Of a stretch of DNA of 64,000 bases, positions 1-64,000 are shown piece after piece; within the stretch, counting starts at the first letter, position 1; the number at the start of each line of letters is the position of its first letter. The notes beneath the pieces were generated by a model. The model was given only the letters and a program-made list of their open reading frames with translations. It was not told where the DNA came from and made no database searches. This DNA is from Acanthochlamys bracteata (lineage: Eukaryota > Streptophyta > Magnoliopsida > Pandanales > Velloziaceae). Position numbers and translations under genes: made by a program. The stretch covers positions 1,116,001-1,180,000 of the forward strand of contig CM034129.1 in the NCBI GenBank assembly GCA_019914995.1. The letters run 5' to 3'.

Positions 1-3000
1 GGCTTGATAGCTGAAGGGCTAAAGAGTTATCATAAGTATTAACACTTCATTCAATGTTGAGCAGTTTACTCAATTTTAAGAAAAACATAATGTCAAGTTG
101 ATCTTGAAAGGCAAAAATCTGGCTGTTGTAATTTAATACAGGCGAAGTAATTAAAAGAATTCATTATATAGATTGTATAGTGTTTATCACATTAGAATAT
201 ATGTAAGTAATATTATAGTTTACTAGCAAAAATTATTAGCCAAAACCGTATTAATATTTATGAATCTAGTTGTTACTAAAGGATTATATGATTTAGTAGC
301 TGTCAGAATTAATTTTCATTAATGTCATAATGATAGTAAGTTTTTTTTAGCTTATGCCTATGATGAAATATCATAAACGTCAACTCTATATCACAAGTAT
401 AGGTGACATGTAAGCGATGAACGGGATGTTAGAAGTAATTTATAAAAAAAAAATGTAAATAAAAAATAATTATTTCATTTTTAAATTTTTTAATGATAAA
501 TAATAATATAATATATAATATAAAATTATTTTATATTTTATAAATTTTAAAAAAATTCTATATAATATAATATAAAATTTATTTAAAAATATAAAATATG
601 AGCATTATGAATGCTACGGATGCTCAGCCAAACAACGCCGAATTTACTACGATTAATTTAACCATTTTACAAGTCACCTGAAACAAGAAAAATCCTAGTT
701 TCCTTGAAAAACAACATCTATAACTATGGTGAAAACTCTACCATCACACCCAGAGTATGTCTTTTTTCACAAAATATAATTTATTAATAAATAAAATTTT
801 AAAATAACTTATTAGATATAAATTATCAAAAAATATAAATTAATTTAAAAATAAATTTTTAATGAAAAAATTATTTCCGAATGAAAAATGAATGCACGCT
901 TGTCTTGACTTCAACTTTCTTACATCAATCATAGCATTGATGAAAAAAGGTAAAACCTCCTGTTTTATGAGGAAGGCGTCGACAAAGAGATTTCACGTTT
1001 GTTGCAAGAAATTTAAGGTACTACTTTTTGCAGTACATTTGTACTATTCATTTAAAAAATTTTAAATTTTTTCAATACTTTATAAAAATTTTAAAATATT
1101 TATATCATAAAATTTTAATATTATTTATCTTACTTTTTTATTAAAAATAAAACTGAGTTTTTAAAATATCCAAATATATCTTATTTTAAAATAGATCTAT
1201 TTTATAAATATTTCTTCTCTAAATCACTAGCACTAGATAATTATCTCTTTCCGTTCAAGTCAGTTTTGCGTTATCCCATTTGTATTCGGAGAAGTTTAAA
1301 AAAGTTTATTAAATAAAATTTTTGTAAAATAAAAAATATTTTTATTTTTTAAAAATTAAATTATTTTTTTATTTAAAAATTAATATAAAAATATATAATA
1401 TAAAAATATTACATAAAATTTTATTATATTTTTTAATTTTATATAAAATTTTTATATATTTATAAATATATATTAAAAATATGAAATAAAAAATTAAAAG
1501 TTAGCGTTCGGGAGCGCATCCCAAAAGCACCCTCCAGTTCCAACACGTTGATTAATTTTGAATGAGAAGAAAATTTTAGTAATTTATAAACAATTTCTGG
1601 ACCAAAACAAAAGACTTGACTTTCTAATACATAAAGAAAAAAAAATTAATTATCAGCAACTACTGCACTGCAGGACAAAAATTTGCTGAAGTAAAGTTTT
1701 CAGGTTTCGTAATCGTCTACATCAAGTTGATAACTAGCTAATTATTCATTTAATTATTTGAACACTATAGTTATTAAGTTATTGTTAAGAAAAAAAAGAA
1801 TTGGTCATTGCACCAATGAAATAAAAGTTTTTTTGCGCAAAACAAAGAAAACACAGGATATCATATCTGAATATTAAGAATTTTAGTCCAAAATAAAATA
1901 GCTTTACTTTTAAAAAGTTTAAACTTGCATCGATTAACTAATAGTTCTAAATAATATTTATAGAATTAAGTTTTATTTTTCTCATAGTTAATTAATTTGA
2001 GATGAATCTCAAATTCATCATATCTACGTTTTTCCAAAAACGAAAGTAGCTTGAAAATGAAATTTAATTTCGAGAACGTCTATGAAGAAAAGCAAGAAGC
2101 AAAAAAGACCCACACACTTTCGCTTTTGTGTTTTTCATGCATGAAATTAAGATAGCTAAGTGCGAACGGAAAGCGAATGATAATTTCACTTTTCTGGAAA
2201 ATATCCTAAAGCAGCTCACTGAAAATATTGTTTTTAGTAATAAAGGAGATTTTATCAACCTGAATTTTGCATAAAGTTGTTCCTCAGAAAAAGAAAAAAA
2301 CCTTTTAAAAAGCTACTTTCAAGTAATTCATTTAAAGCCTTTTTAACAACATAATCCCCTATGAGTTCTATTTTCAGCTTAATATCACATGAATGACTTA
2401 CCAAATATATTATTTATACCATCATTTTAGTATTAATTTTGAAGTGATCTATCAATATTTGAACAACATAATTGAAAAGAATTAATAGTTCGACCAAACT
2501 TGTGAAATCTATATCCAACGAGCAGCCATGTAATACGTTTAGAAATATATGAAAAACTAAAATGTAATTTAATACCAACGTGTTTCCTTCTCCAAATTAG
2601 AGGAAAACCTTGATCAAAACGTTTTGTTCATGTATATTCAAATCCACAGCATAATCATTTTTTAATCATCACGATAATTCCAAACCACCCAAATATTTCA
2701 ATCCAATCAAACTATAATCTACGATGACAACTATAAACTAAAATAACAAATCAAACCAAAACCTTAGTCAAATTCAATTTTCTTTAAAGACTAACCCAAA
2801 CGCGGACCTGATCCGAATCAACTCAACCAACCACAACTTCCAGTCTTAAGCTCCATTTTCAAATAAGTCAATCCTCGTTTAACTCGGTCTTCTGAGATTT
2901 TTTTTTCCTCCGCTGCTAATCTTCTCTCCCCTTTCCTAATAAAAACCTTCCCATATCTTCAATTCATTCCCAACCATTTCATAAAGATTTTTCAAGAATT

Positions 3001-3102
3001 TATCAAACCACCGTTGCTGCTTCTGCAGATTCTATTTGTTAATTGTGATGATTGATGCATTGTTGTTGAATTGAATTGACGAGAGAGAAGAGAGGAAGAA
3101 AA
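1..3102. other. intergenic region with AT-rich islands
   Basis: No gene is supported here. Very AT-rich stretches at about 420-600, 770-870, 1,020-1,200 and 1,290-1,505 are separated by less biased sequence. The block at 1,290-1,505 resembles other AT-rich blocks in the window (30.1, 33.2 and 47.8 kb). The last 200 bases are a pyrimidine- and A-rich leader that fits the 5' UTR of the downstream ELO-like gene. No clear TATA box was identified. Confidence 0.6.
1290..1505. repeat. AT-rich repeat, family A copy
   Basis: A block of almost pure A/T has the same order of words as blocks at 30,105-30,345, 33,165-33,400 and 47,765-47,990: a T-rich left part, then ATATATAATA, then a TAAAATTTT-like word, then TATATATTAAAAATAT near the right end. 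All are 200-250 bp and fall in gene-free DNA. They are probably short non-autonomous elements (MITE-like). Simple compositional convergence cannot be excluded by eye. Confidence 0.4.
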
Positions 3103-4014
3103 ATGTTAGGAGGAGAGATTGCTTACTGGTTAGCAGAGCACCCGACAATTGTTGGATTCCGGTGGAGCCATGCGCAATCATGGGGATCAACATGGTCGTT
3201 TCTCTTAACATCGATATTCTTCTACATCACCGTCTCCGTTGTCCTCCATCTTTCTCTAATTTTGCTCAGCCGCCGGAAACCTGTTCCTCTTGGACCAATC
3301 CCAGCCGTCCATTCTCTCGCCATGGCTTTAATCTCCGCTGCGATTTTTCTCGGCATGCTGTTCTCCTCACTCGCCGAGATCCGTGATACTCGTTGGTTCT
3401 GGCGCCGATCGAAAACCCCGATCCAATGGCTTCTCTGTTTCCCTCTTGGAACTCGTCCGACTGGCAGAGTATTCTTTTGGTCTTACGTTTTCTACCTGTC
3501 TCGATTTCTGTTGCTGCTCAGAACACCGTTTGCTATATTTCGCCGGAGACGACTAACGTTCGCGAGATTGTTTAACGGATCGGTTATCGTCTGTATGTCT
3601 TTTCTCTGGCTTGAATTCTCGCAATCGTTCCAGGTTCCGGCGATATTAGCTAGCACGCTCGCGCATATAATTGTATTCGGATACAGGTTCTGGGTTGGTG
3701 TAGGACTACCGGTAGCAGGCGGAGATGGAATCTCGTGTAACTTTTCGCTGGTACTTGGTTGCCAGCTTGGATTGTTAGGTTGTAATTTGGTTTGTCATCT
3801 TGGAGTTTTGATGCTTCATTTTGGTAATAAAGGTGGATGCAATGGAATTGGTGCTTGGGTCTTTAATTCGGTGCTAAACGGAGCTCTGCTGCTGTTATTC
3901 TTGAACTCTTATGTCCGGCGAGCGTTGAAAAGAGCGAAGGGCTTGGCGTGGGACGATGATTTGTGTGTTAGCTATCAGCACCGGAGAAAGTCGGAAATCA
4001 AGCAAGAGCAGTAA
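3103..4014 (+). CDS. ELO/HOS3-like membrane protein (GNS1/SUR4 family)
   Basis: A single-exon, 303-residue multispanning membrane protein of the plant ELO family. ELO proteins are ER 3-ketoacyl-CoA synthases of very-long-chain fatty acid elongation. The ATG at 3,103 is chosen because the open frame before it has no other ATG; it gives MLGGEIAYWLAEHP. Family-like segments in order are CFPLGTRPTGRVFFWSYVFY (about 120-140), FLWLEFSQSFQ (about 170-180), VFGYRFWVGVGLP (about 195-207) and GGCNGIGAWVFNSVLN near the C-terminus. About six hydrophobic segments are visible and the tail is basic. The canonical ELO histidine box (HxxHH) is absent; FLWLEFSQSFQ sits where it should be, as I recall for HOS3-type plant members. 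Catalysis should therefore not be assumed. The family call is firm; the biochemical role is inferred. Confidence 0.85.
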   Translation: MLGGEIAYWLAEHPTIVGFRWSHAQSWGSTWSFLLTSIFFYITVSVVLHLSLILLSRRKPVPLGPIPAVHSLAMALISAAIFLGMLFSSLAEIRDTRWFWRRSKTPIQWLLCFPLGTRPTGRVFFWSYVFYLSRFLLLLRTPFAIFRRRRLTFARLFNGSVIVCMSFLWLEFSQSFQVPAILASTLAHIIVFGYRFWVGVGLPVAGGDGISCNFSLVLGCQLGLLGCNLVCHLGVLMLHFGNKGGCNGIGAWVFNSVLNGALLLLFLNSYVRRALKRAKGLAWDDDLCVSYQHRRKSEIKQEQ

Positions 4015-5680
4015 ACACACAGGTTCTGATTCATTTCTCATATCCAAACATGCAAAAGTATGATGAGCGAGAGAGCTACTGCCAAATATTGTATAAAGTT
4101 TTTCCTTTCCTATTTTTTGGTTAAATTTCTGATGGTAATGAATTCAGTACGAGTGAATAGATAGAATTGCAGAGATGATTGATGTATAGAAACAAAGATT
4201 TATGTGTAAAAAGATTCAACAAATCTCAAGAAAATCATGTTTCTTTTGTTATAAATGTTTTTATTTGTTTGTTTGATCTTAAGATTTGGCAGTTGTTTTC
4301 TTTGATTGGAACTAGAAATTTTTTTGCCCTGGACCATTGAAACTAGTAGAAAAAAGAACATCAGTGTGAAATTTTTGTCTTAGTATTTTTCTCCAAAAAA
4401 CTTGGACTAAAAAGCTCGAAGAACATAATTTCATGCACTATTAATTGCTCTGTTTTATTTCTTGTAACTTCTTCCTAATGGAGCAACTAAACTGATCAGA
4501 AGTCTCTTAAAAATTAATTAAAAAGAAGACTAAACTTTGCTAATCAAGGAATTTTAACCCTTCAAACTTCTATCTCTATCGACCGTTCTTGACTTATTGG
4601 TTAAAGGACATATGTCTAGACCAGAGTGCAGTCTTTGATGTGAGTAAAACTAATATAGGCCTTAATTGATCGTCCGGATTTTTATGACTTGTATTTGTAA
4701 CAATAATGGCCAAGTTTCTGTGCTAAATAACACAATTTGGTTCTTATGGTTTGATCGAAGTAAAGATCTTCATTATGCTCCATTTGTTTATCTTTATGGC
4801 TTCAATTATGTCTCACTTCAATGATTTGGTTGAAATTTCATTCTGATCCCAAAACTTTTAAGGAAACTCTCTACTTTGATATGTATGATTTCAATTATTT
4901 TTTAACTTTACTCCTGACCGTTAACCCTAAAGTAACTTGACTATATTTTTACAAATTATCTGCCATCTAGGCACTGAGTTAACATCGTTAAACCTGAAGG
5001 TCAGGAGCAAACTGAAACATAATTGAAACCATAGGATCAAAATAGAACAAACTGAAACTTGTGATCAAATTACAAAGACCATTTGTATAATTTAGTGAAG
5101 TTCTAACTACCATTCTTAATATCTCACAATAATATCATCACATTATAAATGTGATTTAGTTTGTAGTAAATAATATTTATTTTGTTGATTCTAAAATAGA
5201 CACATGACGCTACTAGTTAAGTCTCAACCCTCACAAATTTTCACGTCTATGATCTTTGCCGCCATCTGTATAAGCTTCAAGTCAAAACGTTTTTCACATT
5301 TCACAGTTTTCACGTCGTACCCAAATAGCAGAATAGGCAGATGGTAATTGCCCCCAAGAATAATCGGCTAGAGGTCACAAGGTCTCTGAGTTGTACATGC
5401 AAACCTACCTAACCTAAGTAGAGTACCGAAGACATTGTTGTAAAGTGCCACTACCTACCTAACCTTGGGCGTCGCTACTGCCCACTTGCCCAGGGCATTG
5501 AAAATTTCCAACTACGATTTCCCCGTAATAAGTAAGACTTTTTCTCGATGGCAGATGATACGTTTAGCAGTAGAAACGTAAAAGAACTCACTAGACGACA
5601 ACTAGCAATCTGTTCCTTACTACCACGTTCATTGTATATGAAGATATAACGAAAATTTCCGAACGGAAAAAGTAAATAAA
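4015..5680. other. intergenic region, no gene seen
   Basis: The first 250 bases are probably the 3' UTR of the ELO-like gene. The rest is less AT-biased than the repeat islands but has no open frame of coding character. A short direct repeat built on ACCTACCTAACC occurs at about 5,402-5,414 and 5,451-5,463. Confidence 0.5.
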
Positions 5681-5686
5681 TTTCAC

Positions 5687-5742
5687 CTAGTTTCAGTAGC
5701 ATCTGCGGTCTGCCGTCTTCCACCGCTGCCGTCACTCTCCAT
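5687..5742 (-). CDS. possible first exon of an unidentified gene
   Basis: On the minus strand an ATG at 5,742 opens 18 codons (MESDGSGGRRQTADATET) and runs into a donor-like CTAG|GTGAAA at 5,686. The composition (Ser, Gly, Arg, Asp) looks like a plant N-terminus. I found no convincing second exon downstream on this strand, so it may be a relic or chance. No function is proposed. Confidence 0.2.
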
Positions 5743-6121
5743 CCTTTGTCACTGATCGTGGCAATCCGACTAACAAGAAAACAAAATGGAAGACTATGAT
5801 TACTTCAATGTTAAAAGAAAACTTTAATAAAGAGCTCAGATTGGATTAAAGATATAAAATCAGATTGATTTAAGCCAAACCATCATTTACAAGTGGAACA
5901 TTGTCTATATGTGCCAACGCAAGATAAGCATGATTTTTCAACATCATAGTCAGACCAATGAAATGCTAAATTGCATCATCTGGGCCTCGTATTAGTCAAT
6001 TCAATTATATCCAGGTTTTCTTTCCCACTTGCGCAGCAAGCTCACATATAACATGGCCCACGCCACCCAATCACCTCATTGCCTTACAAAAACAAAGAAC
6101 CCAACTCTTTGACACGTAATA

Positions 6122-6474
6122 GTACAGCAGCCGCAGTAGAGATTTATTTAATAAGTATACACCTGCACGATAACTCCTTTGTTATTCCTCATAATCTAAA
6201 GCGTCTGCAACTCGAGAGGAACCATGCAGAAAGTTAGCATTGCACGCAAGGAAAGTATTTCATATTGAAGAAGTTACAAGTGGAAGAGGTGAGACAATTT
6301 TGTACAGCAGCTGACACTAGAGAATTAATAAGTACATACCTGCATGAGAGCTCCTTCTATTCCTCATGATCTAAAGCTTCTGCAACCCGAAAGGAACCAA
6401 GCGGAAAGTTAGCATTGCACAAGTATTTCACATTGAAAGGAGTACCAAGTGGAAGAGGCGAGACCATTTTGAGC
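6122..6474. repeat. tandem duplication, about 180 bp period, of an exon-like unit
   Basis: Two diverged copies (about 6,122-6,301 and 6,302-6,474) share a core that reads on the minus strand as a possible terminal exon. The right copy encodes VSPLPLGTPFNVKYLCNAN and ends in VAEALDHEE followed by a stop. The left copy ends in VADALDYEE and a stop, but its reading frame is interrupted earlier. Each copy is followed on the minus strand by a CAGGT donor-like word. The unit lies at the 3' end of the decayed PLAA-like locus. Confidence 0.7.
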
Positions 6475-6686
6475 AAGGAGTAACCAATTAATTTTTTAAA
6501 AAGCAGATCATTACATCCCAAATTCAGTACAGATTGAGTAAATACACCAAAACAGACATGATTTTTTTCTTATCACAAAGCAAAATTGTCTGGGTAGGGA
6601 CAATCTGTTGTAACCTTTATATCCCAACTGAACCTGTATTTATCTAAAAAAGTGGATCATGACCCTACTGTGCCAAGGCCTCCTAC

Positions 6687-6862
6687 CTGCCTGTTTAATA
6701 TTGAGGGAATATCCTGATAACGCATAAACACAAACATTTCATATATTCCAAGCTGAACCTTGATCATGCGCAAGGCGGGATCCTTTTCTTCTCTGGTTAC
6801 AATTAGTCTCTCTTCAGCAGCAATGCGAATTTGACATTGTGAAGCTAATGACGCTCCAGAAC
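6687..6862 (-). CDS. exon-like open segment of unknown family
   Basis: This 176-base minus-strand segment is bounded by a good acceptor (TTCAG at its 5' side) and donor (GCAG|GTAGG). It is open for 58 codons, for example SQCQIRIAAEERLIVTREEK and ALRMIKVQLGIYEMFVFMRY. Its phase fits the preceding exon, which ends in the PLAA-like KTAGVGVDIELVLE. It could be a downstream exon of that gene or of a read-through transcript. I do not recognise the sequence, which extends past the usual PLAA C-terminus. Confidence 0.45.
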
Positions 6863-9549
6863 CTGAATTATTAATTTAGAATATAAATAATGTGAGTTGC
6901 TTATATGAAAACTATAGGTAGTATATCTCAATGTTCAGATGGGAAAAAGTTAGGTAAGCTATATCTAGATCTGTTGTGTTTATTCTGTACTAGCGTACCT
7001 TCCAAAACAAGTTCTATGTCAACTCCTACTCCAGCAGTCTTGGCTTCTTTCAAAGCTTTTCACGCTTTTGCAATAGTTTGAACATCAAATCAACTGCAGT
7101 TGTTTTAAAAAGACCCTCCAGCATCTGATTTCGGATGTTGTGTTCAATGTTGCTACGTTGCAGAAAATGCTGAATAAGCTAAAATCTAACTGCTATACAT
7201 GAGGATCAGAAACCAGTATATATAAAATCAGATTTGTAAAAGGATACAAGTGTTCCAATCGCAACAAGAGCCCTAAATTTAGGTCAACATCTTGGTTCTC
7301 ATCTTCTGCTATCTGATCATCAACATAAAACAGTTACGAACACAGTGAGGACTATAAAACCATGAGCTAAAACAGCATACAAAAATAGAAACATCAAAGA
7401 GAAGTACATCGAGTAAAGCTGTAAGAACTTGAGCTTGTCCTTTATGCTCTTTCAACTGAACCAATAATACTGCATAACTGCAATCACATAAGACAAACAA
7501 GAACAAATTATGTTATCATATATCAATGCCCAAGAAGTTTGCCAAATTTCATGAAGTCAAATCTGTGGCTGCAGGAAGTTCCATTTGATTAAAGTTATAC
7601 TTCTAATAGATACTTGATTTAGATCATACGCCAAAGAACCTATGTAAGGCTTTCAATATAATGATACATGAATGGAGATAACAAGGAGCTACCACATAGC
7701 GACCCACCAAAGTTATGCTAAACCATTCCATAGACTAAAAAAACTTACAGGACTAGAATAGTGAGAAATAAATGTCGAATAGAATCTTACGTCAGCATCA
7801 CTGTGGAGTAGGATAAGTTGATGTTTTTGTTAAAAGATTGACTACAACATGATCAACCATTCACAATCTGCAAATACAAGCCGTGAAGCAATTAATAAAT
7901 GCAACAACAAAAAAGTCAGTCAAAGGAAAATATTTTGAATATGAAACCTCACTGCAATGCGATTGCAACCATTGGAAGAACTGTTAATGCTCGAAGAGAT
8001 TTGAAATTGCTCTAGTGATTGTCAAGAGAATGGCTGCTTGAGGAGTTGCAGTAACTTTCTTGAGAGTTGGAGTAACTTTTTTGAGAGTATCCAATGTCAT
8101 ATTTGTAGGAGAACAAAAACATCCTCCAAAACAATTGGGGCAGCGAAATACTATATGAAATTATCAAAATAACAGTGTAAAAAATTTGAAACCATAACAC
8201 AGCTAGTAAGACAACGATATATTAATTTAGTAATTCTCAAACACTCATAAAACAATGATAAAGTTCACTGTTCACTATTTAAGTAAAAATGAGATGCTTT
8301 TGATAGTTATACCATCACCAGACTCCATGCACTTGTTAAGTAAACTTAGCTCCATCAGGATGAAGAACAAACATCCTTAGAAGATCAAGCACTGCATGAA
8401 AAAATGGTAAATCAACATAGAGATAACAACCAATTATCAGATTCATCACCAAGTAATTTCCTACAAAGATACGAGCAGATGTTGCAACAAGTCAGAACTA
8501 AAAAGAGCCAGTACAAAAATCAAGGTAAAAATTAATGGTGAAGTATATTTCCCTGGAAAGTCTATCAAACACTGGACCACCTCAAAGGAAGTGGAAAATT
8601 TTTCACAATCAAACACTGGACCCAGCTCTTCTCCTCTATGGGTATGTCCTAGGCGTGACCCATTCTAACATTAGAAGTCTGTATGAATTATCCAACTACG
8701 CAGCAGTAAAATCAACGCACTTCAAAAATTAGGCAACAAAAGAGTAGCTAGAATCAACTGGTAAGATTTGATGGGTAAGTATAGATGATGAAAAAGGACA
8801 ATTAGATCTCTTAAAACTTATCCATCTGCCAAAGGTTTAGATAAGTTAATTAAATGAGAGCCAATTAGAGCATACACATCACAATTGAAAAGAGAGTTAA
8901 GAATAATTTTCCTGGAAATAACATTTCGAGAGGCCAGTACTTCAACATCTTCAACAACAGCACTATATACATATCCACAAATGTACTGGAATGATAGTGA
9001 CAGGCGCCTTCGAGAATTTTGATAATAGCAGATAGTCTTGATAACTCATCCTCAGTTACAGATGATGACTTTTTCTCCCAAGGATGAAAAGCAAAAGATA
9101 TCAAATCAACGTTTACATCAAAGGAAAAAAAAAATGAGATACAGCAAATTCTAAATCTATGTCTAGTAAACCACTAGGAGGGAAACCTCATGCTTATGCT
9201 TTGTATTTTCTCATGACAAAAGATGATTAATTTTCAAGAGAAACAGAGACATGCAATTCAATGCAGGTTTCATTCAAATAGCACACAAACATGCTGTTTC
9301 CGTTCAAAAAGTTCAGAATCAAGTACTACAAGGATGAATGTGGGTAAAATGAACACATAATATGTGATGACGTATTGACCACGTATGTAACTTTGCATGA
9401 GAATCGTAGGTTGCAATTTTAGTCTCAACATCTTCACAATCTAGACATTCAACTTCTGACTTTGAAGTACAAAGGCACATCCCTACCTCAATGAGACAAA
9501 GAGGAAATGCCACTCAAACTACAAAGAAGCTGCAGGTTTGGATTTGCAA

Positions 9550-9985
9550 GCTGTAGAATCCTTTCCGTTTACCTCATAAAATGGAACGTATGCCACACAT
9601 TAATAATGCTCAAAATTGAAATATTTTCGCTGAAGCTGTGAATAGTCTATCTGAACTACAAAGTTCCATAATTTTTTGAAACATCTGCATAAACCATAAA
9701 CTTCAAGTACGTGCTAGGTCCCATGGACAAAACTGAACAGTTCCAATCTAATAAAAAGGATCAGCAGAAGCTGTAGAATCCTTTCCGTTTACCTCATAAG
9801 CTGCTGGAACATATGTCATACATTAATATTGCTCAAAAATGAAATATATTCGCTGAAGCTGTGAATAGTCTATCTAAACTACAAATTTCTATAATGTTAA
9901 AAACATCCACATAAACCATAACTTTAAGTATGTGCTAGGTCCAATTGACAAAACTGAGAAATTCCAACCCAATAAAAAGGATAAG
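9550..9985. repeat. tandem duplication, 220 bp period
   Basis: The sequence starting GCTGTAGAATCCTTTCCG at 9,550 recurs at 9,770 and stays in register to about 9,985, for example with GCTGAAGCTGTGAATAG in both copies and AATAAAAAGG closing both. By eye the copies are about 85-90 percent identical. It lies in the decayed PLAA-like locus, in a stretch where I see no exon. Confidence 0.85.
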
Positions 9986-10529
9986 CATGCCTTCCAAAAT
10001 AGGTTCGCAGAATTCTCCACCCATTAGCTTAATTATATCTGAAACAATGGTAGGATTCCAAAACCAGTGAAATGAAGATTGCAGACAAGAGGCCATTTAA
10101 GGGCTGAAGAAGAGCCAACACATCTAATCTCATTACTCAATTTTCAATTCATACAAAAAGTCAACATGGATTACAACGTTTAATGGTGGTGTTTTAGACT
10201 TCTTCCGCTTTTAAAGAAATGCTTCCGCATTCATGAAGGAGAAATCATATCAAACTATAGAAAAGGCTAAGTTTGAGCTAACATACCAATCATGCAGAGC
10301 TGATAAGATCCCTAGACCAGGTATTATTGCTAAGTCTTTAACTGTATCTGCAACAGAACCATATATGAAAAGTTGTGATCACCAAATCAAACACCTAAAA
10401 ATATAATTTAAAGCAAATACATGGGAAATGAACCCAAAGCTCAGAGTCACTCATGAATGGGTTGCTTGCATGCAGGGAAAAGAATGTATTATGCATATAA
10501 AGGAAGTGTTGCTGGCATAGGTAGTTGGT

Positions 10530-10665
10530 GGAAGAAGGTTATGTTGATAAAGATCGTGATTGTGATGGTCTTCTTGAGGATATAAGAGCCCATTCAATGA
10601 AATCTGGCAACGGAGAAGATGGTCATACTGAGGCGGTTGACAGTGAAAGGTAGCATGCGGGGGTG
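10530..10665 (+). other. coding-like patch of unknown origin
   Basis: On the plus strand, opposite to the surrounding decayed gene, about 40 codons are open and rich in Asp, Glu, Lys and Gly (EGYVDKDRDCDGLLEDIRAH, then SGNGEDGHTEAVDSER and a stop). It is more GC-rich than its surroundings. It could be a captured gene fragment or chance; no family is recognised. Confidence 0.25.
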
Positions 10666-12877
10666 ACCAAAGAGGATGAAGGCCAGAGGAACCAGTCCCC
10701 TAGAAACTCCAACTTCCTATGGATATAATGTAAGTGCACTCCATTTTTTTGGCTGTGCATGCAAAATGGGCAATTCTCTAGACTTGGCTCCCGAATAGGC
10801 TGTACTGGCACTTGAACTTCAATCACTAGGAAATAAAATCTGATATCAGAACCGTGGTTTCAACATATACTGGTTTGGTCATTTACATTTACTTAATCCG
10901 CATATCGCAGCAGATATGTGTGACAGTGAGTAACGTAGCTATGTGGCTGTACTAATGGTTGATGATTTGGAATAACAAGCTTCGTGAATATAAAAAATAT
11001 GATCATATATAAGTATTGATGAGATAACAGAAGAAAGAACTGCAAGACTAGCGTCTATAAAAATGAGCCATGTGATATTTGTAATCAAAGTTAATACCTG
11101 TACGCCCCACACAGGATTGGAGGCAACTCCTTCCTCTCCGTAGTTTAATAGATGAATAACTGAACCTAATATCAACTAAAAGACCTCATTAAAAGGACTA
11201 GGATGTGAAACTCACTAGTGTGGTTTTTACAACAAAAATAATTAAGTGAAGTTTTCTTAGGTTCTTGAAACTAACAGTTCATAAACATTGCCAAATGCAC
11301 ATAAGAAAGTAAACGACACTCTATGTGATTTGTGAAGGAAAAGAAAAAAACCAAATTACCTAAGAAGATTTAAGAGTTACATTACTTACTAACAAATTGC
11401 TGAATTTAGTTCTGCTTAATTATAAATAACTGATTAAAAGCTTTAACAAATAATTTTGAAAACCTTGTCCAGTAAACAGCAGTTAAATGAGGCAAAATGA
11501 CTCAACCAGTTGGAAATTGCACTGCAGCAAGGAACATGTTGACTTTGAAGAGAACAAAATGCACTAGAGTTGTGAGAATCAAAAGATGCATCTTAGATCA
11601 ATATAACCAGAAGAGTACCAGATTGCAGCTTTATAACCGATTGGACAGCCATTTCATGAACGTCCGAGACTCAACCACTTCACCTTTCCTCCACCGCTGT
11701 AACTCACTGAACTACAGAAATGCTACAGTAACTGTGCAAAAATTATGATACAAGAAATTAAAAGTTACGTAGAAAGAATAGATCCTATATGAGCGGAAGT
11801 AGAGCCCTCCAAGAGCTCAAGAAGTTACAAGTGTACAAGTAAAATATGTAGGTAAGCTTATCACTAAACAGTGCATTATCTATTAATATCTATTCCACCA
11901 TGCATGTAATACAATCAATAAGGGAAGATATAATTATACATTTGAAATTTCCCACAATGAAGACGAATATATGCATGAACTACCATAGTCAGCAGCCAAT
12001 GGAAACTCAAATAACGGGTAACAAAATCAAAATTATCCATAGAAACTCAAATTTCAATCCAAAAAACAGCGAGTACCAGTCTATAGAGCAAGTCGCTGTT
12101 ATCATCAAGAGCAAAGCCGGCTTTGAGACTGTCCACGCATAGTCTCAGCAACTTCACCACGACTAAGATCCCAACACAACACGCGTGTCCATGCCTCTAG
12201 AAACAACAGTACCCTCACGAAAACGATCATCTGGGAGTATCCACGCGACCCGTCCTACAAAACTGGTGCGTCCGGCGAGCGTCTTCATAGCGTGTACCGG
12301 TGTCCACCACCAGACTCCGGCGACCAAAATCGTACCGTCCGATCCCTCGATGAGGTCGCGATCAGAACTAGAGATCCCGCGCCCCTTCTGTTTTCATCGA
12401 ATCAATCGATTGATTGAACAAAAGCAGTTTAGAAGCAGAATCACATAATAGTAAGAAAAAGTTGAAAGTCGAGAATTGAAATCGAAAATTCGGGAGATGT
12501 GTGGTGAGATGGATACATCGTCCTCGTGCCCTTAGAGTTGGCAGCTGAGATGGTAATCGCCAGGCTCGACCGCCACTGCTGAAGCTTTGCTTGGTTGCTC
12601 CGGGAATATGTTTCTTGTTCGCGGGGAGGAAAAAGTTGCTCGAGTGTAGGCGAGTATTTATAGAGGAGGAGAAGAACAATTAAGTAGACTCCATGGACCG
12701 GTTAATAAAGTGAAAGAGTTTGGGAAGTCCAAATTTCGGAACCGAGTCACGACTTGAAAGTCGGGAGTTCATATATCTGTTTGATTTGACTAATTTCTTT
12801 CCAAAAACTCAAAAACTGGGTATAGAAAATTAAAAAAACACTTTTTCGTAATAATAAAACAATAAAATGTCTTAGCT

Positions 12878-12946
12878 CTAGCTTGAATCGGGTATCGCCA
12901 GTGCGTGGTACCGATGTGATATCCAACTACGCCACTCGGACGCCTG
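12878..12946 (-). ncRNA. tRNA-derived sequence (SINE-like or tRNA relic)
   Basis: On the minus strand an A-box-like TGGCGTAGTTGG (12,923-12,934) fits the polymerase III consensus. A degenerate B-box, CGATTCAAGC (12,881-12,890), follows 44 bases later, a normal spacing. GCGTCCGAG precedes the A box, as in tRNA 5' halves. The minus strand continues into T-rich DNA. No full cloverleaf is evident, so a working tRNA is unlikely; a tRNA-derived SINE or decayed tRNA fits better. Confidence 0.4.
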
Positions 12947-13204
12947 TGACAAACATCGACAAGCAAACTCAAGTAGGTGTCAAACTGACGCTTGCATAAT
13001 TCTAGACACAGGAAACAGAACAGCTCTCATGTTCATGTAATGACCTTGCTAATATCAAGATAGAAATAAGCAAACTGCATTCATCGATAGTTTTAACATT
13101 GGGGAGTAGAAAATAACTATAATCATGTACAACATATGCACGTATTACAAATAAAAACCACTTAGGTAGGGACTAAAATTGCAGCAAGAACACAAGCATT
13201 TTCT

Positions 13205-14475
13205 GCACTGACTCAAATTACTCCAGTAAGAGCCTATCTTTGCAGTTTTGCACCAAGCCAGATCAAGGATATATTACAACAAGCTGCGAGTAGCTCCACC
13301 TCCCATTGTCCACAAAAGTTCAGAAGTAGCCCGCTTGTTCTTCAAACAGATGTTTTGGATGCTCCTACCTATATCCCTGCTAATACAACAAAGCACTGAC
13401 TATAAAAGAGTAGCCGTAGTCAACATCACCCCCATATGACGCAAATGGTTCTGCTTATCATCCAACATCATATTGATATAGTCCACACTCCACCATGTCA
13501 TCCACATACTCCCTTAGCTTCAGAAATGTAGAATTAAAACAACTGAAGTTAGACATGAGCAGACAACTATAACCTAAACATGGTTATATAATTACTACCA
13601 TGAACTAAAAATCCCTGTGCCAATCAAATAGCTATTACTGACAAGTCACTGCATGGAACATCAGGGTCATTTAAAGTTAAAAGGCATTTAATAATTCAGC
13701 ACTAAAGTTCATCATTTTTTGTAAAGAGACAGATAAATATTTCCAGCCAAATCTCTTCATGGACATTAGTACCTCAAGTCTATCAGTGCACACCTTCTAG
13801 TAAATGCCAAGTATTACTCAACTTCATTTCCCTTCGAAACTCCACTTTTAAAGCGCGTTTGCTGATATGTAAGGTCATTAGAATAGTATTTAACTGATTT
13901 ATGATACACAACCTTAACTATTAGTCATCCAGAAAATTGAAATATGTTGATGCAGCAAAAAAGTGACGAAGTGAAGAATAATGGTCCCAAGAGCTTTATT
14001 CCCTAGAAAGTTTATTCAGTGTAATGTCTATCTGCCTAAAGTAAGCTTCCAAAAGCATTACAAGCTCTTCTACATTCACACCTTTGCTGATGCTGGTAGC
14101 AAAAGCTTTGGTTTCTAAATGATTCTCCATGGTTGAGAACACGGCCGCTTAATTTATTATGAAATTCAGTCGTTTAAGAAACTGCTTCATAACTGTTTAT
14201 AATATCATTTTCACCATAGCGATGTCAGAATGGATCCTGCAAGTTAAATGATAAGTTAGCATACTTAGCTAGAGATACATGCTTGAAAAAAGGAGTTCAC
14301 AGCATCAGACATCAAGTTAAAAAGTTTTAATTCATAGGACGATTGAGAAACTCATCAAAGGACCTTCAATCATCACCCCTGCCATCATCTAGTTCATCTT
14401 AAGAAGCAAGAGGAGACCTGCCGAAGAGTTGTTGCTTCAGCAATTTATCAGTTAAGTACATTTAGCCATACAATA
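13205..14475 (-). pseudogene. decayed MRS2/MGT (CorA-type) magnesium transporter copy
   Basis: MRS2/MGT proteins are two-TM CorA-type Mg2+ channels with a GMN signature. Minus-strand exon remnants in order are MYLTDKLLKQQL (from 14,461), VEELVMLLEAYFRQIDITL with NKLS (13,996-14,130), LREYVDD (from 13,517), LDDKQNHLRHMGVMLTTATL (about 13,440-13,480) and SELLWTMGGGATRS followed by LAWCK (about 13,240-13,320). Each is close to the family, for example VEELEMLLEAYF and MLDDKQNHL. The copy is broken: the first remnant meets a stop after SPLAS, about seven extra bases between LREYVDD and the INIMLDDK-equivalent shift the frame, a stop follows TATLL, and a stop lies in the second TM region. The GMN motif is not recoverable. 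The N-terminal half was not found. Retained exon order and intron-like gaps point to a gene duplicate rather than a retrocopy. Confidence 0.88.
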
Positions 14476-14865
14476 GATGCACAGTTCATTCCTGACTCGA
14501 ATTTCAACAGTATCTTAAGGAAAACCGATAAAAAAAAAATATGAGAAAGCATCATGATGTACGAAATTCGGAAAAGCATTCAAGACAATCTCTTGCTGCA
14601 TCTAGCATCATAATCCGCTCAAACCGTCACCATGTAGGTTCCTTCCCTCCTATTATACAAAATAAACCAACAATTTTCAGCGAAATTAAGGTCTAAACAA
14701 AAAACAATTACAATCCGATGTCAACTCATACTCTTAGAAGTTTCCTATAGCAAAAACAATTCCTTCTGGAAATACTCACAATCAGTGGAAAGCTGAGTTA
14801 ATACTTTCCTAACTAGTACGAGATTCTATAATCAACAAATCTAACGAAAAGAACCAGGTTTCATG

Positions 14866-15093
14866 TTAGATGATAGCACCATTACAATGCAATTCAACCA
14901 ATAGCAGAAAACAAACAAATGAACAAACAAATGGTACCAACTGAACACCGAGAGTGGTGGAGAGCGATACGGCGCTGGAGATGTCTAACGAAGGGCTTGA
15001 CAGAGGGATCGACGAGTGTGACTTATAGGAAGAGTCGGAATCAAATTTCGAGGCCCAAGGATTAGATCGCGTGCATTGAGAAGCAAATTTCAT
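14866..15093 (-). CDS. possible short first exon, unknown
   Basis: An ATG at 15,093 opens a frame that begins MKFASQCTRSNPWASKF and is Ser-rich for about 50 codons. It then becomes hydrophobic past a GTACC that could be a donor after TTGGGTGTTCAGTTG-type sequence. It lies upstream of, and on the same strand as, the decayed MRS2 copy, but resembles no MRS2 N-terminus I know. It could be a leader exon of that locus or chance. Confidence 0.22.
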   Translation of the reverse strand: MKFASQCTRSNPWASKFDSDSSYKSHSSIPLSSPSLDISSAVSLSTTLGVQLVPFVCSFVCFLLLVELHCNGAII

Positions 15094-15143
15094 GAGCAGT
15101 GATTACGGACTTGGTATTTTTTAGATTGATCACAATCGCTCGT

Positions 15144-15381
15144 TCATGACCGAGAACAGTAGAAGGATACAAAAACAATGGTCAAATATACGAGCAAGCA
15201 GCCTGTTCGGCGAATGATTAGCAGGCTTTCCTGCCTCGAGATCAGAAGCACAGCGCCAGTCAGGTTCACTGGAGCTAAGCCCCTACACCTAGTACTTTCT
15301 TGCGGCCGCGCAACGCCGGCCCTCACGATGGAGGACTGCTTTGCTTGGGTTGCTTTGTTTTTTGTTTTTTTTTGCTTTTGA
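15144..15381. other. GC-rich patch, both strands open, unidentified
   Basis: About 15,180-15,340 is clearly more GC-rich than anything within a kilobase and is open on both strands. The plus-strand frame begins MVKYTSKQPVRRMISRLSC. I recognise neither product. It may be a 5' UTR or promoter-proximal segment, or a fragment of inserted DNA. Confidence 0.25.
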
Positions 15382-15872
15382 TGCTTTTGTACAGAAGTGG
15401 GAGAGAGTGAAGTTGAAGAGTTGGAGCACGATGAGATGTTGTGGGACAGTAAAAGTTGACACGAGGCCTTTTTTTTTTGTTTCTTTTGTGGGTACTGCTT
15501 GCTTTTTGAAAATTTTATCAGTTCCAGCTGTCTAATTTTTAAAAAAAAGTTACAACTATTGAGTGCTTTATTTTATACATCTTTTTAAACATAATTTTCT
15601 GCATCTCACTTTATTTTTTAATTGTACTGGATTTTACTTTTTATTGATAGCGAAGCAGTTTATGTTAAAATATTTATTAATGTATTGTGCTGAGTGGTAT
15701 GTAAGGCGAACAGGGATGCTTAGTAACATGCACGGACAACCTCTTGTGGAAGTATGTCCGACACATTATAAGATTTTTAATAAATAACCTTCATGTAAAA
15801 CTATCATAATAAAAAGTCTAACCACGTCAAATAATAGGGCTCTGAGCTAAACAAAAAAGTGAAAAACTCCCA

Positions 15873-18550
15873 CTAGCCAAACCCAAGTATGCGAGGTGCA
15901 AGCTTCACAAGAGGTTCCAAGGCACTTGGTGCAAATTTTCTAGCGAAGACGTGACAAATATGTGAAGCGCGGTCATTGTACCTGCAATTATGTCCTTCGA
16001 GAATCTTCTTAAGAAATTCCTCCGTTATATCGCCTTTTCCAAATGTTGCAGGGTGAGCTCCACCCCTAGACCAATCGACCCATGTTATTGTCCTGTTAGC
16101 CAAGAGATGTGGTGCTTCGATATAGAGCATAGTTGGGAAGTAGTGCTCATCAACATAGCAGTTGGGCTTGCAGAATTCCTTGAACTTCGGGTAATAAACG
16201 GTGTCTTTGACAATAGTTACAGCAAGCCTCCTGTCAATTTCAAACCACTGGGAGGCTTTACGCCACTGTGTTATGTTGACTTCTGGAGCCATGTTGGGAT
16301 TATACCTCCCTCTACCGTAAGGGCCGGGATCATCAAATGCACCAATAAAGCTGTATATAGATCCCCTCAAGTATGTGTAAACCGTACTGAAGTTGTACAG
16401 AGGAATGCATGACTCAGATAGTAGGACAAACCATTCGTTTGAAATGTCGAGCAATGCATTTGCAAGGAGCCGCCTCTCAGCGTCAGACATGCTCATTGTT
16501 CCCCATACAACCTCCTGCAGAAAGAATAAAACATAAGCACACGACTTTACCTAGAGAACAAAGAAAAAACCTGCTCCATATCCATATATATATATACACG
16601 TCTTTAAAAGTTCAATTAACATTTATATAATGTTTAAGAAATCATAAAATATGCTTGATTCATAATACAAAAGAAAGCATACATTAGCTTGCTCTGTACT
16701 GATTTCCACATTATAAACATCACCTTGATCCTATAAAATCTTAACACTTAATTTTTGCCAATTTTGCATTTAAGTACCATGCAGAGGCTTGCCTCTATGA
16801 CAGAAAAACATATTTAAAGTGTTTTGTTATTATCAACAGCTAGAGGAAGTTGCAAAATGACCACAACATCACATTATATTCATAATGCATGTATGCACTC
16901 GTGCATCTTCCAGCTAGCTTTTTTATCTCTAAGTCACCAACCTAATAGGGTTCAAAACCACCTGTTCTCAAATCAGGTGATTAAAGGTTGATTTATAGAG
17001 GAATAGCTCTTACATATTTATCTAGGCTTAATTTAAGCAATCTAGTTGAGTCCCTACTCGCTAATCATCTCCAATAAAAGGTAATTTTTCCTTTAAAAGA
17101 ACAAGAGAAATATCACCTAATGGCAGGACCATTACATTTACATATAAAGAGACCATGATTTTGGGAATTAGCATCATTTTAATAAAACATTTAGGATGAT
17201 ACATTGAGGAAAGGTTGCATGAAAACATAGGATATACCTCAAATATACGAAAGAGTTGTAAGTATTATAACATACCAACATCAAGTTTTGAATTGTACTA
17301 TGTGATACAAGCAGTATATGTACTTTATTCAAAACTACTTGGGGCATAATCCCCGCCAGAGCTTTGAGATTGCTGTATTGACTAGAGATTGCATCTAGCC
17401 TGAAGAGATGCTACCTGAAAAGAACTTATGACTTATACAAGATTCATGCCAGAAAGTCCTCGGCTTAAAAGACAAAACGCACATGAAAGAAACTTAATAC
17501 ACCTAAGTCCTTTGCCAAATTGACTCTCAATAGTTCGCTATAGTATTAGAAAGTCAATGACATCTAAATCCTAGCAGATGTGACTATACATATTCAGACT
17601 TCAAACTGGCTATTTGCAGACAAAATTGGAAAAATATAACAGTATTGAACCTTCAAACTAGGTGCAATAACAATACAAAACGACCATGTTTACATAGACT
17701 TAGGATCCATTAGAAACTTAACCGTCTAATAGAGTTTCTAAGAAATATTTTGCAAGCAACTCATGTACACATGTAGGTTGCTTGATTACCGTAAACAGTA
17801 TTTAATTATAAGTTTATCTTCTGTGGAATTGACAAAGCCCCTTTCATTGAAGCCTATACATCTACCTAGCATATTCTAGATAAGTTACAAACGAGGAGAT
17901 TACCAATTATGTTATGCTTGTGTGAGGAAGAAATAAATTTTAATGTAACACAATAGGCTTGACAAGTTACCATCTTTCAAGAACGAAACTTGACAAATGA
18001 TAAGAAATTGACATTAACTCAACTGTACCTTGCTTGGGATCTGCCTCCCGTAAAAACTTGAATTTGCAGAAAAGTTAGGCATATAAGTTGGCAACGTATG
18101 TACATAAACCGTGTATAGCCCTTCATTCCCTTGAAAAAATTTGTCCCACAGTTGAGCAAGTGGCAAAGGCCCAACCGCAAGAAACATGAAAGCAATCTTC
18201 GGTATCCTTCTGAATGGGTACTTCTTAACCTGAGGAACCATAGACGCTCTCCAAAATAGCTCCTCATCTGACATTTTGTGAATCAAGTTCAACGGCGGCT
18301 TTATCCACTTACTAAGTGTATCACTATCCTGCTCCTCAACTCTGCATGGTTGATAACTCGGATGGATTTCCTTAATCACAGCCTGTGTCTGAACGCCATA
18401 AAACCGAGTCATATAAATACTAAAAATCGAAAATCCTATGCCGGCGACTATGAAAAACACCAAAACTATGAGTATCCTATAAGGAAAATGTCTGTGACTA
18501 TGACTCCTCTGTGTTGGATCTTTACCGTCTTCTAACACCCTACTCTGCAT
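15873..18550 (-). CDS. GT14-family glycosyltransferase (core-2/I-branching-like)
   Basis: Two exons: 18,550-18,029 and 16,514-15,873, with a 1,514-base GT-AG intron (AAGCAAG|GTACAG to CTGCAG|GAGG) in phase 0. The product has 387 residues. It is a type II Golgi membrane protein with a short basic N-terminus, one TM helix at about residues 21-45 ([19 protein letters not shown]) and a luminal catalytic domain. Family signatures include [73 protein letters not shown] and [16 protein letters not shown]. Plant GT14 members of this type are annotated as beta-1,6-N-acetylglucosaminyltransferase-like (BC10-type); donor and acceptor are not shown by sequence. The ATG at 18,550 is chosen because it lies just before the TM region; an in-frame ATG at 18,655 would add 35 atypical residues. 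Part of exon 1 and the intron recur at 42.6 kb. Confidence 0.93.
16515..18028 (-). other. large intron of the GT14 gene
   Basis: No coding sequence or clear inserted element is seen. Its 5' end (18,028 down to about 17,583) is the part duplicated, with exon 1 sequence, at 42,601-43,129. Confidence 0.75.
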
Positions 18551-19019
18551 CTCACCGGAAAAAAAAAACAAATTTCGAACAATTCGATCAAATTTATTTT
18601 CTCTGCATCTCAATTCCAGAACTCTTATGCAATCCAACAATACTTCTCGATCCAAAAATCAGATTGATTCTACCACAACCATCCAAACTCCTCCCCGCCG
18701 CTGAAGCAATCACAATTCGTGTCCAATGTACTAAGATTTCCTTAACTCGACTTTTTAGATCGAAAATCACAAGTGGGCTGTCTCCCAAAAATTGAAGCCA
18801 AAAACCTTCCTGGTAGATCTTGATCGAAATTTAACTGAATTTGTTGATATCTAAGCATGTGAAGAAAACAAACACAGATTGGAATCGAAGAAAATTCTAG
18901 TTAGAAACGAATGAATCTCGACGGTTGCTGACTTCTCTGACAAAGATCTGTTTCGGCGCTAGTTGGGTTTGGCTCACGGGAAGAATCTTGGGTAACTAAT
19001 TTCTGAAGACTGTAATTTA

Positions 19020-19292
19020 GTACGCGTTTTAAATGTTCGTAAAAAAAAAAAAGTAAAATTTTTTAAAAATAAAATAAAAATAAAATTTAGTATTTATATT
19101 TTAATAGATTTTTAAAATGTTTTAAAAATTAAAAAAATATAATTATATTAAAAAATATGTAAATAAAAAATTTAGAACTTTTTACATATAAAAATAAATT
19201 ATAAAATTTTTATATAATTAAAATATAAAAATTATTTAAAATTTAAAATTTGACAAAAAAAAAAGAAGCTATATTTGAAACACGCGAAGCTT
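19020..19292. repeat. AT-rich MITE-like element, family C
   Basis: The ends are imperfect inverted repeats: CGCGTTTTAAAT near 19,023 and TTTGAAACACGCG near 19,275-19,288. The interior is nearly pure A/T. The same interior words in the same order (ATTTTAATAG, AAAATTAAAAAATATAATT, TGTAAATAAAAAA, AAAATTTGACAAAAAAAA) recur at 45,236-46,330, where a TRIM interrupts them. It is probably a short non-autonomous DNA transposon; the superfamily is not determined. Confidence 0.55.
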
Positions 19293-19699
19293 CAAGATTC
19301 GAACAAATGGTAGAGTGATTCTGGTGAACGGCTCTGATTCCATGATGATCGTATTACCAAAACGTTAACGGACATTTTGCATAAGTGACGCTAAATAAAC
19401 ACCTTTACTTAATAAGGCTCCAAATGTCTTTTTTAACATTTTAAAATCAACTACAGAAATTGTCAGCATATGCTATGTTCCTGATTTTATATATCAAACT
19501 TAGGTGGTCAATATCTGCGAAATATGATTGTTGAAGACTTGACCTATAACTCCTGCTTTATTTTTTAATTTTTCTGTCGTGGTTCGTTTAAATAAGGATC
19601 ATTCTTAGAATCATGAAAACATTAGTCACAAATATTAGATTATCAAACACAACAAGAAAAGACGACAACTATAATTTATGGCTTTAGCCGCGTTCGTGG

Positions 19700-19925
19700 A
19701 TTAATACGGATGTTTAGGAATGCTTATTACAAAAAAAATGTTTTGAAAACTTTTAAAAAAAGAATTTTATTTTTTTATTTAAAGTAATAATAATAATAAC
19801 TAATAAAAAGATTTGATGACGTAAAATTTTTTATATTTTTAAAATTATTTTAAAAAATTTGTAAAATATTTTAAAAATTTTATTAAAAACATTAAAAAAA
19901 AATTTTAGAAAAACTTCCCCAAACA
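19700..19925. repeat. AT-rich repeat, family B copy
   Basis: This A/T block contains AATAATAATAA and ends AAAATTTTATTAAAAACAT. The latter word also occurs at 39,968-39,990, and a similar arrangement is seen at 51,190-51,330 and 55,000-55,170. It is probably a short non-autonomous element; low complexity makes the family call weak. Confidence 0.35.
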
Positions 19926-21268
19926 TGAGTGTTTTAAGAACTTATTTAATATCATATTTTTTAATAAATTTTTATAATATTTTATAAAATTTATTTTAAA
20001 TTTAAAATATAAAAACCTTTACATATTAAAATTTTAAGAATATTATTTTTATTCAAAAAAATATGTTTTATAAATACTTTCGAACGACGAGGTAAATCAT
20101 TTTAGGTTTATACGACTAGGGCAGGTTGGGGCAAACTTGATTTTATGTGTTTGAATCTTGTCTTGAATGAATGGGCTACAATTGGCCCATTAAGCACTCC
20201 GATTGCAATTTTGTTGGAGTAATTGTTGTAGGCTAAGATGGAATAAAGACGTGTTTCAAACAGTAAACTTGTAGTAAAAAAAATTATAATTTTCTAAAAA
20301 TAGATTAAAAATAAAATATAATTTTTTATTTTAATTATTTTTGAAAATAGATTGAAAGTAAAGATATAATTTGAAGTGTATAATTTACATTTAAAAAAAA
20401 TTGTCCGAAAATTTAATATTGATGGAGAAACCGGAGTTAACACGCCCTAAGATGTGCTATCATGGGATTCGACGTTTGGATACAAATACTGAACTAACAG
20501 AATGTGCACATGAGAGTGCTGAATTGCATCGATTAATTCCTTGCATCAGTTGTATGTTTAATGCAACTAGCTCATTCGGTTCGCATAATGTAATTTAAGA
20601 TGCGATTCTTTTACACATCAAAATTATTTTTTTTAATAAAAAATTATTTCTAATTCACTTCTTCTTATTACGAAAAGAACATAAAAAATTACTTTAATTT
20701 ATTTTTTAATTAAAAAAAATACATCATTTTTAACAACACTATTTTAATAATTTATTTCTAAAACTTCACTTTTAAAAAATTTATTTTCAAAACTAAAATA
20801 ACGGACACTGCTCTCTGTGAACCTGTCGCCGTTGACCATGGTTATTTCGCCTTGGCATCAACCACGAAACAACTAGTTTTTCTTCAAAAAATATTACCAA
20901 TCAACTGGGCAGTGTTTTGAAGGCCCATCGCTTCTGCGCAAACTGATTTTCAAATCATACTGGGTCCCTAGCAATTAAAACGGATCGCCGTCAAGCCCAT
21001 ACCTTTCATAAGTCAAGTCCGCGCGAAATGAAATGGTGCGTCTGAAACTCTGATTGTTATTATTTTGTTTTTTAATATGGGTGATGTTTTGTTAAAAACC
21101 TTGTTCAACACTTCAACTATATATGTAAGAGATTCAGATTAAATTTCATGGAAAAATCTGCATATGCAAATGTGGAAAGGGATGGAATAGCACTGAAACA
21201 TCCATAGATTTCTCAGGACCAACTAAACAAAAGCAAGATTCAAAACTTAAACCAAAGAAATCGTGTCA

Positions 21269-21715
21269 TTAACTAAGAAGAAAAGCAAGTCTTTTCTTCC
21301 GGCCAGCGACAGCGTAGCTCCGGCTTCTAGGCAACAACAAGTCACCACCAACCCTGACAGCTTCATCATCAAACTCATGGACCTCCTTGTCTTCATCAAT
21401 CCTGCCAACAACAACACTTTGGCTCCTCGGCAAAGGCAGTGGCTGTTGTCTGTACTTGCTCTGCGAAGCGGCACGAATAAGCTCTGCAAGATCTTCATCT
21501 GCATTCGAAGATCTACTCGAAGCTGTACTGAAGTTGCGTTGCATGGTCGGACCAACAGTCGTCCACGGCCCAACTGAAGCACTCGCGATGGTAGCTGTCG
21601 GCATACGTGCAGCGCAACCGTTCATGGTGTTGACGTAAAAATCTCGAGCACGGTTGAGTACTCGTAACGGAAGACGGATGTATCTCGCCAACCTGCTGCT
21701 GCTTCCTCTGCTCAT
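21269..21715 (-). CDS. small plant protein of unknown function
   Basis: A 148-residue, single-coding-exon protein starting MSRGSSSRLARYIRLPLRVL and ending RKKRLAFLLS. It is basic and Ser/Arg-rich at the N-terminus, with an acidic patch in the middle (SNADEDLAELIRAASQSK, then IDEDKEVHEFDDEAVRVGGD). No TM helix is seen. The conserved look of LPLRVLNRARDFYV and the acidic LAEL segment suggest a plant-specific family, but I cannot name it. A 5' UTR intron is supported (21,821 to 21,747; TTGCAG|GTACAT to TTTCAG|GTGAAG). A TATA-like CTTTATAAAA lies on the minus strand near 21,907-21,917, about 190 bases upstream of the ATG. Promoter, UTR intron and high coding GC together make it a real gene. Confidence 0.75.
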   Translation of the reverse strand: MSRGSSSRLARYIRLPLRVLNRARDFYVNTMNGCAARMPTATIASASVGPWTTVGPTMQRNFSTASSRSSNADEDLAELIRAASQSKYRQQPLPLPRSQSVVVGRIDEDKEVHEFDDEAVRVGGDLLLPRSRSYAVAGRKKRLAFLLS

Positions 21716-22134
21716 CTTTCTATCCAGTCAATTAATCTCTCTTCACCTGAAACAAATCAATTTTTGCATCGATATATCCTTGTAAAAAAACAACAAGATC
21801 GAAGACAGAAGCGCGATGTACCTGCAATAACGTGAACGATGGCTGATCTTAGAGTGGTTTGGGGAGAAAATAAGAATGGAAGAGCAGGCAAGATAAGTGA
21901 TTTTTGGTTTTATAAAGCTATAGGAAATGAATGGGTTGGTAAGTAGGTGGGCTGAAGCAAGATGGCGGAGAATTGCGTTTGCAATAGGGGAGTGTTTGTT
22001 GAATGTTGCGACTTGCCTTGTGTTGTAGGGCGTTGTGCAGTTGACGTTTCTTTAGATTGATCGGAACATGCAAGACTTTTTGGAATTGTATTGCTAATTT
22101 AAAAGATGTCATTTTAAATTGATAGATCGACATC

Positions 22135-24120
22135 GAAACGATTTATTTAATAATTAAATTAAATTTATTAAATTTTAATTTAATATATAAATTTGATATG
22201 AGTTAAAATTATTAATTCTAACTCAATATATTTATAGGAGTTAAATTCGGATCAATTTATTTATATTTTTAATTTTTAATTTTATATTTTAAAATGTAAG
22301 TAAAATTACAAAATTAGTTAAAATAAATATGCATAATATTTTTAATAAAGAGATTGATGAGTATTTGTCAAAATTTACATTCGTTAGTATCTTTATTGGT
22401 TCTTTAATATTCCAAAAAAATATTTTTATTTTAAAAAATATACGGTAATAGATGAAATTTTTATAATTATAAATACGTAGTAACACTTTCGATAGAAATT
22501 TTAATAAACATAACTAACTAACAAAATTTTGATAAAAATTTTTTTACAAAATTTAAATTCATCATTAAATAAATACATACATAGTAATACTTTTGATAAT
22601 ATTATAACGTTCATTTTGCACTATTTTAATAAAGCATAAAAGTAATAATTAGTTAAAAATATAATATAATTTGATAATTTAGAAATTGTTATTATTGAAA
22701 TTTTTTTATTATACTATAAGAAAAAATTATAAAAGAATTATTTTTTCAAAATATAGCAATTCGGATTGTAAGTTAATTTTAAGTCAAGTTATTTAATAAT
22801 CGAATCAAATTCGTTCAATTTTAATTCAACTCATATATTTATACGTATCAATTTTTTCAATTCTAACTTTAATTAAATGCGTTGATTTCAAATTAAATTT
22901 TCAAATTAGTTCATATATTATCATCCCTAATCCAAATGATCAATAATGAAAACTATACTGTTTGGTTAACGTAGTTCTCTCGTGGCACGTGATTAGAAAT
23001 CTTTGTTTTAAGTTAACAATCGTGGTTTTATTGTTGGAATACTTACCCTTATTGGAGTTTTTTCCTTCTACGGATAATCTTCATGTCACCATCATTTCAT
23101 TAAATCAAACTAACCAAAGCCTTTTGTGTTATCCTTTCCATAAAATTATGGAGATATGTGAAGTGCTTTTAAAGATAAATTTTTTTAAAATAATTTTTTT
23201 AAAATTTTAAAATAAGTTCTATATTTTTATCAATAAAATAATAATAAATAATAATAAACTTTTTACTTAAAATTATTTGTACATTCTAAATTTATAAAAA
23301 AATTATAAAATCTTATAAAATTTTATTAAAATATATATAATTAAATTTGAAATACGAAAGACTTGAAAATCTTAGCTATGTCTCGTAAGAAGTTGGATGA
23401 AACATTATTATCACCAGCAAGTTAGGTTTTCTAAAGTAGCACGGGAAAATTCAGGGAAACTATTATTGATCACAATAATAATTAATTTATAGACCACGCC
23501 GAAAATGTGGAAAACGAATTAATATGTTCGTGTCGTAGATTATTGACTAGGATTAATTATTTTATCCGTAAGCATTTGGTTGACATGCTGTATGGTTTAA
23601 TTTTATTACGTTAGAAAATATTTTAAGTGCTTTTAAAAAAGTTTTAGCTTTTTGGAAGTTCCTAGTCAGGTCACTAAGCACTCGCGTAAATAATAAAAGG
23701 CGTGGAATTTGATTGTTTGCATTATCTCCATAGTTAATTAATCTTATGCTTCAGGAAGGGCATGTTTAATAAAAGGCGTTGGGTCACTAAGCACTCAAAA
23801 ATGAGTTTAAAAATTAAAATTAAATTTATAAAAAATAAATTATTATATTTATTTTTTATTAAAATAGATTTAAAATTAAAATTTGAAAATTTAAAATTTG
23901 AAAAAAGTAATTTATGTTAAAATTTATAAATAGTTTTATTAAAAATGAGTTTAAAAAATGTTAGTTATAGGCTTATAGCGCCGGTAAACAAATCTGAAAT
24001 GTATGCATGTTTTATTATTAAGATGGGTAAAATAACTTTTACCCACATATTGCCTTGAATCAACTGGACGAAGGTCCATTTAGAAGGAATTAGGCCCATT
24101 TAAAAGGATTTAGACTGTAG
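22135..24120. other. intergenic AT-rich region, no gene seen
   Basis: Nothing coding is supported. Most of 22,140-22,900 and 23,160-23,360 is extremely AT-rich, as is 23,790-23,960. Imperfect words built on GAGTTTAAAAAT recur at about 23,803 and 23,945. Confidence 0.5.
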
Positions 24121-24180
24121 TCGTCATCATTACTCGGCAGTAGCTACGCGGCTAGCGCTAAAGAAGCCGCCGTCAAAAGT

Positions 24181-24192
24181 TTGACTAGTCAA
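24181..24192. promoter_or_regulatory. palindromic double W-box upstream of the VQ gene
   Basis: TTGACTAGTCAA is a perfect 12-base palindrome made of two W-boxes (TTGACT) facing each other. It is about 100 bases upstream of the TATA box and 260 upstream of the ATG. A further GTCAA core is at 24,172-24,176. W-boxes bind WRKY factors, and VQ proteins are WRKY partners, so WRKY feedback on this gene is a reasonable inference. Confidence 0.6.
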
Positions 24193-24289
24193 CGAGAATA
24201 ACTCAAACGTGAGTTCATTTCCCAAAATTAGAAACTCTATAAGAGTCGCCGTTGCTATTGCACCGACTTCCTTCCGGCTCGTGCGTACA

Positions 24290-24297
24290 TATAAATA
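24290..24297 (+). promoter_or_regulatory. TATA box of the VQ gene
   Basis: TATAAATA lies 155 bases upstream of the ATG, giving a plausible leader of about 120 bases. Confidence 0.6.
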
Positions 24298-24451
24298 TCT
24301 CTCGTTAGCTACAACTTCTTCGAGTTCAAATCTTATTCTTAAACTTCGAATTAACAGCAAACAACAACACTAGTTAATTTGTTTTCCTTTCCATTTGCTT
24401 GTAGTTTGATCACGGGGGAAGGTAAGGGAACAACAAGGAGGAGTAATTCAC

Positions 24452-24913
24452 ATGATGAATATCCATGGAGTCAGGAAGCCTCCGACGAAGCCATGGAGGC
24501 GTAGTGAAACTACTAAGTTACCACCGCAGCAAAAGGTGTACCATGTAGAACCTAAAGAGTTTAGGAGCCTTGTTCAAAGGCTTACTGGATCTGGAAGCTC
24601 TAGAGCTCATCTTCGGCGACCTGCTGCTGTTTCTACTGCTTTGCCTCATCGACCTCTGAGAGAGACAGTTCATGCTCCGCCGCCTCTCGATCTTGTTCCA
24701 CGTGGTAAGCAGCTCCCAACGGCACAGGTGACAGTGGAGATGTCGGAGGTTGAACACGTGGTACAGTTTGATCAGCTGCATGGGAATGTTGTTGGAAGTG
24801 GAGGAATTGGAATTTTTTCCCCAGGATGGAATTCGCTGTTGAATTCCTTGCCTTTGCTTAGCCCCGCCAGTGCTCTGGCTGCTCTGGAGAGTAGCAGGAG
24901 CCCAATTTTTTGA
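24452..24913 (+). CDS. VQ-motif protein
   Basis: A single-exon, 153-residue protein. The VQ signature FxxxVQxLTG is complete at residues 37-46 (FRSLVQRLTG), preceded by VYHVEPKE, a typical context. The remainder is rich in Pro, Ser and Arg and is probably disordered. The C-terminus (GIGIFSPGWNSLLNSLPLLS, then SRSPIF) resembles the hydrophobic Ser/Pro/Leu tails of MKS1/VQ29-like members. VQ proteins are plant nuclear or plastid cofactors that bind the C-terminal WRKY domain of group I/IIc factors and are often MAPK substrates. The start is one of two adjacent ATGs. Upstream are a TATA box at 24,290 and a double W-box at 24,181, as expected for a defence- or stress-regulated gene. The VQ call is firm; the subgroup is uncertain. 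Confidence 0.92.
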   Translation: MMNIHGVRKPPTKPWRRSETTKLPPQQKVYHVEPKEFRSLVQRLTGSGSSRAHLRRPAAVSTALPHRPLRETVHAPPPLDLVPRGKQLPTAQVTVEMSEVEHVVQFDQLHGNVVGSGGIGIFSPGWNSLLNSLPLLSPASALAALESSRSPIF

Positions 24914-25440
24914 TTGATTCACCTTAATTAACTTCAATTTTCTTTGCTCTTCTAACATTATTCAGTTCTCTTAATTCATTGTGATCATAAGAATAATAAA
25001 ATTCAACGAAATGCTATTTTGCAGATTTATGTGGTGTGATTTTCAGAAGAGTCGACTTGCAATTTGCATAAGTATCCTAGTTCATTCGTATCATATTGTC
25101 TGTATTTAGCTCTTCTAAGTATCATAAGATGGTTTATTTGGGAAAGCGATTAGGGAACTGATTAATTTTGAAATAAAAGATTTCTACACCTTTTTGAGAC
25201 TATTTCTTTTAGAGAATTACTATTTTCGATGAGCTACCTTAGAAATAATAAATCATATCAGGATTCATGTGTAAATAGTACATACACAATCCAACTTTGA
25301 AAATTACATATTTTCTCCAACTTCGTTTTGTAAATAATTTATGGAACGCTAATATATTGCATATTACATAACCAGAAAATCAATCAGGCTGTTCTATTAA
25401 GTTTCCATTACTGGACAAAAACTTAGGCCTATAATTATTA

Positions 25441-25471
25441 GCCCATTTAGTTAATGGGCCAAGTATAAAAA
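25441..25471 (+). promoter_or_regulatory. promoter of the BSD gene: GCCCA/TGGGC pair and TATA box
   Basis: GCCCAT (25,441-25,446) and ATGGGC (25,454-25,459) form an inverted pair of TGGGC-type motifs. TATAAAAA follows at 25,464-25,471, about 185 bases before the ATG. GGGCC/TGGGCC motifs are common at plant housekeeping promoters. Confidence 0.55.
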
Positions 25472-25655
25472 GACAGCATCTAATTTCTCGAAAAATTTTC
25501 TCTACACCAACCAGCATCAGCAACAATCACTTAAATCAATCAATCAACTCAATCAGTCTCATGCCTTTTTTCTTCGTTCTCGTTCTTAATCAATCAATCA
25601 ATTCAATTCAATAATCACTCTTCTGTAAATCATCAAAACACCAAAAACGAAAAAA

Positions 25656-28600
25656 ATGTCTTGGCTTGCTCGTTCCTTCGTTAATACTCTTCGCGGCGAC
25701 GATGAAGAAGTAGATGAAGACAACAGCAACAACTCGAACTCTGCTTCTCGGGCGATTGAACGCAACGAATCGACCAGAAGCGGAGTGAAAGAAGATCTCT
25801 CTGAGCTCACCAAAACACTCTCTAAACAGTTATGGGGCGTCGCTAATTTCCTCGCTCCACCACCAACTACCGATAAATCGCCACCGGCTACCAGATCTTC
25901 TGTAGAAGATTCATCACCTTTAGGAACGCCGAGATTGGCTGGAATTCGTAATGATATCGCGGAGATCAGTGGGAAGGTCAGGTCAGGGATCTCGATGTTC
26001 TCTACTAATAAAGCTGTCTCTGAGATCTCTAAGATTGCTTCGACATTCTTCGGACCGGAAAGAGAAGAAGATGAACAGGAAGAGGAAAGATTTGAAGTTG
26101 ATAAGAGTGGATCAGCGATAGGAGTCACTGAGGAAGTGTTGGCATTTGCAAGAAATATATCGATGCACCCGGAGACGTGGCTCGATTTCCCGTTGCTCCC
26201 TGAGGAAGATGAGACTGATGGTAATTGATTCTCTCACTCTCTCTGATTTTCCTGATTGAATTCTGTATTTTGGATTATAGTCTATAATTCACTTAGCTTC
26301 CGTTGTTTAGTAGGAAAACTGAAATTTAGGTTAACTTGTTTTAGTTTGTGCTTTTAGAGGGTTTACCGAAGTAGATAACACAATGCAATGTTGTGCATTA
26401 AAAGGATAGTCACCCCAGTTTCATAGATTAAGTATTTTGTTTGCTGGTCTGAATTATCGGGTGGAATGATGAGTCGGTGATTGTGTTTTGGGCTTTATGA
26501 ACAGTTTGTTACGTTTTTTATGTTCCAGTAGTAAGATAAGAACTGTATAGCTCATGTAACATTTCAGGTTATTTCGCTCAGTAGACCTGTATGTGTGGTT
26601 TTGCTCTTATGAGTTCATGTAGATAGCAGGAAGAACTAGTCTTGCTATATAGGCCCTATAGTTTTCATTATGTTTATTATTTTGCTTTTTCACTTTTGCA
26701 TTGGTATACTGAGTCTAGTTCTATATAACTACAAGAAGCTCATAATTTGTTCCAATTGATCAGTTTCATTGTTCATATCATTCTTTATTCTTTCATCCTA
26801 GCTCTGAGGCCCTGTGTTTTACAGGAATGTTAGTTTTCTCTTTTCAATTAGTATAAATAACACAATTCTAAGAACCAAATGGATAAGAATATGCTATTTC
26901 TTATGCTAGTCTCTCTTCCTGTTATGAGAGGCTCTAATGGCTATCAATTCATATTTCAATCCAATCTATCATTTGTGCCATTCTGTAACATATAACCTGA
27001 TTATGAGTTTGCATTTATCATAACTTTGGGCTCAGTATCAAGCATTGCCATGATTTCCAATTCATTGATCAGACACAAGTTCAGCAACCTCATAGGCTGT
27101 ATAGGAAGGCATTAAATATTCACATAAACCTGGAGTTCGATGATGTCTTTGATGCTTATCATTCTGTTTTCCCTTCTCTAATTTGATGTTACCTTTCCAG
27201 ATTTTGATATGTCTGATGCTCAACAAGAGCATGCATTGGCCATTGAACGTCTTGCCCCAAGGTTTGCAGCTTTAAGGATTGAACTTTGCCCAAGCCATAT
27301 GAGTGAAGCGTGCTTCTGGAAAATCTATTTTGTACTTCTGCATCCTAGACTCAATCAGCATAATGGTGAACTTTTGTCAACACCACAGGTAGCGTCCTAA
27401 TACCCAACAGTTATTTTCTTCATTTCTTTATATAGACCATATATAGGAAGAGTACTGGAGTCCTAAGATTCCTTTTTTCTTTCTTTTGAATGTTTACATC
27501 TGCATTAAATTGTACAAGATTCTGATCTTGATTATCTGGTTACAACTGATATGCTCATGTGTTTTATTGGATCTTATTTAGCCATATTGTTGCTCATGTT
27601 GGGAACTGTATACTGTTTCATCACAGTCTCTCCAACCTATCATGAACTTTCAAGTTCTGTTCTTCTCAATATAGTGTGTTTTCTGCTTTATCATATAGAC
27701 TACAGGGAGTAGTGCTTTTCAGTTTATAAGAGACATTCATCCTGGCTGTGTTTCGCATGATAAACAAAGAACATGGAGTAAACTTGAACTTTCTGTGGGT
27801 AGTTAAGTTTGCATTTACTCTTGTGAAAGAGCTGAGGTTTTGTATATCCTTGTGCTCTAGGATAACTAGAACTTAAGCAAGGTCATTACTGGCAAGATAT
27901 CTCTCGAAACTTCCCAGATGTCTCTTGAAATCTTGTACATGTTTTGCATTATGGTATGCCCAGCAGCATCACTTCAGCTGCAAAAGTGCATCCACTGTGC
28001 ACTGCTCTTAATGCATTATAATGCATTTGGAAATTGGTTTTAATTTTAGTTCCTTTTTCTGGCCATTGTTTATTGTAGCACGTTGCATATATTCTAGATA
28101 TTATTTTGAGAATGCCAGTGCATTTCTGTATTCAGATACTCTAATATATAAATTTTTTCTCATGCAGATTGTGGATGCTAGAGTAAAGTTACAGGGTTTG
28201 CAGAGTCGCGCAAAACAAGGTTCGGATAGGCCAGAAGCTGGCAGCAGTTACAAGAAAGAAATGCTGATGCCCATGCCAACTGAAGAGCATTCAACAGGGC
28301 CTAAAAACATAAGCAACGTTTTTGCAGCTGGACAGGGTGCAGAAGAAACAGTAACTGTGCCAATAGCAGATGCGGAGACTGAGAAGCATCCTGTAAGTAC
28401 AACTGAGGTTAAAATCATCGATAAATCAGTTATTAAAGAAGAGCCGCTAGTGCATTTTAAGAACAGGAAATCTTCTGATGAGGCTTTGAAAGTACCCATT
28501 CATAAGTTTGAAGTTGAGGGAGACGAATGGTTGGAAGATGAGGATACTGGTGAATTTGGCAGCTGTCACATCACTCCTGTACAAATAGGAAGCGACGACA

Positions 28601-28716
28601 ATGTATCTTTCAGTGATTTGGAAGAAGATGATGACCAAGGTGACCTGAGGAGCTCCAAAGTGTTAGAAACTACCACAGCTCCCAAACAAAGTTATCGAAA
28701 AACTCGAGTAAGTTGA
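25656..28716 (+). CDS. BSD-domain protein
   Basis: Three exons, 25,656-26,220, 27,201-27,388 and 28,168-28,716, joined at consensus GT-AG sites with continuous frame (phase 1, then 0); 433 residues. The N-terminus (MSWLARSFVNTLRGDD) and SELTKTLSKQLWGVANFLAP match plant BSD-domain proteins. The BSD domain spans about residues 165-240, with the diagnostic Phe-Trp pair at 227-228 in ACFWKIYFVLLHPRL. The remainder is acidic and probably disordered (GDEWLEDEDTGEF, SFSDLEEDDDQGD). BSD domains occur in TFIIH p62, synapse-associated proteins and DOS2; the role of this plant family is not defined by sequence. The frame ends at 28,716 (KTRVS), but family-like coding continues past the stop in a shifted frame (TTGSDFDDIDEV, to about 28,809). 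Either the C-terminus is shortened or a very short intron is spliced. Confidence 0.9.
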
Positions 28717-29205
28717 ATAAAAGACTCTGAATCTGTTAAAGGTGGCAAATCTAGTGGTGCGAAGTGAATGAATCAACTACGGGGTCAGACTTCGATGACA
28801 TAGATGAGGTATAATAATAGCATGTACAATCAAACTTCTTCGAGTCGTGTTGATTCTCCAGAGACCCTCTCATACCGTTATTTCTCCTCATTCAGCGTAC
28901 TTGTACTCTCTGTTCTTTTGGTTCTGTATATAAACATGCTTTGTTTCTTTAATACGAGTAGTTCAGCTCTCATTCACAGTAGTATTCGCAAAGACAAAGT
29001 ATCATATATGAAACAGAATTTATTGCGAATTGCATCTCATTGAGATATACAGCGAATTACTAAAAACAACTGAAAAAAATATAGAAGTAAGAAAAACAAA
29101 CATGTATCAAATTTCTCTACAATTTTTCATGTCCCTTAAAGGGAAAGTGATATGAGTATGTATTGCATGCTAGATCAGCATATCAGATAAGGAGAAGAAG
29201 ATGAA

Positions 29206-29421
29206 CTAGAGCGTTGCTTTGCCGGGGTTGTCGGCAGCTTTGAGAGTTTTCTCGATTAGCCGGCGAGCTTTCCTGCTCTTAATCTCTACCTTAACGCTGC
29301 TGCTCTTGTCCATCTTAACGTAAGGCTTGTTCTTACTCTTCTTGTTCTTAAGTGTTCCGACCACCTTGCTCTTTATCGTCCCTACCAAGTTCTCCAACTG
29401 CTCAATTCTCATCAACCCCAT
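29206..29421 (-). CDS. small basic plant protein, unknown function
   Basis: A 71-residue frame, MGLMRIEQLENLVGTIKSKV through KARRLIEKTLKAADNPGKAT. It is strongly basic (Lys-rich centre KNKKSKNKPYVK), with helix-forming ends and no signal peptide or TM helix. Base composition is far less AT-biased than the flanks, and the leader is T/C-rich on the minus strand, as in plant 5' UTRs. I believe it is a real conserved small plant protein but cannot name the family. Confidence 0.6.
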   Translation of the reverse strand: MGLMRIEQLENLVGTIKSKVVGTLKNKKSKNKPYVKMDKSSSVKVEIKSRKARRLIEKTLKAADNPGKATL

Positions 29422-29639
29422 TGCTACCTAGCTTACTTTTCCTTTCTTCTTTCTTTTGCTTCTATTTGTATTGGAAAGAAGAGGAAGAAAAGAACGGCGT
29501 GGAACTTATGCAATTGACTTGGAAATGTAAATAAATGCACGGAATTAATTCTGGGTTTTTGAATTTCTATTTTGCGTTGTACTGAAGACAAGTGTATGCA
29601 TGGAATTGAAAAGTTTGCAGCATCAAAGATCAATAGATC

Positions 29640-30770
29640 AGATCAGATCAGATTAGTTGAATCTCCTCACTCCCGAAATATTTGGTTAATTAATTGAATT
29701 GAATTTTTTTGAATATTATAATAACCCAAAAGTATAACGGAAAAAAAAATTGTATATAGAGCTTTCATGGCATTTGTTTGAATGTGAAATAAGGTTTTGA
29801 CTATTAAGGGCGTACGTAAATTAAATGTGTTCATATATTGAGTCATATTCTTCAATACAAGACGAAGCTTAAATTCACGAATTTTAGTCGCGAATCGTAC
29901 CGTGTAGACGCACGAAATCGTTGATTCGTGAGTGATTCGCAACCAAGTTTGTAATGCACGGATTGGATTATTTTAATTGTTGCCAAATTGTGAAGATCTG
30001 ATCATGAGGTTGCTGTCCCTTGTGTTTCTTATCGACAAGAGAAGTTTGACTGTACTTGATTTTTAGTCGCTTCGGAGAAATAATGGTAGAATGAATATAG
30101 GGGCATTTTGGTAGTAGTTATGAAATAAAATTTTGTTGAAATAGAAATTATTTTTATTTTTTTTAAAAAAGAGTTTTATTTTTTTATTTTTAAAAAATAA
30201 TAAATATATATAATAAAAAAATTTCAGATAGAATTTTTTATATTTTTTAAATTTTTAAATAATTTTTCTAAATAATTATAAAATATATATTAAAAAATAT
30301 AAAATAAAAAAATTGAAAAATAATGTTTGAAAAATTCCACTATAAATGAGCTTGTTTCCAAAATGAATAAGACTTTCACTAAATTTATTTTTTTAAAATT
30401 TATTTTTAATAATTAATAAATAAAAATTTAAAATAATTTTTATCTAAAATTTTAAATTTTTAAAATTTATTTCTAGTACAAATTAAATGCAAAATTTTTT
30501 ATTAAATATTTATTTATAATATCATTTTTTAAACTTATTTTTTAAAAATAAATTTATTTTATGGTAAACACGCCCTTAAGAAAACAAACTTCCAAACTAA
30601 CAAAAACAAACACAATAACACCAATTCTTCTTCTAATAAAGATACTATAGTTGCTAATATTTATCAGATATATAGATCGTAGATTTTCATCGCTCAAACC
30701 CCACAACAAGAACACAACAACAAACTTGCCAACGCACTTAAGTAGCATACCTAGCTACTACAGATTATAA
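29640..30770. other. intergenic region with AT-rich repeats
   Basis: No gene is supported. AT-rich blocks lie at 30,105-30,345 (family A) and 30,355-30,560. A short run of GATCA units is at 29,634-29,655. Confidence 0.5.
30105..30345. repeat. AT-rich repeat, family A copy
   Basis: It shares ordered words with 33,165-33,400 and 47,765-47,990, for example ATAAATATATATAATAAAAAA, a TTTCA or TTTTAC word followed by TAAAATTTTTTAT or GAATTTTTTAT, and TATAAAATATATATTAAAAA. About 240 bp. Confidence 0.45.
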
Positions 30771-30838
30771 AGGTTTATATATCTAATCTAATCTTAACTC
30801 TAAAAGCAGCACACTCCAATAGTAGGATAAAACACTGA

Positions 30839-31327
30839 TTAGCAGTAGGCAACACAGTTCTTCTTGCAATCAATGGTGCAACCTCCACCGCCGCCGCCGC
30901 CGCCGTATCCTTTCCCTGACCTAGCGTATGAAGTAAAGCACTTGGCGGGGCAGGTGAGTTTCTTCTTGTAACAAGGTCCACGCTCGGAACAAACAACAGA
31001 TGGCTTTATAACACCTCCTCTGGCATATCCACCACCAGGACCGCTATATCCACCACCATAACCACCTCCTATGCCCGGAAAGTTTCCGCCCATGCCTGGA
31101 AAATTGAACTGTCCGCCAGGACCGAAGAAGTTACCTGGGTCAGGAAAGTTCGGAATACTTCCACCTGCTCCAGGTATGTTGCTTCCACCAGCGTTGCCTC
31201 TGTTCCTTGTCTTGCTAGATGCTCTCAGCTCAGCTTCGAGATCGCGAAAGGCGAATGCAGCCGAGAACAGCAGGGAAGCTACTACTACACCAACAACAAC
31301 AACTGCGGTGATCTTCATGGTTAACAT
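30839..31327 (-). CDS. secreted glycine-rich protein with C-terminal Cys domain
   Basis: A 162-residue, single-exon protein. Residues 1 to about 26 are a strong signal peptide (AVVVVGVVVASLLFSAAFA). The middle is Gly/Pro/Phe/Tyr-rich (GGNFPGIGGGYGGGYSG). The C-terminus carries eight cysteines, including VVCSERGPCYKKKLTCPAKC and CTIDCKKNCVAYC, separated by a (G)n run. This arrangement matches a plant family of extracellular glycine-rich proteins with a conserved Cys-rich tail, probably wall-associated. The second Met (31,318) is an equally possible start. The gene sits between AT-rich islands and has no visible partner. The (G)n run is encoded by GCC/GGC-type triplets and may vary in length. 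Confidence 0.85.
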   Translation of the reverse strand: MLTMKITAVVVVGVVVASLLFSAAFAFRDLEAELRASSKTRNRGNAGGSNIPGAGGSIPNFPDPGNFFGPGGQFNFPGMGGNFPGIGGGYGGGYSGPGGGYARGGVIKPSVVCSERGPCYKKKLTCPAKCFTSYARSGKGYGGGGGGGGCTIDCKKNCVAYC

Positions 31328-31429
31328 TTTGAGATCGAGGTATGAGAGTTAGCAGAGTTAAAGAAGAAGAAAGGGAAGGCGGAAGGAGTGGGAATGAACT
31401 AGTAGTGATGAAATAGGAGAGCATTTACA

Positions 31430-34400
31430 GATTGAGAGAGAGGTAGAGGACAGTTGGTTGGGTTAATAACTGCATCACGCGCCATGCCGTAGAACAAAAA
31501 AAGTGGCGAAAGTTGATTCGACTTTCTAAAAGTTGTAGATACAGACAGCCCAATATGGTAGCGCCTATTGGGCCTATGAGGTGGACTGTTATGAAAAAAG
31601 TCGTCATCCCTGGTTGACTAATTTCATCACAAACCGCAAAAAGTAAGTTTTTTTTTTTTCATTAGATAAAGTGGGCGTTTGACTTTACATTTTTCAATAA
31701 AATTTTTTAATTATATATTTTTTAATACATATTTTATAAATATTTAAAAATATACTTAAAATTTTAAAAATATATAAAAATTCTTTTTATTATATATTTT
31801 TATTATTTTTTAGAATCAAAAAAATTTTATTTCATTAACTACTCCAAAATGCTTCCAAAGTTGGACTCCATTGCCGTGATGTAGAGCCAAAAGAGATTAC
31901 TCACCGAGACTTCAGTTGTGTTTGAAAAACTGAAAATATTGTAGTAGTCGACTCCGCAAAATATTAAGAATAATGCAAAATATTAAAAATAATGTAAATT
32001 AATTTAGAAATACAAAATAAAATTTATATTAAAAAAATTAAAAAGTTTAGCCAAATATTACCTCGAACCTATTCAAATCGTAGTAGTCAACTCTGCAATT
32101 AAATTTGCGGATCTGGATCAAAATAATGTAGTTGAGAATTGCAGTAGGCATAAATGCTTCCCTACAAAAATTTATTGAACAAATAGAATTTTCCCAACCT
32201 TTTTGTTGAATGAAAAATGATCTGAAAGGAATCCATGTCGGTTCCTTTCCGTGATTAAGGTCTTTCTCTTGCTTTCCCTCGATTTGAATCGGATGGACTT
32301 CACCGAATTCAGATCAAGTGCGAGATGAATAATGCAAACTATCTACGAGTATACAACTTTTACAAGTCTTTCAGAAAAAGCATTTTGGATGATAGAATTA
32401 TGGGTTGAATGCGCGTACTTGCTTTACTAATACTTGCTGAGTTTTTCTTTGTGGATTGAAACGAACCAAATAAATAAACAGAATTTATTGTATGCATGTA
32501 TGGACAAGGTCAAGGTAATAACATGAACAGCTTCTTGATTTTCACCTATTGGTTTTGGTGAAACAGCTTGTATAGTTTTAATGAAGCACATATAGAGCTT
32601 ATTTATTTTGATATTAAGTTTATTGTTTAAAAAAATATATTTTACAAATATATATTTAGAATTAAAAATAAAGTTGATAAAAAGAAGCGGTATTATCAGA
32701 ACCGATCTGAGCATCTCGGAAATTATCCCCAAAAATATCTCCGAATCATCGGTCCGTCTGGTTAATAAATAGACCCACCGGATCAAATAGTTTTTTGAGG
32801 ATGAAGAAGAAAAGTATTAACAGTAGCTGCCAATACAGCTCCTTTCTCAAAGGTAGCATGAGAATTTAAGGCATTATCTGACAGAGATAAGAAGTAGGGG
32901 CTCCTTGGTATTACATTTTTTAAAATCAACTTTTAAATTTATATTTTTAATAATTTTTAATAAAACTTATTAAATTTTAAAATTTTTAGAATAAAATAAA
33001 ATATTTTTTATTTCAAAAAAGTATTTTTTTAAAGAATTCTGAAACGCTTCGTCAGTGTACTCCGGTCATTGATTTATTAACTCCAAACTAAATTTCTACA
33101 GAATATCATACTATCCTAGTTGAACTCATACCTTCCTAATAGCAAACAATTAGTGGCGTTTAAAGTGCTTATAAAATAAAAAAATTTTAAAACTAAAAAT
33201 ATTTTATTTTTTTTGAAAATAAATTTTATTATTTTTTATTTTAAAAAAATAAAAATATGTTATAAAAAAATTTTACTACGTAAAATTTTTTATTTTTTTC
33301 TAAATTTTTAAATAAATTTTTTATATACTTATAAAATATATATTAAAAAGTATAAAATTAAAAATTAAAAAACTGTTTTTCTCAAATGCAATGCCAAACG
33401 GACTCACGGGTTCCCTTGAAGAAAACATTTGTTCTACTGTCAATGAAAATTTTCAGAGGGCCATCTCAACATCATCTCACAAATTGCATATATAGTATGA
33501 CTTACGGTTGCTAATACATATACTCAAAAGGTGTAAAAACACAATTAGAAGTCATGGAAAGCAAATAAACTAACTAGCAAAAGGAAAACAGAAAGAAGAA
33601 AAGGCAAATAGCATCATGGTAAACTGCACACAAAAATATGTCAGAAAGAATCTTAATTCGCCAATTAAACTTAAATTTTAGATAGACTATCCAGCATAAT
33701 TGCAAGAAGATACTTCGGAAAGATTTGTTCACTTTTACATAAATTTCACAGAATCAGAACCCAATCAAATGAAACCAGTAAAATAACTACATGAAAACTA
33801 GCAATACTTAAAAAGAAAGATTTCAGGAACTAGGAGGAAGAGGAAGAAGCAAGGAATACCTCGCATCCGTGAGCAGATGGACGCGAACAGCTTCTTAAAA
33901 ATTCTGCTTTTAGTTATTAGTATAATTTTAATGGGTACTGGGTTGACCAGACTGAAGGGGTGTCGGTCAGGTTTGACAACAACCCGCTTTTGGTTGCGAG
34001 ACGACGGTTTCCAGATCGACATGGACCAGGTCTGACAACAAGAAGAGGCAATGCGTACCTCTACTCGATCACAAAAGAGAAAAAGAAAACAAGATAATAG
34101 TTCAAAGCCTCAAACTAGCTTGTACAGACCAGTGACTACAATAGTAAACCTGCTGTTGAATTACTCTTCCATGGAATCTAGGTAAGTAATCCATGTTATG
34201 AAAGCTAATAAGGCTGAACCTGAACATAGAAATGTGTAACAGGAACTGCAATGCTTCATAATGTCATGACTGATGCCTGTACTTGGACAACTTAGGAATA
34301 GACCTATCCCATCAAAACTTACTAGTTGTTCTGCTAACAATCATCGGATGGTACATGCTAATTAAGAACTTCTAAAAGCTCAACAAAAGAACATAGCTAG

Positions 34401-34460
34401 TTCAAGTGATCCAAAATCTGTGCATCTACCCTCACCAAGAAAAAATTTGGCATACTTCGC
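31430..34460. other. intergenic region with AT-rich repeats, no gene seen
   Basis: AT-rich blocks lie at about 31,670-31,850, 32,920-33,040 and 33,165-33,400. A near-direct repeat of TAGTAGTCGACTCCGCAA-like sequence occurs at 31,941 and 32,083. The longest open frames (32,427-32,786 and 33,798-34,022, minus) have no recognisable product and poor coding composition. Confidence 0.45.
33165..33400. repeat. AT-rich repeat, family A copy
   Basis: It has the same word order as 30,105-30,345 and 47,765-47,990. The outer flanks, GGCGTTTAAAGTGC on the left and the inverted GTTTGGCATTGCATTTGAG on the right, are weakly similar and may be degenerate terminal inverted repeats. Confidence 0.45.
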
Positions 34461-34467
34461 ATTTAAG

Positions 34468-36812
34468 TCAGCTTGTGCTTGTGTCTTCCTTTTTCGCTGC
34501 CTCTTCTTGAAGCTTCTTTGTCCAATAATCCTCGAGTGGTTGTCCAAAAATAGCCTTCCCAGAAATAACTCCAATTCTGCAAACGACGTAGTAGTGAGTG
34601 AAAACATATTCCTGCAAGCAATCATGAGGTATGATTCCCGTAAAGCTGTTACTTCAGATAAGTGTTTCCAGTACCTCTCTAAGCTTTCTAAATAGGAACT
34701 AACAAATAAGACTCTTCTAGTCAACAAACTTGAAAAAAGAAGGTAGCACATCTATGGCTGTAACTAGCTTCAGCAGCAATGACATTAAAAGATGTAAAGA
34801 AGAAACATACATTGAGGCCAGAAAGACCCAAGGGCTTTATAAAAAACAGCCAGATTGTTTCTACAACCATGGGAATAAGTCATATGACACTTTAGAATGA
34901 AGAACGTTTATGGTGCCTATTTGTTCTCAAAAACCACCTTCATGTGAAATATACCAGCAAAATGTCTAATCATTCATAATATGCATCTTCTTGATATATC
35001 AATGCCAGATGCTTATACACAGCTTACAAATTATCCAAATCATTTCTTTAAAAAAATTCCAAAGTAAAGTTTAACTTTTGTGTAATTGACAGCATGGTGT
35101 TTTCCCCAAATCAAACCTGCTCGAGGACTTCTCATATGTCAGATGACTCAGTATTCCTATAAGACAATTAATCTATCATCACAAGAGCTAAAGAAAGATT
35201 ATACTGCCTTCGTGTCTCCTAGTCAGCAATTCGAGCAAATCCCACCAGCTAAAGCAAGACTTATACTGCATTCTTTCGTGTCTGCTAATCAGTGATTCCA
35301 GAAAATCCAATGCGACATATACCCCTGCAAACTACAAGACCACCAACTAAGAAAACGTAGAAACCTATTAAAATAGGCACTTAGTTTATTCCAACCGGAG
35401 GAATCTATTTACTTTTCACAAAACCATCTGTCAAAAGAGTTCAAACTTTAAACAAATCATATACCAGCATATGCTGCCACTGTCACGTTGAACTTCCACA
35501 TTGCTTCAAGAATCACACCTAACAATATCTTATGGCAAAACTAGCACAGACAAAGAGGGGTTTTTTTTTGCAGCTTTTCAACCAATTTTAGTTAATCATC
35601 CCGAAATAAAACATTTATCAAACTTAATATGAAAATAGTGATAAATTGCTTCTAAAATTATCTACACTTCTCATATTTGACAATCCATTTCTTGTCAGAC
35701 TTATAAGTAGAGCTCCACTATAACACAATTTTTCACACAGAAAAAAAGCTTATTAATGTAGCAGTAGCACCATCTTCAGAAAAAACAAGGACCAGAAAGG
35801 GTATGTTTCAATTGCCACGTAACTCCACTTCCTCCCTCCAGATTTTTGAGTTCGGCACTTCACGTGTTTTAATTACCACTTTTTACCGAACTTCACTTTC
35901 ACTTCTACACCGAACTCTACCTCCATTAATATTTTACCTTAAACTCCACTCAAGTGTTTCAATCATCACTTCGAACTCTACTTGTACCGAACTTTACTTC
36001 TAACAGAACCTCACTTTCACGAAACTCACTTTCATATAATTGAAACACGCCCAAAAATATTACTTGTTACCTTATGGCATCCTCAAATTAAGCCTTCCAT
36101 ATAAAACTTCAAGGGTAAAGCAAAATAACAAATCCAAATCAAAATATATAATATCCATCAATGTGAAGTACCAAACAAACTCAATTCTTCCCCAGATCTA
36201 TTGACAAGCCAACCAAAAGTTTTCCATCTCACCAGCATCCTTGAAGATTTTATACCAAGAATAACCCATTAATTTAGTCTATCTAAAGCCATATGCTAGA
36301 AAGGAAATACAAGTCGTAACATCCCAAACTTTCTTCAGGTATTCACTTATAACGGCTAATAACAACCAAACCATATTCAACGTATTAACCTCATCCATAT
36401 TACCAAATCACTCCATATCTTGATTGAAAAATGTCATTACAAAACAGTACAAGGATTGCCCATATGTACATGATGAAGTCGCAGTTCATTTATCCAAACA
36501 TCTTACGTACGAACAGTTGAAAATAGCTTTAAAACCATAAAGATGCAGTGAGCTCAATTCAAAGCAAATATTGAAGATATAAGTTCAATTCCACACAACG
36601 TTCTACAATAACAGAAGGATCTGACGAAAAAAAGAAAAATTTTCACAGGAGTAAACGAGTAATAAACGATCGAAGACAAAAAAACACCAAAGTAAATCGG
36701 AACGAAAATAAAGAAGATTAAAAGTAAAGAAAGTGAAATAGAAGAAGCAGCGAACTCACACGACAGCTCCCGCCACCAGCGGCAGCGACAGAAATCTCCG
36801 CCGCCCGAACAT
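34468..36812 (-). CDS. 53-residue single-pass membrane microprotein
   Basis: Two short exons, 36,812-36,760 and 34,576-34,468, are separated by a 2,183-base intron (GTCGT|GTGAGT to TTTGCAG|AATTGG). The join restores a valine codon in frame. The product begins MFGRRRFLSLPLVAGAVVIG, continues VISGKAIFGQPLEDYWTKKL and ends QEEAAKKEDTSTS. It has a basic N-terminus (RRR), one hydrophobic helix at about residues 8-28, the conserved-looking FGQPLEDYW, and an acidic/basic tail. I recall closely similar small proteins across plants, predicted mitochondrial, with no assigned role. Both exons are too short to show as long ORFs. A TATA-like CTTATATAC on the minus strand lies about 50 bases upstream of the ATG. 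The intron holds a MITE at 35,799-36,053. Confidence 0.8.
35799..36053. mobile_element. MITE with 15-bp terminal inverted repeats
   Basis: The left end GGGTATGTTTCAATT and the right end AATTGAAACACGCCC (inverted, GGGCGTGTTTCAATT) match at 13 of 15 positions. The element is about 255 bp with no ORF and an interior of short ACTCCACTT/GAACTCTACTT-like repeats. Both flanks are A-rich (GAAA before, AAAA after), so the target duplication is ambiguous. The ends resemble plant Tourist/PIF-Harbinger MITEs (G-rich tip, GTTT). It lies inside the intron of the 53-residue gene. Confidence 0.75.
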
Positions 36813-37039
36813 CTTTAAAGATTCAATCAAACAAACAAAAAAATTTCTCTGTATAACTGTATATAAGACCTTAAAATAGACAGTTGAATGCAATTCACAG
36901 AAATGTAGGGGTCAAATGCAAACTATTGAAAGAAAAAGGAAAGAATGAAGTTTCACTAAGTTTGCAGATAACCCCTCCCTTTCTTCGACTCCCCTCAATC
37001 AACACGCAAGTACTAGAACACTGCTATCATATTAAGGAT

Positions 37040-37319
37040 TTAAACGAAAATACCATTAAAATTTACTACCATCTGTGCTCGGCCGCCGCCGCCGTTATTG
37101 CAATTCCGAGGCGCTCCACCCCCCCATCTGAGAAATACGTCCCACGCTTCCTTCGAAACGAGACCCACCGAAACTGTCAGCTGTTTCAGAAGCTTCAACA
37201 CCTCGTCATTGGCCGCCGCTTCTTTGATCTTTCCTAACGCCTCGTGTCTCCTCAACTCAGCAACTTCCTTCACATCAGCTGCTCCTCCACCAACACCAAC
37301 GTATCCACTGTTTGTATCT
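37040..37319 (-). CDS. fragment or two-exon small gene, unidentified
   Basis: A minus-strand frame of coding character reads GYVGVGGGAADVKEVAELRR, then EALGKIKEAAANDEVLKLLK, then VSKEAWDVFLRWGGGAPRNC. It is GC-rich and has no ATG of its own. Upstream, an ATG near 37,411 opens MKSMNASDNCFFYHS. A 52-base GT-AG gap ending GTAAG would join the two in frame, but that is short for a plant intron. Without it, a stop separates this frame from the upstream VPSEKVIEVVEVIKTL. It is either a small real gene or a fragment. No family is recognised. Confidence 0.4.
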
Positions 37320-37459
37320 TACAACGTCTTAATCACCTCGACGACTTCAATGACTTTTTCGCTCGGTACCTGAGTGGTAGAAGAAACAATTGTCGCTGGC
37401 GTTCATTGATTTCATGTAGTTCTGTGCTTGTTAAATTTCAAATTTTATAAAATATAAAA

Positions 37460-40130
37460 AATATTATTTAAAATACAAAATCAAATTAAACAGAAAATGT
37501 TAAATATCCAAAATATAGTTTATTAGTGGTATCTGTAGATGAACAGCAAGACTGGCTTGTGTCAGCGTGTCTCCGGCGTAGCTCCCATTCCTTTTTCTTC
37601 TATTTGTTGATGTCCGAAGATAGAACAATAGGAATGAAATGGATGCTTCGCGACGAATCCCTACATCTCAACTTAGCAAATGAAATTCATCAGCTACCAA
37701 TAAACCATTTTTGTCTCTTCAAAATTATATTAATCAAGTGATTAAGCAGAAGAAATTCTTCTAGAATGTGTAAAATAAATCTCTAATTTTTTTCAGAATA
37801 CGTGTTAAGTGAAAAGGATTGGTAAGGATATCCATAAATCTGGAAGTAGAAGGACTTTCGTTTTCTCAGAACAGGTTGCAAAGTGAAATTTCGGTTTGCG
37901 GTTAATGAAAATGAATGCTTTACTTAAAAGAATTGTCGAAATTTTCTCCTTTGAAAACTATGATGAATCACTCCCTATTAAATCTAGCGATTGAAAATTA
38001 TACACTACCAATAACCCTTTATTTAGTCAATTCAGTATTAATTGATCAAGCAGAAGAAATTATTTTTCTTCACTTTCACATTTTATTTTTTTGAATTACA
38101 CTTGAAAAGACAACAAAAAAACAGAAACAAACAACACTAAATTATCGTCTAGAACTCTATCCTAAGTCAAAAACGCTCCCAAGTTTTGTTTTGGTTATTA
38201 GCTTTTTTGCCAAAGCTGTTAGAATAAGCATATCATCTGCAATGCCGTTATTATTTTAAGGAGGGAAAAAACAAAAGAAAAACCGAAACGAGAAAGTCTC
38301 AAATTTCATAAATTGGTGTGATTGACTTCGGGAAAAAGTTTTTTAAAATTTCGCTATCGCAATAAAAACAACGAACGGAAGATTTTGGTGTGCTTGACTT
38401 CTGCATTCGCAAATCTTCGCGAGAAAAAAACGCAATGACTAACATTTGGCGTGTTCTATATATAGAGAAAAACTTTTTATCCTCAAGGCAAGTAGGTCTT
38501 TATTTTCGTTTGAATCAATAATTGGTCCTAAATCTTTTTGCAAGAATCTAAGCCTTGATTCGTGGTTTTGCTTTTTTGAAATTCTGCTAATAAGTTCATG
38601 ATGGCGAGGAAAGATGTCGTAAAAAATGAACTTGGCGACTACAGGATTGGAGCAGGTTTTATTCTTATATGCGATCCCATAATAAGGATAAAGTCTAAGG
38701 AATAATTTGAAATTGTTTAGAATTTGATAAAAAAAGTATTTGATTTTTTTAATGAATTTGTTTTTCTTAATTAGATGTCAAAGCATTTACTGAATCTAAG
38801 TGCTGTTAATACGCGTGATAACCTACCACAATCTAATTAATAAAACAAAAAGATTCATTAAAATATGAGATAAGGATCTTGTGAAATTGGTTTTAGGTTT
38901 CCAGCAAAGAGGACACCTGACAATATTGTGTACCACCAACTGATGGTTCAACGAAAAGGTACCTAGAAACTGTTTGTGCTTTTAGCTTCCTGCTTTTGAT
39001 CCTTCCACTTTTAGCCTGCTATCGGAGAAAAGGCTAGTGTTTTTATTAGAATGTATCCAAGAAAATTGCCTATAGATATTCTATCCAGAAGCAGAGTTCC
39101 AAACCGTAACGTAGTTCACTTTACAGCGATCAACTTATTGCATGTTTACTTTATCATAAAAGTGATTCTTATAGAACAAAATTTTGTTTAATGTTTAAAT
39201 TTATTTTTATATTTATTTATGTAAATCTATACTGATAAATTTGTTATAAATTTATTTTTCAGTAATTCAACACATTTTTGTGCAAGCAAATATGCTCTTA
39301 AATACAGAAAAATTATCTCATTCAACTACTAAAATACTGCACCAGTATGCGCATTTAGAAATATGTTTAGAAATCACAGCAAGTAAATTAGAGTGTTTTT
39401 ATTTATACAAAGTGACTTCTACGAAGATAACTTTTTAACAAAATGAGATTTAAAATATAAATTACAAATCATTTTTAAAATATGGTATGTCACTAGGAAG
39501 TAATTGTTTTATTAAATTATTTTTGGGTGCAAAGAACAACACCCTAAATGTTGAGTATAAACAATTAAGAGTATACTTAATAGTATTTGTAAAGAAGAGA
39601 TTTTTTAAAATAAAAAATATTTTCAAAATCTTTAAAATATAAATTCTATTTTCAGTATTTAAAAATAATAAGTAATAATAAAATTTTATAACTCTATAAA
39701 ATATTATTAAAAAATTTTAAAATAATTAAAAAGCATTTTTAGATACTATCAGATGATATATCGACAAGTGACTTAGGAGATATTTAAAGTATTTATTAAA
39801 AAAACTTTTTTAAAGAACTATATCTTAAAATTTTTTTTTAAATAGGCAATATTTTTTTACTCAAAAAAATAATTAATAATAAAATTTTACAAGTTAAAAA
39901 TTTTATGTACCTTATAAGTTTTCAAAAAATGTACCTTATAAGTTTTCAAAAAATTTTAAAAAATATTATAAAAATTTTATTAAAAACATAAAATAAAAAA
40001 TTAGTGTAAAACGAATATGTTAATTTCTTCCGAACACATACTAAGAACGCAGATAGTAAGTAGTTCATAACATTAAAACTCATTCGTTCACAAGCTGAAA
40101 TTCCTTCCTTCGATAAAAGAAGTTACAAAA
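37460..40130. other. intergenic region, no gene seen
   Basis: Mixed sequence without coding signals. The last 800 bases (39,420-40,020) are AT-rich, with family-B-like blocks. A 22-base unit starting ATGTACCTTATAAGTTTTC is repeated directly at about 39,905 and 39,929. Confidence 0.5.
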
Positions 40131-40153
40131 GTAGCAAAATGATCGAAGAAACT

Positions 40154-40773
40154 TCAGTGATGCTTATTCCCTTGGGTATAAATATAATCAACGTGTGCAT
40201 TCAGGGTCCTCCTTGTCAAGCACTCATCTTCACCAACACCTTCACATCCCTGATCAGTGTTGTCCACTTTTGTAACCTCAGCATCCTATCAGCAATTAAA
40301 CACAAAGACTTGGTTAGAACTTATTTCAAAATTTTCTTATATACTTTTTTTTTTCTGCTTGAAACTTCTTTGATACTTGTGTTTGGTAACATGATCTCAT
40401 CTGATCTACAGTACATAAATATGTAATGAAACCGAAACTTTATCTTACCATTTCAATAATATGTATAAATATATTTTTTAAGCATTCAAAAATATTTAAC
40501 AAAAAAAAAACTTGTAATATGTAATTGGTGCCATAAAATATCAATATAAACAAAATAATTCCATAATAAACAAACAAAATCTACAAAAACTTTCAGATTA
40601 GAAAATCGCTTAAAAAACTGATAACCTAGAGAGTCAGTTTTGTAGATTGGGGTTTGGTTTCTTCTAATTACCTGAATATGGTTGTTCTCGCTCCGGGGCA
40701 GTAATCGACTAGCGTGAGACACAGAAGCAACGAAGAGAAGAACGAACACTAGTACAGCAGCTAGTTTCGCCAT
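40154..40773 (-). CDS. PSK: phytosulfokine (PSK) precursor
   Basis: Two exons, 40,773-40,672 and 40,285-40,154, with a GT-AG intron (ATTCAG|GTAATT to TGATAG|GATGCT) in phase 0; 77 residues. The signal peptide is MAKLAAVLVFVLLFVASVSH with ASR following. An acidic spacer contains the family-typical Cys pair (GCEGVGEDECLTRRTLNAHV) and leads to the peptide core YIYTQ at residues 68-72, after HVD, with a short tail GNKHH. PSK is a disulfated pentapeptide hormone: both tyrosines are sulfated by TPST in the Golgi, the precursor is cut by subtilases, and the peptide is perceived by PSKR receptor kinases to promote growth and modulate immunity. Every processing element is visible, so the gene looks functional. 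Exon 2 is too short and offset to appear as part of a long ORF. Confidence 0.95.
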
Positions 40774-40853
40774 TGTTGATTGCTGAAGAATCTCTCTCTT
40801 CAGAATGGTTTGGGAATTATTTTTGGTGAGAAGAGAATGGTCTGGGGTGTGGG

Positions 40854-40862
40854 TATTTATAG
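40854..40862 (-). promoter_or_regulatory. TATA box of the PSK gene
   Basis: CTATAAATA on the minus strand lies 81 bases upstream of the ATG, in a normal position for a short-leader plant gene. Confidence 0.65.
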
Positions 40863-40919
40863 CAGTTAGCTGTTGATGGGAAGGTGTTTGAATAAATGCC
40901 TCAAAGGAAAATATCAATC

Positions 40920-42412
40920 AAAATGTTTTCAATTCCCTATCAAAGAAAATTACAGCAACTTGTTTGTATCGACGCGAGCAATGGAGTTAAGGGGTTTTCT
41001 GTTGACACGTGTTGATAATTAGCATGGGAAAGTGTTTGTTAGGATTTAATGGTTAGGGAAATATTTGAACTGAATGTAATTTACTTTGTGCATTCCCAGA
41101 AAAAAAAATTCTTTTTTAACTTTGTCTACTTTCTAATTGGCTAGTTTTTGTCTGAAAATAAAATTCCACCAATATTTATATATTTTTGCTAGCGAAATTA
41201 AATCACAATAAAATATATTTTCTTGGATATTTATTTATGTATTGATGCTAAAGTCGTTTGTTACTTATACAATATTGTGTATATTAATAAATTAAGCAGT
41301 ACTATATTTTAAATTTGGAAACGATTAGGCATTAAGGTATAAGGCATTGAGATTTTATTTTCTTATTTTTTCTGGCACTCGTATTTAGAATTTTTATAAT
41401 AAAAGTTTTTATTATAATTTTTGAAGGAATAGTTTTACAACTTTAAAATAATAAAAAAATATATATATAACTTTTATAATAAATAGTTATTTTTTAAATT
41501 AACAAATTTTTAAAATATGATATAATATTTTTGAAATAAAAAGTAAAATGAAGATAAAGAACACTTGAAAGTACCTTCAAAAATGTACTATAGAAATGTA
41601 TATTTTAATATTAAATTCACTTTTTAAAAATATATTTAAAAAACTAAAAATATAAAAATTAAAATTTTATATTCTTTTAGTATTTAAAAGATAAGTTTTC
41701 AAATTAAATATTAAAAATAAATTTTATAAAAATAAATTTTTAATTTTATTAACTTTAGAAATAAATTAAAAAATAAATTTACTAAACCGATAAACAAGCT
41801 TAAACTGTGGATAAGTAGTGGATATACTATATTAGAAGCAGTTTTTGACAAAGAATCAGCAGGCGCGTTTATCCGTGCTTTTCTAGAAAACATTTTTAAT
41901 TTTTAATTTTATATTTTTAATAATTTATTTATAAATTTATTTTTATATTTTTTAAATTTTTATTTAAATTTTATTTATAAAATTTAAAAGTATAAGAAAG
42001 CTTTATGTAATAAAATATTTTATTATTTAATTTTATTAATTTTTTAAATAAAAAATAAAACTCATTTTAAAATAAAATATAAATATAAATTATTTCAAAA
42101 TTATATTTTTTATAATTAATTTTAAACGTCCCAATATCTAAAATATGTTTAAAATTTTGAACTTTTTAATTTATGTGAACCACGAATGAACTCAGAGGAC
42201 TTCGGCTGACATTTTTCTTTGTATCCAGAAGCTCGCCAAATTCTTTCCCAGCGAGGAAGTCCAAAGTCTAGAAGCACCTAGAAATTAATCGGATAACAAC
42301 CTCCTCGATCGTGTGCATACAATGACCATTTGCATAACAAATATTAATATACATGTGAAATAGGTTCGGTTGCACGTAGTTTATCACTACAAACGGATTC
42401 CATCAAAACTCT
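40920..42412. other. intergenic AT-rich region, no gene seen
   Basis: No coding signal. Dense A/T islands lie at 41,400-41,760 and 41,890-42,170. The PSK promoter probably occupies the first few hundred bases. Confidence 0.5.
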
Positions 42413-42600
42413 TATGGTGTGTTTGGATGAAGAGTTACTAAAGAGGAGGAAGTAGAAGGAGAAGAAGGGATAGAAAAGAAAGAAGAAAATTTTGATAGTG
42501 TTCGGATATATTAGTAAAGAGAAAAAAGTATAAGAATAAATTGTGTTTGAATTAGAAGAAGAACGAAAGAAGAATTATAAGAAAAAGATAGAAATACCTT

Positions 42601-43129
42601 TATACACTGTTTATATACATATGTTGCCAATTTATAAGGCTAATTTTTCTGCAAATTCAAGTTTTTATGGGAGGCAGATCCCAAGCAAGGTACAATTGCT
42701 GTTAATGTCAATTTCTGATCATTTGTCAAGTTTTGTTCTTGAAAGATGGTAATTTGTCAAGCCTATTGTGTTACATTAAAATTTATTTCTTCCACACACA
42801 AGCATAACATAATTGGTGAATCTTCTCATTTTTTAACTTATCTACAATATGCTAGGTAGATGTATAGGCTTCAATGAAAGGGGCTTTGTAAATTCCACAG
42901 AAGATAAACTTATAGTTAAATGTTGATTACGGTAATCAAACAACCTACATGAGTTGCTTGCAAAATATTTCTTAGAAACTCTATTAGACGGTGAAGTTTC
43001 TAATGATCCTAAGTCTATGTAAACATGGTTGTGTATTGTTATTGTACATAATTTGAAGGTTCAATATTGTTATATTTTTCCAATTTTGTCTGCAAATATC
43101 CCAGTTTGAAGTCTGACAATGTATAGTCT
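42601..43129 (+). pseudogene. GT14 gene fragment (exon 1 end plus intron), duplicated from 18 kb
   Basis: This matches the reverse complement of 17,583-18,117. It begins in codons for [20 protein letters not shown], runs through YGRQIPSK, then crosses the splice donor (AAG|GTACA) into about 430 bases of intron with words such as AGGTAGATGTATAGGCTTCA. By eye, identity is roughly 90 percent with small indels. The donor or a close paralog of it is the intact GT14 gene in this window, in opposite orientation about 24.5 kb away. Confidence 0.93.
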
Positions 43130-43157
43130 GCAAATAACCAGTTAAATGCAAATAACA

Positions 43158-43440
43158 AGTTATTAAGAACTCTTCTCAGTCTTAGCAGCAGTAGCAGCAG
43201 CTTGTTCGCAGAGACATCCGGTTCTCTTGGCAGCAATGAGACCAATCTTCTGTCCAGGGAGGAGCATCACGCATTACCGTCGACGCGTGACCAATATGCT
43301 GGCGGTTACCACCTCCATGGAGATGTGCATCACCAGCCTCAAGACGTGGTTTCTCAGTTCTACCATTGCCAGCAACTTGCCCAATCATCGCTCTACATCT
43401 ACTAGGAAGAACTTTCTTTGCACCAGATGGGAGCTTAACT
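43158..43440 (-). pseudogene. fragment of 60S ribosomal protein L8 (uL2)
   Basis: The minus strand encodes the C-terminal part of cytosolic uL2: [20 protein letters not shown], then [10 protein letters not shown], then [20 protein letters not shown], and, one base out of frame, [14 protein letters not shown] followed by [11 protein letters not shown]. Some 24 residues of the family (about YHKFRVKRN to AMNPVEHP) are missing before HGGGN. An extra C shifts the frame after RDAP. A preserved acceptor-like TTGCAG before the first exon implies a genomic rather than cDNA source. uL2 is a core protein of the large ribosomal subunit; this piece cannot encode it. Confidence 0.9.
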
Positions 43441-43695
43441 CTGCAAGTATATGAAGTCAAAACATCATCTTGTCTGTTTTGCAGGAGTGCTAAAGCTAAC
43501 TGCACATTCCTTATTATCTTTATCTGATGTCAGTATACCCTTATGTTCATCAGCTTTTGGTTCTGGCATCCTACTCAAGATCTGGTAAAATGTTGACATA
43601 GCTTTGAAAAACAACTTGACGTGCCAAAGTTCGAAAAAAGAAAACTTCAAACAGTAGGGCTAGGAGGTGAGCTCCCTGCTCACTACTTGTCCTAC

Positions 43696-43739
43696 CTCAT
43701 GAAGGTGCCAAGATATATAGGCATCAGTGGCAGCATACT
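43696..43739 (-). pseudogene. exon fragment of a 3'-5' exonuclease-domain protein
   Basis: Flanked by CCCAG on the 5' side and GAG|GTAGG on the 3' side, the minus strand reads YAATDAYISWHLHE. This is the YAATDAY/A motif (Exo III, with the catalytic Tyr and Asp) of DnaQ-like 3'-5' exonucleases such as WRN-exo and RNase D relatives. Downstream minus-strand sequence to about 43,510 is open and reads STFYQILSRMPEPKADEHKG; it may belong to the same source gene. Only this fragment is present. Confidence 0.6.
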
Positions 43740-44149
43740 GGGTATTTCACTACAGCAGAGCAGAGACAATAGGTAACATGTTAAGAGGGAAAAGACTTCA
43801 AATTACGACCTTAGTATTGTTTGCCAAAATCTTTATCAAATAATCATGAAATCTTTCTGCAATTTTTTGTATGAATCATGCTGCAATTATTCAGCAATTA
43901 GTAGAAACTAAGTACCACTGGACCAAGAGGTCAATATTTCTCAAAGAAGTTCAAGTCTTCCTTTAAGATATTTAAATGAAATTTTAAAAAATAAAAGACA
44001 TGAAAGTATAAGAAGCCAATTAATATTTACTCATAAGAAAGAAGAAAATCTACTATATACCGATTTATGTTCAAAAAGGCACTAAAAGTTGAATATATCT
44101 TAATTGCTAATCAGTTCTAGTGAGAACATGTCTGTCCAATTTCTGAACT

Positions 44150-44420
44150 ACTGATCTCCATTGAGAGTTAGAGAATACAGCGATTTGCTGATATCTGCTA
44201 GTAGGAGTGGTGAGCAAGCGCTGGCGTTTGGAGAGATAGTAAGAAACATCGATCAATCGGAGCTCGGCCTCAGCGTTCCATTGGAGAGCAAGGGCGACAA
44301 CAAATTGCCGATAAAAAACGAGAGTGGGGAAGCCAGAGAGCGAGCGCTGATCGCTCGAGCGAGGGCAGTGTTGAAAAGAAAAACGCGTCTCCTCATTTAC
44401 ACCCCAAATCGGGGTGTAAT
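44150..44420. other. GC-rich unidentified segment with a hairpin
   Basis: Open on both strands: on plus, REYSDLLISASRSGEQALAF and on minus, a frame containing ALQWNAEAELRLIDVSYYL. Neither is recognised. ACACCCC and GGGGTGT around AAATC at 44,400-44,418 form a perfect 7-bp stem. It is probably another captured piece inside the element. Confidence 0.3.
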
Positions 44421-44582
44421 TGTTCACCTGCAAACAGTAGCATTTTTTTTCCCTCTCTTTCCCCCTTCCTACCTTCCTCTCGAACAGTAATATGTTAACC
44501 AAACACAACATGGGGGAGAATCGATTTCCTCTTCCCTCCGTTACCATTACGTACCCACCAACCAAACACACTTAAAGACTTA

Positions 44583-45235
44583 GTGTGCGTTCTTTTACGC
44601 ACGAAAGTGACTTCATTTTTACTAAAAAGTTATTTTAACTCATATTTTATTATAAAAAATATAAAAATTACTTTCAATTTATTTTTAATAAAAAAAATAT
44701 ATTATTTTTTAAATAATATTATTTTTAACAATTCACTTCCAAAACAAAAAAATGAATATTTATTTATTAACTCACCAAATTTAATAATTTAAAATGTATT
44801 CTAATATAAAATAAATAAATAATTTAAAATTAATTATTTTATTAAGAATTTATTTTTAAATAGTAAGTAAATATATATTTTACATTTTAGTAAATATTCA
44901 TTTATTTTAAAATAAACACGCTTTTATTATCACATAGTTTTCAGATGCATTTGTTTCACGGTAATGAACTTACTATAAAATAACAAATATAATATAATTT
45001 AGATAAAATATTTTCAAAATATTTAAAAGTAACTTAATATTATTATTTTAAAAATATTATATGAGGTAAATGAATGCACTCTTATAACATGAAACTCAAC
45101 TCGTCACCCAACATTGGAATTGGACTGACTTGAGCTTACTATAAATCTGAATACGGGTTAGACAGTTTTCACTGTCAGAAACCTTCTACAGTGACCAAAT
45201 TATCCATCTCCGACAAGGGACTATTCAAATGACCT
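44583..45235. other. intergenic AT-rich region, no gene seen
   Basis: Nearly pure A/T between 44,620 and 45,060. No gene or element ends were identified with confidence. Confidence 0.45.
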
Positions 45236-46330
45236 TAACGAAATTTTGTAAAAATAAAATGTAGGAAATAAAATTTTTTGAAAAATATGTTGGAGAAATA
45301 CAACACCCGAGAAGTTAACCAAGATAAGACATCTGAAGGATCCGATTCATATACTAGAAAACTCAATTCAATCCAAAAGCTTAAGCCAATATGTTATAGA
45401 ACTCTCTAGTATATTAACCTCATTCTCATCTTATCTTTATTCAATGTGGAATTAATTTACTCACTCTTAACGCAACAATCTCCCCCTCAAGAGTGAGTCA
45501 TATATATTTTTTTTTCATCCGAGCACCCTTATCGCGTACCAAGTACGTCGATCGCTCAGATTCCCAATCACTTGGCCTCGAGCATCGTTACCGCACATCA
45601 AGAGCTGTCCATCAGAGGCCAACTTGCTTTGAATTCTTATTCACACCTTGCGGAAGCCCATGTGAGTCACACTGCTCTTAACCTGCTCATCACACTACCA
45701 GCTAGAGCTATAACATACGCCGGTCGCATCACCTGCGCACCGTCTGCGCAACAAAGAGCCAGCCATCAGAGCCCAACTTGCTCCGAATTCTCGCTTACAT
45801 CTTGCGGAAGTCCTATGTGAGTCACTCTGCTCTTAACTTGCTCACCCACTGTCAGTGAGAGCTACTACGTGCATCGGACTTCCTACCAAACTATCGGCTC
45901 TGATATCACTATTGGGGAGATACAATATCGAATGAGTTAATCAAAATAAGACACCCGAAGGATCCGGTCCATACACTAGAAAGTCCAATTCAACTCAAAA
46001 GCTTAAGCCAATAAGTTATGGAACTCTCTAATATGTTAACCTCATTCTCATCTTATCTTTATTCAATGTGGGATTAATTTACTCACTCTTAATCCAACAA
46101 AATAAAATAAAAGTAGAGTTTAGAATTCGTATTTTAATAGTTTTTATAAATATTTTAAAAATTAAAAAATATAATTGTATTGGAAAGTGTGTAAATAAAA
46201 AAATTAGAATTGGAGTTTCGCATATGAAAGTGAAGTTCTGAATTTTTTGTGTAATTAAAATATATGAATTATACGGAACAAAAATTTGACAAAAAAAAGT
46301 AGAGTTACGGATATTTTAAATACGCTCTAA
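45236..46330. repeat. AT-rich element, family C copy, interrupted by a TRIM
   Basis: Sequence left of the TRIM (45,236-45,287) and right of it (46,100-46,330) follows the same order as the uninterrupted copy at 19,020-19,292: AAAATTTT-rich start, ATAAAATAAAA, ATTTTAATAG, TAAAAATTAAAAAATATAATT, TGTGTAAATAAAAAAATT, AAAAATTTGACAAAAAAA. The TRIM was therefore inserted into an existing copy. Confidence 0.6.
45288..46099 (-). mobile_element. TRIM: short non-coding LTR retrotransposon
   Basis: Direct terminal repeats of about 190 bp lie at 45,288-45,477 and 45,910-46,099, about nine tenths identical by eye. A 5-bp target duplication AAATA flanks both sides (45,283-45,287 and 46,100-46,104). On the minus strand a primer-binding site TGATATCAGAGCC (initiator-Met tRNA type, 45,896-45,908) abuts the 5' LTR, and a polypurine tract reading GAGGGGGAGA (about 45,479-45,488) abuts the 3' LTR. 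The interior of about 430 bp has no coding capacity, as is usual for TRIMs, and includes a diverged tandem repeat of period about 154 bp. It looks structurally whole. LTR divergence suggests an insertion a few million years old. It sits inside an AT-rich element. Confidence 0.92.
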
Positions 46331-46334
46331 GTAC

Positions 46335-48500
46335 AGATGTGAAGAGATTTATTAGTTCAACACTGGTTACTGCTAGCACCCAGTTTCGATTTTTAAGCTT
46401 TTGATTATTATCTTCTCTTATTGTTACGTAGTTTTGATGCAGATTTTCAAACCTAAACATAACATTATAGTGTTAGTGAAAGGACACCGCTGAAAAGTGA
46501 ATAAACTAAAAACGACAATCTATGCATGCAGCAAGCTTGCATGCAAAATCTACGTCCGATTAATTATCGAACCGAAAAGTGTAACACCTAGATCGTAATC
46601 AATCAAGCAATCCATTTATCATTCAGTGAAAATTATTGATTCATGCAAGTAGCTCTGGTCCAAGTTAAAGCGTTCATAAATCAATTCATTTTGGTTCTAG
46701 GGATTTTCTTTAATTATATTAGTTCGAGTTGTTATCTAGAAACCCTTTGATTCAGGTAATTAACTCGTCAAATTGAAGAGAGCCTAATTTCATATTATTG
46801 TGTAGCATTTAACATGAATGCATGCCTACGAATCTATCAATCCCTATCTCAAATATCTCTTTTCCTTTAATTTTTTTGACGATAATTGAATGATGTATTT
46901 ATGCTTCAGATAATAAATAGTTTTCGCATGGACCGGATCCATTTCAAATTTATCGGCTTATTAGTAGTTGAGCCGTATAGGGGTCATTTAAAATATTGTC
47001 TAATAAAAATTATTATTTTATGAAAAATATATATTTAATTTTTATTTAAAAAGTTTATCTATAGAAAACTTTTATTTTTGCACCTGCCTGGATCAGAAAT
47101 GAAAGTCCGACAAGGCCTGGCGATCTGTCCGTCACTGCTCAAGGAGTGGACCGGGCCAGCTCATTTTATTCGGCCCAAATATAAATCTCTAATTCCACTC
47201 GATGAATATCCGACGGTGTTAATTTTCACAATGAATCGTTATTGCTAGCTTAACACAATTACGTTTTAAAAAAAAAAAAAAAAAAAATTGTTTGTACATT
47301 TTATTTATTTGTAATAATTACGCCCACATTATGTTTTCCGTGTACTCATGTAACTGGGGGCTTTCATTTCTCTGAGCCCATGACTGTAATAAAGTGTACC
47401 TTTTATCATTTTTATTTTAATTTTTGTTATCATACAATTTTCAATAAATTATATATAATGTTTATAGTTTTTCTTAAAATTTTAGAAATTTATATTCGAA
47501 AGATATTAAATTTTATCTATTTTTTTGTGAGATAAATAAAATAAAACTCGTTTATAAAAAAAATTTTGAAGTATTTTTGTTTTTAAAAAAAGTAATTTAA
47601 ATATTTCCTAATTAATAACATGACACTGATAACATGCATGTTGCAAATTTAGACTACAGGACTCATAGTAACGCGCACAATATATATATAAATTCTTGTC
47701 TGAGCTAAATGGACCGTCCCAGTTCGATTTTGCTGGATTTTCCGGCCCAAAAAGTTCAAATTAAGTAAACATTTGAAATTATTTATAAAATAAATTTTTT
47801 TTAAAATAGAAAATATTTTTATTTTTTTATTTAAAAAAATAAAAATATATAATAAAAAAATTTCACTATGTAAAATTTTTATATGTATTTTCTAAATTCT
47901 TAAATAAAATTTTAAATATTTATAAAAAATATATTAAAATATATAAAATAAAAAAATAAAATATTATTTTTCTGATAAATTAAATCAAACAGTCCATCAA
48001 AAGATTTCGTTCGGAACTATACTGGGGAGCTGGGTCTATATTTACACTTCTAAATTATCACATAAAAGGTGATATCGATTTTATTAATATAGCACTAAAG
48101 AAGCAACAGACAAAAGATTCTTTCATTACCAATCAATGAAGGGATGCGGACATGGAAAAGAAAGGCACCCTTTCTTTTTTTCTTTTTAACCTTTGCGTTG
48201 TGCTCAATCATGTTACTCATGCTTGCCATTCTTTTATTCTTATTCTATGTCAAAGTAATTACCCATTAATTGCATCTAATTAATGTTCTCACTCAACTAA
48301 TAAATCAGCAAAAACTTAAACTAAAACATAAATCACAGACCAATTTGAAACAAAACGTCCATAGACAGTGCCTTGTATATATATGTATTGCATTTTCATG
48401 ATCTCTGTTCTGTTGTAGAGTGTTATTATTAATTATTATGATTCCTATTAGCTGGAAAATGAAAAGAACAAATGAGTAGTTAGTGGTTACGTGAAAAGCA
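46335..48500. other. intergenic region, no gene seen
   Basis: No coding signal. It includes an A-homopolymer of about 30 bases (47,258-47,287), AT-rich blocks at 46,990-47,060 and 47,390-47,600, and the family A copy at 47,765-47,990. Confidence 0.5.
47765..47990. repeat. AT-rich repeat, family A copy
   Basis: It has the same word order as the copies at 30.1 and 33.2 kb (AAAATATATAATAAAAAAATT, CACTATGTAAAATTTTTATA, ATATATTAAAATATATAAAA). About 225 bp. Confidence 0.45.
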
Positions 48501-48687
48501 GTGAGTCTTCATAATCACTCATGTTTTCTTTACCCAATTCTCAATTTTGCAAGCTGCTGCACTACGAACCACTCCATTATCAAACGCTTCGTTTAATTTC
48601 GTGGAATATTACTTGAAACTCGCTAGCTCTGCTAATACTACTAGCTAGCAAGTTTTCTCTCTTTATCATTTGGATTTTTGGTGAATC

Positions 48688-48981
48688 ATGCCAACTCATA
48701 CTAGCCAAGGCTGCTTCAGCTTCTTCAACTTCAGGACCAAATCCTCCAGTCATGATCATCACCGTCGTCCGCGTCAGTGTTCTCCGGCTATAAATAAGTT
48801 AACAAACCTGTTCAGCGATGGGGTGGCTTTTGCATTCTTTGGTTCACTAGAGAAGTGTTCCTGCATCAATTTAAAGACTCAAGATGATGACTACTGCGAC
48901 GATGATGAGTTCAGAGACATGCCGCTGATTCTCAATGACGGGAATTCCCAGACATCAACAAGAAAAAGAAGAACAGGTTGA
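48688..48981 (+). CDS. small plant protein, unknown function
   Basis: A 97-residue frame beginning MPTHTSQGCFSFFNFRTKSS. Its centre, LFSDGVAFAFFGSLEKCSCI, is followed by an Asp-rich stretch (TQDDDYCDDDEFRDMPLIL) and a basic end (STRKRRTG). Composition is clearly coding relative to the flanks. The context is a plausible leader: pyrimidine-rich, with GTGAATCATG at the start. No signal peptide or TM helix is certain. It looks like one of the short plant proteins without assigned function; I cannot name the family. Cys-rich and acidic segments hint at a regulatory rather than enzymatic role (inference). Confidence 0.6.
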   Translation: MPTHTSQGCFSFFNFRTKSSSHDHHRRPRQCSPAINKLTNLFSDGVAFAFFGSLEKCSCINLKTQDDDYCDDDEFRDMPLILNDGNSQTSTRKRRTG

Positions 48982-49206
48982 GAGAATGTCTGGGCATCAC
49001 GAAGAAGAAGAACACTTTATAGATCTTATCTATAAAGGATCCGCATGTTGTTCTTCTCTTTTTGTTAATTGTGTTTAATTGTCTCTTGATTTTGGATCCT
49101 GCTGTGTGCAAGAAAAAAAGAATTTGTAAATTTTGAAAGTTTCGTGAAAATTTTGCTGAAATAATAACCAACTTTAGCTTCTCAGATCCGTTCATTCACT
49201 CTTCAA

Positions 49207-49233
49207 CTTCTTCTTCTTCTTCTTCTTCTTCTT
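49207..49233. repeat. CTT trinucleotide microsatellite
   Basis: About eight TTC/CTT units, just after the probable 3' UTR of the 97-residue gene. Confidence 0.9.
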
Positions 49234-49239
49234 TCGGTG

Positions 49240-50774
49240 AAAATGAGAAAAGTTTTTAAAAGTAATGGACAAATGGTGCATTTGCTCGAGTGATTCGGAA
49301 AAGTATTTTTATGTAACGAAATATATTTTTATCGTATTTTAAAAAATAACTTATATATTTTTATTTAAAAAAGTAATAAAATTTATTATGTAAATTTTTT
49401 TAATATTTTAAAATTTTATTTAAAATATGAACTAAAAAATTAAAAAATTTTCTGAATGCAATCCTTAAATATTTAACAAAATTAATAGCATTTATGTATA
49501 TAGGCCTGAAAAAGCCTCTTTCTAATTTCGGCCCAAACTAAATTTCCCGCTGCTGAAATTCAGCCCATCTCGTGCAGCCACATTTGTTAAAATTTGTTAA
49601 TAATTAATGGATTTTTAGCATAGCGATTGAAAAGCTAGATTATTTAAATCACCAAATTAGGTCAATGTTTGGAAGCTTATTAAAGATAGGTTTAAATAAT
49701 CAGATCTTTTACGAAAGCCACTTTTGAAAATCTACGAAGAATTCTAAATGAAATTTTCCATGAGCTTATTACTATATACATATAAGACAACCTCTCTCAT
49801 TCACAAAAAGTTAACAATACAAAATGTTTAATCACTAAATGTTGTATCTTTTTCATCGATAATAACTTCCGAAAAAATGATACCTAATTGAATTTTATTA
49901 AAAAAGTGTTATCAAGACTAAATTATTATAAAAAAATATACACAGTTATCCGAAAGTAATTTTTATAAAAAAATAATTTTCTGTTAAAAGACATACCCTT
50001 GTGATTAAACTGATATTTATTCACTTTAATTAGCAGCAGTCAGAGAAAACATAAAACCATCTTCACAAAAGCAAAGGTCATGAAGGAAGAAAAAAAGCTT
50101 CAATTCATCAAAGACCTGCATGTGAATTTAGGATAACAATTTGAAAATAATATATATTACGAGTTAATTTTTATCCGATAAATTAATTAAAATAACAGAA
50201 ATGATTCAATATATATAGTTTTGAATTTTATTTTTATTTTTTTTGCAAATGATTAGAATAGAAATGAATTCGTAATCTGATTGACTTAAAATTTGGTAAG
50301 TTTACGGAAAAGTTTGAGTGTTTTTAAATAAAAAAATTTAGCTTTGAAGATTTTATAAAATTAAGTTTGATTTGTTTATTAAAAAATAATAAAAAAAAAA
50401 ATATACATATAAATTTTTTACATGCATATATAAGTTTTGTATTTTTAAAAATAATATTTTTTAAAATAAGGTAAAAAATTATTAAAATTAAAACTTTAAG
50501 TAAAATAAAAAGTTGTGTAAAACGTATCACCAATCAGCCACTTTATGCATTGCACCAAAACAATTGGGCACATATTAGCTTTTCCATGAAAATTCTAAAG
50601 AAAAAAAGCAGCTTAAATTCTTTTGAATTCCTTTCACATGCTTCCCTCTTATTTAGAAAGCGATGAAAACATGTTATTTAAAGTTGAATAGACAATGAAT
50701 TTTAGCAATAGTTTGGGAGTCCTTATAAAAAGAAGTTTAAAAAAAAAAAAACATAGTTACTTATTTATAAATAT

Positions 50775-50846
<72 letters not shown>

Positions 50847-52880
50847 TATTTTATAATTTTACTATTGATTTATATTTTTTAAATTATAAATAAATTTTAA
50901 AAAATTGTGGATAATTTTTTTAAATTAAAAATGAGTTTTTTGAGAGTGATAATTACTCCCCAACCATGACATCTGCATATATAGGCACATGATCTTTGTG
51001 TAATTTGTTGTATAACTTGAGCAAATCTTCTGATCAGCAAAACTTTGTTACAGTTTTTTTATTGTTTGTGTTGTCTGCCAATTTTTATATATATATAATT
51101 TTATTTCACTAGCTAGATTCCCTCAAAACATAACAAAATCTATATAGCTATATAAGTTAATAAAACCAATTAGAAACTGTTCGAAAGTACTTATTAAAAA
51201 AAAAGTAATAATAAATCTTACAATATAAATATTTTTAAATAAAATTTATAAAATATTATAAAATTTATTAAAACAATATGAAGTTAAAATTATAAAAATA
51301 TTTTCTGCAAAATAACGCAAAACACACCTTTTAAAAACATGCAAAGTGCTTCTGCAAGTTTCTTGTAATTGCTTTAAAATTTTCGCTATGGTTATTTAAA
51401 ATATAATCCCTTTATTGAAGTTTAGTTATTATTATTATTTGTTTTTTGGTGGAATGTGATCGTTATTATCCCAAATGTTTGTGTTGGAAAATAACTTATG
51501 AACTAACTATTAAATTTAATTACTTTTTATATGAGACGATCGATGGATTAAATGAGTGTTTGAAAGTGTTTATAATAAGATGCATACTTTTAGAATAAAT
51601 AATTTCAGAAATATTTTAAAATATATGTTTTGACTTTTTTAATTTCAAAATAAAAATATATAAAAATTTTACGATATTAAATAGTTTATTTTTTTATAAT
51701 TTAAAAATAATGGTAAATGTTTATTGAAAAGTGTAGATTTTTTTGAAATGGAAATTATTTAATAAATTAAGCCAAAAGTTCCCTAATGTGAAATGTCGAC
51801 AGAATTTTCTTTTTTTTTAAGATTTGAGACACCAAATAAACTTTTTATTATGAAACAATGAAGTTATGAATAGCTAATTATTTATCTACAGTTGATGTCT
51901 GTCCTATTGATCAAGACAACATAACCGAAAGCAATCTTCTGTTGACAAGCTACAACCAGCAGATAGATACGTTTCATGTCTCTGGCATGCTTTGCTAAGA
52001 TTTTGTTTCAAATATTCGGTAATTAAGTTTTGTTAAATAAAATTTTTTTGAAAAATAGGTAAATATAGATTTTAATTTTATTTTTTAATTATTTTTAAAA
52101 TAAGTTAAAATTATAAATTAAACTGTATTGAAAGATGTGTAAATAAAAATTAAAAATAAACAAATATTTTGAGATAAATTTATTTTTTTAAAATGAATTA
52201 AAAACTAAATTGATATTTAAAAAATATTTAATAAAGAATAAGTTTTTATATTATTTGTATTCAATTATGTTTTGAAATTAACTTTTGAAAAAATATTTAA
52301 TAGAAAAAATTATTTTAAATTCTTTTGATTTTATATTGAAAATTAATTTTAAAAAAATAAAATTTAAATAGTAAATAAACACACACTTATTCCGAAAGGA
52401 ACAGTAATTTAAATTAAAAAATTTTTAAATTCGCTTTCTTGTATATATTTCTTTCGATTGATCAAATATTTGCTTCTGGAGCTCTTCAGGCTTGTATTTA
52501 TTTGTGACCGTGATTTAATTGTCAGTTTGTTTAATGTTTTGCTAATTAACCAAGCTAATCATTCACTGAAACAGACTGAAAATAAAAATCAGCAATCACA
52601 CAAATGATAGAACATTAATTGATAAATAATTAAGTTTAGAACAAAAACTTTTTAATCAATAATTACACGCGTAACAAAGAATCACATATTCTAAAAAATA
52701 ATATAACACTCTTGACTCAACTAGAAAAATCAAGATCCAGATTTCAAAGTTCAGTTAAGTTTTTCTTCGGTTGCATCTTTAATTAGAAGCTTTTCGAATT
52801 CTATGAAGCCAATCAGAACAAGCCACGTTTCGTTATATGGTTGCTTAGTTGTTAAGCCAAAACATCTTTCGAAGGCCCCC
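49240..52880. other. long intergenic AT-rich region, no gene seen
   Basis: No ORF of coding character. It holds AT-rich blocks at about 49,300-49,450, 50,320-50,510, 51,180-51,330, 51,590-51,740 and 52,030-52,400, and the TA microsatellite at 50,779. The downstream end is the bZIP promoter. Confidence 0.5.
50779..50843. repeat. TA dinucleotide microsatellite, about 32 units
   Basis: An uninterrupted (TA)n tract of about 65 bases inside an AT-rich block. It can form a perfect hairpin or cruciform and is expected to vary in length between individuals. Confidence 0.95.
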
Positions 52881-52887
52881 GGAACGC

Positions 52888-52895
52888 TGACGTCA
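52888..52895. promoter_or_regulatory. bZIP-binding palindrome TGACGTCA upstream of the bZIP gene
   Basis: A perfect C-box/CRE palindrome (GCTGACGTCACAC) lies 274 bases upstream of the ATG. ACGT cores of this kind are bound by plant bZIP factors, including TGA and group S/C members, so self- or cross-regulation is possible. Confidence 0.55.
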
Positions 52896-53168
52896 CACCA
52901 GACCAGTCACTGATTGCTTTTTGCAAATCATCCCCCCTGTAACTTTTCTCTTAAAAAAACGTGACCAGTGCTGGGTGACTCAAAAGAAAACCACCACTAG
53001 CATTCCTCCAAGTGTACGTTGTCGTAATCCTGTGGGTCCCACAGTCGCCTGCTCGTTTGCCATTAAATACCATTCCCCTCCACAACGTTCCCTCCCTTTT
53101 CCCTCTCTTCTCAATAAAACTACTACATACGTACGAGCTATTTGTGGTGGTGTTCCGAGTTAATTACA

Positions 53169-53609
53169 ATGTTGCCATTAGGAATATCGACGGCGGCGGC
53201 GGTAGCGGCGGTGGATGATGATCCGTTGGAAGAAGAACGGCGGAGGAGAAGAAAGATATCGAATCGGGAATCGGCAAGACGGTCGAGGATGAGAAAGCAA
53301 AAGAGGCTGGAGGAATTAAGAGCTGAAGTGAGTCAGATGGGTTGCTTGAAAGGAAACCTTGTTTCCCGCCTCGCCGATACGGTCCAGAAGTGCGTTATCG
53401 TTCGCCGTGAAAATGAACGGCTTAGATTAGAACACGCACTTCTGGTTCGAAGGCTTGCCGAACTTAAGCAGGAGCTAATGCTATGGCAGAAGCAGAGAAT
53501 CGTTGCGCCGCTTGCTCCTGCGGCGTGCGCCGGAGTTGTAAACAGCGGTGAGCCCAATTGGGCCCCACTAATCACTCGATTATCATGCATGACTCCTACG
53601 TATTACTGA
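53169..53609 (+). CDS. bZIP transcription factor (group S-like)
   Basis: A single-exon, 146-residue nuclear protein. The basic region is NRESARRSRMRKQKRLEEL, with the invariant Asn32 and Arg40 (N-x7-R), followed nine residues later by a zipper. Heptad positions 50 L, 57 M, 64 L, 71 T, 78 V, 85 L, 92 L and 99 L give an unusually long zipper of about eight heptads. An intronless gene, small size and the basic region fit plant group S, whose members bind ACGT and heterodimerise with group C. The first ATG in the frame is at 53,169 (MLPLGISTAAAV). The C-terminal tail (NWAPLITRLSCMTPTYY) lacks known motifs. I see no sucrose-control uORF encoding the conserved S1 peptide in the leader, so it is probably not an S1 member. 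A TGACGTCA palindrome lies upstream. Confidence 0.92.
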   Translation: MLPLGISTAAAVAAVDDDPLEEERRRRRKISNRESARRSRMRKQKRLEELRAEVSQMGCLKGNLVSRLADTVQKCVIVRRENERLRLEHALLVRRLAELKQELMLWQKQRIVAPLAPAACAGVVNSGEPNWAPLITRLSCMTPTYY

Positions 53610-53639
53610 ACTTGTGACCTACTGCAAGTACCGTTACTA

Positions 53640-55180
53640 CTACCACAAAAGAAAACCCTAAAAAATGAGAAAAATGAAAAAAAATAATGAAATAATCATC
53701 GCCGATCGATCAGTGAACTTGTGAATTGCTATATACTCTGCTCTTACTACTGGCGGAATTCTTTCGGCCTTTTATGCTAATTTTGGATGATAAGTACTTT
53801 TTTTGTTTATTATCATGTGATCTGTATGCACAGAGAAGTTTTCAAGAAGTTAATCGAATGCATGCATGGAGAACTCTGCATGATTTATTAGTAATATACA
53901 TACCTCTGTCTGTGATCTCCGTTGTCTTCAGGCTTATTCAGAACACTCTTTTTCTGTTCATGGTGTTTGATTGTTATTCTTTACCTAAACCTTTCTTTCT
54001 TTTCCAATAGCTACTTTTAAGTTGTTTTTCCGGATTTGGTTTGTGTTGATCAAAGAGGTTTCTGGACACGTTTTGTTCAATTAATTAATAGAGTGCTTTG
54101 GAGAAGTTGGAGTCACTGAGTTATCGAGTGTTTGGCATTATTTTTTTTTTTTAAAATAAATTTTTAAATTTTTAATTTTTTTTCTAATACATATTTTGTA
54201 AATATTTAGATAATTTATTTAAAAATTAAAAATATAAAAAATTTTATATAGTAAAATTTTATGATTTATTTTATTATTTTTTAAAGGAAAAAATATAATT
54301 TATTTTTTATAAACAAAAAAAAATTTCTTATTTCTGAAAAATTTTATTTTAAAAACATTTTCAAACATTCATATAGAAAGTATTTATTTTATTATAAACT
54401 CACTTTATTTAAATAAGTTTAAAATACAATTAAATATTAAAATGTTTAATAATAAAATTAAATTTTATATTAAATTAAAAAATATTGTAAAATTAGAATT
54501 TGAGAAATAAATTTTTGATAACAATATTTTATATTAATTTTTTAAATTTTATATTAAAAATAAATTAAAAAATAAATTTGATGGATCGATAAATAGATTC
54601 TAATCAACACTTTTTAATTTATAATCATGCAATAATTAATATTAATATGGAGAGACGTAGAGAACTATGCTAATGATGGAAGTTTGCTCAATTCGTGATC
54701 GTGAGGATTGAATTCAACCTCCAACTTAAATACTAATTGGGTTTTTATTAAAGTACTGAAACAAAGACGAAGATTGAACCCTGTTCTTTTGGGTCTGGAA
54801 CGTTCTGTACGCATAGACCATTTTACACAGAGCGAGTTACTGTGCACCCTAAAAGCGTTGTCTAAATTGGCATGGATTTATAGTTCGAATTTTTATTTTT
54901 CAAATTTTTTATTTTTATTTTCTATATACTCATCAAAATTTAATTTTTTAAGTAATTTCAAACAACAGCTAATAAGTTATGGCCGATAATGTCGAGTGCT
55001 TATTGAAAAAATAAATTTTTTAAAAACGAAATATTTTTAAAATTTTTTTTTAAAAAAATGTGTTTTTTTGACATATTAAAATAATTAATAATAAAACTTT
55101 ACAAAATTATTTTAATATTTTTTAATTTAAAATATAAAAATAATAATAAGCAATCTCAAAGCACTTAACACTCTACGGCT
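53640..55180. other. 3' UTR and intergenic region, no gene seen
   Basis: About 53,610-54,030 may include the bZIP 3' UTR. AT-rich blocks follow at 54,140-54,370 and 54,400-54,570. A less biased patch at 54,660-54,880 is open on both strands for 60-90 codons without a recognisable product. A family-B-like block is at 55,000-55,170. Confidence 0.45.
55000..55170. repeat. AT-rich repeat, family B-like, directly upstream of the kinesin promoter
   Basis: The A/T block is bounded by GAGTGCTTATTG on the left and the inverse-like CAATCTCAAAGCACTT on the right, so imperfect inverted ends AGTGCTT/AAGCACT are present. The interior words AATAATTAATAATAAAA recur at 39.8 kb. It ends about 10 bases before the TATA box of the kinesin gene. 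Confidence 0.45.
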
Positions 55181-55181
55181 C

Positions 55182-55198
55182 TATAAATGATATGGGCC
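55182..55198 (+). promoter_or_regulatory. TATA box and TGGGCC motif of the kinesin gene
   Basis: TATAAAT at 55,182-55,188 and TATGGGCC at 55,191-55,198 lie about 125 bases upstream of the ATG. Confidence 0.5.
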
Positions 55199-55309
55199 GA
55201 TTTCAAGGCCTACTTATTAGCTTTCTTATGGCTTTCCCTTTTGTCACTTACATACTTCTCTTCAAAAATTTTCAAATCCCGCTTTGTTCCTCTCTCGCTC
55301 TCTGTGACG

Positions 55310-58300
55310 ATGGAGAAGATTGCCGTGGCCGTTCGACTCCGTCCATCCACTGCAGTTACCACAGTTGGGTCTCGGCAGTGGAGGATTGACGATAATCGAA
55401 TCTCTCTCCACCGTCCCGGCGGCTCTCCGATTCCTTTCTCCACCGTCAACTCCTTCGCCTTCGGTTCTCTCTCTAAATCTCTATGTAACCTCTCTGTTTC
55501 TTTGCTTGTTTAGAATACTAAAATGCATTATTTTGAATTTCAGATCATGTGTTTGATAAGGAATCGACAAACGGCGCCGTTTACGGCACAATTACTAGAC
55601 CTATCATCGACGCCGCCGTCCTTGGTTTTAATGGCAAGCTTTTTTACTTTTCTGTTTATTTTTTCTTTTCCTTTTGTATCTTTCTGAAGTTTAAAATTGA
55701 TTGATTTATCGATTGATGTGGTGCTTTTCTTTTGCAGGCTCGGCGTTTGCTTACGGGCAAACAAGCAGTGGGAAGACGTACACCATGAACGGATCTGAAA
55801 ATGATCCAGGAATTATTCCACTGTCCGTCAAAGACATATTTGAAAAAATTGAAATGGTGAAATTTTAGTTCTTCTTTTCTTAGTGTTTATAAGATCTGGT
55901 TTGTATTGGTATAAATATTCTAGTTTTGGATTTAAACGAAGTAGACAATTTTTTTAATTGGAGAAAAAAAAACCTTCTTTTGAATTACTTATTTGGGGAA
56001 TTGTTGTGCGTTTCTGCTACAGATAAGAGATAGAGAGTTTCTTATCCGAGTCTCCTACATGGAGATTTACAACGAAGAGATTAATGATTTGTTGTGCTTA
56101 GGGCACCAGAAGCTTCCCATCCATGAGAGCCTAGAGGTAATATGGTGATCACCTGGAGTTAAAATTGGGACATTGCATTAGAATGAATAATTATGAAGGT
56201 TTTCCTGTTGTTATACAGAGAGGAGTTTTTGTTGCAGGCCTTACGGAGGAAATTGTGAACAGTGCATCGCAGGTCTTCAAGCTCATCAAACTTGGGGAAG
56301 GTAGTCTTTTAGAAAATTTAGGTAGTGCATCGGGGAAAATGAGACAAACCGTGACCTTTGACTCCTTTTTTCTTAACAGAAAACCGCCATTTTGGGGAGA
56401 CAAATATGAATGCAAGGAGTAGCAGGTCGCACACCATATTCAGGATGGTATCAATTCTTTACAAACAGATTTCAGTTTCCCTTGTTTAGTTCAATATATG
56501 TACATATGAGAATGAAAATTCAGGTGATTGAGAGCAGTGCTAAGGATCCAGCTGATTCTGATGATGTCTCTACTGATGCCATTCGCGTGTCCGTTCTGGT
56601 CTGTGAAACTCTTACCGGACTTTTGGGGCTAGCTTTTAATGATAGCTTTCATGAATTTGGACATTGTTTTGATTTACAGAACTTGGTGGACTTGGCTGGG
56701 TCAGAACGTATAGCTAAGACTGGGGCTGATGGAGTACGTCTGAAGGAAGGGAAATATATTAACAAGAGCTTAATGGTTCTTGGTAATGTAATCAATAAGC
56801 TCAGTGAAGGGAAACAAAGGTATCTTGAAGCACTAGGACCGTATGTATAGAAGTTACGCAATAAAATTTACTCTGCATTATTGCATTGATGTTAGAATTG
56901 GAAAATGTCTGTTTAGATAAAAGGTTCCGTCCAAATTTAGAACTAAAATCCTCACATCAAGAACAATAACTACACAGGGCACATATTCCTTATCGCGACA
57001 GTAAACTGACACGGATACTCCAATCTGCTCTTGGAGGCAATGCTAAAACCTCAATAATTTGTACAGTTGCACCTGAGGAGGTATGTTTCACATGAAACAA
57101 CTAACTCCATTGTGATTAGTGTTCGGTTCATGTATGCGTTGTTTTTATTGTAGGTTCACATAGAGGAAACACGAGGGACACTGCAATTCGCTAGCAGAGC
57201 TAAAAGGATAACAAATTGTGCTCAAATTAATGAGGTTACTTTTTTCCCATTTTTGAACTTTAAATCAAAAGTATTATGTTTTATATTAGTTATATGGTCA
57301 TTGGTTCGCTAGTAGGAAGAAAGGTTTGTTAACATTGTTGTTGTTACTTGGCATTCATGGCACCAAGATTGTCAGAATTGGGATTTTATGTAGGATCGTA
57401 AAATCAGAATTTAAAGTAATATAGTAAGATCTTACTTATCGATAATTTTTTTAAAAAGTTATTTAGTACTTTTAAAATTTTATATAATGCTTATTAAAAT
57501 TGCTAAAAATTCTAAACATAAATATTTTTATATTTAATCTTATTGTAATAAATTAATAATGTTCATGTTTGTAGTTCAGATGAACTATATCATTAACAAT
57601 TTCTTATATTCATTTATCTCATTACCATAATTTTTACATATTATGTCATTATTTTACAAATGCATACTTATATAGTTATATCTATATCTAGAAAATTCAA
57701 GCTCTTATGTAATCAATCAATTAGGCGTCAATAAATCATCTTTATCGCTTCAAAATAAAAAGAAAAAAAATAATTTAAAATACCACCGTATAAAATAATT
57801 TTTTGATCCTATAGTAAACCCCTCACAAAATAAACCAAACACAACCGCACCTACCACAAACGAACAACGGATGTTCTCTACCTATTTTAGCTTCGTTCAA
57901 AATTTTCAAGAGCTCTCTTAATTCATGAAGATTTCTTATAAGTTGAAATCGTAAGATCGGAAGTAAGATCGGAATTTTAAGGATTTAGAATTAAGATCGG
58001 GATCTTACAAATTGAAAATAAGATTAAAATTTTGTATTAAGTAGGATCGTTTTGTTGATGTAAAATCATAAGATTTTAATATTTAAATGGGGATTTTAAC
58101 AACTATGCATGCCACCACTAACAAGGTATACTGTAGTCTGTCACAGCCAGATATGAAGCAGCTCTGAAAGCTACAAAGGACTTCTGTGTGGCGTTTGTGC
58201 CCTTTTATTTAAACATTATTAATGTTTTATCAAGTTTAAGGATGCTTATATTTTGGAGACGAGCTTGTCTGATTTTGTTTACCCAAGTAGTACTGCTTTC

Positions 58301-60277
58301 ATTGCTAATATATCAATCTTCCAATATTCCTCTTTGTAGATTTTAACTGATGCTGCACTCTTGAAAAGGCAAAAGCTTGAGATAGAAGAACTGCGAGAAA
58401 AGCTACAGGTCATGCCTTACCCAGTTTGTGGCAAACAGTTCTTTTTCGAAAATTACCTCTCAATAAACATGATATGTTTTTAGGGTTCACACTCTGAGTT
58501 GCTGGAGCAAGAAATATTAAAGCAACGGAATGATATGCTCAAGGTGTATATATTCTCTATATTCATCGTGTTATAATTAGATTTTAGATGTTTTTTAATT
58601 GTTAAATATTACCCTTTCATTTTGTCTTCCCATCCCCAGTCTGAAATGGCGCGAGAAATGTTGGCTGTTGAACTTCAAGAGGAGAAGAAACGCCGTGAAT
58701 CACTAGAAAACCATATCAGAGAACACCAGAAGAAAATAGAGATCCTTAGTGATTGTCTAAATAAGCATCAAAATTTAGCTAAGGTAATTTATGGTCGATT
58801 TTAGATATCACTTATGAAAGGTTCTGTGGTACTGGGCTTGAATTGGATATTCTTGTCAGTTCATATCATATATTTGAGAGTAAGCAGTTTCCATTTTTTG
58901 CACTTTTTGTACTTTAAATTAAGGTGCCCCAACTGTTTATATTGGAGAGGTCAACTGTTTAAATTTTGTAGGTGGGTTCTGCGGAAGTTCGTGGGAAAGG
59001 TGTTGATCAAGCTACTAAACCATCGGAAGAAGATGAATTTAGAACTCCCAACTTGAAATCTACTGGAACAAATTTCATTGCTAGGCGATCAAGCTATTCA
59101 AATGCAATCGACTCTAGTCCTATCCCCGATGCTTTTGGTAGTGTAGCAGATGAAGATCTGTGGATGAAATTGAACAAAGGTTGCACCACTGATCTTGATA
59201 TGCTTGTGATGACGCCTGATATGAGAAACGGGGGCTTTCCTTCACACAATGTCGATTCTGTAAGTACTGTTGTTCTGGTCTTGCTTTATACAAATGCTAT
59301 GGACGTAGTTTCTGGCATTATTCTCGGAAGTGTTGTTTGTCATATTGCTCTAGCCGATTGTAGTTTGCTTTCCATTGTAGTATGTCTATGAACCTAACCC
59401 TGCTGGCCAAAACATGGTAACATAGTCTCCCTCCTAGGACACTTATATACAAGCAGGAAGTACTGCTTTTACCTTCATGTTCAGAAATTTGAATTTTCAA
59501 GAGAGTCGCTCCAGTGATTCATATTTATGCAGCATTGACTCTCCAGAACATAACCGTTTCAAAGACATCTAAGGATGAGCCATGCACTTTCTGTCATTAT
59601 GTACAAACTATGGATGGTAATACCATATTGCCATGGCCCTATACAGCATGTATAGCAGCTTTTTACTTTTCATTAGTATCCTTTCTACCCGGCTTTATTG
59701 TAGTTTCAGAAACAGGTTATATTCATATTATACATGTTGCTTACGGTTCACAAATTACGTCTTGTTTGCTAAATGATGTGTAGTTGGAGAGTGTAAAATG
59801 ATTGATTAGGTTGCTTTTTACCTATGCTTCAACTTGTTGGAGTTTGTGGTCCAATTTTGCATATTTCTTGCAATTTAGGGACTACCTCAGGAAGCGACAG
59901 AGAGTAGTATGAATAGATGCAAAATCTTGGAGAATAAGCGCAACCAATACAAGGAAGAGCTTGTGTCTTCAAAGGAGCAGTCCAGCATGCTTGAGAGGGA
60001 GTGCAATCTTTTGAAAGAGGAAAATGCTTCACTCCTTGAAGCCCTTTACGCTTCTGAACAGAATGTTGAAGAGCTTAAAAGGGAAAAGGAGGCAGTTATG
60101 AAGGACTTGGATACTGAGAAGAAAAAGATGAAGGATCTTAAGGAAGAGATCCGGTTGTTCAGTTTGGCATTTGCTAAACGAGAGAACATGCTTACTTCAC
60201 TATATACTAAATCAAAGGCTATGGTTGAGAACCTTAAAAACTGTCAGCTTCCTGCAACAGAAGCTTTCGCCCTCTGA
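55310..60277 (+). CDS. KIN7N: kinesin motor protein, KIN-7N-like
   Basis: Fifteen exons: 55,310-55,463, 55,544-55,633, 55,738-55,856, 56,023-56,136, 56,219-56,300, 56,380-56,447, 56,524-56,598, 56,680-56,819, 56,978-57,080, 57,154-57,234, 58,340-58,408, 58,484-58,543, 58,640-58,783, 58,972-59,259 and 59,879-60,277. The frame is continuous for 661 residues. It is an N-terminal plus-end motor on microtubules: P-loop GQTSSGKT (88-95), switch I NARSSRSH (197-204), switch II DLAGSE (238-243) and [11 protein letters not shown] (283-293). The neck reads [20 protein letters not shown], followed by coiled coil. Sequence and start ([12 protein letters not shown]) closely follow KIN-7N of the CENP-E-like KIN-7 family. 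As I recall, Arabidopsis KIN-7N is about 820 residues, so the tail here is about 160 shorter, with loss between NVDS (529) and [10 protein letters not shown]. Intron 2 has a GC donor (AATG|GCAAGC). Intron 10 (1.1 kb) holds an AT-rich insertion. Confidence 0.93.
57365..58110. repeat. possible inserted element in kinesin intron 10
   Basis: This AT-rich stretch accounts for most of the unusually long intron. Its two ends carry related words in partly inverted arrangement (GGGATTTTATGTAGGATCGT on the left; GTAGGATCGTTTTG and GGGGATTTTAACAAC on the right), with several AAGATCGG(G/A)AT words inside. No ORF is present. It may be a non-autonomous element; the ends and target duplication are not defined. 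Confidence 0.35.
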
Positions 60278-60279
60278 TT

Positions 60280-61398
60280 CTGAATGAATTTTTCAGCTTG
60301 TTAACTTGCAGCTGATGAATTGGAAGATTCTTGCAACCTTCTTCCTTCCTATATAGTATTATTATTATGTTAGATTTTCTTGTTTTAATCCCTTCTTGGG
60401 AAATTGGTGGAACCTTAAAGCAAGCGTTTATAATTTCTTAATTGATTTGTGAGGACGTGTACATGGATGTACATGACTGCATACAATCTTTACTTGTTCA
60501 CTATTACATGATGGATGGGGATCAGTTTGATACAATTTGTTGCGATTTTGAATATGAATGTGATAAAACTTATGATTCGAGTCCTATCAGTGGGTTCTAT
60601 CGTTCTTTTGAAATTTTATGGTCTTTCTGTCTTCTGAATTCACCTGTGACTCTTCCTGCTAAGCAGATAAAGGAGGAATAGTAATTTTTTTAAAAGTCCA
60701 GGTTGAAACATTTCAGCACCATACATAGTATCAACTTCTAAAACTTGCAGGCAACTTGAACAGAAGATAATGCTGCTGCTATTCTTATGTTTGTCTTGTA
60801 CATTTCTTTGAGTGATGGAAACAATATGGTGCTCATCACTACTTGTTGAGATCAAGGGAGACATGAGTAGTGCAGTGACATTGAAGCATTGTGATTCTGC
60901 GAAGCCAATGAACTCCTTGTGAACATCTGCCAAACAAACAACCACCTGCAGAATCCCAACAACAAATCAGTTCAATCTTTTCTTACTTCCATCTCTTGTC
61001 ACCAACACACATGGGTACCCTTCGTTAGCTGACAAAATTGTGGGGACAAATTTGGAGGAGCAAATGCTTCAGACCCATATCATAGTATAAGTTCAGGTCT
61101 CATTACAACGTAATAAACTATTCCGTATCTGAATCTATATTAAATCAGGGATATGTTGGCTAAGTGTACTCCACATGTTTCCATTCATAAAAAGCCTTGC
61201 ATTTCATGAGAAGTTTACCATTCAGGCTTTTATCTATAGCTGGTAGGAGCTCATTCATGATTGAAGATTTGTTGTTGAAACCCATACATAAATGCACCAA
61301 AACTTCAAATGATGCCTGTTTGAGTTGCAAAACTTTTGAAGTTCTTTCATTGTGACTCCTTCTTAAACATTTCAGAGTTTCTCGAGTGAAGAAGGCAT
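60280..61398. other. kinesin 3' UTR and leader or promoter of the next gene
   Basis: No additional gene is supported. Open frames at 60,442-60,681 (+) and 60,640-60,945 (-) have no recognisable product. The 61,160-61,398 part is probably 5' UTR of the downstream gene. Confidence 0.45.
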
Positions 61399-62403
61399 AT
61401 GGCATCTTGTCACGAGTCATCGTATCAAGAGAGGAAATTGTTCGAGTTGCTTGAAGAACAACAAGAGCCATTTCTGTTAGATGTTTACCTTCTTGAGAGT
61501 GGTAACTCAGATAATCTCTTAAGAGTCCGGTCTTCGTCAAGCAGCTGTTTGCCTGGCAGTGCATGCAGAAGACTACTGAAGCTAAGCAGCCATGGGCTGA
61601 AGAGAAAAGGACGCACTTTGAAGTGTTTACTATCTAAGCTTTTGCAAGCCAAATTCCTTGTGAGAGCTTTCAATTTGGATTGCATCTCTGATTGCTTGCA
61701 TTACATGTGTAAGAAAGATCATATAGCGAAATTCACGCTGTTATCATCTTCATCATGTGTACTTGATCCAGAACTCAGTCCCAGTTCTGTTCTTGAGTTG
61801 CATTCTGATGGCTATTCCCCTCTTCATCATTCAAGTAAGTTCACTTTCAATAATTTTCAAAATTTGTTAAGAAATTAGCTGCAAAAGTTTACTCTTTTTG
61901 CTTTTCCATGATTAGATGAAGAAGAGATTTGGACAAATTCAACTGTTAGCACAGAAGGGATAACATCAACTTGTTCAAGTATGAATTCCTCAGAAGTTTC
62001 TTCATGGATGTTTCAACAGCTTCTTAAGTATGCCTATAATCAAACTCCTACTACAAAATTTACCAAGACCAGGAACTCTGGAGCAGACTTATCAAAGCAG
62101 CTCTTATCAGATTGCTCAAGAGAAGCAGAAGCTGGAATCTGGAGCTCATTATCAGAACCAGATTATGTTCCTGGAAGCACAAAGAAACTCGTAGACGAAC
62201 AAATTGATTGCTGGCAAAAGCAAAGAGTAAATATACGAAATATTGCAAACTTGACTAATGTTGAATTTACAAGGAGTAGAAGTGAGTGGTGCTGCGGTTG
62301 CCAATCTACGCAGGGGGAGATTGGATGTGTGATTGAAGCAATGGTGTTTGATGACATGAAAACTGAACTACTTCTAGATATGTTAGAATTTCATTGTACA
62401 TAA
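61399..62403 (+). CDS. DUF4378-like plant protein
   Basis: Two exons, 61,399-61,834 and 61,916-62,403 (TCAA|GTAAGT to GATTAG|ATGAAG, phase 1); 307 residues. The N-terminal segment ERKLFELLEEQQEPFLLDVY is followed by a basic region with SHGLKRKGRTLKCLLSKLLQ. Ser-rich linkers lead to a C-terminal part with KLVDEQIDCWQKQRVNIRNI and the closing IGCVIEAMVFDDMKTELLLD. The pattern I(G)xxIExxVFDDLxxExxxD at the very C-terminus is typical of plant DUF4378 proteins (TRM/LONGIFOLIA relatives and smaller members). Large members act on microtubule arrays; the role of small ones is unknown. The start is the first ATG in the frame. The gene follows the kinesin in tandem with about 1.1 kb between them. The family call is by pattern memory only. 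Confidence 0.72.
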
Positions 62404-62409
62404 ACAGAA

Positions 62410-63830
62410 ATTAAAAGATCCTTTTAATTTCCCTGAAATTCTGTTGAAATAAAATTTCATCGAACATGTGAAAAAAGATTGTTGAATTATAGTAGTAAGT
62501 AACACGGGCTGCTGCTGATTATTGTAATTGATTGCAAATGACATGGTTTAACATCAAGGGCTGCTGCTTGTCTCAGCTTAAGTTGGCAAAATTTGTCAGC
62601 TACTAATGTTTGATTCTTGTGTTTTATGTAAGAAACTAATTAATCAACAAGATGCATGTGTGTTTGTTTGAGTGTGGATTTTTATTAATGTTGTTAACGA
62701 TGACCATAAAACGCTCTATATGTCTGACAGGGAGAAAGACAAAAGTTTGATAGAAGTTCTCCTTTGTTAGAGAAGGGATTATAATAAATACATGAGAGAA
62801 AGCTTAGGATTAATATTAAAATGAATACAACAAGACTTTTATTTATGCCTGAAGAGTGTTAGTAAAACACTTAATTATCTTTTGTTATTATGTAAAATTA
62901 ACTATTAAAAACAAAAGTGATTGCAAAGGGTGTTTGGTCTAGTGTCTTATGGGGGAGGGGGGGCTTTGGGAGAATTATGGAATAAATTTTTTTAGAATAA
63001 AAAATATTTTTATTCTATTTCAATAAATAAATTTTATTATTTTAATCTAATATAATAAAAATAAATAATAAGAATATTTTACTAAATTAATATATTATTT
63101 TTTGGGTAAGCGTTACCAAATATTTTTTTATTTATTTGTCAAAATTAAACAAAAAGTGACTAAGTTATTAAGAAGTGAGTTTGTTAATGTAAATCTGTGA
63201 AAAGTAAAAGTAGAAAGTCATAAAAAAATTGACTTTTTGATTATAAAAAATTACTTCCTCATATAAGTAAATAAGTCTTTAGAGTACGAGAGGTTGTGAG
63301 TTAAATTCTCGGAATACCCCTTTGATTTCTATTTTATCTTTGCGTAATATGCTAATGGGCCGAAAAATTAAAAGCCCAGTTGACGAAGCCCAATACCATT
63401 TAATTTCCCGTTTTGTTTCAAGAGAATACTGTTCATCTTTGAGCTACTGAGTCTAATTCATTAGGTTTTTGTTTTAATCAAACAACAATTATTTCTTTTT
63501 GGAAGAAAATTTTAAAAAGGAAATTTAAAGTGCAGAAAAAAAATGTTCAAAACATGAATGATATTCAGAACAAGTTTAAAAAATCATTAGCAGTCTTTGA
63601 CAATGAAATGAAATGACTACTACTCTTATTTGAAGTAATTAACTTGATTGAAACTAACATGAATCAAAATAAAGGAGAAAATTTTCATTAATTCTCCTAA
63701 CATTCAATGAAATTGGACCGTGATCGAACTGATCAATCCATCCATGCTACACAGCTTCGTCTTCTTAATTTAGAGGGGGAAATTTTAAATTTAAGAGAAA
63801 AAAAAAAGGAAAGAAAACCGTGAAAATTTT
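62410..63830. other. intergenic region, no gene seen
   Basis: The first few hundred bases are probably 3' UTR. 62,970-63,240 is AT-rich. TGTGAGTTAAATTCTCGG at about 63,295 faintly resembles a polymerase III B-box region but no A box was found. Confidence 0.45.
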
Positions 63831-63834
63831 ATGA

Positions 63835-64000
63835 TCAAGGAGTTTGATCTGGAAGCTTTGTTGGAAGATTAACCATGGCATCATCTCTTACTTCAATCGA
63901 ACTCTTACTGTTGCAGCCATGGCGAAACAACAATCCACTACCCATCTTCATCTGCTTAATCATCTTCATCTTCTTGATAATAATGTTATTGTTATTAATA
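63835..64000 (-). CDS. possible C-terminal exon clipped by the window edge
   Basis: On the minus strand a frame enters from beyond the edge (KKMKMIKQMKMGSGLLFRHG), continues NSKSSIEVRDDAMVNLPTKL and ends PDQTP plus a stop at 63,835. Composition looks coding. The opposite strand is an alternative: an ATG at about 63,879 in good context (AACCATGGCA) opens MASSLTSIELLLLQPWRNNN followed by an Ile/Leu-rich stretch that could be a membrane anchor. The window ends before this can be decided. Confidence 0.35.
   Translation of the reverse strand, partial: INNNNIIIKKMKMIKQMKMGSGLLFRHGCNSKSSIEVRDDAMVNLPTKLPDQTP

Follow-up and report, generated by a model that had tools for sequence, protein, structure and literature searches.

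Pack-MULEs have Mutator ends and target-site duplications of 8-11 bp. Maize and rice are known to contain Pack-PIFs (Gisby and Catoni 2022, PMC8903248), and the same study describes one maize family in which two gene pieces were gained stepwise, together with a tandem-insertion model in which a pair of PIF elements flanking a gene is mobilised as one. Gap-filling and FoSTeST models are described for animal Pack-TIRs (PMC8277862), and a review of 2026 treats the capture of unlinked genes as an open question (PMC13317346).

Here we examine a composite element from Acanthochlamys bracteata, found in a 64,000-nucleotide stretch of DNA (the window, C4:1116001-1180000; source genome 195.5 Mb in 557 contigs). 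We put at about 0.85 the probability that it is a non-autonomous PIF/Harbinger element, that is, a Pack-PIF, with one piece, from uL2 (RPL8), obtained second-hand. The features of the window copy and of the donor gene in the same window are as follows:

15873-18658, minus strand: GT14 (core-2/I-branching) donor gene, with at least these limits; PF02485 in two ORFs; captured stretch 17582-18117
42412-42414, no strand: target-site duplication TTA, left copy, repeated at 44572-44574; same layout at other copies
42415-42600, plus strand: left terminal inverted repeat and purine-rich subterminal transposon DNA, common to many elements
42601-43128, plus strand: last part of GT14 exon 1, with about 440 bp of the intron after it; 91% to window 17582-18117 (minus strand), with a protein match
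43129-43462, minus strand: uL2 (RPL8) piece lacking 70 bp of coding DNA, the same deletion as in another uL2-carrying transposon family
43459-43741, minus strand: 3'-5' exonuclease exon with YAATDAY, plus downstream DNA; 95% to C2:13809419-13809701, PF01612 in the donor exon
43737-44169, minus strand: exonuclease intron 1 with the first bases of exon 2 (exon limits read from ORFs); 91% to C2:13807111-13807548
44169-44171, no strand: internal deletion junction, 942 bp of exonuclease DNA gone, a segment retained by the C18 copy
44171-44287, minus strand: part of exonuclease exon 1 (GC-rich); 86% to L011 581-707, with a protein match
44288-44571, plus strand: right transposon end, subterminally pyrimidine-rich, with the terminal inverted repeat CCAAACACAC; genome matches to the C13 right end
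44572-44574, no strand: target-site duplication TTA, right copy, a direct repeat with 42412-42414

Like the Pack-PIFs of maize and rice in the account of PMC8903248, the composite has PIF/Harbinger ends and a TTA/TAA duplication, is non-autonomous and multicopy, and carries gene pieces. It differs from those described there in that it keeps introns and joins pieces of three genes, one apparently received via another Pack element, and its pieces, at about 0.3-1.5 kb, are longer than the 163 and 58 bp of maize cluster 18 (PMC8903248). Pack-MULEs, as presented in PMC8277862 and PMC13317346, likewise hold pieces of unlinked genes and are multicopy, but the composite has a 3-bp TWA duplication and DDE_Tnp_4 partners, and is not Mutator. 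With the animal Pack-TIRs portrayed in PMC8277862 it would share template switching, short microhomology and multicopy spread, whereas the plant composite would have had several templates, one of them itself a Pack element. Its ends are related to those of autonomous PIF/Harbinger elements, which have the same TWA duplication and of which candidates here are elements on C2 and C11 with DDE_Tnp_4 ORFs and, on C2, a Myb/SANT ORF; unlike them, the window copy is without transposase coding. The composite is a new Pack-PIF, unusually traceable and with an unusually clear history.

The window element extends from 42415 to 44571, 1 bp further to the left than the 42416-44571 given in an earlier note on this DNA, and the ends claimed there are present: the left end reads TGGTGTGTTTGG (42415-42426) and the right end, the inverted repeat listed above, occupies 44562-44571, with a direct TTA on both sides. 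The C18 copy ends in CGGTGTGTTTGG...CCAAACACACCG, again with direct TTA outside, and the outermost CG of the other copies is gone from the ends of the window copy. The purine- and pyrimidine-rich subterminal DNA that the note had pointed out is indeed sequence common to other elements. Of 16 loci examined, five with one end absent or doubtful were left out of the count (C4:10.4 Mb, C7, C5, C13:4.9 Mb and C12), and an identical direct TTA or TAA was found in 10 of the 11 with both ends paired; the eleventh, on C11, reads TTA/CTA. Because the two sides agree, where a repeat belonging to inverted ends would pair TTA with TAA, the TTA is a target-site duplication and not an inverted end. A TTA/TAA duplication with such ends is the PIF/Harbinger pattern; the window copy shows the 3-bp form (TTA/TTA), and the longer duplication of a Pack-MULE is absent, the flanking repeat being 3 bp.

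Used as a genome query, the right end of the C13 copy gave 22 matches, comprising the three composites, the exonuclease gene and 18 others; the query started inside the exonuclease piece, which explains the presence of that gene. Three further elements of about 2.4 kb have both ends of the composite's kind (C3:1868280-1870711, C12:1442392-1444781 and C16:3439342-3441770). In two copies (L031 near 1748 and L035 near 2087) the left end is doubled: GTTTGG recurs a few bases further in, which may reflect a duplicated end or a nested insertion. To its right the window element is flanked (44582-44740) by a common AT-rich repeat, found in at least 38 other places at 79-86%, with three weaker side pieces, among the best 40 of 336 candidates.

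DDE_Tnp_4 has at least 151 matches in the genome, and two pairs of these are flanked by related ends, at C2:7594682-7601061 and C11:2391572-2397492. Both elements have terminal inverted repeats in common with the composite and contain two ORFs each that match DDE_Tnp_4. One ORF of the C2 element matches Myb_DNA-bind_3 (PF12776, E 3.2e-13), a Myb/SANT domain, and two ORFs tested in the C11 element gave no Myb match. Both elements lie within direct TTA. On this evidence the two are candidate autonomous partners, of the kind that the genome check proposed in the earlier note was meant to find. The left end of the C18 copy matches both of them at 86% over 203 bp, and a uL2-family element on C5 equally well; the right end is closer to an element on C10 (87%) than to either candidate (about 70%), and a tree of left ends gave no resolution of the parent subfamily.

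A genome search with the window element returned at least 49 matches (best 40 of 162 candidates), and the whole composite is found at two further loci, on C18 (about 3.1 kb) and on C13 (about 2.1 kb). The three copies are about 94% alike over their common length, each lies inside direct TTA, and all have the same order: left end, GT14, uL2, exonuclease, right end. Could the locus owe its structure to segmental duplication, or to separate insertions of gene pieces, with no transposon involved? We found no support for this, and with three unlinked copies that have the whole order and both ends in common but differ in their flanks, segmental duplication was rejected and the reading as a whole deserves practically no credence. 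Neither ends confined to one locus nor a segmental duplication, the two outcomes that the earlier note had named as contrary to its reading, is what this genome contains: further loci share the ends, three unlinked copies sit in TTA duplications and candidate autonomous partners exist, all of which bears out the Pack-type organisation first proposed. Consistent with the Pack-TYPE definition, the element is non-autonomous and has host-gene pieces between intact ends, those of the window copy minus the outermost CG.

The copies differ in what they have lost. The 942-bp segment gone from the window copy has only two matches in the genome, the C18 copy and the exonuclease gene on C2, and the C13 copy has a different, somewhat larger deletion of the segment kept in C18. 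Since C18 keeps the segment and the two deletions differ, those in the window and C13 copies are later and separate. In the GT14 and exonuclease blocks, 58 changes set all three copies apart from the donor, private changes number 18 (window), 29 (C18) and 24 (C13), and pair-shared changes 3, 2 and 0 (1290 ungapped sites, with 46 gapped columns excluded); in the uL2 part (321 sites) the private changes are 10, 6 and 8 in the same order, and the pair-shared ones 2, 1 and 1. The three copies form a star, and the window copy shows no sign of being its root. A joined-flank search of the same genome for an empty site of the window and C18 insertions nowhere matched both flanks together.

The GT14 piece (element 186-713) matches C4:1133582-1134117 on the minus strand, that is window 17582-18117, at 91% (E 5.8e-211), and the gene there contains PF02485, in agreement with the exon-intron piece first described. 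Outside the composites the piece has one more match among those listed, on C6 at 75% (best 40 of 162 candidates). The GT14 gene at window 17582-18117 is the direct donor. As this donor lies 24.3 kb from the window copy, one might suppose that the composite was assembled near the GT14 gene, with the window as birthplace, C18 and C13 as daughters and the 942 bp lost later, a course of events compatible with template switching. By chance alone such proximity has a probability of about 0.15% (3 copies x 2 direct donors x 2 x 24.3 kb / 195.5 Mb), in a case that was picked for its proximity, and animal Pack-TIRs present in single copy are reported to be biased towards nearby donors (PMC8277862); yet C18 retains a segment without which the window copy stands, nothing in the star marks the window as root, and the TTA duplications here are like those of any transposed copy. 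Capture near the GT14 donor and birth at the window site are possible, but we judge this history unlikely. Of the local acquisition claimed at first, what stands is the donor, in the same window and 24 kb away; against acquisition at this site are the star, the GT14 piece carried by all copies and the greater completeness of C18.

The other direct donor is a 3'-5' exonuclease gene on C2, the introns of which were kept and which also supplied the GC-rich segment. The exonuclease blocks occupy 1044-1326 (95%), 1322-1754 (91%) and 1756-1872 of the element, and all belong to one C2 gene. The YAATDAY exon is present as claimed, with 95% identity to the C2 gene, and matches PF01612 at 24.3 bits, just over the cut-off of 23.6; the further GC-rich segment also noticed turns out to be exon 1 of the same gene, followed by the transposon's own right end. 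In the C18 copy the 5' block runs unbroken for about 1.5 kb (from ORFs, exon 1 with intron 1 and the start of exon 2), and it joins the YAATDAY exon across a gap of 1.87 kb in the donor, with a 5-bp overlap. A donor ORF inside the gap matches PF01612 at profile positions 80-134 (E 3.9e-4; 20.7 bits, below the 23.6 cut-off), just preceding positions 137-165, those matched by the YAATDAY exon. That a younger insertion in the donor caused the gap was considered and rejected, because the gap contains donor coding sequence. Exons 1, 2 and 3 are inferred from a reading of ORFs, and the ORFs so read (three of the five tested) have no Pfam match.

The uL2 piece has another history. It covers element 717-1044 and, as had been reported, lies on the opposite strand, and the corresponding RPL8 exon carries PF03947, but the piece is short of 70 bp of coding DNA that the two RPL8 genes compared (C1 and C2) both have. 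All three composites have this deletion, with an identical junction, and so do all eight comparable members of another, uL2-carrying PIF family (on C8, C4:10.4 Mb, C7, C1, C14, C5, C11 and C13:4.9 Mb); the ninth member, on C12, ends short of the deletion and was left out of the tree. In that tree the composites fall inside the uL2 family (support 80/87), and family and composites together are separated from the genes (96/94), so that nesting of the composites within the family has moderate support. Over 313 columns the composites agree with one another and differ from the C1 gene in 24, of which eight changes are found in 8/8 family members, 11 in some and five in none, the last as expected of changes made after the transfer. 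At two of the eight changes common to the whole family, the composites agree with the more distant C2 gene, and none of the 313 columns shows the reverse pattern, a C1 base retained in the composites but replaced in all eight members.

The 70-bp deletion and the eight substitutions common to the composites and 8/8 family members lead us to regard the uL2 piece as second-hand, and the common deletion rules against direct capture from RPL8. The opposite direction of transfer fails too, since the family carries a longer RPL8 stretch (L023 1681-2776 in the full member on C11, 1971-2369 in the composite) and so cannot derive from the composite. An origin from cDNA, with the gap as a spliced intron, was likewise rejected: the missing 70 bp are coding in RPL8, and an intron end is kept. 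Three host genes do contribute, as first thought, the GT14 and exonuclease genes directly and uL2 by way of another transposon family; alignment of the pieces to their parents, which the earlier note had proposed, traced the first two to donor genes and gave another PIF family as the parent of the third. In the first titles of the literature surveyed we found no re-capture from another Pack element, and such a case may be in print.

The uL2 family has relatives and contents of its own. Elements at C8:5434610-5436767, C7:3066365-3067296 and C12:3544369-3546301 are of this kind, contain parts of the RPL8 piece and are probably additional members. In the 3.5-kb family (L035:2087-5591, with relatives L029 and L034), stretches other than RPL8 match C5:654270-654652 (86%), C8:2378360-2379291 (88-90%) and C17:1755242-1756349 (81%), and the family is probably itself a composite.

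The composite encodes no evident protein product. Its exon-intron boundaries are retained, and some captured fragments are expressed in other plants according to PMC13317346, as a functional chimeric gene under selection might lead one to expect; such a gene is nevertheless highly improbable, given the 70-bp frame-shifting deletion in the uL2 piece, the interruption of the C18 pieces by stop codons and frame breaks, and the deletions that differ from copy to copy. The retained introns are instead those of genomic capture, as had been argued from the outset: GT14 exon with intron, exonuclease introns and the uL2 intron end all represent genomic pieces, with exon limits and exon-intron boundaries taken from the sequence and its ORFs.

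How, then, were the pieces brought together? Template switching is in our view the probable mechanism. A break in or beside a PIF element would have started repair synthesis, which may then have switched among the GT14 gene on C4, a uL2-carrying PIF copy and the exonuclease gene on C2 before returning to a PIF end, each switch using about 0-5 bp of matching sequence. At the junctions, judged by eye, the overlaps are 5 bp (ACTGG) between the two exonuclease blocks, about 4 bp between exonuclease and right end, and about 1 bp at two others, with no clear overlap between GT14 and uL2. The product, having working ends, would have been spread in trans by the transposase of related elements, the C2 and C11 ones for instance, and its copies would have decayed thereafter. 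That one or a few repair events sufficed, copying the C4 gene, a uL2-carrying Pack-PIF and the C2 gene between PIF ends in a single run, is close to an even proposition, which we put forward tentatively.

The maize precedent suggests another course, in which a pair of flanking PIF insertions moved as a unit, repeatedly, with loss of the inner ends; such fusion of neighbours has been offered for the two gene pieces of maize Pack-PIF cluster 18 (PMC8903248), and the window copy does lie 24.3 kb from one donor. The donors are unlinked, however (C4, C2 and another element), and the pieces adjoin gene-to-gene with no PIF end seen between them; element 206-1867 has no transposon-end match among the at least 49 matches (best 40 of 162 candidates), although inner ends may be deleted. 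Several events would be needed, with the inner ends lost each time, and the gene-to-gene junctions poorly fit the fusion model as set out for maize (PMC8903248). Because the pieces abut gene-to-gene with overlaps of about 0-5 bp and the donors are unlinked, we favour template switching and consider fusion of neighbouring insertions improbable.

With traceable donors, an intermediate family marked by a diagnostic 70-bp deletion, three copies whose divergence can be measured and candidate autonomous partners, much of the order of capture in this composite can be read at the level of single bases. If the history of template switching is true, gene pieces pass between transposon families second-hand, by a route other than the fusion of neighbours. 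The uL2 piece indicates that captured sequence can enter a new element by way of another Pack element, so that independent captures from genes may be overcounted.
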